Origin: a virus
DNA: 38,611 nucleotides
Direction: 5' to 3' (one strand)
Virus record (IMG/VR): IMGVR_UViG_3300027902_000340
Location: 1-38,611 of that record
Shown: positions 1 to 38,611 of the stretch, piece by piece
Layout of the letters: each line of letters starts with the position of its first letter
How positions within the stretch are numbered: position 1 is the first letter of the stretch
The notes under the pieces: model-generated
What the model saw: only the letters and a program-made list of their open reading frames with translations
Told to the model about the DNA's origin: nothing
Databases searched by the model: none
Position numbers and translations under genes: made by a program

Positions 1-36
1 ACTTTATGTAATGGATGTACTTTACCTTATGAATAA
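1..36 (+). CDS. 3' end of an upstream gene (partial)
   Basis: The window opens in an open frame that ends at TAA 34-36, encoding TLCNGCTLPYE. The stop shares one base with the ATG of the next gene (TAATG), the junction style used throughout this genome, which is the main reason to believe it. Only 11 residues are visible, including a CNGC pair, so no function can be given. By position it should belong to the tail or fibre block that also includes the genes at the right-hand edge. Confidence 0.4.
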   Translation, partial: TLCNGCTLPYE

Positions 37-1016
37 TGATAACGTTAATTTCAACTCCCGCATATCCTGAACCTTTAGACCCTTCGATCATCTGTCGCTG
101 GCTCGCTACGGAATCGCCTAATAACTTTCGACTGCTTCGTAAGGACTGGACCTGCACCGGCTGGAATATAGGCGGATTTCTTGAAGTAGTTTGTACGGAT
201 AATTATACCGGGGCAGTTACGAATGATGTTGTACTTTATTGTGCTGCGACCAATCAGATGTATAAAGGCAAAGTGACGAATGTTGACGGGACATTGAAAG
301 TTGTCACAACTGATATTGCATGGGTACCGGGGATGAACATTACTTACATGAACGATAATACTCTTCATGGCGGTTATTATTTCGAAGGTCGTTTGACAAT
401 AAACGGGATCGTCTATCCACTCACGATAATTGCCTCGCCTGATTCATTTGGATATGCTGATTTAGACGTTTCAGGGATCTTGCGTATAGTTACTTCACTC
501 GGTAAGATCGGCGATTACAGTACACGGATAATGAAGGAGACGACTAAATCCGGGATGTTTAATCTTGAATACCGGGAATGCTGGTATGGCAGTTCTGAAT
601 CCTGGCAGGGAGATATTGTCACTTCGCCGCCAACATCCCCGCCACTGATGAATGATTGGTATTATGGTGAGGCGGTAAGAAGTGAAGAACAAGGATCAAA
701 CCTGCATGGTTATGTTGCTAATTCGCTTAATGATGCGCCATTCTTTAATCAGTTCGACCAGCCTGTTTATTTTCTTGGACTACCATTTGACCTGTCATTT
801 ATCTTGCCGGAAGTCGCATCGGTTTCACCGGCATCTATTCTGACAGTGAATATAAATTTTTATAGTGCGAATGATCCTACTCATGCGATTACCCCTGGAT
901 CAATAACTGAATATATCCCGGCCGATTCACTTGAAGGGTTTATATGTTCTTTAAATATTGATCCAGCCATAATCCCTTCAAACGCAGCGTTCTTAACCGC
1001 AGAAATTCTGATCTGA
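36..1016 (+). CDS. Putative tail/baseplate structural protein
   Basis: A 326-residue protein with no signal peptide or membrane segment and the alternating short hydrophobic and polar runs of a beta-rich structural protein. A conserved-looking core around residues 215-255 (AVRSEEQGSNL, then APFFNQF and PVYFLGLPFDLSFIL) resembles a domain I associate with tail-region proteins of Bacteroidota phages. That is a recollection, not a search result. It starts at ATG 36, overlapping the previous stop by one base, and its TGA overlaps the next ATG by one base, so it is translated with the FISUMP protein and the baseplate-like protein that follow. Position upstream of the tape measure supports a tail role. 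Exact function is unknown. Confidence 0.55.
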   Translation: MITLISTPAYPEPLDPSIICRWLATESPNNFRLLRKDWTCTGWNIGGFLEVVCTDNYTGAVTNDVVLYCAATNQMYKGKVTNVDGTLKVVTTDIAWVPGMNITYMNDNTLHGGYYFEGRLTINGIVYPLTIIASPDSFGYADLDVSGILRIVTSLGKIGDYSTRIMKETTKSGMFNLEYRECWYGSSESWQGDIVTSPPTSPPLMNDWYYGEAVRSEEQGSNLHGYVANSLNDAPFFNQFDQPVYFLGLPFDLSFILPEVASVSPASILTVNINFYSANDPTHAITPGSITEYIPADSLEGFICSLNIDPAIIPSNAAFLTAEILI

Positions 1017-2542
1017 TGGGTTGGGGAATAAACACATATAACCTCGTCAGGATCCCGGTCGTAAAACCATGTGGCGGTTATTATCTCAGATGGTATTACA
1101 ATGGTTTTCATTACTGGTTCTTTCTTCCGGGGAAATACTCTATTGTAACTGAAGGTGAGAAATATTATACCATCGGAACCCGAAAAATAATGATGGGATC
1201 AGGTCAGATTACCAGAGGCCAGGCGCAAGCGATACGAACAATAATGATGACACGTGAGGTTTCTTTGCTCACTGTCTACGGATGGGTTAGTATAAGGATC
1301 GAACCAGGGACACTTCAAGTTTATGATAATCAACTTCAATCAGTCGAGATAGAGTTTAAAGCGGTAATCGGCAGCAAGGAAGTAACATTCTCACCCCTTA
1401 CTTATATACCTGTCATACCACCTTCAGTCGCTTATTGCGAAATTGTCATCGGCAGTCAGATTTGGATGTGTTATAACTGGGATATCAATTATCCGGGGTC
1501 GAAAGTTTATGATGATGACGAATCGAATCGTGCAGTTTATGGAGGACTTTATACTTATGCACAGGTCATGTCACCAGGGTTTGTACCTACTGGTTGGCAC
1601 GTCCCGACACTTGTTGAATGGAATACTTTGATTGCTTATGTAGGTGCGAATCCCGGAGGAATACTTAAGGAAGTTGATACAATTCATTGGTTTGCGCCGA
1701 ATGCGTCAACTGATCTTTATGGATTCAAACAACTCCCGACAGGTTATTATAATGCCTCAATATTCGGTTATAGTCTGATGGGTTATCAGGCTAATCTATG
1801 GACTTCAAGTGCATTTGGTGCCGATGGTTATTGTGTTCAGTTTATATATAACGCATCAACATATAATTACTATATATCAAGTAGTCCGAATTATTTTGGA
1901 GTGCGATTGATAAAAGATGGAACATTCACCCTTAGTAATGGTATGCTTTATAATGCTTCTGCGGCATTGGGAAATATTGCACCGGCAGGTTGGCACGTAC
2001 CTACAAAAACTGACTTTAATAATCTTGATGCGTATTTAGGTGTGACATTCACAGGCGGGAAATTAAAAGAAGTTGGCAGTATTCATTGGGCGCCTCCAAA
2101 TACCGGCGCAACAAATAGTAATGGTTATACTTCACTGGCATCCGGTGATAGAAATGATGTCAGTGGTGCATTTGAGGGTATGACAAACTGGACTGCATTT
2201 TGGTCAAAAACTGTTTTTGATGCAACACAGACATATACGATGGAGATAATTACTAATCCAAATCCATTAGTTTCTGATCCTGTGCAAATAGATTATTATC
2301 CTAATAAATATGGATTTTCTATTCGTTTGATTAAAGATGATTCCATTGATACAAGAACAATGACTGATATTGATGGCAATTCTTATTCCACTGTTAAGAT
2401 AGGCACGCAGGTATGGATGCGATCAAATCTCAAGGTCACAAGATTTAATGACGGCACACCGATCCCGGAAGTAACGGGTGCCGGAGCATGGACGGTTTTA
2501 GTAACGCCGGGAAGATGCTGGTATAATAACGTACCGTCATGA
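1016..2542 (+). CDS. FISUMP-domain adhesin-like tail protein
   Basis: This 508-residue protein has two parts. Residues 10-125 form a module with a YLRWYYNGFHYWFF core that recurs at the start of the gene at 2814. The rest carries Fibrobacter succinogenes major paralogous (FISUMP) domains: one at about 140-305 (IGSQIWM, GWHVPTLVEW, GVRLIKD), a partial second at about 306-440 (GWHVPTKTDF, SIRLIKDD), and a third at about 447-508 that begins normally (DIDGNSYSTVKIGTQVWM) but stops at CWYNN, half a domain long. FISUMP domains occur on secreted and surface proteins of Bacteroidota and Fibrobacteres. Fused to a tail-type module, it is probably a receptor-binding or host-contact protein. Binding itself is inferred. 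Confidence 0.7.
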   Translation: MGWGINTYNLVRIPVVKPCGGYYLRWYYNGFHYWFFLPGKYSIVTEGEKYYTIGTRKIMMGSGQITRGQAQAIRTIMMTREVSLLTVYGWVSIRIEPGTLQVYDNQLQSVEIEFKAVIGSKEVTFSPLTYIPVIPPSVAYCEIVIGSQIWMCYNWDINYPGSKVYDDDESNRAVYGGLYTYAQVMSPGFVPTGWHVPTLVEWNTLIAYVGANPGGILKEVDTIHWFAPNASTDLYGFKQLPTGYYNASIFGYSLMGYQANLWTSSAFGADGYCVQFIYNASTYNYYISSSPNYFGVRLIKDGTFTLSNGMLYNASAALGNIAPAGWHVPTKTDFNNLDAYLGVTFTGGKLKEVGSIHWAPPNTGATNSNGYTSLASGDRNDVSGAFEGMTNWTAFWSKTVFDATQTYTMEIITNPNPLVSDPVQIDYYPNKYGFSIRLIKDDSIDTRTMTDIDGNSYSTVKIGTQVWMRSNLKVTRFNDGTPIPEVTGAGAWTVLVTPGRCWYNNVPS

Positions 2543-2817
2543 TAGATGTATTGAAAATATCACTTATTGCATTCATGTTTTGTGCTTTAGGGCAGGACGA
2601 GGGAATGATATTTAACTGGTATCAGAAACTCATCGTTAAACTTCCTGATTGGCTTTGCCGTCCTTTAGGTGGTTGTTATAAATGCTTTGTCGGCCAAGTT
2701 TGTTTGTGGTATTTTGTTTTTGTTAAGCCTTTTAATATTGTTGAGTTACTGTTTTTTATCTCAGCAGGGATATTATCAGCGATGGTCTATAATAAAATTT
2801 ATTGCTACTTGAAATGA
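2539..2817 (+). CDS. Small membrane protein of tail operon
   Basis: A 92-residue protein overlapping its neighbours on both sides by ATGA. It has hydrophobic stretches at about residues 4-18, 50-62 and 66-84, with a GGCYKCFVGQ motif near residue 44 holding a CxxC pair. Short hydrophobic proteins with a similar cysteine motif sit in tail operons of Bacteroidota phages, but I know of no assigned function. It could be an inner-membrane protein produced late in infection or an assembly factor. There is no signal-peptidase site. The overlapping starts imply translational coupling with the flanking tail genes. Confidence 0.5.
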   Translation: MIDVLKISLIAFMFCALGQDEGMIFNWYQKLIVKLPDWLCRPLGGCYKCFVGQVCLWYFVFVKPFNIVELLFFISAGILSAMVYNKIYCYLK

Positions 2818-5126
2818 AGATCGGCGCAATAAAAATATTAATCTCAGATTGCACAACAGGTATTTATTTGCGCTGGTGGTGGAATGGTTGGCATTACTTC
2901 AACTTCACAAACGGTTATGAAATCGCTCAGAAGTCAGAAAGTTTAGGTACACAGGTCAGCCGGATGTTCTCAGTCATTTCAAAAATTGAACGGCCTACAA
3001 AATTAAAGATTGATTATTCTTACCAGGTAACTATCGAAGGAATCACTCAAGGGAATATCGGAGGTTTTACCGGTCTTCTCATGGCTGAAAAAGTCATGCA
3101 ATATGAAGGCGGCATCTGGCGTGAAGTTGATATAACACGAGGAGAGCATTTTATAAGAGAAGAAAACTCCCCGGCGTATTCAATATCGTTTGAGGTTACA
3201 CGGAAAGAATTAGCACTTGCATCATCAGTTTATCAGAAGTCGCTCCGTCTTTATATCAGCGATACGCTTTGCGATATGGACCTTGATGAAGTTGTACCGA
3301 TAAATAAACAGGTCAATGACATTGCAGAGATGCAGGATCGTCAGTCAGACTTCACAGCTCAGTTCAAGATCCGTAAGACAAGGACAATGAAGGCACTGTT
3401 TGAATTGTCCGGCGAGGTCGGGGCTAATACTGTTTTCCCTTATGAGTATCAGGAATGCAAACTGATTGAAGATAATATCGAAGTCTTTACCGGTGGTAAG
3501 ATGATCCTCGATAAAACAGACGAACAGTATTATTATGTCTCGATCCTTGCGGGGAACCTTAATTTCTTTAAAGCAATAGAGAACTTAAAACTTACAGACC
3601 TTAGTCTGCCTTCGACTAATCATACCTGGGATGCCGTGACTCAGGTGGCAACACATATCGGCGACCCGGATTATGTATATCCGCTCTGCGAACCCTCAGA
3701 AGATGGAAGTATAGCACCACTCACCGATGATGGCGACCGAGTTGAAATGTGGGGAGGCTGGATCTGGCCGTTTATAAAAATCAAAGCAATATGGGATGAG
3801 ATTTTTAAAAATGCAGGATTTTATTGCTCAGGAAATATCCTGACGAATGATGTCTTTCTGAAGTTATTCACCCCAATAACTAATCTGGATATTGCTAAAG
3901 TTGATACAAGCAAATATCTTTTTAATGGTTATTGGCGTGGCTGGACCGATTTTACACTGCCACTTAACCGTATGTGGTGGGCTGATCCGAGGGATTATAT
4001 TATAACTCTCGGTACTTCATATTTTAAAATCCATTGGATTTATGTAACTCCTTTTGTTGCAACTTACAGATTCAGATATACTTGTACTGTTATAACAAGT
4101 TACCCTTCGCATGTTTATCTTTATTCCGGTGCTGTAATGGTCGTTGAACTGACACGTAACATAGACTACCATGAACCTTATGTTTTTGAAGGCGAATATT
4201 CGGCAGTTGTCGGAGAAGAACTCACGGTCTGGACAACTCAATTTTATCGTTGCACCGGGTTTACCGTTGGAGTTGTGGCGATAACTGATGTTAAAATAGG
4301 TTACGGAGCCGCTGTAACACCACATCTTAATCTGCCAGACCTGACACAGATTGAATTTATTAAACTGATCTGTAATTTCTTTGCACTTATCCCGGAAGTT
4401 ACGCCGAGAGATCGAAAGATATATTTCTGGAATTACTCGGAACTCTATGATAATATCTCTATTGCACGTGATTGGTCTGCGTATCTTTCAGAACGAGAAG
4501 ATGAGACAGAATTTAAATTTGGTGATTATGCTCAGTATAACTGGTTACGATATAAAGAATCCGATGACGTTAAAAAAGATCAGGGTACTGGAGTAATTCA
4601 AATCGAAGATGAGACACTCGCAAACACAAAAGATATTCTTGAATTGTCTATTTCGACCTGCGATGAAGTAACTGTATTGACAAATATTTTCAGCGTTGAT
4701 ATTTCTAAAATAGGTTTTAACAAATATAATGTTGATACTTCTTCTTATGATCAAAACGAGACTATCGATCCGAGAATAGTTTATGTGAATTTCACCGGCG
4801 AGATTGCATCCCCACTATATCAAAAGACTTTTGGCATAAGGACTTTAGTTGTCGGCGGTGTTTCACATGACATTACCACACCAAAGAAAGCATCTTCAAA
4901 AGATGTCTCGTTTGCAAATCTGATCTATAACTATGCCGGGCTTTCCCGGCTGCTTTCAAAGACTAATTTACGAAGGGCAAAATTCAATCTTCCGGTTTAT
5001 GAAGTGGCTGGACTCAAACATTATATCCCTATTTATCTCAGTCAATATAAGGCTTATTTCTACGTGAATAAGATTAATAACTACGTCCCTGGACAACTGT
5101 GTACCATTGATTTAATAAAACTATAA
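2814..5126 (+). CDS. Large tail/baseplate protein (Dit/Tal-like by position)
   Basis: About 770 residues starting at ATG 2814, which overlaps the previous stop as ATGA. A TTG codon 12 bases upstream also keeps the frame open but is less likely. The N-terminus carries a tryptophan-rich module (YLRWWWNGWHYF) shared with the FISUMP protein. The remainder is beta-rich without clear catalytic motifs. Its size and place directly before the tape measure gene, where many phages keep distal tail and tail-associated proteins (often in the opposite order), make a baseplate hub or distal tail role most likely. No lysozyme or peptidase signature is visible. The TAA stop shares one base with the tape measure ATG. 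Confidence 0.55.
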   Translation: MKIGAIKILISDCTTGIYLRWWWNGWHYFNFTNGYEIAQKSESLGTQVSRMFSVISKIERPTKLKIDYSYQVTIEGITQGNIGGFTGLLMAEKVMQYEGGIWREVDITRGEHFIREENSPAYSISFEVTRKELALASSVYQKSLRLYISDTLCDMDLDEVVPINKQVNDIAEMQDRQSDFTAQFKIRKTRTMKALFELSGEVGANTVFPYEYQECKLIEDNIEVFTGGKMILDKTDEQYYYVSILAGNLNFFKAIENLKLTDLSLPSTNHTWDAVTQVATHIGDPDYVYPLCEPSEDGSIAPLTDDGDRVEMWGGWIWPFIKIKAIWDEIFKNAGFYCSGNILTNDVFLKLFTPITNLDIAKVDTSKYLFNGYWRGWTDFTLPLNRMWWADPRDYIITLGTSYFKIHWIYVTPFVATYRFRYTCTVITSYPSHVYLYSGAVMVVELTRNIDYHEPYVFEGEYSAVVGEELTVWTTQFYRCTGFTVGVVAITDVKIGYGAAVTPHLNLPDLTQIEFIKLICNFFALIPEVTPRDRKIYFWNYSELYDNISIARDWSAYLSEREDETEFKFGDYAQYNWLRYKESDDVKKDQGTGVIQIEDETLANTKDILELSISTCDEVTVLTNIFSVDISKIGFNKYNVDTSSYDQNETIDPRIVYVNFTGEIASPLYQKTFGIRTLVVGGVSHDITTPKKASSKDVSFANLIYNYAGLSRLLSKTNLRRAKFNLPVYEVAGLKHYIPIYLSQYKAYFYVNKINNYVPGQLCTIDLIKL

Positions 5127-7564
5127 TGGACGAAAAGAAAACATATCTAATAGAGATACAGAGTAATTATCAGGAATATATTGATAACTTAATTCAGGCA
5201 AAGAAGCGAGTTGATGAATTAAGGACTTCAAATGAAGCTTTAAGAAAGTCTGAAAACGCAACTGCCGACCAGATAGAGAAGAGTAACGCTGAATTACGTC
5301 AGGCTCAGACAGATGTAAAAAATGCTACAAACCTTGTTAATTTAGCTACTAAGGCCAATAAGGCCGAATCAGGGAGTTATGAGCAATTACTGAGGAATAA
5401 TCAATTATGGCAGACGGCTTTAAAACTGGAAGCCGGTACGATGACAAAAAATATTGATGGTACTTATCGGATGACAGATAAGTATATTCAACTTTCTCGA
5501 CAGGTTAATGAATCTAAAAAAGCACTCGATCAATTCGGTAAAGGAATCCATGATAATCGTTTAAATGTTGGCAATTACAGCGAATCAATTCAAGGGGCGT
5601 TAGGAAATCTCTCATTGATGCCTGGAGTCTTAGGTCGTGCTGGCATGGCCGCACAATCATTTGTAATGAGTTTTTCAAAGGTCGGTTTGATTGGGGGTAT
5701 TATTGCAGGTGTTTTGGCCGCTATTTCTGCACCATTCATGGCGTTTTTCAAATGGTCGCAGGAAGGCATGGATTTACTTGCACAGAAAACATCTGCTTTT
5801 AAAGCCGCTTTAACTGTCTTAAAAGGCGAATTAATTGAGGTTGGCAAAGGTGCCGTTAAATCTATTGAAGAAACTGGCAAACAAGGTAATGTGATCACAA
5901 AGATCATGGGAGATATTGGGAATGCTGCCAAAGGAATTTTCAATATTCTTTATGCACCATTCCCAAAAGTAAAAGAATATCTTACTGATTTAGGTACTAA
6001 AATGAATAATGCTGCTGATTCGGCTGCAAATCTTAAAAAACAAGAACAGGAACTTGAGGCCGAAGAAATTAGAATGATTGTACCACGTGCAAAAGCAAAT
6101 CTCGCAATCAAAGAGGCTCGTCTTCTTTATGCCGATCAGACAAAGACTTATGAAGTACGGATGGAGGCATTAAAAAAAGCACTTGATCTTGAAAATAAAA
6201 CAACTGATCAGGAGATTGTACTTCAAACAAAACGTTATAATATTCTTTTGGGAAATCAAAAACGAATAAAAGATGCTCATCAGGATACAAGGGAAATAGA
6301 TCGGCAAGTTGCGGAAACAGAAGCTAAGATATTTGAATTACGAACAGTAAGCGCCGGAAAAGAAATACGTGCAACAAAAGCCTTACAAACTGCACGGCAT
6401 GAACTTTTAATGGAGAGTTTCAAACTTGTCGAAGCAGAAACGAAACTTAATGAACTCGCAAACCAAGCAGATATTGAAGCATATAATTTCCAAAAGAAAA
6501 TATTAAAAACTGCTTATGATGAGCAGGTTGCTACCGTTGGGAAAAGTTTTGAAGAAAGAGAACAGTTGCGAAAAGACTATTTAGCTACTGATGCTGCTTT
6601 AGATGCTCAGATTTTACAAAAACAAAAAGAGAACTTGACTGAGCAAATGCAAATCCAAACAAAATTAGTTGATACAATCATTCAGCCTTTTGAATTAGCT
6701 CGAGCCGCAAAATTAATCATCTATCAAACATATCTTAATGCTATTCAAAAACTTGACGAGGATGCTATTATCAAAACAATATCAACCGATGAGACTGAAA
6801 GAAACCGAAAACGTGAGCAGCAAAAGACTGACCTGAAGGCAGGTTTTGATTATCAAAGACTTAAAGCAGAGAATGAACAAAAGAATGCAAAAGAAACAAG
6901 TAAAATCTTAGAAAGTATTCTTGATGATGAACACGCTGCAATGATAAAAAGTGTTGAATATGAGAAGTTAACTGCTAATCAAAAGAAACTTATTGATGAA
7001 CAATACACAGCAGCTAAAAAACAACTCAGTGAAAAACGTAAAGAATTTGCATATTCAGAAATAAAAGCCATTGCTGGTGCGGCCACTGCAATGTCAGAAG
7101 TTTTAGGACGGCAAACAGCATTAGCGAAAGGATTCGCTGTTGCCGGGGCATTAATGGATACTTTTGCAGCTGCGACTGCAACATTGAATGACAAAACGAT
7201 TCCTTCGACTGTTGCAAAAATTGCAATGATGGCAACAGTTATTCTAACTGGTCTGGCTAATGTTCAGAGCATTCTCGCTGTTGATACGAGCGGAAAATCA
7301 ACTTCTGTACCGACATCTGCACCGAAAACGATTACAAACGCACCAGCGATTCAGAGAATATTTGCGAATCCTGTCGGGTCGTCAGTCCTTACTCAACCAG
7401 CGGTAACTCAGGCGCAGATAAACGCCCTGCCGAATCAGAATCTTTTAACTGCTGAAGATATTGCAAAAGCAATGAGTAAACTTCCGTCACCTATTGTTAC
7501 AGTCGAAGATATAAACGCAAAAATTAAAGAGAAACAAAAAATAGAAGTCCGTGCAAAAATATGA
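5126..7564 (+). CDS. Tape measure protein
   Basis: An 812-residue protein with the tape-measure pattern: long charged coiled-coil stretches (about 15-145 and 290-640), a central hydrophobic segment at 187-208 (GLIGGIIAGVLAAI), a second Ala/Gly-rich hydrophobic region at about 640-720, and a Pro/Thr/Ser-rich tail. Residues 137-152 (FGKGIHDNRLNVGNY) resemble a motif of Bacteroidota tape measure proteins. The protein would set tail length and later help DNA entry through the envelope. At roughly 0.15 nm per residue, a helical tape of this size would span about 120 nm, consistent with a siphovirus. It is coupled to the flanking genes by one- and four-base overlaps. Confidence 0.85.
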   Translation: MDEKKTYLIEIQSNYQEYIDNLIQAKKRVDELRTSNEALRKSENATADQIEKSNAELRQAQTDVKNATNLVNLATKANKAESGSYEQLLRNNQLWQTALKLEAGTMTKNIDGTYRMTDKYIQLSRQVNESKKALDQFGKGIHDNRLNVGNYSESIQGALGNLSLMPGVLGRAGMAAQSFVMSFSKVGLIGGIIAGVLAAISAPFMAFFKWSQEGMDLLAQKTSAFKAALTVLKGELIEVGKGAVKSIEETGKQGNVITKIMGDIGNAAKGIFNILYAPFPKVKEYLTDLGTKMNNAADSAANLKKQEQELEAEEIRMIVPRAKANLAIKEARLLYADQTKTYEVRMEALKKALDLENKTTDQEIVLQTKRYNILLGNQKRIKDAHQDTREIDRQVAETEAKIFELRTVSAGKEIRATKALQTARHELLMESFKLVEAETKLNELANQADIEAYNFQKKILKTAYDEQVATVGKSFEEREQLRKDYLATDAALDAQILQKQKENLTEQMQIQTKLVDTIIQPFELARAAKLIIYQTYLNAIQKLDEDAIIKTISTDETERNRKREQQKTDLKAGFDYQRLKAENEQKNAKETSKILESILDDEHAAMIKSVEYEKLTANQKKLIDEQYTAAKKQLSEKRKEFAYSEIKAIAGAATAMSEVLGRQTALAKGFAVAGALMDTFAAATATLNDKTIPSTVAKIAMMATVILTGLANVQSILAVDTSGKSTSVPTSAPKTITNAPAIQRIFANPVGSSVLTQPAVTQAQINALPNQNLLTAEDIAKAMSKLPSPIVTVEDINAKIKEKQKIEVRAKI

Positions 7565-7791
7565 CACTTTTTCAATATATAAACAACAATATTGACCCTG
7601 TTAAACATAATGTTAAAATAGGTTTATTCCCTTGTTCAATACTCAGGCATTATGAGATTTATTCGCGTTTTGATTATTATAAAAAAGCCGGTTATGATTA
7701 TCACAATGCTTTTCTCTTTGTCACCTATGACTATGATATGAACGAAAGAACTATTTACCGAATCATAAAACAGATGGAGGCCGACGTATGA
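7561..7791 (+). CDS. Small HTH-like protein
   Basis: A 76-residue protein starting in an ATGA overlap with the tape measure gene and ending in an ATGA overlap with the first glycosyltransferase. The C-terminal half (FDYYKKAGYDYHNAFLF, then NERTIYRIIKQME) has the spacing of a helix-turn-helix: a helix, a turn with a conserved Gly, and a recognition-like helix ending in basic residues. Similar small proteins occur in Bacteroidota mobile elements. DNA binding is inferred from this pattern only. It marks the border between tail genes and the glycosylation island. Confidence 0.5.
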   Translation: MTLFQYINNNIDPVKHNVKIGLFPCSILRHYEIYSRFDYYKKAGYDYHNAFLFVTYDYDMNERTIYRIIKQMEADV

Positions 7792-8477
7792 AAATTGCAG
7801 TATATACCTGCATAATAAATAATTACGATACACTTCGCAGTTATAATCCTGAGTACAAGAAAGAGGCTGATTTTTTTGTGATTACTGATAATTTTGATTC
7901 AAAAGAAGGATTATTTATACCATTAAAGATTAAACCTAAAAATAATTTTCGTCTCCTCGCAAGATACTATAAAATAAACTCGCATTTGTTTTTTAATAAT
8001 TACGACTATATAATTTATCAGGACGGTACTACGATGATGAACACTATCAATCCGGCGCAGTTAATTGAAAAATACCTCTTGGATGCTGAACTTGCTGCAT
8101 TTCGTTACCCGGATGAAGACTGCACTTACGTCCATGCTGAGAAATGCAAAGCAGCCGAACGATTACTTACTGAGCCAGCTGACAGGCAAATGAATTATTA
8201 CCGCACAGAAGGATTCCCTGAGCATTTCGGATTTAGTGAAGTCCGGGTTGTCTTGAGGAAGAATACAAAACAGATTAAAATATTCAATGAATTATGGTGG
8301 AATACTTTTGCTAAGTTCTTGTCATGCGATCAGTTATGTTTTGATTACTGTGTCTGGAAACTTGGTATAAGGCGCAATCAAATGCAATTTTATTACCCGT
8401 GGGACGCAGGTGAACATGAGTTTAATACTTCACAACAACATAATTTCATTTCACTTCACAGATATGAGAATTGTTAA
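7788..8477 (+). CDS. DUF616-type glycosyltransferase
   Basis: A 229-residue protein matching the DUF616 (TOD1/MUCI70-like) glycosyltransferase pattern: an N-terminal strand (KIAVYTCIINNYD), a central YIIYQDG segment at 74-80 where the family carries its acidic nucleotide-sugar site, and RYPDEDCTYVHAEKC at 106-120, the family's Hp.rdciyeEa-like stretch. The fold is GT-A, so it probably transfers a sugar from a nucleotide donor. Acceptor and sugar cannot be read from sequence. It is the first enzyme of a contiguous run of sugar-modifying genes. Its 3' end overlaps the next gene by 14 bases. Confidence 0.72.
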   Translation: MKIAVYTCIINNYDTLRSYNPEYKKEADFFVITDNFDSKEGLFIPLKIKPKNNFRLLARYYKINSHLFFNNYDYIIYQDGTTMMNTINPAQLIEKYLLDAELAAFRYPDEDCTYVHAEKCKAAERLLTEPADRQMNYYRTEGFPEHFGFSEVRVVLRKNTKQIKIFNELWWNTFAKFLSCDQLCFDYCVWKLGIRRNQMQFYYPWDAGEHEFNTSQQHNFISLHRYENC

Positions 8478-9669
8478 CTGTCCCATATCATCAAGTGATA
8501 AATCTGTTGAATATCTTAATTTAGGAAATGTACCACTTGTTAATAACCTATGTAAAACACGTGAAGAGTCATTTAACTGCGAGAAGTTCCCGCTGGCAAT
8601 CCAATTTTTCCCTGAAAGTAAACTGACCTGTCTTACTGAGTACATAAATAAAGATCATCTCTTCTTGAATTATCTCTATCGTTCAGGGGTAAACAAGCCT
8701 TATTTGACGCATTGTGCGAAGATGTATGATTATCTCTCACGACTTATTGACTTCAAAGACAAGGATCTGGTTGTTGACATCGGTGGTAATGATGGTAGTC
8801 TATTAACGGAGTTCCGCAAAGAGAACCGAAATCTTTATTATATAAATGTTGATTGTAGTGAAAGCTTTATTGATATAAACCATGAACTCAAACTTGAGTA
8901 TTATAACGAGTATTTTGGTAGTGATACAAAATTTCCCTATAAAGTTAAATTGATAACTTCGACAAATGTCTTTCAACATACAGAGCCGATCCGGTCTTTC
9001 GTGCAAGGTATAGAACGGAATCTCTCGAACGAAGGTTTATGGTGCCTGGAATTTCCTTATATCCTTACTACTCTGGCAAATGACAATTATGATCAGGTTT
9101 ATCATGAACACGTTTATTATTTCTGCCTGAAGAATATTATTGACCTCTGTAATCAGGAAGGGTTAAAAGTAATAAATGTCTCATATCATGATATGCACGC
9201 CGGGACACTCCGAATATTGATTGTTAAGGAATCCTCACAACGTCAAACTGATAGTACAATCCTTTCATTTTTGAATCTTGAAAGAACTCTGACTGAAGAG
9301 TATTGCCTGAAATGGGGAAAGTTGACTTATAATAAAATTAGTTCTTATAAACAGTTTATAACAGACCTGATCTCAAAGGGACGTTCTATCGCTTGTTTTG
9401 GTGCTGCTGCAAAAGGTTGTGTTTTCTTAAATAGTTGCGAAATTGATTATAAGTTGATCAGGTTTATCATTGATGACACACCGTTTAAACAGGGCAAGTT
9501 CGTTCCAGGTACAGGGATAGAGGTCGTTAGTCGTGAAGTATTAAAGACTGAGAAGATTGATTACATGATTATCCTTGCTCATAATTTTAAAGATTATATT
9601 ATCAATTCTTTAAAAGGTCAGTATGAAGGTAAATTTATTGTTATGTTCCCAGATATTAAAGTCTTATGA
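8464..9669 (+). CDS. SAM-dependent sugar C-methyltransferase
   Basis: A 401-residue protein with the three-part layout of NDP-sugar C-methyltransferases (TylC3/NovU type): an N-terminal zinc-binding-like domain (about 1-60), a class I methyltransferase core with motif I DIGGNDGS (105-112) and the family's YHEH (213-216), and a C-terminal Methyltransf_14 domain with FGAAAKG (312-318), DDTPFKQGKFVPGT and LAHNF. These enzymes add a branch methyl to a nucleotide-linked deoxysugar. The usual paired cysteines at the N-terminus are mostly missing (only Cys6, Cys30 and Cys39 are near), so zinc binding may be lost. I chose ATG 8464. A GTG at 8410 would force a 68-base overlap with the previous gene. 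Confidence 0.85.
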   Translation: MRIVNCPISSSDKSVEYLNLGNVPLVNNLCKTREESFNCEKFPLAIQFFPESKLTCLTEYINKDHLFLNYLYRSGVNKPYLTHCAKMYDYLSRLIDFKDKDLVVDIGGNDGSLLTEFRKENRNLYYINVDCSESFIDINHELKLEYYNEYFGSDTKFPYKVKLITSTNVFQHTEPIRSFVQGIERNLSNEGLWCLEFPYILTTLANDNYDQVYHEHVYYFCLKNIIDLCNQEGLKVINVSYHDMHAGTLRILIVKESSQRQTDSTILSFLNLERTLTEEYCLKWGKLTYNKISSYKQFITDLISKGRSIACFGAAAKGCVFLNSCEIDYKLIRFIIDDTPFKQGKFVPGTGIEVVSREVLKTEKIDYMIILAHNFKDYIINSLKGQYEGKFIVMFPDIKVL

Positions 9670-10394
9670 ATACAATAATCGGTACGGATTGTTCAGTTGA
9701 ATCCATGTTCAGTATTATCCCAGGATGGACCAGCAGGTTCGAAATAGACGATAAGGTATTTGGCGGGGATATAATGTTACATACAATCCCGACACTCACC
9801 TGGCAGATCGAGACGGTTGGCGGCGTAAAAAATAAACGGATCCTTGAACTCGGGCCACTTGAAGGCGCACAAACAAAACGATTGATAGATGAAGGAGCCA
9901 GAGAGGTTATTGCTGTCGAAGGTCTGTCGAATTGTTTTTTGAAATGTCTTATCATCAAAGAGATATTCGGATTAAATAAAGCAAAGTTCATCTTCGGGGA
10001 TTTCTGTTACTATGTAAAAAACTACGAGGGACGTAAATTTGATCTTGTTATGGCCTCCGGTGTCTTATACCATCAGGAAAACCCCGCTGAATTGATTTAC
10101 CAGTTAGCGAATATTACTGATGTTGTTATGGTCTGGTCACAGGTAGCAAGTATAAACCATCCAAGTCGTGAAGAAGGTTCTGTAATTGCCTATGGAAATA
10201 CATACACGGGCAAGATAATGCGGTGGAATACCGTCAGGCAAGATAGTTATTGCGCAAGTCTTTCCGATATAGGTTTTTGGATGTACCCTGATGAGATGCG
10301 GAAATGTTTCACAGATGCAGGATTTAGTCTTACAGAAAAGCAATGTGACGCCACTGTAAATGGGGAATGTTTATTATTTGTAGCAAAAAAATGA
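9666..10394 (+). CDS. Class I SAM-dependent methyltransferase
   Basis: A 242-residue protein with a Rossmann methyltransferase core: motif I ELGPLEGAQ (61-69), an acidic strand end at VIAVEG (81-86), GDF (111-113) and a motif IV region FDLVMASGVLYHQENP (125-140). It resembles the Methyltransf_23/DUF1698-type small-molecule methyltransferases rather than DNA methylases, since no DPPY or PC motif is present. In this island it most likely methylates a sugar or glycan, but substrate is inferred only from neighbours. It overlaps both flanking genes by four bases (ATGA). Confidence 0.72.
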   Translation: MNTIIGTDCSVESMFSIIPGWTSRFEIDDKVFGGDIMLHTIPTLTWQIETVGGVKNKRILELGPLEGAQTKRLIDEGAREVIAVEGLSNCFLKCLIIKEIFGLNKAKFIFGDFCYYVKNYEGRKFDLVMASGVLYHQENPAELIYQLANITDVVMVWSQVASINHPSREEGSVIAYGNTYTGKIMRWNTVRQDSYCASLSDIGFWMYPDEMRKCFTDAGFSLTEKQCDATVNGECLLFVAKK

Positions 10395-11119
10395 AAATAA
10401 TCGTTGCATACCACGCTTATATGTTTGGTCAGTATATGGATATGATGACCGAGCAATTCAGATTACTCATCCACTCAGGTCTGTATAATGCCTGTGATAA
10501 ACTTTATATCGGTATTACGACTTCTGAAAACATGGAACCTAAGCACGGCATTGAATGGGCCAAGGGTTTTTATAATTTTGCAACAAGTGGAAAGACGGAA
10601 CCTGAAAAGAAAGTTGAGATTGTAGTTTACCCTGAAAACTTGGAATTACGTCAGACACTTTGTTGGATCAGAGATTACTCAAAAGAAAACCCTGATGATT
10701 ATATTTTGTTTTTCCATACTAAAGGGATGACCTGCAAAGAACAACCGTTTGTTGATTGCGCTGCTGTGACTGATTGGCGCAGGTACATGGAGTATTTCGT
10801 AATCGAACGGTGGAAAGATTGCATTCAAAAACTTGATGAAGGTTACGATGCCTGTGGAGTTCTTTGGAACAGTGATACAAGTCTTGGATTTTACCCGCAT
10901 TTCTCAGGTGCTTTCTTTTGGGTAAAAGCAAGTTATATAAATACACTGAATCATGATTATTTGAATGGGAAATCTTATTATGATCAGGAATTTTGGATCG
11001 GGACAAATCCTGATGTAAAGATTTATGAATTTCATAACTCCAGGCTTAATGATAAAGACGCTCTACTTGAATTTAAATCTCATTATCAAATCTGTTATCC
11101 AAAAGAAAATTATATATGA
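10391..11119 (+). CDS. Glycosyltransferase-like protein (HTKG motif)
   Basis: A 242-residue protein starting at ATG 10391, an ATGA overlap. An ATG 24 bases upstream is less likely. It has an N-terminal beta strand (KIIVAYHAYMFG), a DDYILFFHTKGMT segment (102-114), WRRYMEYFVIERWKDC (129-144), and HFSGAFFWVKASYI (170-183), a placement typical of glycosyltransferases in which an active-site loop is followed by a buried aromatic strand. The HTKG/HSK motif recalls rhamnan-synthesis (RgpF-like) and related bacterial enzymes. No DXD motif is obvious, so the metal and donor are uncertain. It sits between a methyltransferase and a GT2-type protein. Confidence 0.6.
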   Translation: MKIIVAYHAYMFGQYMDMMTEQFRLLIHSGLYNACDKLYIGITTSENMEPKHGIEWAKGFYNFATSGKTEPEKKVEIVVYPENLELRQTLCWIRDYSKENPDDYILFFHTKGMTCKEQPFVDCAAVTDWRRYMEYFVIERWKDCIQKLDEGYDACGVLWNSDTSLGFYPHFSGAFFWVKASYINTLNHDYLNGKSYYDQEFWIGTNPDVKIYEFHNSRLNDKDALLEFKSHYQICYPKENYI

Positions 11120-11700
11120 CATTACACGTTATCTGTGCTGCTTATAAACGAATTATCCCACTGAGGATATTGATAGATTGCTTTCTCGTACAAACAAATC
11201 CAAACTGGCGACTTTACGTTATTCACGATGGCGAAATCCCTGAAGCGATGTATGATGTGATAAATCTTTACAATGATCCCAGGATCACGTTTGAATATAC
11301 AAAAATAAGGACGGCTCACTCAGGATTTATCAATCGTGACATGATGATAAAAAAGACTGTCGGCGCAGATGAAGATTTTGTAATGAGTACAAATGATGAT
11401 AATTATTATCCTCCGGCATTCATTGATGAAATGTTAAAACTCGTTACACCGACAGCAGGTATAATTTATTGCAATATGATTCATTCACATTTCGATTATT
11501 CTGTTCTTTCAACGATATTACAGGTTTATTACATTGATTTGGGGGCGTTTGCAGTCAGATTGCCAGTAGCAAAACGGATCGGGATAAAAAATACAAGTGA
11601 GATAGCCGATGGGTTATATGTTCAAGATTGTTTGGCTGAATGTAAGCGAATAGGAATGACAACTCATAAGACTGAAAAAATAATTTTTATTCATAACTGA
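11116..11700 (+). CDS. GT2-type glycosyltransferase
   Basis: A short (194-residue) GT-A family 2 protein: N-terminal strand LHVICAAYKR, a nucleotide-binding-like YVIHDGE (34-40), and the acidic metal-binding motif STNDDNYYPP (91-100), equivalent to DXD. It lacks much of the C-terminal region of larger GT2 enzymes, so it may be a compact phage form. Probable role is addition of one sugar to a glycan. It begins in an ATGA overlap. Its TGA at 11698-11700 is the last point of tight coupling before the homing endonuclease interrupts the island. Confidence 0.72.
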   Translation: MTLHVICAAYKRIIPLRILIDCFLVQTNPNWRLYVIHDGEIPEAMYDVINLYNDPRITFEYTKIRTAHSGFINRDMMIKKTVGADEDFVMSTNDDNYYPPAFIDEMLKLVTPTAGIIYCNMIHSHFDYSVLSTILQVYYIDLGAFAVRLPVAKRIGIKNTSEIADGLYVQDCLAECKRIGMTTHKTEKIIFIHN

Positions 11701-11728
11701 TGATTACTTTAATAACATTATTATATCG

Positions 11729-11740
11729 TATCTTTATAAT
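11729..11740 (+). promoter_or_regulatory. Candidate -7 box directly before homing endonuclease
   Basis: TATCTTTA (11729-11736) matches the Bacteroidota -7 consensus TAnnTTTG at all but the last base and lies 12 bases before the ATG at 11741. The same spacing appears before the genes at 24908 and 35477. No good -33 TTTG is visible, so promoter strength is doubtful. If used, the transcript would be nearly leaderless. Confidence 0.35.
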
Positions 11741-12295
11741 ATGAAAATATCAGGTATTTACAAAATTCAATCTAAAATTAATCCCAATAAAATATATATT
11801 GGTAGTGCAATAGATATTAATAAACGATGGAATTATCATCGTGAAGATTTACGAAAAAATAAACACCCAAATAAAAGATTTCAAAATCATTACAATAAAT
11901 ATGGTGAATCTGATTTGCTATTTTTTATGATAGTTGGATGTGATAAAGAAAATCTTATAAGTTATGAACAATTTTATATTGATTCATTAAATCCTTATTT
12001 TAATATTTGTAAGACAGCTGGGAATTGGCTTGGACATCGTCATTCTAAAGAAACAATAGATAAGATAAGAAAAAATAGAATCGGTAAAGGTTACCATACG
12101 GATGAATGGAAAAGAAAGGCAAGTGAACGAATGAGCGGAATTAATCATCATCAATTTGGCAAAAGGCATTCTCCTGAAAGACTTTTAAGAGATAGTAAAT
12201 CTCAACAAGGTAAAAAAGCAACTTATGAAACAAAACATAAAATGAGCGAATCGGGTAAAAGAGCATGGATTTTAAGAAAACAATTAAATAATTAA
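11741..12295 (+). CDS. GIY-YIG homing endonuclease with NUMOD3 repeats
   Basis: A 184-residue free-standing homing endonuclease. The nuclease domain is complete: GIY (5-7), YIG (19-21), the catalytic Arg in INKRW (29), the metal-binding Glu in YEQFYID (76) and Asn in FNIC (88). The C-terminal half carries NUMOD3 DNA-binding motifs (GHRHSKETIDKIRKNRIGKG at 98-117 and a second around 145-177). Such genes cut alleles lacking them and spread by repair copying. It is AT-richer than its neighbours, has its own spacer at 11701-11740 and separates two glycosyltransferase genes that otherwise belong to a tightly overlapping run. It looks intact, so it may be active. Confidence 0.9.
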   Translation: MKISGIYKIQSKINPNKIYIGSAIDINKRWNYHREDLRKNKHPNKRFQNHYNKYGESDLLFFMIVGCDKENLISYEQFYIDSLNPYFNICKTAGNWLGHRHSKETIDKIRKNRIGKGYHTDEWKRKASERMSGINHHQFGKRHSPERLLRDSKSQQGKKATYETKHKMSESGKRAWILRKQLNN

Positions 12296-12297
12296 TT

Positions 12298-13041
12298 ATG
12301 TGTATTGCCCTTATTACTCCGACAGGTGCAAGGCCAGAGCAATTTACTCTCTGTGCAAAGTGGATGAAACAACAAACTTATTCAGGTGAGGTTGTGTGGG
12401 TAATTATTGATGATGCTTTGCCGAGGACTACCGATGATGTAACTGAAGATTTTCGTGAGAATTGGATGATTCATAAAGTTTACCCTGAACCAGTGTGGCA
12501 ATCACAAAACACGCAGGTAAGAAATTTATCGGCAGGTATTCAGACGTTAAGTAATTATAAAGATATTGATGCGATTTTCATTATTGAAGATGATGATTAT
12601 TACCGCTCGGTTTATCTTGAACGCATGATGGCAAAATTCAACGGTTATCAGCTGATCGGTGAGCGAAATACAGTTTATTATAATGTCCTTTATCGCAGAT
12701 ATGTTACTAATCCTAATTCTGTTCATTCAAGTTTTTTCCAGACAGCTTTTCGCTATGACGTGATACCGATATTAAAGGAATGCTTTTATCATAAATTTAT
12801 TGATTGTGTTTTATGGCAGAAAGTCCAGAAGAAATATTTATTCAATGACAATAATCTCGCTATCGGAATGAAGGGTATGCCGGGGCGTGGCGGGATTGGT
12901 GCGGGTCATTTAAGATCCTATAATATGAGAGACGATGCAAACTTGATTTATCTCAGGGCATTAATCGGCGAAGATGCCAGTTATTATGAAAAATATTATC
13001 AAAATACAAATCCACGAACTCAATTATTTACAAATAGATGA
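12298..13041 (+). CDS. GT-A (family 2-like) glycosyltransferase
   Basis: A 247-residue protein with an N-terminal strand CIALITPTG and an acidic metal-site motif IIEDDDYY (95-102), the DXD equivalent of GT-A enzymes. VVWVIIDDALP (32-42) fits the nucleotide-binding strand. The C-terminus (GMKGMPGRGGIGAGH at about 199-213) is glycine-rich and may form an acceptor loop. The start lies two bases after the homing endonuclease stop. Role is probably transfer of a sugar within the same glycan pathway as its neighbours. Acceptor unknown. Confidence 0.68.
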   Translation: MCIALITPTGARPEQFTLCAKWMKQQTYSGEVVWVIIDDALPRTTDDVTEDFRENWMIHKVYPEPVWQSQNTQVRNLSAGIQTLSNYKDIDAIFIIEDDDYYRSVYLERMMAKFNGYQLIGERNTVYYNVLYRRYVTNPNSVHSSFFQTAFRYDVIPILKECFYHKFIDCVLWQKVQKKYLFNDNNLAIGMKGMPGRGGIGAGHLRSYNMRDDANLIYLRALIGEDASYYEKYYQNTNPRTQLFTNR

Positions 13042-13793
13042 ATACTTTATCTGACGTTACCGGGATTGTTGTAGTGCATAACACTTTGGCGTTATTTAAA
13101 AAATGTTACGAATCTGTCCGCAAGTTTCACCCTGACATGAATATAATTATTGTTGAAAATTCTGATCCGAATGATCCTTGCAGGCATTATGTTACGAATT
13201 TCACTACCGGTACGGAGATTTTGTTATGTCCTGCAAATATCGGTCATGGCCGGGGTATGCACCTTGCAATCAGTCATGTTAAAACGAAATTTGCTTTGAT
13301 CTTTGATTCAGATATAGTGATGATCAAAAGTCCTTTAAAATTGATGCTTTCAATGATGGAATCAGATACTTATGGCGTTGGTTATACTGAAAAATCAGAC
13401 ATGGGAGGTTACGAATGGGGAGCAAGGCCGGAACATGCAAAGGAAGGGTTCATGTATATGCTTCACCCGTTCTTTCATCTTTTACAAGTTTCGGAATATT
13501 ATAAATTTCATCCTTACGTTCATCATGGAGCTCCGTGTTTTCTTGCTGCACGTGATATACACCGGCAAGGATTGACGGATAAGATTATTAAAGTTCTCCC
13601 AGGACTCGGACATACCGGCGGTGCGGGGTGGTCATGGAAACCCGTAAAACCGCTTTATGTAATCCACAATACAGCCGGAACACGCAGCGACAGGCGCAGT
13701 AAAGGTAAACCTGAGACGGAACCGGATTGGCAAAGACAAGAAAATGCAAAAAATAGCAGTCCTCGGTCTGGGTTGTTCACTCGACAGGTTTAA
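13038..13793 (+). CDS. GT2 glycosyltransferase (rhamnosyltransferase-like)
   Basis: A 251-residue GT2 protein: TGIVVVHNTLALFKKCYESV (8-27) is the classic first strand and helix, NIIIVENSDPND (35-46) the second, NIGHGRGMHLAI (67-78) the conserved loop seen in WbbL-like rhamnosyltransferases as N.G.g.g.n.g, and FDSDIVM (89-95) the DXD metal site. The catalytic core is complete. The basic C-terminal tail (about 215-251) is encoded partly by DNA that overlaps the next gene. It starts in an ATGA overlap. Confidence 0.75.
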   Translation: MNTLSDVTGIVVVHNTLALFKKCYESVRKFHPDMNIIIVENSDPNDPCRHYVTNFTTGTEILLCPANIGHGRGMHLAISHVKTKFALIFDSDIVMIKSPLKLMLSMMESDTYGVGYTEKSDMGGYEWGARPEHAKEGFMYMLHPFFHLLQVSEYYKFHPYVHHGAPCFLAARDIHRQGLTDKIIKVLPGLGHTGGAGWSWKPVKPLYVIHNTAGTRSDRRSKGKPETEPDWQRQENAKNSSPRSGLFTRQV

Positions 13794-14277
13794 CTCCACG
13801 GAGTTTGAACTTTCGATTGGTGTTAATGACATCTGGCGTTACCATCATACCGAGGTGGTTGTCTGTTTGAATCACCCAAAAGAGTTTAAACCCGACAGGT
13901 TGAAAGTTATTAACGAATGTAAGCCTAAGGCTTTTTACAGTCAGATGGTCATTTGGGATAAAAGAGAGGATTTCCGAAAAATAGATATTTATAACGGTTA
14001 TCCTGATAGGATTTGCCGACTTGACTCGCCTTCGTTTGAAAAATCATATTGCAGTCCTTTCATTGCCGTGCAGATAGCCTATCGTTATTATAACGCTGAA
14101 GAGATTCATCTTTTTGGTGTTGATCTTCTCAATCATCCATTTCTTAATAGTGAACTTTGCAATAAAATAAAACTTCATTTTCAGAATTTACAGACTGCTC
14201 TTCGTGCAAAAGACAGTGTCATAGTAGTTCACGGCGAAGGGATTCTTAAAAACCTTACTGACAAATTACTGTCGTAA
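13744..14277 (+). CDS. Uncharacterised Rossmann-like protein, possible glycosyltransferase
   Basis: A 177-residue protein beginning with a clear first strand and glycine turn (KIAVLGLGCSL) and containing SIGVNDIWRYH (24-34), VVVCLNHP (38-45) and EIHLFGVDLLNHP (119-131). This arrangement recalls DUF115 and sialyltransferase-like phage proteins, where a LFGxD strand follows the binding pocket, but I am not sure of the family. It overlaps the preceding glycosyltransferase by 50 bases, far more than the four-base norm here. The start is fixed because the first strand begins at residue 3. It closes the glycosylation island. Confidence 0.55.
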   Translation: MQKIAVLGLGCSLDRFNSTEFELSIGVNDIWRYHHTEVVVCLNHPKEFKPDRLKVINECKPKAFYSQMVIWDKREDFRKIDIYNGYPDRICRLDSPSFEKSYCSPFIAVQIAYRYYNAEEIHLFGVDLLNHPFLNSELCNKIKLHFQNLQTALRAKDSVIVVHGEGILKNLTDKLLS

Positions 14278-14309
14278 TACTTCCAAAAATCAATAATAAA
14301 TTTACATTC

Positions 14310-14456
14310 ATGAATCCGATGGGTGTTTGTGATTGGTTTGATTACATAGATGATGTATTTTACCCAATCTTCGATTTCGATTATCCCGACTGGAAAGATG
14401 ACATCTACTATAATTTATTTGGTTGTGGAATGTTCGGCCCGCCTCCGGGACCGTAA
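14310..14456 (+). CDS. Tiny acidic aromatic-rich protein A (48 aa)
   Basis: A 48-residue reading frame, first of three tiny genes before the prohead protease. It is rich in Asp, Tyr, Phe and Trp (VCDWFDYIDDVFYPIFDFD) and ends GPPPGP. It has no membrane segment and almost no basic residues. Its VCDW motif recurs in the third tiny gene. I see it as real because the three frames tile the gap with almost no spacing and the last overlaps the protease start. Function unknown. Confidence 0.5.
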   Translation: MNPMGVCDWFDYIDDVFYPIFDFDYPDWKDDIYYNLFGCGMFGPPPGP

Positions 14457-14466
14457 AACTTAGATT

Positions 14467-14577
14467 ATGGGAGATGTCGTAAATGATGTTGTCTATATGT
14501 TAACGTGTGATTTTCAGAACATAGAAGATAATGTTGTTGATTATTTGGGATGGGTTTTATTAAATATTCTACCGTGA
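14467..14577 (+). CDS. Tiny acidic protein B (36 aa)
   Basis: A 36-residue frame (MGDVVNDVVYMLTCDFQNIE at the N-terminus, then a hydrophobic YLGWVLLNILP tail). It lies ten bases after tiny protein A and one base before tiny protein C. It shares a Cys-Asp-aromatic triplet with its neighbours. Support comes from position and composition only. Confidence 0.4.
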   Translation: MGDVVNDVVYMLTCDFQNIEDNVVDYLGWVLLNILP

Positions 14578-14578
14578 T

Positions 14579-14710
14579 ATGGATGAATTTTATGTTTGTG
14601 ATTGGTACTGGTACACATTTATTGAATGGTTGCTTATAAACGATGGATCGCCATGCGATTCAAGTATTTGGTTAGCAGGAGATATTCTTGATTGTTTTGG
14701 AGGAAACTGA
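14579..14710 (+). CDS. Tiny acidic aromatic-rich protein C (43 aa)
   Basis: A 43-residue frame (MDEFYVCDWYWYTFIEWLL at its start) with five tryptophans, three cysteines and acidic residues. The VCDW motif matches tiny protein A. Its TGA at 14708-14710 overlaps the protease ATG by one base, the usual junction of this genome, which strongly supports translation. It could be a small virion or assembly component. No family is recognised. Confidence 0.55.
   Translation: MDEFYVCDWYWYTFIEWLLINDGSPCDSSIWLAGDILDCFGGN
14699..14703 (+). promoter_or_regulatory. Strong Shine-Dalgarno site for prohead protease
   Basis: GGAGG lies six bases before ATG 14710, inside the end of the preceding tiny gene. Good Shine-Dalgarno sequences are rare in this Bacteroidota-type genome. 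It decides the protease start in favour of 14710 over a TTG at 14692. Confidence 0.65.
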
Positions 14711-16350
14711 TGCCGCTGCCAAACGAACATAGCGCACGTGTAAAAGACCCGTCAGAGTTTGATCCGACAAGTTTCAAAAGCAAGGACATAGCACCGGGCA
14801 TCCGGATTATTGTCGGGAAAATCAAAGGTGGTGACGGATCAATGGTAACGCAGACTTACCGGTTTGATAAAGATAAGTTCATACCACAGGAAGCAAAGGA
14901 CTGGCTTGCAAAAAATAAAGTTCATTATATATCATTTGAACCTGCTACTAACACAAAAGATATGGAAGATATAGACGATGCTCAGGTCGGGGCAATGGAA
15001 CAGAAACGTAAAAAACTCGGTCAGACTGTTGATGAGTTCTACGCTATACCACGTGACCCGCCTTCAGATAGTAAGTTACCGATTTTTGATAAAGCGCACG
15101 TCCGTAATGCAATGGCACGGCTAAGCCAGGTAAAAGGCGCAACGGCAGAAGAAAAGGCAAAGGCTAAACGTAAAATCATTACTGCTGCGAAGAAATACGG
15201 CATTGATACAACAGGTTTCGAAAAGATGTCAAATTCCGCTAACGCAGTCCTAAAGATTTACGGCGATATTGGCAGTTCTGATAACTCGGAAGAAAGTATC
15301 TCGGCCACTTCAGTTGCAGAATTTCTTGATCAGAATAAAGACGCTACAAATCTGACTGTTAAGATCAATTCACGTGGCGGGGATGTTCAGGAAGGATGGG
15401 CCATATACGACCTGCTCACGAACTCCGGTAAAAAGATTACAACTATTGGCGAGGGGAAGATTTATTCTATCGCAACTATTATTTTCTTGGCCGGATCTGA
15501 GCGTGAGATAATGAAAAACGCCGATGGGTTGATTCATAATCCTTTCATTCCGCCTTATACACTTGCTGATCAATACGAATCGGGCGATCTTCTGAAAATC
15601 GCCGAGGCACTTCAGCAGGAAGAGGCTAAAATACTTGATTTCTATGTTGAAAAGACCGGGAGTCCGAAAGATAAACTTGCTGAGTATATGTCGAATGACA
15701 CTAAACTCTCGGCCGAGGATATGCTGAATCTTGGATTTGCTACAAAAATTATCGAACCTGTAAAAGCATTTGCTTATTATAAACCAAAAGTAAATATTAT
15801 GAATGACAATGATGTTAAAACATTAGGGCAGAAACTTGATACTTTAATAGATAAGTTTAAGAATTTGACCCGACTTCCTGCCGCTGATCTTGAACTCACA
15901 GATAAGGACGGCAAGAAACTCACTCTTAAAAAGCCATCCGGCGCACCTGCCGTTGGTGATGAAGCCTCTCCTGATGGGACATACACCATGACAAACGGAG
16001 ATGTTGTTACAGTTCTAAATGGTAAGGTCACAGACGTAAAAGCCACTATGGCCGCCAAGACAGAACTCGAAATTGCAAACGAAAAGATTGCCGAATTACA
16101 AAAGCAACTTGACGCTGAAAAAGAAAAAGTCACCGCTGCTGAGAAAGCAAAACCTGATCTTGTTGCTGCTGAAGCTGCTTTTAAAGCAAGAGAGACTGAA
16201 GCAAAAGGTCTGGTTACTGAACTTCAGAACTTGAGAAATTCATGGAAGCCTGAAAGTCGTACACGTTTCAGTTCAGCAGATAAAGTCGGCGAGATTGATC
16301 TTGCGCAAGTACGTGAACTTATGAAGAATATAAACAATAAAAAAGAATAA
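14710..16350 (+). CDS. ClpP-type prohead protease with scaffold-like C-terminus
   Basis: About 546 residues in three parts. Residues 1-170 are a basic domain with FDKAHVRNAMARLSQVKG and AAKKYGID, a pattern also found on other phage head proteins. Residues 180-352 are a ClpP/S14-like protease: INSRGGDVQEG, the nucleophile Ser253 in KIYSIATIIFLAG, and His276 in GLIHNP. Residues 365-546 are a low-complexity and coiled-coil segment typical of a scaffold. The enzyme would mature the capsid after assembly. An internal ATG at 15799, just after the protease domain, could yield scaffold alone, as lambda Nu3 does from the C gene. It is followed three bases later by the capsid gene. Confidence 0.82.
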   Translation: MPLPNEHSARVKDPSEFDPTSFKSKDIAPGIRIIVGKIKGGDGSMVTQTYRFDKDKFIPQEAKDWLAKNKVHYISFEPATNTKDMEDIDDAQVGAMEQKRKKLGQTVDEFYAIPRDPPSDSKLPIFDKAHVRNAMARLSQVKGATAEEKAKAKRKIITAAKKYGIDTTGFEKMSNSANAVLKIYGDIGSSDNSEESISATSVAEFLDQNKDATNLTVKINSRGGDVQEGWAIYDLLTNSGKKITTIGEGKIYSIATIIFLAGSEREIMKNADGLIHNPFIPPYTLADQYESGDLLKIAEALQQEEAKILDFYVEKTGSPKDKLAEYMSNDTKLSAEDMLNLGFATKIIEPVKAFAYYKPKVNIMNDNDVKTLGQKLDTLIDKFKNLTRLPAADLELTDKDGKKLTLKKPSGAPAVGDEASPDGTYTMTNGDVVTVLNGKVTDVKATMAAKTELEIANEKIAELQKQLDAEKEKVTAAEKAKPDLVAAEAAFKARETEAKGLVTELQNLRNSWKPESRTRFSSADKVGEIDLAQVRELMKNINNKKE

Positions 16351-16352
16351 TC

Positions 16353-17456
16353 ATGGCTGAACGAAATTTATCAACGCTTTACACGTCTCCTTCGTGTGGG
16401 CATAAAATCAATCTTGACAATCTTCATTTTACTGCTGATGAACTCCGCAGTTTAAATGAACTTGCTGTAACTGCTGTTCTTCAGGCACCGTCACTGAGCA
16501 CGTTTCATACTCTGGTGACAGGTATTAAGAACGATAAAAGAATAGGTATCATCCCCGGTACTTTCGGACTACTTCTGAAAGCTGCTCAGGCTTGCGATCC
16601 AAAAGCTCAATGTCACGAAGCGATTGCTATCGAAAAGACATGGGAGCCGAAGTATCTTGAGTTCATCAATGATATGTGTATTGATGAGATTGAAAACTCG
16701 CTGATGCGTCTTTACATTGATTGTGCAAATCCTTATGATCTCACTAAGACTGAGATATTCTCATTCATTCTGAATATCTACTCAAAAGATTTGCCGAAAG
16801 AGGTCTTTCGTTACGCATGGTTCGGGGATACTGCTGCTGCTAACTGGCCGGGCGGGAATATAACTCCGGGTGTTGATCCTGCTTTCTTCAATGTTTTCAA
16901 TGGTTTCTTCCAGCAGATGGCCGCTATTTATGCTGTTAACCCTCTGCAACTCCAGGCAATGCCGGGTAATACACAGGCCACTTATGCACTTCAGCAGTCA
17001 GTTGCAACACCGCTTTTGACCTATCAGGCTGTAAATACATTGATTGACGCTGCTATTACCGAGTTATCACAGCAACCCGACAGGGTACTTCTTGTAACAC
17101 GCTCGGTTTTTGATCGTCTCAGACGTCAACTTCAGGCACTCGGTACCGCTTTCCAGGATTATAAACTGATGGTCAATGGACTTGAGTTTGCAACCTGGGA
17201 CGGAATACCAATATATTCTATTCCGCTATGGGATCAGTTTATTCGTGCTTACGAAAACAATGGTCTGTCATGGAACGATCCTCACCGTGTAGTTTACACA
17301 ACGATCTCAAACCTGAATATCGGTTTTGCCTGTCAGGGAGCATTTGATAATATCAATACTTTTTACGATCCGAGAAGTCGTTATAACCGCATTGAGGCTG
17401 CTGATGCTTTCGATGCCAAGATTATAGATGACCGTCTGCTTATGGTCGGAAGATAG
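16353..17456 (+). CDS. Major capsid protein
   Basis: A 367-residue protein directly after the protease-scaffold gene, the standard place for an HK97-fold major capsid protein. It has no signal peptide, a mixed alpha/beta composition, and a C-terminal region of about 150 residues (QQPDRVLLVTRSVFDRLR, ATWDGIPIYSIPLWD, HRVVYTTISNLNIGF) that fits the P-domain and A-domain strand pattern of capsid proteins from Bacteroidota phages. No long N-terminal delta domain precedes the fold, consistent with a separate or fused scaffold. Identification rests on position, size and pattern, not on a catalytic motif. Confidence 0.75.
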   Translation: MAERNLSTLYTSPSCGHKINLDNLHFTADELRSLNELAVTAVLQAPSLSTFHTLVTGIKNDKRIGIIPGTFGLLLKAAQACDPKAQCHEAIAIEKTWEPKYLEFINDMCIDEIENSLMRLYIDCANPYDLTKTEIFSFILNIYSKDLPKEVFRYAWFGDTAAANWPGGNITPGVDPAFFNVFNGFFQQMAAIYAVNPLQLQAMPGNTQATYALQQSVATPLLTYQAVNTLIDAAITELSQQPDRVLLVTRSVFDRLRRQLQALGTAFQDYKLMVNGLEFATWDGIPIYSIPLWDQFIRAYENNGLSWNDPHRVVYTTISNLNIGFACQGAFDNINTFYDPRSRYNRIEAADAFDAKIIDDRLLMVGR

Positions 17457-17460
17457 GAGG
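17455..17460 (+). promoter_or_regulatory. Strong Shine-Dalgarno site
   Basis: AGGAGG overlaps the capsid gene stop and sits five bases before ATG 17466. It suggests high translation of the structural protein that follows. Confidence 0.6.
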
Positions 17461-17465
17461 TTACT

Positions 17466-24907: not shown

Positions 24908-25324
24908 ATGAAAACTTCAGGTATATATATTTTACAATCAAGAATTAATTCTGATATTTTTTATATAGGAGCCACTGTAAATTTACAACAAAGGAAATCA
25001 ACATGGTTGAATGCAAAAATATCCTACTTAAAAAAATATCCTCCAATATATAATCATTTAAGAAAATTTTGTTTTGATGATTTAGAATTTAAAATCATAG
25101 AAATTTGTGAATCATATCAATTATTTGAATTAGAACAATATTATATTTCCGAATATAATCCTCCATTAAATACTTATAAATTTACCTCTGCAGGAGAAGA
25201 TAGTAAAAAAATACATCTTTCATTAAATAATGATCCAGATTTTAATTCACAATATTTGAATATAGAACATCAGATTTTGGAATTTTTGTCTGACAGGGAT
25301 TTACCTAAATTATCTATTCTATAA
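24908..25324 (+). CDS. GIY-YIG endonuclease
   Basis: A 138-residue protein starting at ATG 24908 (a TTG 39 bases upstream is less likely). The nuclease residues sit at the same positions as in the gene at 11741: GIY 5-7, YIG 19-21, Arg29, Glu76 (ELEQYYIS) and Asn88. No NUMOD3 motif follows. The C-terminal 45 residues (AGEDSKKIHLSL onwards) are different and must bind DNA in another way. It lies alone between the late terminator and the early small genes, with its own promoter, so it is probably a mobile homing gene that reached this junction separately. Confidence 0.88.
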   Translation: MKTSGIYILQSRINSDIFYIGATVNLQQRKSTWLNAKISYLKKYPPIYNHLRKFCFDDLEFKIIEICESYQLFELEQYYISEYNPPLNTYKFTSAGEDSKKIHLSLNNDPDFNSQYLNIEHQILEFLSDRDLPKLSIL

Positions 25325-25326
25325 CA

Positions 25327-25491
25327 ATGGATTCTAAAAATATTATCAATTGGTCTGAACTTTCAAGATTCTTAACAAAGGGAGATAGAACGGGAGTACA
25401 AAAGAATAGAATCCCAAAGAAATATCTGTCTCGAATCAGGCGACTAATAAAATTAATTAACGACTGGCAGCATGAAACCAATGGAAAATAA
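25327..25491 (+). CDS. Small basic DNA-binding-like protein (54 aa)
   Basis: A 54-residue basic protein (NWSELSRFLTKGDRTGVQKN, then RIPKKYLSRIRRLIKLINDWQ). The NWSELSRFLTG-like start and the NRIPKKY helix match small proteins of Bacteroidota mobile elements, probably DNA binding with a helix-turn-helix. The start lies two bases after the endonuclease stop. The end overlaps the next frame by 20 bases. Confidence 0.55.
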   Translation: MDSKNIINWSELSRFLTKGDRTGVQKNRIPKKYLSRIRRLIKLINDWQHETNGK

Positions 25492-25618
25492 ACTATCTGA
25501 TCCTGAAGTTTTGGCGATTATCAAATTAGCTGACTTATTAGCTGAGTATTTTGAGATTGTTACTGGTGAGAAAATAATTAAAGAAAGCGATGAGAAAAAT
25601 AAAATTTCAATTAATTAA
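25472..25618 (+). CDS. Small acidic protein (48 aa)
   Basis: A 48-residue acidic frame (SDPEVLAIIKLADLLAEYFE, then IVTGEKII). Predicted mostly helical, with no membrane segment. It overlaps both the basic protein before it and the zinc-ribbon protein after it by 20-30 bases, as small early genes often do here. Function unknown. Confidence 0.45.
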   Translation: MKPMENKLSDPEVLAIIKLADLLAEYFEIVTGEKIIKESDEKNKISIN

Positions 25619-25772
25619 AGTGAATTGTCGGAGATGCGGCAAAGAACTTTATACAGGTAATAGATCATTATTTGGATGGGATGAGCAAAAATCCAGACTT
25701 GATCGAATTTGCAAAGATTGTATCACACCAGAGGAGCAATTTGAAATTTTGAAATTACAACCAGGCAAATGA
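25590..25772 (+). CDS. Small zinc-ribbon protein (60 aa)
   Basis: Sixty residues with two CxxC knuckles (NCRRCGKEL, 12-20; ICKDCIT, 40-46) separated by a basic and aromatic stretch (TGNRSLFGWDEQKSRLDR). The arrangement is a zinc ribbon. It may bind DNA or RNA, or act as an inhibitor of a host enzyme. The family is unknown to me beyond its occurrence in Bacteroidota phages. ATGA coupling with the next mini-gene. Confidence 0.55.
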   Translation: MRKIKFQLIKVNCRRCGKELYTGNRSLFGWDEQKSRLDRICKDCITPEEQFEILKLQPGK

Positions 25773-25849
25773 AACGTGATTTAACATCCTGGCTGCCATT
25801 TATTTTATTTGGATTAATAGTATTCATTATAATTCTATGTCAATTATGA
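25769..25849 (+). CDS. Mini membrane peptide (26 aa)
   Basis: A 26-residue frame that is nearly all one transmembrane segment (LPFILFGLIVFIIILCQL), starting and ending in ATGA overlaps with its neighbours. The perfect coupling on both sides argues that it is translated. Its role is unknown; it may be a membrane-acting peptide. Confidence 0.45.
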   Translation: MKRDLTSWLPFILFGLIVFIIILCQL

Positions 25850-26109
25850 AAACTCACCAATTAAAAAGTTGGCCTGAATATTTTGAACCAGTTTTTAAAA
25901 ATGAAAAATCATTCGAGATCAGAAAAAATGATCGTGATTTCAAAGTTAGTGATAGAATTATGTTAAAAGAATTTGATCCTTCCGATGGTTCTTATAGTGG
26001 AAGATATTGTTTTCGAACAATAACCCATATTATGTCTATAAATCCATTTATAGATTTAAAAGATTATGTGATTTTATCTTTAATTATTGGTGATCAATTT
26101 AAGCCATGA
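25846..26109 (+). CDS. DUF3850/ASCH-like RNA-binding protein
   Basis: An 87-residue protein matching the DUF3850 (ASCH/PUA-like) pattern: THQLKSWPEYFEPVFKNEKSFEIRKNDRDFKVSDRIMLKEFDP, with the family's FEIRKNDRDF core at about 24-33. I chose ATG 25846 (ATGA overlap) over ATG 25837. ASCH-fold proteins bind RNA or modified nucleotides, so it may act on host or phage RNA. Only one domain is present. Confidence 0.7.
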   Translation: MKTHQLKSWPEYFEPVFKNEKSFEIRKNDRDFKVSDRIMLKEFDPSDGSYSGRYCFRTITHIMSINPFIDLKDYVILSLIIGDQFKP

Positions 26110-26378
26110 TACCTGCGGAAATTCAAAATTTGCCGGATAATCCCTGCAATGAAAAAAGGATTATGACTTCCTGCCCTGACTGTGATGGCGACAGTGAAAA
26201 GCTATCTGATTGTTGCGGCGCATCGGCTATCGGCAACAGAGACAATGATTCAATAGATTATGGTATCTGTCCTGAATGTGGAGATCATTGCGAATTTGAA
26301 TCCTGCCCGACCTGCGGCGGAACCGGCGAAGTCGAAATGACAAGTGAAGAAATAAATGATTTAAAATATAATGTCTAA
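26106..26378 (+). CDS. Cys-rich zinc protein
   Basis: A 90-residue protein with several cysteine knuckles: SCPDCDGD (22-29), DCCGAS, GICPECGDHC and SCPTCGGTGEVEM (66-78). The last resembles the CxxCxGxG motif of DnaJ zinc fingers. It probably folds around two zinc ions and may take part in protein or RNA contacts. It begins in an ATGA overlap. Confidence 0.55.
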   Translation: MIPAEIQNLPDNPCNEKRIMTSCPDCDGDSEKLSDCCGASAIGNRDNDSIDYGICPECGDHCEFESCPTCGGTGEVEMTSEEINDLKYNV

Positions 26379-26394
26379 ACCTAAAAACTGAATT

Positions 26395-26964
26395 ATGGAA
26401 ACAAAATTATTTCTTATTGACGAACACAAAGAGACAATCTTTGAAGGCACTGAAATTGAAAAATGGAAATCTTTAGTTGATGAACTCGGATTAACCAAAC
26501 AAGCCGAATTGATTAAAGGTAATAATACAAGTCCTTTACCTTTTCCAGCGATGACCGAGGCACAAAGAGAAATTTATCATTCTATTCTTGACCGTCGGGA
26601 AAGTTACAAAAGTTTCTCAAATGAAGCGATCCCATTATCTATTCTTAGTCTTATAGCACTTTGTGAAAAGGAAAAATATTTTGATATGATTGAGATTTGG
26701 TATAGTCGTCATAATCCTGATCCTTTAGTTGTCGGTAAAAATTATGAATCAGAAGATGCAAGGATAAATAAATATACCTGGAGTATGATACCGTTTTTGA
26801 TTGCTCAATGGGGGCCAAAAATCAAACCATTATCTGAACTTCTTCCACTTTACAATGACTTCAAAAAATCTGAACTCAAAGATGAATATGAAAAGAAATT
26901 GAATGATCACGAAAGATCAATAGAAAAATTCAAATTTCAGATTGCTTCATTTAAAGAATCATGA
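26395..26964 (+). CDS. Hypothetical phage protein
   Basis: A 189-residue protein. The N-terminal 45 residues form strands (TKLFLIDEHKETIFEG). The middle is helical, and the last 40 residues are a charged helix. I recall no named family. It sits before the recombination genes and overlaps the following small gene by four bases. It may be an accessory of replication or recombination, but nothing in the sequence says so. Confidence 0.5.
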   Translation: METKLFLIDEHKETIFEGTEIEKWKSLVDELGLTKQAELIKGNNTSPLPFPAMTEAQREIYHSILDRRESYKSFSNEAIPLSILSLIALCEKEKYFDMIEIWYSRHNPDPLVVGKNYESEDARINKYTWSMIPFLIAQWGPKIKPLSELLPLYNDFKKSELKDEYEKKLNDHERSIEKFKFQIASFKES

Positions 26965-27167
26965 TTAACATATTCATCCAACTGATTGAATCCCGGACAA
27001 CCGATGAAATCGCTGAGATTGTCTCAAGATATGCTGATGAAATAAATCCAATGAACTGGCATTTCTTTTATACCAGGGCAAGGATTGAAAAAGCCAGGAT
27101 AATAAGAAATGAGAGATTAACCCGGGATCCGGAAACTGAGTTATGTAAACTATACTGCAAAAATTAA
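26961..27167 (+). CDS. Hypothetical small protein
   Basis: A 68-residue helical protein with a start in an ATGA overlap. It begins with a short hydrophobic stretch (INIFIQLIESRT) and continues with charged helices (TRARIEKARIIRNERLTR). No domain is recognised. Confidence 0.45.
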   Translation: MINIFIQLIESRTTDEIAEIVSRYADEINPMNWHFFYTRARIEKARIIRNERLTRDPETELCKLYCKN

Positions 27168-27178
27168 TATACCTAAAC

Positions 27179-27595
27179 ATGAAAGCAATTATCGAAGATG
27201 TAACTTTTTCAAAAGAATTTGAGAGTCAATATGGAAAGATGTATTCCTTCCGAATTAAGTATGATGGAGAGGTTGCTCTTTATACTTCAAAATACAAGGA
27301 CCAGAAAAAGTTCATCCCTGGACAGGAAGTCGAATTTACGGAAGAAACTAAAACTTATACTGATAAGAAATCTGGCGAGTTAAAGGAATACAAAGTCATT
27401 AAACCTGTTACTCAGAACAGACAGTCAAATTTTGGAAAGGCTCTGAGTAGGGAAAAATCCCGCTATTCGGGATTTGCTGTTTCTTATGCAAAAGATCTTC
27501 TTGTTGCCGGTAGGATTACCAAAGAAGAACTTAACGATCAGGCATGGATATTATTTGAACTCATGGTCGAAATGGATAAAACCCTTGAATCATGA
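27179..27595 (+). CDS. OB-fold-like ssDNA-binding/recombination protein
   Basis: A 138-residue protein whose first 80 residues have the strand order of an OB fold (AIIEDVTFSKEF, MYSFRIKYDG, VALYTSKYKDQ, FIPGQEVEFTEE). The C-terminal part (SGFAVSYAKDLLVAGRI, then LMVEMDKTLES) is helical with an acidic end. It is followed immediately, with ATGA overlap, by a YqaJ-type nuclease, so it may be a single-stranded DNA-binding partner of a recombination pair, as in many Bacteroidota phages. This is inference from pattern and context. Confidence 0.55.
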   Translation: MKAIIEDVTFSKEFESQYGKMYSFRIKYDGEVALYTSKYKDQKKFIPGQEVEFTEETKTYTDKKSGELKEYKVIKPVTQNRQSNFGKALSREKSRYSGFAVSYAKDLLVAGRITKEELNDQAWILFELMVEMDKTLES

Positions 27596-28212
27596 TCATT
27601 CATAATATCGAACAGCAATCAGAAGCATGGTTTCAATCCAAATGCGGACGAGTCACAGGAACCCGTTTTAAAGCACTTATGGCTGGGGAATCAACTCAGA
27701 CATATAAAGACCTAATCACAAACATTGCTTGCGAAATAATCACAGGGAAGGCTGAAGAAACCTATTCTAACGCTATAATGGAACACGGCATTGAAACGGA
27801 ACCGATCGCAAGGGCCGAATATGAATCTATTTTTGAAACGGAAGTTAAGACAATAGGATTCCTGACACCAGACGAAGATCATAAATATCATCATTGGATA
27901 GGTATCTCACCTGATGGGATTTTAGATAATGCAATGATAGAAATTAAATGTCCACTGATGAAAACTCACTTGGAATATATCGAATCAGGAAAATTGCCAG
28001 CAGATTATAAACATCAAGTCCAAGGTCAACTTTTTGTGTCAGGATTTGACTATTGCGACTTCATGAGTTTTGTCGAAGGAATGAAACCTTTCATCGTCCG
28101 GGTAAAACCTGATTTAGAACTCTTCAAAGAATACGAAATAAGGCTTGACAAATTAATTGAACTGGTCAAAGAGAAACTTTCTATTTATGAAAAATATGAT
28201 TATCTACAATGA
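27592..28212 (+). CDS. YqaJ/lambda-exonuclease-like recombinase nuclease
   Basis: A 206-residue PD-(D/E)XK nuclease. Family marks: EAWFQSKCGRVTGTRF (11-26) at the N-terminus, GIETEPIARAEYE (66-78), the catalytic SPDG (106-109) and EIK (117-119), and HQVQGQ (141-146). It would resect double-stranded DNA 5' to 3' to give single strands for annealing, during replication or packaging of concatemers. It couples with the OB-like gene before it. Length fits the family. Confidence 0.85.
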   Translation: MIIHNIEQQSEAWFQSKCGRVTGTRFKALMAGESTQTYKDLITNIACEIITGKAEETYSNAIMEHGIETEPIARAEYESIFETEVKTIGFLTPDEDHKYHHWIGISPDGILDNAMIEIKCPLMKTHLEYIESGKLPADYKHQVQGQLFVSGFDYCDFMSFVEGMKPFIVRVKPDLELFKEYEIRLDKLIELVKEKLSIYEKYDYLQ

Positions 28213-28568
28213 AAACTTATCAAATACCAGCCTGTCTTGAAAGTTACCGTTCAAATCTCAATCAGACTATCAAATTAGTTTTTACTACTAATGAGATAAA
28301 GCCTGAGACAATGTCTAATATTCATTACTCACTTTATAAAACAGGATTCCTGGCTTTCGCTCCTGATGCTTTAACTACCCAGGAATTATCTGATATTGAT
28401 AATCTGAAAGTTGAATATGCTGATACAGGTAAGCCTCCAAGTCAGAGGTTACGTGCTGTTCTTTATCGTTATTGGGAACAAAAACCGGAAGGATTTGACA
28501 CTTTCGAGGCTTATTATCTCAGTCACATGGAGAAACTCATCAATCATTTCAAAGGTAAATTGATATGA
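28209..28568 (+). CDS. Hypothetical protein beside recombination genes
   Basis: A 119-residue protein (ACLESYRSNLNQTIKLVF at the start, a helical middle, and FEAYYLSHMEKLINHFKGKL at the end). I know similar short proteins in Bacteroidota phages next to YqaJ and NinG genes but no function. It lies between the two with ATGA overlaps, so it may join the recombination complex. Confidence 0.5.
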   Translation: MKTYQIPACLESYRSNLNQTIKLVFTTNEIKPETMSNIHYSLYKTGFLAFAPDALTTQELSDIDNLKVEYADTGKPPSQRLRAVLYRYWEQKPEGFDTFEAYYLSHMEKLINHFKGKLI

Positions 28569-28981
28569 AAACATCGCTCCCGAAATTGATCGCTAAATGC
28601 CAGAGTCTCTTCAATCTTTATATCAGACAGAGAGACTTGGCCGGCTGCTCTCATTTCAGGTGTATTTCCTGCGGCCAGATCAAGGATGAAAGATTCCTTC
28701 AGGCCGGTCATTTCTACAATGTTGGTCATTACGCCGGACTCCGTTTCGATGAGGATAATTGTCACGGCCAATGCAATCATTGCAATACTTTTTTGCATGG
28801 CAATTTAATTGAATATCGTGACAATCTTTTTATGAAACTCGGCCCAGAGAAGTTTGAATGCCTGAAAATCAGGGCTGCACTTTATAAAAGGAATGGACAC
28901 AAATTCAATCGTTGGGAAATTGAAGCAAAAATCGCTGAATTGAAAGTTAAGATTAAAGAACTTGAATTATCAACAGTATGA
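28565..28981 (+). CDS. ninG: NinG-like recombination nuclease
   Basis: A 138-residue protein with the NinG (Rap) pattern: RQRDLAGCSHFRCISCG (21-37) with paired cysteines, QAGHF (46-50), LRFDEDNCHGQCNHCN (59-74) and LHGNLIEYR (77-85). The cysteines and histidines form an HNH-like zinc nuclease. Lambda NinG/Rap binds branched DNA and cuts Holliday junctions, helping RecBCD-dependent recombination. The C-terminal 40 residues are a charged helix. Confidence 0.85.
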   Translation: MKTSLPKLIAKCQSLFNLYIRQRDLAGCSHFRCISCGQIKDERFLQAGHFYNVGHYAGLRFDEDNCHGQCNHCNTFLHGNLIEYRDNLFMKLGPEKFECLKIRAALYKRNGHKFNRWEIEAKIAELKVKIKELELSTV

Positions 28982-29532
28982 AAGTTTTAATTGCATGTGA
29001 ATTTTCTGGCATTGTCAGGGATGCATTCATTGCAAAGGGTCATGATGCGATTAGTTGTGATTTACTTCCAAGCGAAAAACCGGGGCCGCATATTCAAGAT
29101 AATATTCTAAATCATTTATATGATGGATGGAATATAATGATTGCTTTCCCTCCATGTCCTTATTTAACTGTTAGTGCAAATAAATACTATAAAATAAATC
29201 CTGAGAGATATTGGGATAGATTAAAAGCTGCTGAATTTTTCCTTAATCTGGCATTAATAAAAATAGAAAAGATTTGTATTGAAAATCCAATCGGTATAAT
29301 GTCAGGTTTTTATCGTAGACCGGATCAGATAATTCAACCTTGGATGTTCGGACATGGAGAAACAAAAGCAACCTGTTTATGGTTAAAAAATCTTCCAAAA
29401 CTTCAACCAACAAATATAGTTGATGGACGTGAAGGCAGAATCTGGAAAATGACACCGAGTCCCGAAAGATGGAAAGACAGGTCACGTACATTTCAAGGAA
29501 TAGCAAATGCAATGGCAAATCAATGGGGATAA
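28978..29532 (+). CDS. DNA cytosine-5 methyltransferase-like protein (compact)
   Basis: A 184-residue protein with motif I IACEFSGIVRDAF (5-17), motif IV FPPCPYL (57-63; the catalytic Cys60 is in place) and motif VI ENPIG (102-106), with a ATCLWLKNLP stretch near 133. It is about half the length of a full C5 methylase: the target recognition domain and motif IX are absent, as in the short phage DNA methylase-like proteins. It may methylate without sequence specificity, or need a partner. ATGA overlap with NinG. Confidence 0.72.
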   Translation: MKVLIACEFSGIVRDAFIAKGHDAISCDLLPSEKPGPHIQDNILNHLYDGWNIMIAFPPCPYLTVSANKYYKINPERYWDRLKAAEFFLNLALIKIEKICIENPIGIMSGFYRRPDQIIQPWMFGHGETKATCLWLKNLPKLQPTNIVDGREGRIWKMTPSPERWKDRSRTFQGIANAMANQWG

Positions 29533-29535
29533 AAT

Positions 29536-29763
29536 ATGAGACTCGCTCAACTCGGCAATGAATATTTCCGCCTGGTGAAGATGGATAATTGGATCACTAA
29601 AAATAGTGCTTCGAAAGCACTTGGAAAGGGAGGTCGTGGAAAACTTGAAAGGGCAATGAAGGTGGGTATTGTCAGGTCGTATAAGCGCAATCCTGATAAA
29701 CGAACTGGCAGGGTAATGGTGAATTTCGATGATTTGATGAAGATAAAAGATAAGGCAATTTAG
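29536..29763 (+). CDS. Small basic DNA-binding-like protein
   Basis: A 75-residue basic protein (MDNWITKNSASKALGKGG at 16-33, then RGKLERAMKVGIVRSYKRN) whose helices suit a helix-turn-helix. The second half is a two-strand wing (GRVMVNFDDLMK). It ends the operon before the 225-base intergenic region with the duplicated regulatory element, so it could act there, but this is conjecture. Confidence 0.5.
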   Translation: MRLAQLGNEYFRLVKMDNWITKNSASKALGKGGRGKLERAMKVGIVRSYKRNPDKRTGRVMVNFDDLMKIKDKAI

Positions 29764-29781
29764 GGATTGTTAATAAATATA

Positions 29782-29825
29782 ATGACAAAAAACAGTAATA
29801 TATTGACAATATTCAGTAAATTTGC
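29782..29825 (+). promoter_or_regulatory. Duplicated TGACA/TTGACA regulatory element, copy 1
   Basis: Two TGACA boxes 21 bp apart (29783 and 29804), then 8 bases and TAAATTTGC (29817-29825). The last part matches a Bacteroidota -7 box; the TGACA pair, two helical turns apart, looks like a regulator site. The same layout is at 35860-35902 before the terminase genes, which is why I call it an element and not a chance match. Confidence 0.6.
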
Positions 29826-29829
29826 TTTC

Positions 29830-29966
29830 GTAAAAACGGCGCTCCATGAAATATAGAATTAATTTTTTGAATTATACTGCCAGCTCTGGCAGCAACATCC
29901 ACGAAAGGTTTCCGGGTAGCGCCGTTCCTCAGTGGATTTGTTGTTTTGAGCTGGCTTAATTTTTTG
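29830..29966 (+). ncRNA. Structured leader RNA ending in terminator-like hairpin
   Basis: Three strong pairings can be drawn. A: AACGGCGCT (29835-29843) with AGCGCCGTT (29918-29926). B: GCCAGCTC (29879-29886) with GAGCTGGC (29948-29955), then TTAATTTTTT. C: CAACATCCAC (29893-29902) with GTGGAT and GTTG (29932-29943, two-base bulge). The 3' arm of A lies in the loop of C, making a pseudoknot. A rival hairpin CTGCCAG/CTGGCAG (29877-29892) would break B. It starts just after the regulatory element and ends before the ParB-methyltransferase gene. It could be an attenuator or a free small RNA. Confidence 0.6.
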
Positions 29967-29988
29967 ATATGAATCTAAAAATTTAATA

Positions 29989-31317
29989 ATGACAATTAAA
30001 ACAAACGAAATTATTTACAGAGAGGATTTATATCCAAGAATAAGAAAGAATCCTGCCAAAGTACAGGAATATAGTGAAAACTTAATCTTATTGCCTCCTA
30101 TTGAAATAAACCAGAAAAATGAACTTATAGATGGATGGCATAGATGGACGGCATATAAAGAAAAAAAACAAGATAATATTCCTGTTATAATTACCGAAAC
30201 CGCAGATGATAATGAACTTCTGGAACTTGCCATTGAAAGAAATTCTAAATATGGATTTCAATTAGATCGGAAGGATAAACAATCGATGGCAATTAAAATT
30301 TATGCCAATACTAAAATTGAAGAAAGATCACAAAAGAAAAAGAGACTTGCAGAAATACTTTCTATTACTTACGAAACGATCAATACATGGACAAAGGATA
30401 TTGATAAAGCACAAGAAACAGAAAGGAATAGATTAATTCGTGATCTTTATTTGTCTTGTTATACTCAGGAACAAATAGCGGAAAAAGTAGGATTGAAACA
30501 AAATACGATATCAGATATTATATCGAAAATTGAGAATTTTCAATTACCGATACAATCCTTTGAGACGGAACAAGAAAAAGAAAAATCATTTGAAGAAGAA
30601 AAAACAAAAGCTGAATTTAAAAATTCTGAATTTACACAACCTCTTTATAATGTCTGGAGATTTTCTAAACTTAATAATGAAGTTACTCATTTCGGAAATA
30701 GTGAACAAACAATAGTAGAAAATCTACTCTATCTATTTACAAAACCATTTGATATTATAGTTGATCCATTTGCAGGTGGCGGTTCGACTATTGATGTTTG
30801 CCGTAACCGATTTAGACGTTATTGGGTAGGTGATTTAACACCTATTGAGGCCCGCAAACACGAAATTCATGAGTTCGATATTTTAAAAGATATACCGGAA
30901 ATATTCAAGGGTGCCTGGCAGGATGTTTCATTAATCTATCTCGACCCTCCTTATTGGAGACAGGCGATAAATAAATATGGTGATAATGTTAACAATCTCG
31001 CAAATCTAAAAACAAGCGATGACTTTGCAGATGCAATGACAAATATCATAAAATCATTCGTTAAACGAATTGAATCTTCTAAAAATAGAGGAGGATATGT
31101 CGCTATGTTACTCCAGCCAACTCAATGGAATGCACCTGATAAACAATATTCAGATCATGTCTTTGATATTTATAAAAAAGTTGGATTACCTGTATTTATG
31201 AGAGTTCAATGTCCTTATAGTTCAGAACAATATAATCCGCAACAAGTTGACTGGGCAAAAGAAAATAAACAATTATTGGTCATTTCAAGAGAATTAGTTA
31301 TATGGAAAATCAAATAA
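29989..31317 (+). CDS. ParB-like/HTH/DNA adenine-or-cytosine-N4 methyltransferase fusion
   Basis: A 442-residue protein in three parts. Residues 1-95 are a ParB/Srx-like domain with LIDGWHRWTA (46-55, the DGxHR box). Residues 100-180 hold helix-turn-helix-like segments (EQIAEKVGLKQNTISDIISK, 161-180). Residues 215-442 are an amino-methyltransferase with DPFAGGGST (259-267, SAM motif) and DPPYW (319-323, catalytic). The order of motif I before DPPY fits the beta-type-like N6A/N4C group by eye. It probably methylates phage DNA, perhaps to evade host restriction. The ParB domain may add site choice or nucleotide-dependent sliding, inferred from the family. It overlaps the next gene by 16 bases. 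Confidence 0.8.
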   Translation: MTIKTNEIIYREDLYPRIRKNPAKVQEYSENLILLPPIEINQKNELIDGWHRWTAYKEKKQDNIPVIITETADDNELLELAIERNSKYGFQLDRKDKQSMAIKIYANTKIEERSQKKKRLAEILSITYETINTWTKDIDKAQETERNRLIRDLYLSCYTQEQIAEKVGLKQNTISDIISKIENFQLPIQSFETEQEKEKSFEEEKTKAEFKNSEFTQPLYNVWRFSKLNNEVTHFGNSEQTIVENLLYLFTKPFDIIVDPFAGGGSTIDVCRNRFRRYWVGDLTPIEARKHEIHEFDILKDIPEIFKGAWQDVSLIYLDPPYWRQAINKYGDNVNNLANLKTSDDFADAMTNIIKSFVKRIESSKNRGGYVAMLLQPTQWNAPDKQYSDHVFDIYKKVGLPVFMRVQCPYSSEQYNPQQVDWAKENKQLLVISRELVIWKIK

Positions 31318-31823
31318 GAATACCTTTTAAAATTGATGAAAATAATGTAAAACCAAGATTTGATGGCAAAGGTTCTGAATTTGGACTTTTACATAGAAAA
31401 TTAGGGCCTCAATTTGGGATGTTTGATATTGATAGTATAGAAGCTACATCAGTAATGAAACTTGAACTCTCAGAATCCGATGTTGGATTTTTTGAATATA
31501 GAACAAATTTTTCTGATTCATCAATAGAATTTAAGGCATTTTATGAAATTAAATATAAGATGACAATTTATGTTGAAGAAGCAATGAAATGTAGAATTGG
31601 ATCAGCAACTTGGGCTCAATTGAAACTTTGCGAATTAATAGGTGCAAGATATTTTATTGTTGTTTCAACTAATGGAATACAGCCATTTACATTTTATGAA
31701 TATAGAAATATAGATGGCATTCTTCATCATAAAAATATAGGAATACTCAATTATATTAATAGAGAAATAGATGGGAAAATTGCAATAGAATCTTTTTGGA
31801 AAAATAATTTAAGACTATCATGA
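31302..31823 (+). CDS. Uncharacterised protein, possible PD-(D/E)XK nuclease
   Basis: A 173-residue protein starting inside the methyltransferase gene (16-base overlap). It has MFDIDSIEATS (40-50), FFEYRTN (63-69) and FYEIKYK (80-86). An Asp (42 or 44), a Glu at 65 with Arg67, and Glu82-x-Lys84 could form a PD-(D/E)XK site, though the second motif has Arg in place of Lys. It sits directly after a methyltransferase, as a restriction enzyme would. It might instead be a methyltransferase accessory or an anti-restriction factor. I am not sure of the nuclease call. Confidence 0.5.
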   Translation: MENQIRIPFKIDENNVKPRFDGKGSEFGLLHRKLGPQFGMFDIDSIEATSVMKLELSESDVGFFEYRTNFSDSSIEFKAFYEIKYKMTIYVEEAMKCRIGSATWAQLKLCELIGARYFIVVSTNGIQPFTFYEYRNIDGILHHKNIGILNYINREIDGKIAIESFWKNNLRLS

Positions 31824-32629
31824 AAGACCCCGCAGTTTTGTGGTATTACCAGGACTTCTTAGTCGGCACGGAATTTATGACTGATGAGGAAGTTGGAAAA
31901 TATACACGAATACTTTGTCACCAAGCCGACAAGGGACATTTAACAAAAAGACAAATATTAAGTATTTGCAAAACAAGGGAAATACCGGAAGTTATTGCGG
32001 AGAAATTGCTTATTGATGAAGAGGGAAATTATTACCAAAACAGGATGCAAATTGAAAAAGATAAACGGAATAAACACATAGAACACCAAAGCGAAAATGC
32101 AAAAAAAAGATGGCAAAAAGATGAATGCCGTGGCAATGCCGTGGCAATGCCTTTATTAAATGAAGATGAAAATATAAATGAAAATAAAGATTTAATTGAA
32201 TTATATAAAAAGGTGGTAGTTTTTTTTGATGAAGATTTGCGGCCCAAAACTGATAAACAAAAGAATGATTGGATTGATACTTTGGATAAACTTATTCGCA
32301 TTGATGGTAAAACTCCTGACGTGATTGCTCAAGTAATTAAGAGAACTCGGATGGATGATTTCTGGCGGAAGAATTTTATGTCAATTATGAAACTTCGGCA
32401 AAAGGATAAAAACGGTGTGCAGTTTTTCTTACGTTTTGAAAAGTTATTTATTGGAGAAAATAAAGGTCCGGAATATTTTACTTATAATGATATTTTGAAA
32501 AAGCATGATGTTTCCGGCCCGGCTGTTTGGAATATTTATAAGCCGGTAATGATAAATGGTAAGACAAATCCTTCCTGGGTACATATTGATGACATTAAGA
32601 AATATAGTCTTAAAATAGTTAATCCATGA
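31820..32629 (+). CDS. Replication initiation protein (DUF1376-like)
   Basis: A 269-residue protein. The N-terminal 60 residues (PAVLWYYQDFLVGTEFMTDEEVGKYTRILCHQADKG) match the DUF1376/replisome-organiser start, followed by SENAKKRWQK (90-99), the tail of the winged-helix domain. A low-complexity linker (100-125) is encoded by an 11-bp tandem repeat. The C-terminal part (130-269) is helical, in the place where related proteins bind a helicase. It would bind the origin, possibly inside its own gene, and load the replication machinery. ATGA coupling to the genes on both sides. Confidence 0.7.
   Translation: MKDPAVLWYYQDFLVGTEFMTDEEVGKYTRILCHQADKGHLTKRQILSICKTREIPEVIAEKLLIDEEGNYYQNRMQIEKDKRNKHIEHQSENAKKRWQKDECRGNAVAMPLLNEDENINENKDLIELYKKVVVFFDEDLRPKTDKQKNDWIDTLDKLIRIDGKTPDVIAQVIKRTRMDDFWRKNFMSIMKLRQKDKNGVQFFLRFEKLFIGENKGPEYFTYNDILKKHDVSGPAVWNIYKPVMINGKTNPSWVHIDDIKKYSLKIVNP
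32125..32151 (+). repeat. 11-bp tandem repeat; possible origin iterons
   Basis: ATGCCGTGGCA occurs twice in tandem (32125-32135, 32136-32146) plus ATGCC. It lies in the linker of the initiator gene and is followed by about 80 bases of very AT-rich DNA (32152-32230). Lambda-type phages place origin iterons inside the initiator gene. The unit is 11 bp, one helical turn, and not a multiple of three, so it is not simply a protein repeat. Confidence 0.45.
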
Positions 32630-32994
32630 TAACATTTACTGAAATTCAAAATGTAATTTGTAACGGTGAGAAAATCCCGTCCGAATCATTGAAAGGCAGA
32701 ACAAGAAAGCATGAAATAGTTCTGGCCCGTCAGATGATAATTTATTTCCTGAAGAAATACACTAAAGAATCCCTTTTGCAAATGGCAAGGCATTACGGCA
32801 GGGATCACTCAACGGCAATTCATAGTATTAAAACTGTGAATAACTTCATAGATACAGACAAGAACTTTGCCAGGAAGATAAATTCATATAATCAGGAAAT
32901 TGCGAGAAAGTCTGATTTAATTTTTCATAAACATCTGAGAGAAATGAAATGTGGTTTTCCGATTGTCCGGGAGCCGATAATGATTTATAACTGA
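32626..32994 (+). CDS. Stand-alone DnaA domain IV-like protein
   Basis: A 122-residue protein containing the DnaA C-terminal DNA-binding domain without the AAA+ part: RTRKHEIVLARQMIIYFLKKYTKESL (25-50), MARHYGRDHSTAIHSIKTVNNFID (52-75). The GRDHSTAIHSIK core is the DnaA-box recognition helix. Such proteins could bind DnaA boxes on the phage or host chromosome, and so recruit or block DnaA. It follows the initiator gene with ATGA overlap and its TGA overlaps the next gene by one base. Confidence 0.85.
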   Translation: MITFTEIQNVICNGEKIPSESLKGRTRKHEIVLARQMIIYFLKKYTKESLLQMARHYGRDHSTAIHSIKTVNNFIDTDKNFARKINSYNQEIARKSDLIFHKHLREMKCGFPIVREPIMIYN

Positions 32995-33233
32995 TGAGAA
33001 TCCTTTTATTGATATTGCTTTTACTTTCTCCTCTGACGCTCCACGCACCTATTCTGGAAGTCATTCCCGCTTGGCATTATGTGAGTTTTGACATCCAGGA
33101 GAACAGAATTATCACTGAACACGGAAGTTATTCTTTTGAGAAACTCCCAGCTGGATTCCTGGTATTGGAAAGGAAAAGAAAAAACTATTATGAGATTAGG
33201 ATTAAAAAGTTTGAACGAAGATATGTAAAATAA
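32994..33233 (+). CDS. Small exported protein
   Basis: A 79-residue protein with a signal peptide (RILLLILLLLSPLTLHA, cut probably after Ala18). The mature part is basic at its end (ERKRKNYYEIRIKKFERRYVK) and beta-rich. It begins in a TGATG overlap. It would act in the periplasm, perhaps against superinfecting phage, but no family is recognised. The next 86 bases hold a long hairpin. Confidence 0.5.
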   Translation: MRILLLILLLLSPLTLHAPILEVIPAWHYVSFDIQENRIITEHGSYSFEKLPAGFLVLERKRKNYYEIRIKKFERRYVK

Positions 33234-33234
33234 G

Positions 33235-33302
33235 CCAGAAGTGAGAACCCAAATAACAGAAGTAGTCTATTGCTTTCAACTGTATGTTTGGGCGGCTTCT
33301 GG
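33235..33302 (+). other. Long imperfect RNA hairpin
   Basis: Three nested pairings start two bases after the stop at 33233: CCAGAAG (33235-33241) with CTTCTGG (33296-33302), CCCAAA (33248-33253) with TTTGGG (33287-33292), and ACAG (33256-33259) with CTGT (33280-33283). The loop is 20 nt. No T run follows, so it is not a simple terminator. It lies before ATG 33320 and probably shapes or regulates that gene's message. Confidence 0.6.
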
Positions 33303-33319
33303 TGATAAAAAATGAAGAG

Positions 33320-33538
33320 ATGAAAACAGAATTATTTAAAAAGGTATTTATCAAATCAGAAGAGGATTTGCCGAAAGAAAAAGGAGATTATTATGCTCTT
33401 CAAGATGACTTTGAGGGGGAAGTTATTTTAATGCACTTTGACGAAAAAACAAGACAACTTTGGTTAGATTTTAAAATTATTTGGTATCTCCAGCCTCTTC
33501 CCGATAAACCCGAAATAACGGATGAGGATATTGAATAA
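33320..33538 (+). CDS. Hypothetical early protein, possibly cut short by TAA
   Basis: A 72-residue acidic protein starting at ATG 33320 (MKTELFKKVFIKSEEDLPKE). An ATG at 33284 keeps the frame open but lies inside a strong hairpin, so I reject it. The strands EGEVILMHFDEKTRQLWLDFKIIWYLQPLP suggest a small beta domain. The frame stops at TAA 33536-33538 after DEDIE, yet the same frame continues for 38 sense codons beyond. The stop may be a recent nonsense mutation. Confidence 0.55.
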   Translation: MKTELFKKVFIKSEEDLPKEKGDYYALQDDFEGEVILMHFDEKTRQLWLDFKIIWYLQPLPDKPEITDEDIE

Positions 33539-33655
33539 TGGGCAAAAGAAAAATATTTAAAATTAGGTTATATAGATATTGAACTTGCTCGTTATTTTAG
33601 TTCTAAAGAAGGAGTTAAAGCAATGAGAGACGGATTAATCAAAAGCAGTAAATAA
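33539..33655 (+). pseudogene. In-frame 3' extension of the preceding gene
   Basis: Directly after TAA 33536-33538, the same frame reads WAKEKYLKLGYIDIELARYF and ends at TAA 33653-33655, two bases before the next ATG. The segment has protein-like composition with a helical charged pattern and no other gene covers it. It is probably the lost C-terminal end of the preceding gene. Confidence 0.55.
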
Positions 33656-33656
33656 G

Positions 33657-34100
33657 ATGAAAACAAAAGAGAAAATTAAATTATTTCTTGAGTTAAATCA
33701 TGTTCGTGAAGATACTCCTTTAACCGGTAAATCATGTATTTCATTAATAGAAAAATGGAATGAAGAATATGCCTCTGAACGCACGGCAAAGATGCAGAAA
33801 TTAATTGATAAACAAGATGAATTAATTAAACTTATAGAAAGCAAAATCCAATGGTGGTCTATGAGTGATGATTACAACCGATTAAGGAATGAACTTAAAT
33901 CTCTTCGTGAAAAGGATGAGGAACCGGAATTGAGAGATGAAAAGAAACCAATATTTGAAAAAGAATTTGTAGAATGGGCCATTATTGATGTTTGTAAATT
34001 TTATCGTAATAACAATTTTATTGTAGTTGAGAATAAGAAAGAGTTTATTACTATTTACGATCTTCATAATTATTGGTTAACAGAAATAAATATCAAATGA
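33657..34100 (+). CDS. Hypothetical coiled-coil protein
   Basis: A 147-residue protein. The N-terminus (TKEKIKLFLELNHVREDTPLTG) and the central charged helix (about 36-96: SERTAKMQKLIDKQDELIK and following) suggest a coiled-coil dimer. The C-terminal 50 residues (FVEWAIIDVCKFYRNNNFIVV) form a small mixed domain. Similar proteins occur in Bacteroidota phages without known function. It overlaps the next gene by four bases. Confidence 0.5.
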   Translation: MKTKEKIKLFLELNHVREDTPLTGKSCISLIEKWNEEYASERTAKMQKLIDKQDELIKLIESKIQWWSMSDDYNRLRNELKSLREKDEEPELRDEKKPIFEKEFVEWAIIDVCKFYRNNNFIVVENKKEFITIYDLHNYWLTEINIK

Positions 34101-34327
34101 AAACAATAAATGTTAAAGTTGGTAAACAATATCTCTATAATGGATCTATTGTTACAGTCATAAAAAGAATTTTAGGCAAAGAGAAATCTAAACCTAATAT
34201 GCAAAGTGGTGAGTTATTTATTGGATTCAAGAGAGGAAGAAAATCATTTCTATTAGATAATGGAATTACAGTTTTTTCAGATCAGTTAAAAGAAATACCT
34301 CAAATCCCGCTAAAGAGAATAATTTAA
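34097..34327 (+). CDS. Small beta-rich basic protein
   Basis: A 76-residue protein starting at ATG 34097 (an ATGA overlap). An upstream alternative at 34073 is less likely. Strands TINVKVGKQYLYNGSIVTVIKRI, LFIGFKRGRKSFLLDNGITVF, and basic residues suggest a nucleic-acid-binding SH3- or OB-like barrel. No named family. Confidence 0.45.
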   Translation: MKTINVKVGKQYLYNGSIVTVIKRILGKEKSKPNMQSGELFIGFKRGRKSFLLDNGITVFSDQLKEIPQIPLKRII

Positions 34328-34338
34328 AATAGATAGAT

Positions 34339-34545
34339 ATGAGATACATTCAGCACAAAGGAGGACAGAAGCTTCATATATCATTTGAAATAGACGATGA
34401 TTTAACTCATCCTGTTTGTGGTCGGAAATTTAATCATTACCGTGCGTCATTTAATATACCTCTCGGTAACGCCTGTAAAGACTGTCTAAAAAGAATCAAC
34501 AGCAAAACATTCAATAGAAATGAATTTATAAAATCTAATCTATGA
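34339..34545 (+). CDS. Small zinc-binding-like protein
   Basis: A 68-residue protein with Cys28 near a His and a CKDC pair near residue 48 (PVCGRKFNHYR, then GNACKDCLKRI). This is a half of a zinc-ribbon arrangement completed by His6, His13, or others. ATGA overlap with the lipoprotein gene. Function unknown. Confidence 0.45.
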   Translation: MRYIQHKGGQKLHISFEIDDDLTHPVCGRKFNHYRASFNIPLGNACKDCLKRINSKTFNRNEFIKSNL

Positions 34546-34823
34546 AAACCTTATTATTCTTAATTCTCCTTTGTGCAATATTCTCCTGCAAAAAGTATCA
34601 GGATCACTGTTGGGGATGTGATTATCTCCGGTTGAATACCATTACAAAAGATACCCTCGTTAACTACAAAATGGAAAATTGGGGAATCTGCGATAAGACC
34701 AAAGATGAAATCATACTCTGGATGCAGAAAGAAGAAGAGAAGAAATTTGAAATCAAATGCGGAGATACAATCTGGATTAAAAATTATGTGCATTGTTTAC
34801 AGGCAACTTGCCCTGAATATTAA
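34542..34823 (+). CDS. Small lipoprotein
   Basis: A 93-residue protein with a lipoprotein signal (TLLFLILLCAIFSC): Cys16 preceded by Ser at -1 fits a Bacteroidota lipobox. Mature sequence has six further cysteines, some as HCWGCDY and HCLQATC, probably disulfide-bonded. It would sit in the inner or outer membrane. Small phage lipoproteins often block superinfection or act in lysis; which one applies here is not shown by the sequence. Confidence 0.65.
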   Translation: MKTLLFLILLCAIFSCKKYQDHCWGCDYLRLNTITKDTLVNYKMENWGICDKTKDEIILWMQKEEEKKFEIKCGDTIWIKNYVHCLQATCPEY

Positions 34824-34834
34824 AATTTATAAAC

Positions 34835-34987
34835 ATGAAAATTAAAGTAAGATTTTTGGATTTGTGGTATGATATAAAGATTCCTGATTATCCTCAATAT
34901 TTCGGAATTTTACCATATATAATGTTTGTTAAAAGTAATTATGCAAGCTGCCTTTATATAGGGTTTTTAAACCTTAACATAAAATAA
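34835..34987 (+). CDS. Hypothetical small protein (50 aa)
   Basis: A 50-residue frame (KIKVRFLDLWYDIKIPDYPQ, then YFGILPYIMFVKSNYASCLY) rich in Tyr, Phe and Ile. It is preceded by AAACATG, common upstream sequence for starts in this region. Support comes from fitting the gap between two genes. Confidence 0.4.
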   Translation: MKIKVRFLDLWYDIKIPDYPQYFGILPYIMFVKSNYASCLYIGFLNLNIK

Positions 34988-34988
34988 G

Positions 34989-35162
34989 ATGAGCTTACTA
35001 AAATGGTTATTCGCTGGCCCGGTAATCCGGTCAAGAATCTTGAAACAAATTAAACTACATGAACACGTTCTTTCAATGCTTAAATCAGATAAAGATAAGC
35101 GTGAAGTTAACTGGATTATCCGGGAAGAATCAATATTGAATTTACTCAAAGGTCTATTATAA
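34989..35162 (+). CDS. Hypothetical small basic protein (57 aa)
   Basis: A 57-residue basic, helical protein (SLLKWLFAGPVIRSRILKQI, then REVNWIIREESILNLLKGLL). Two bases separate it from the gene before. The helices are amphipathic, and a membrane-surface or DNA-binding role is possible. Unknown family. Confidence 0.45.
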   Translation: MSLLKWLFAGPVIRSRILKQIKLHEHVLSMLKSDKDKREVNWIIREESILNLLKGLL

Positions 35163-35180
35163 ACATTAAAACTTAAAATT

Positions 35181-35363
35181 ATGAACGATGAATTTTTAAC
35201 AGAAGTTGAGCAGATAGTACAAGTTATTACCGACAGACCTATCGCACAAGCAAACGAACTATTTGAAGCAATCCACAGAAAGTTTAAAGAAGTTCAAGCT
35301 GAAAGAATAGCAAAAGCAAATCAGGAAATGAAAGAAGCAAAAGCAAGTCTGAGGAGATTATAA
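35181..35363 (+). CDS. Small helical protein (60 aa)
   Basis: A 60-residue all-helical charged protein (FLTEVEQIVQVITDR, then EAIHRKFKEVQAERIAKANQ). It may form a short coiled coil. Its stop is immediately followed by the arm of a long hairpin. Confidence 0.45.
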   Translation: MNDEFLTEVEQIVQVITDRPIAQANELFEAIHRKFKEVQAERIAKANQEMKEAKASLRRL

Positions 35364-35367
35364 ACAG

Positions 35368-35460
35368 TGATCCCCGGCAACGTTCTTTGCGTCATGCTCC
35401 TGGTTTTTATAACGGGTAATTTAAATTCTAAGTGAGCCTAAAACCGGGGATCATTTTTAA
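35368..35460 (+). terminator. Long-loop hairpin with T tract
   Basis: TGATCCCCGG (35368-35377) and CCGGGGATCA (35444-35453) form a perfect 10-bp stem, then TTTTTAA. The loop is 66 nt and contains CAACGTT and AACGGG, without an obvious inner stem. It starts four bases after the stop at 35363. The stem plus T run fits an intrinsic terminator; the large loop may be a small RNA or a regulated site. Confidence 0.6.
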
Positions 35461-35464
35461 ATGT

Positions 35465-35472
35465 TAAATTTG
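35465..35472 (+). promoter_or_regulatory. -7 box TAAATTTG before 35477 gene
   Basis: A perfect TAnnTTTG match, 12 bases before ATG 35477, just after a terminator hairpin. No clear -33 TTTG is present since the terminator arm covers that place. Same spacing as before the two homing endonucleases. Confidence 0.5.
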
Positions 35473-35476
35473 TATT

Positions 35477-35851
35477 ATGAAATATTTTAAGGTGAAGAAA
35501 TTAAAAATCGGAAATATTATTCGATGGGATTTGAACGATTATATGGATGAGTTTCAGCCAGAACAAGGTTATATAGATGGGCCCTTAGAATTATGGCAAT
35601 TAGGGCGTCCGGAAAGAATATCAGGTATCCCTTTATCTGATTCTCAAACAATTTCGAAATTACTCAATTATAGAGAATTGCATATAAAACAAAATCAAAT
35701 ATATGAAGATAATTCTAATAAGTATAGTGTTTTATTACAAGTCGGATCAAAACAATTTCAATTTAAAACTATTGAACTTATTGATTACTTTCATCAGTTA
35801 CAAAATATTTATTTGGAGATTACAGGAGAAGAGTTAATAAATAAGTGTTAA
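35477..35851 (+). CDS. Hypothetical conserved-type phage protein
   Basis: A 124-residue protein. Its N-terminus (KKLKIGNIIRWDLND), middle (LGRPERISGIPLSDSQT) and end (FHQLQNIYLEITGEEL) form a pattern I recall from short Bacteroidota phage proteins of unknown function, in which the last part reads HxLQNLYFxLTGxEL. It stands alone between a terminator and the late regulatory element, so it probably has its own transcript. Confidence 0.55.
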   Translation: MKYFKVKKLKIGNIIRWDLNDYMDEFQPEQGYIDGPLELWQLGRPERISGIPLSDSQTISKLLNYRELHIKQNQIYEDNSNKYSVLLQVGSKQFQFKTIELIDYFHQLQNIYLEITGEELINKC

Positions 35852-35859
35852 TAAAAATA

Positions 35860-35902
35860 TTGACAAAATTCATTAATGTATTGACAAAATGATGTAAATT
35901 GC
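35860..35902 (+). promoter_or_regulatory. Duplicated TGACA/TTGACA regulatory element, copy 2
   Basis: TTGACA at 35860 and 35881 (21 bp apart), 8 bases, then TAAATTGC (35895-35902). It matches the copy at 29782-29825, with one T fewer in the last box. It lies before the terminase genes, so it is a candidate late promoter or operator. Confidence 0.6.
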
Positions 35903-35941
35903 GAATTGTTTTAGGGATTAAGACATTTGCTTATGAGAATG

Positions 35942-35979
35942 AAGGCGGGATTTTCTGGTAGAGAGTTCCGCCTTTAATT
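35942..35979 (+). terminator. Leader hairpin before terminase (attenuator-like)
   Basis: AAGGCGG (35942-35948) pairs with CCGCCTT (35968-35974), loop 19 nt, then TTAATTT. It lies between the regulatory element and the first late gene, ten bases before ATG 35988. A terminator there would have to be bypassed for late expression. Confidence 0.55.
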
Positions 35980-35987
35980 TATTAAAG

Positions 35988-36449
35988 ATGGGCGCACCTC
36001 TTGGAAATCAGTTCTGGAAATTAAGATCAAAGCATGGGAGAGATAAGTTATTTAAAACTCCTGAATTACTTTGGCAAGCTGCTTGCGAATACTTTCAATG
36101 GTGCGAAGATCATCCCCTCTATGAAACGAGGGGTTTTGCATATCAAGGAGTAGTGACAAAAGAAGTGTTTCCTAAAATGCGAGCAATGACACTTTCGCAA
36201 CTTTGTTTTTATCTCAATTGTAATGAAGCATATTTCAGGACATTCAAGGCGCAATTACCTGATGGAGAGAAAGATTTTAACACAGTCATTGCAGATATTG
36301 AAAAAACAATTTATGATCAGAAGTTCCAGGGTGCTTCAGCAGATTTGCTTAATGCGAATATCATTGCACGTGATTTGGGTCTGAAAGAGCGGACTGACTT
36401 AACGTCCGATGATGATAAAATAAATATTATCTGGAAAGATAAGAAATGA
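35988..36449 (+). CDS. Terminase small subunit
   Basis: A 153-residue protein beginning GAPLGNQFWKLRSKHGRDKLF, a pattern of DNA-packaging small subunits (gp3-like). Helical central part (LLWQAACEYFQWCEDHP, TLSQLCFYLNCNEAYFRTF) would be the helix-turn-helix that recognises packaging sites. The C-terminus (DLGLKERTDLTSDDDKINIIW) is the usual acidic and hydrophobic tail that contacts the large subunit. ATGA overlap with the large terminase gene confirms the pairing. Confidence 0.85.
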   Translation: MGAPLGNQFWKLRSKHGRDKLFKTPELLWQAACEYFQWCEDHPLYETRGFAYQGVVTKEVFPKMRAMTLSQLCFYLNCNEAYFRTFKAQLPDGEKDFNTVIADIEKTIYDQKFQGASADLLNANIIARDLGLKERTDLTSDDDKINIIWKDKK

Positions 36450-37606
36450 GGCAGGAAATATTCAAGACTAAAATATTTGATAAAAATCTTGCTGCAAAAA
36501 CAAGATACGTTTTTGATGAAGGCGGTACGAGAAGTTCAAAAACATTTAGTATAAATCAAGTCATTTATAATTTAGCAGTTGAAGATAGAGAGCCAACTGT
36601 CAACAGTATAGTTTCAGAAACGATGCCGCATCTCAAAAAGGGAGCGATGAGAGATTTTCTCAACTTCTTAAAAAATAATAATCTCTACTCGGAAAGGAAC
36701 CATAATAAATCAGATAATATTTTTACTGTCAATAAATCTATTATTGAATTTTTCTCAGTTGACACGCCAGATAAAGTACATGGGCCGGAAAGGGATAGAA
36801 TTTTCGTCAACGAACTTCAATATATCGATTACGACACTTTTTTTCATTTGGCGCAAAGAACACGTAAGCAAATTTTCGCTGACTGGAACCCGGTAAGTGA
36901 GTTTTGGGTTTATGAACAGTATATTAACAATCCTCAATATGAGAATGATATTACACTAATTCATTCAACAGTAAAAGATAATCCATTTGAATCGGAAGAA
37001 ATTGTAAAAGATATTTATCGCAGAGCCGAACGTGACCCGAATTACAAACGGGTTTATCTCGAAGGTCTGATAGGTCAACTCGAAGGCGTAATTTATCCCC
37101 GGTGGGATTATGGCGAGTTCGACAGTTCGTTGCCTTATGGTTTCGCCCTGGATTTCGGTTTTCATCCCGACCCTGATGCGATGGTAAAAGTTGCGATAGA
37201 TGCACGCAAACGGAAGATTTACGCAAAGGAATGTTTCTATTTAAACAACTTACAGATTTCTGATTTGCGGTCACAGGTCAGGTCTCATGCAAAATCACAC
37301 GAATTAATCATTGCTGATAGCGAGGATCCACGATTGATCTCCGAGTTAAAGGATACTCCATTGAACATTAAAGGCGTTAAAAAGCATGAAGGAAGCGTTC
37401 TGGAGGGCATACGACTGGTCCAGGATTACGATATAATAGTTGATAAAGACTCACTGAATCTTATAAAAGAACTCCGTAATTATACATGGAACGATAAAAA
37501 AGCCGGGATCCCGAATAAAGGATTCGATCATTTGCTTTCCGGGATTCGTTACTTTGTTCAGAGTACGACTGCAAACAAACCAATTCACCAGGTATGGTAC
37601 ACATAG
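36446..37606 (+). CDS. Terminase large subunit
   Basis: A 386-residue motor-nuclease. The ATPase part has Walker A-like GGTRSSKT (26-33) and Walker B RIFVNE (119-123, catalytic Glu123). The RNase H-like nuclease part has ALDFGF with Asp236, ADSEDP with Asp291 and FDHLLSGIRY with Asp361, the expected three acids. It pumps DNA into the prohead and cuts at the end. Short but complete; similar lengths occur in Bacteroidota phages. The 3' end overlaps the next gene by 13 bases. Confidence 0.92.
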   Translation: MRQEIFKTKIFDKNLAAKTRYVFDEGGTRSSKTFSINQVIYNLAVEDREPTVNSIVSETMPHLKKGAMRDFLNFLKNNNLYSERNHNKSDNIFTVNKSIIEFFSVDTPDKVHGPERDRIFVNELQYIDYDTFFHLAQRTRKQIFADWNPVSEFWVYEQYINNPQYENDITLIHSTVKDNPFESEEIVKDIYRRAERDPNYKRVYLEGLIGQLEGVIYPRWDYGEFDSSLPYGFALDFGFHPDPDAMVKVAIDARKRKIYAKECFYLNNLQISDLRSQVRSHAKSHELIIADSEDPRLISELKDTPLNIKGVKKHEGSVLEGIRLVQDYDIIVDKDSLNLIKELRNYTWNDKKAGIPNKGFDHLLSGIRYFVQSTTANKPIHQVWYT

Positions 37607-38235
37607 ATAAGCTCACATTGAAAGATATGATGTTTAATACACTTCTTTATTCTGGCCTTCCTGAAGGACTCGTTCAACTTCCGGTCCCGGATCAGATAAG
37701 GATAAAAGACAAGAATTATCCCGTTCCTGCCACTTTAGAGGAGTTCTGTAAGATGATCTGTTATGGGCAAAGGTTATTCATCACCCGGAAGGAAGATAAT
37801 GATTTTGGCGTTATTATTCGTGTTATGGACGGTTATTATTATCCGATTGTCACGGGCGGAAAATGGGATGAAGACATTGCATTGAAGTTCGGAAAACTTA
37901 TAATAACCTGCATGGTGAAGGATTTATACCCGGTTGCGAACCATCTCATAAATCTTGTTAGTGAGATGTCAGAACGGGAACAAAAACTTCTTTACAGTGA
38001 ACCTACAAAGATGGAACTTGCTGCCGGGATCGAAAAACTTAATGTCTTCTCTGAGATGACTTCGCTCGATTTCCTTCGTGACGTAATGAAATGTACTGTT
38101 CCTGAAGTCTTACTTACTCCTTACAATGAATGCCTTGTCAGGTTTATGATAGCAAAGGAAACCGCAGGTTATCAGGAACGGTATTATGAGCTATTAAAGA
38201 AAGATTCTGAACCAAAATCAAAATATGTGAAATGA
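37594..38235 (+). CDS. Hypothetical late protein after terminase
   Basis: A 213-residue protein, mixed alpha/beta. N-terminus MVHIDKLTLKDMMFNTLLYSG, then a beta region (FGVIIRVMDGYYYPIVTGG, 91-105 area) and a helical second half. No family recognised. It lies where tail or head genes are expected. Start ATG 37594 lies in the end of the terminase gene. Could be a tail assembly component. Confidence 0.5.
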   Translation: MVHIDKLTLKDMMFNTLLYSGLPEGLVQLPVPDQIRIKDKNYPVPATLEEFCKMICYGQRLFITRKEDNDFGVIIRVMDGYYYPIVTGGKWDEDIALKFGKLIITCMVKDLYPVANHLINLVSEMSEREQKLLYSEPTKMELAAGIEKLNVFSEMTSLDFLRDVMKCTVPEVLLTPYNECLVRFMIAKETAGYQERYYELLKKDSEPKSKYVK

Positions 38236-38561
38236 CAACAGGTGTCGCACATAAAACATTTGAAGAAAAAGTAATGACTTTATTACCAGTCGTTCTTCCG
38301 ATTATCTTACCTGATATTTTACCTGATATTTTACCGCCTGTTGAATTAACACCAGATCAATTAGCGGAGATCGCATCTCATGTTGACGTAACAAATAAAG
38401 TGGACAAAGTTCAAGGTAAAGGACTTTCAACGAATGATTATACGGATGAAGATAAACAGAAAGTTGCCCAAGGTATTGGAGGAAGTTCAGGGATTTTAGA
38501 TTGCGGAGATTTTAATAGTGGTAGTGAAGGAATATTTAAAATAGATTTGGGAGGATTCTGA
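38232..38561 (+). CDS. Short tail-appendage protein
   Basis: A 109-residue protein with a Leu/Pro repeat (LPDILPDILPP at about 27-37, encoded by a DNA repeat), and VTNKVDKVQGKGLSTNDYTDEDKQKV (53-78), a sequence typical of phage tail appendage and fibre proteins. The C-terminus (ILDCGDFNSGSEGIF) also has this character. It overlaps genes on either side by one to four bases and precedes a fibre-type N-terminus. It could be an upper-fibre segment or adaptor. Confidence 0.6.
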   Translation: MTTGVAHKTFEEKVMTLLPVVLPIILPDILPDILPPVELTPDQLAEIASHVDVTNKVDKVQGKGLSTNDYTDEDKQKVAQGIGGSSGILDCGDFNSGSEGIFKIDLGGF

Positions 38562-38611
38562 TGGGATTACAATTACAATTCAGAAGAAATACAAGTTCAG
38601 AATTAACATCA
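38561..38611 (+). CDS. N-terminus of tail fibre-type protein (partial)
   Basis: Seventeen codons (MGLQLQFRRNTSSELTS) before the window ends. The start QLQFRRNT is the familiar opening of phage tail fibres and major tropism determinant-like proteins (QFRRGTxxEW). The ATG overlaps the stop before it as TGATG. The gene continues beyond the edge. Confidence 0.55.
   Translation, partial: MGLQLQFRRNTSSELTS

Follow-up and report, generated by a model that had tools for sequence, protein, structure and literature searches.

The window analysed here, a stretch of 38,611 nucleotides, is a 38.6-kb virus record from IMG/VR, and it encodes a terminase, a portal, a head protease, and a YqaJ recombinase, along with NinG, DnaA-C, and DnaD-like proteins. 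Its nearest relatives are environmental phages, one Bacteroidales MAG contig has the RNA described below as well as a related gene for YqaJ recombinase, and its terminase shows about 36% identity to the terminases of cultured Bacteroides and Parabacteroides phages. Judged from these environmental relatives, the MAG contig, and the shared terminase, we assign the window to a Bacteroidetes phage. The leader RNA sits in a 225-bp gap between a 75-aa open reading frame (ORF; 29536–29763) and a ParB-like methyltransferase gene (29989–31317), and the features of this region are as follows.

29817–29824, plus strand: Bacteroidetes -7 element TAAATTTG (consensus TAnnTTTG), with a predicted transcription start at about 29829
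29835–29843, plus strand: 5' arm of stem A, AACGGCGCT, directly 5' of the leader start codon; pairs with 29918–29926 and covaries
29846–29959, plus strand: leader ORF of 37 codons, MKYRINFLNYTASSGSNIHERFPGSAVPQWICCFELA, with its stop codon within the terminator tail
29877–29892, plus strand: local (rival) hairpin CTGCCA(GCTC)TGGCAG, mutually exclusive with the terminator stem
29879–29902, plus strand: 5' arm of the long terminator-like hairpin (stems B and C), 22 bp in the minimum free energy structure, with covariation
29918–29926, plus strand: 3' arm of stem A, AGCGCCGTT, within the apical loop (29903–29931) of the long hairpin
29932–29955, plus strand: 3' arm of the long hairpin, from the minimum free energy fold
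29956–29966, plus strand: T-rich tail TTAATTTTTTG after the hairpin, intrinsic-terminator-like
29989–31317, plus strand: first gene 3' of the leader, a ParB-like/DNA methyltransferase protein (Pfam N6_N4_Mtase, 3e-10; PHROG methyltransferase and ParB families)

The first-pass annotation had drawn three stems (A, B, and C), a rival hairpin, and a T-run, all of which we find in place. It had also treated stem C as a separate element nested in stem B; here, the pairings hold, though stem B (29879–29886 with 29948–29955) and stem C (29888–29895 and 29897–29902 with 29932–29945) are one continuous helix, so that a single 22-bp hairpin (29879–29955) presents the stem A 3' arm in its 29-nt apical loop. 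Directly 3' of stem B follows TTAATTTTTT. Stem A itself comprises nine Watson-Crick pairs worth about -15.0 kcal/mol as a duplex. The full stretch folds with an energy of -40.6 kcal/mol (z -2.58), and the long hairpin alone with -40.3 kcal/mol (z -5.35), a value matched by none of 200 shuffles. Moreover, a descriptor requiring an arm A with its partner inside the loop of a terminator-like hairpin ranked this site first in the window, and over 2.0 Mb of phage DNA it gave 14 matches with a score of at least 60 (a few of them one locus present twice) against none in shuffled sequence of equal length. The random-sequence control that the first-pass annotation had asked for thus does not fold equally well.

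In total, we identified 17 copies of the RNA on 13 contigs, these being environmental Bacteroidetes phages and the one Bacteroidales MAG contig. Relatives anchored on the terminase yielded two syntenic copies (L090 and L098), and further copies came from descriptor scans, protein anchors, a hairpin-only DNA pattern, and a covariance model from which stem A had been omitted. As to the protein anchors, a helicase-loader-like protein gained one new contig, the ParB-methyltransferase protein returned no relatives, and a 184-aa methyltransferase-like protein was too widespread to serve as an anchor for the RNA. Three copies occur in the L098 phage and two each in L090 and L226. The pattern AGGTT..TTCCTGATGTG matched mostly by chance, the true matches being two already known copies alone. 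When run against about 790 other Bacteroidota genomes, the covariance model found only the seed genome, a result that argues weakly for absence given that just eight candidates were scored per genome. In 395 genomes searched by pattern, the seed genome was recovered along with a single match attributable to chance. Phage and plasmid records searched by BLAST with the RNA gave only short chance matches, and the RNA is absent from the five cultured Bacteroidetes phages examined.

Two of the copies (L098 290–430 and L226 734–870) make up a subtype with an additional inner hairpin (GGCGAATACT..CGCC), a common 3' end (CATAGGGTTTTT..AGTTTTTCCC), and leader peptides that align. The third copy in the L098 phage (L271 1506–1640; G007 33573) is followed on its 3' side by imperfect repeats of about 25 nt (AAGTGAATCA...AAGATAACCA) and then by a hairpin and T-run, with no gene.

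Covariation was computed on the 12 copies alignable by the model, in which 82% of the cells pair and 25 of the 31 pairs are changed on both sides. The covariation score of 0.471 compares with 0.204 for shuffled alignments and 0.10–0.17 with the partner slid, and not one of 500 shuffles matched it; the relatives thus carry the double compensatory changes by which the first-pass annotation had proposed to judge the stems. For stem A, the arms of each copy fit each other better than in every one of 100,000 permutations that exchanged arms among the copies. This stem evolves fastest of the whole RNA, with its pairing kept: L098a and L253 differ at 6 of 18 sites in stem A and at 8 of 111 in the rest (Fisher 0.005), and L250/L253, which share about 93% identity with L098a outside A, have three of the nine A pairs altered on both sides. 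Across the copies, helix A is 7–21 bp long. Since some copies were retrieved by a descriptor that requires A, their stem A is no independent evidence; however, stem A is present in all four copies retrieved without it, namely L233 and L271 (found by the covariance model lacking A) and L250 and L253 (found by the hairpin-only pattern, and identical in A sequence), with 7, 9, 9, and 9 pairs, respectively. The rival hairpin excludes the terminator stem, as had been claimed, and lies at the same place in at least 13 of the 17 copies with differing sequences, its own covariation being modest to weak. From this comparison of sequences, the RNA structure is well supported, and the earlier view of a pseudoknotted leader RNA finds backing in compensatory change among the 17 copies, a promoter box at the 5' edge, the exclusive local hairpin, and the T-run.

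The promoter box and the leader ORF had both gone unmentioned in the first-pass annotation. The TAnnTTTG box, found 2–16 nt 5' of stem A in 16 of the 17 copies, is the Bacteroidetes -7 element, whose last G lies at -5 (PMC6847099; also PMC4747536), and its position therefore puts the predicted transcription start at the 5' edge of stem A. With +1 predicted at about 29829, the RNA would be about 138 nt long instead of the approximately 130 nt first proposed, and the window's leader ATG lies about 17 nt from this predicted 5' end. An ORF of at least 33 codons runs from an ATG in or beside stem A through both hairpin arms in 16 of 17 copies, the exception being L235, with an ORF of only seven codons from its ATG. 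Among 15 non-redundant copies, the ORF frame is open for at least 33 codons in 14, as compared with three and two for the other frames (14/15 versus 2/15 for frame +2, Fisher 2e-5). The open leader ORFs span 33–57 codons, and several encode hydrophobic C-termini, but their peptides are poorly conserved and related only among close copies. With the peptide so variable, and with the ORF frame shifted relative to the hairpin in L233 and L271, selection seems to keep translatability and not a peptide; a C-terminal frame shift also separates L098a from L250/L253. A conserved functional peptide was rejected as the main explanation because the hairpin-relative frame differs between copies, and a coding-only explanation was set aside on account of the stem covariation.

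In 12 of 14 assessable copies, the next gene starts 105–154 nt after the start of stem A, and the genes found there are mostly for replication, methyltransferase, and nuclease functions. These include replication proteins in L090a (DUF6291), L098a, and L226b, methyltransferases in the window and L231, HNH or GIY-YIG nucleases in L090b, L091, and L095, and an endonuclease-like protein in L243, with small unknowns for the remainder. No gene follows immediately in L098b, L098c, and L226a. A T-run of at least five T is present in the window, L090a, L098a, L235, L250, and L253 and is weaker in L231, L226b, and L091, so termination may not be universal. In L235 (2762–2890), the 5' arm of a 21-bp helix A contains GTGTAGTTA, with its complement in the loop arm, and the same sequence is repeated directly 5' of the downstream ATG; on account of this repeat, the loop arm could cover the downstream start codon as well.

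Translation initiation in Bacteroidetes uses no Shine-Dalgarno sequences, and structure close to the start codon lowers it (PMC6847099). Reading the locus from its sequence, we favour, at a probability of about 0.5, a leader RNA of about 138 nt that acts in cis and in which transcription read-through would be coupled to translation of the short leader ORF. Here, the leader ATG would be free when first transcribed and a ribosome would load there, and, by trailing the polymerase, it would hold the long hairpin and stem A open so that transcription reaches the downstream gene. Should no ribosome load, the local hairpin would yield to the 22-bp hairpin, RNA polymerase would stop at the T-run, stem A would close over the leader start codon, and the downstream gene would stay low. 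The hairpin loop would then act as a built-in lock that keeps translation off on finished transcripts. Among the hallmarks of an attenuator, a short leader ORF predicted to be translated is found in 16 of the 17 copies, and the mutually exclusive local and terminator hairpins with a T-run are present as well, the T-run being strong in about six copies; control codons that would sense an amino acid or inducer were not found, as the peptides have no codon run in common. Because stem A is compatible with the terminator and does not exclude it, the RNA is not a classical antiterminator. The weak points of this attenuator reading are the variable T-run, the compatibility of stem A with the terminator, and the copies that have no downstream gene. 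In all, we take the RNA to be, most probably, a new switch linking translation with expression of the phage's DNA-handling genes.

As another possibility, though an unlikely one, the phage could be expressing the RNA as a stand-alone sRNA of about 138 nt, with a promoter and a terminator of its own and the neighbouring gene being incidental. Stem A, as an internal pseudoknot, would then shield the 5' end or form a surface to which a protein or another RNA binds. The promoter box, the terminator-like end, and the compact pseudoknot would suit such an sRNA, as would the location of L098b, L098c, and L226a away from any following gene start and the similarly laid-out, ORF-less RNAs with sigma-70-like promoters in other phages. 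However, an ORF kept open through the RNA is unexpected in a non-coding sRNA, most copies lie directly 5' of a gene, and several T-runs are weak. It is the leader ORF that makes a translation-coupled attenuator likelier than a pure sRNA.

More doubtful is a switch acting in trans in the manner of P4 CI RNA or Gifsy-1 IsrK, in which the loop arm of the terminated short RNA would pair with the read-through transcript at its 5' arm for autoregulation or superinfection immunity. The loop arm is perfectly complementary to the leader start-codon sequence, and stem A diverges faster than the rest, with the three copies in one phage all differing, much like specificity determinants; moreover, in IsrK a single terminator is already known to give rise to both a short and a long isoform (PMC4825925). 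Yet cis pairing should outcompete trans pairing, and the window holds no second perfect target for the loop arm. As a quite improbable extension, stem A might be a specificity code by which Bacteroidetes phages confer superinfection immunity through RNA, the copies in a single genome being orthogonal to one another. A resident phage's terminated leader would then recognise, via its hairpin loop, the leader start-codon region of an incoming relative and thereby shut down its replication or nuclease operon.

We regard it as similarly improbable that the RNA is a small mRNA for a hydrophobic peptide, with translation blocked by a 5' fold-back as in hok-type type I toxins. While the open ORFs of 33–57 codons, the hydrophobic C-termini of several, and a 5' end that folds back beside the start codon would agree with this, neither the peptide nor its hairpin-relative frame is conserved (L233 and L271; L098a versus L250/L253), and no antisense antitoxin gene was identified. 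Lastly, a DNA-level element (an operator, a recombination site, or a cruciform site) whose inverted repeats merely resemble RNA structure is very hard to credit, since, perfect as these repeats are and prone as DNA sites may also be to covary, the helices contain G-U pairs, the promoter, ORF, and T-run are strand-specific and without exception co-oriented with the neighbouring gene, and the spacing and loop order suit a folded RNA.

Neither the window nor ten related loci matched any Rfam 15 family at the gathering threshold, with permissive thresholds also tried, and no description of the RNA was found in the open-access literature. For both reasons, we consider this a structurally new phage leader RNA family with probable attenuator-like action. 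Among the candidates rejected, the T-box leader (RF00230), best of the weak scorers, reached 18.9 bits (E 0.047) against a gathering score of 93 bits, and its conserved UGGNACC is absent, with no TGGNACC in 29773–29966. A hammerhead, for which CUGAUG occurs in some copies, was also set aside, as the motif is unconserved in the window and has no GAAA partner.

The nearest described system is IsrK of Gifsy-1 (isrK-orf45-anrP), in which an intrinsic terminator gives a short RNA and read-through gives an mRNA controlled by an upstream ORF (PMC4825925). Alike are the phage origin, the choice between terminator and read-through, the small upstream ORF, and the mutually exclusive folds, though in IsrK the ORF lies 3' of the terminator and activation by the short RNA is in trans (PMC4825925). 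In the window RNA, by contrast, the ORF begins at the 5' end and extends across the terminator, and the apical loop of the hairpin is paired to the 5' end. Attenuators of the trp/his type have a short leader ORF, exclusive hairpins, and an intrinsic-terminator-like end before the structural gene, all in common with the window RNA, which differs from them in having no control-codon run, an unconserved peptide, an ORF that spans the terminator, and an extra pseudoknot between the 5' end and the loop over the leader start codon. The P4 CI and P1 C4 RNAs head early or replication operons, have short complementary segments, and link termination with leader translation; the window RNA resembles them as a phage operon-head RNA with such segments, but these pair within one compact RNA, and there is no sequence family match. 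In hok-type toxin mRNAs, translation of a small ORF can be silenced when the 5' end folds back onto a distal segment. A comparable fold-back is seen here, except that the 5' end pairs with an apical loop that lies within the ORF and the peptide is unconserved.

Aside from this family, a second group of RNAs of about 100 nt (L004 5660, L018 3437, L024/L025 8225, L053 7763, L070 3353, and L015 507) occurs in phages having the methyltransferase-like gene. These have a sigma-70-like promoter, no leader ORF, and no Rfam match; in each, the loop of a 5' hairpin complements part of the apical loop of a strong terminator hairpin. They resemble a kissing-loop sRNA family, either separate or convergent. 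Other inverted repeats were noticed near terminase genes. In the window (35367–35500), a 10-bp inverted repeat (TGATCCCCGG..CCGGGGATCA) with a TTTTT end lies just 5' of the terminase small subunit gene, and in Parabacteroides phage PM708P3 (L275 16034–16150), a 16-bp perfect inverted repeat (GATGCCCTATCGTTGC) with a hairpin between its arms is located in the gap 5' of the terminase genes.

To our knowledge, RNA-based control has been little described in Bacteroidetes phages. What we present is a covariation-supported family, absent from Rfam and found in up to three copies per phage, that unites, ahead of genes for replication, methyltransferase, and nuclease functions, a pseudoknot between 5' end and loop with a terminator that a leader ORF overlaps. 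Should the proposed mechanism be true, the RNA would sense host translation without the help of a protein, and such a switch could provide a compact means of expression control for Bacteroides.
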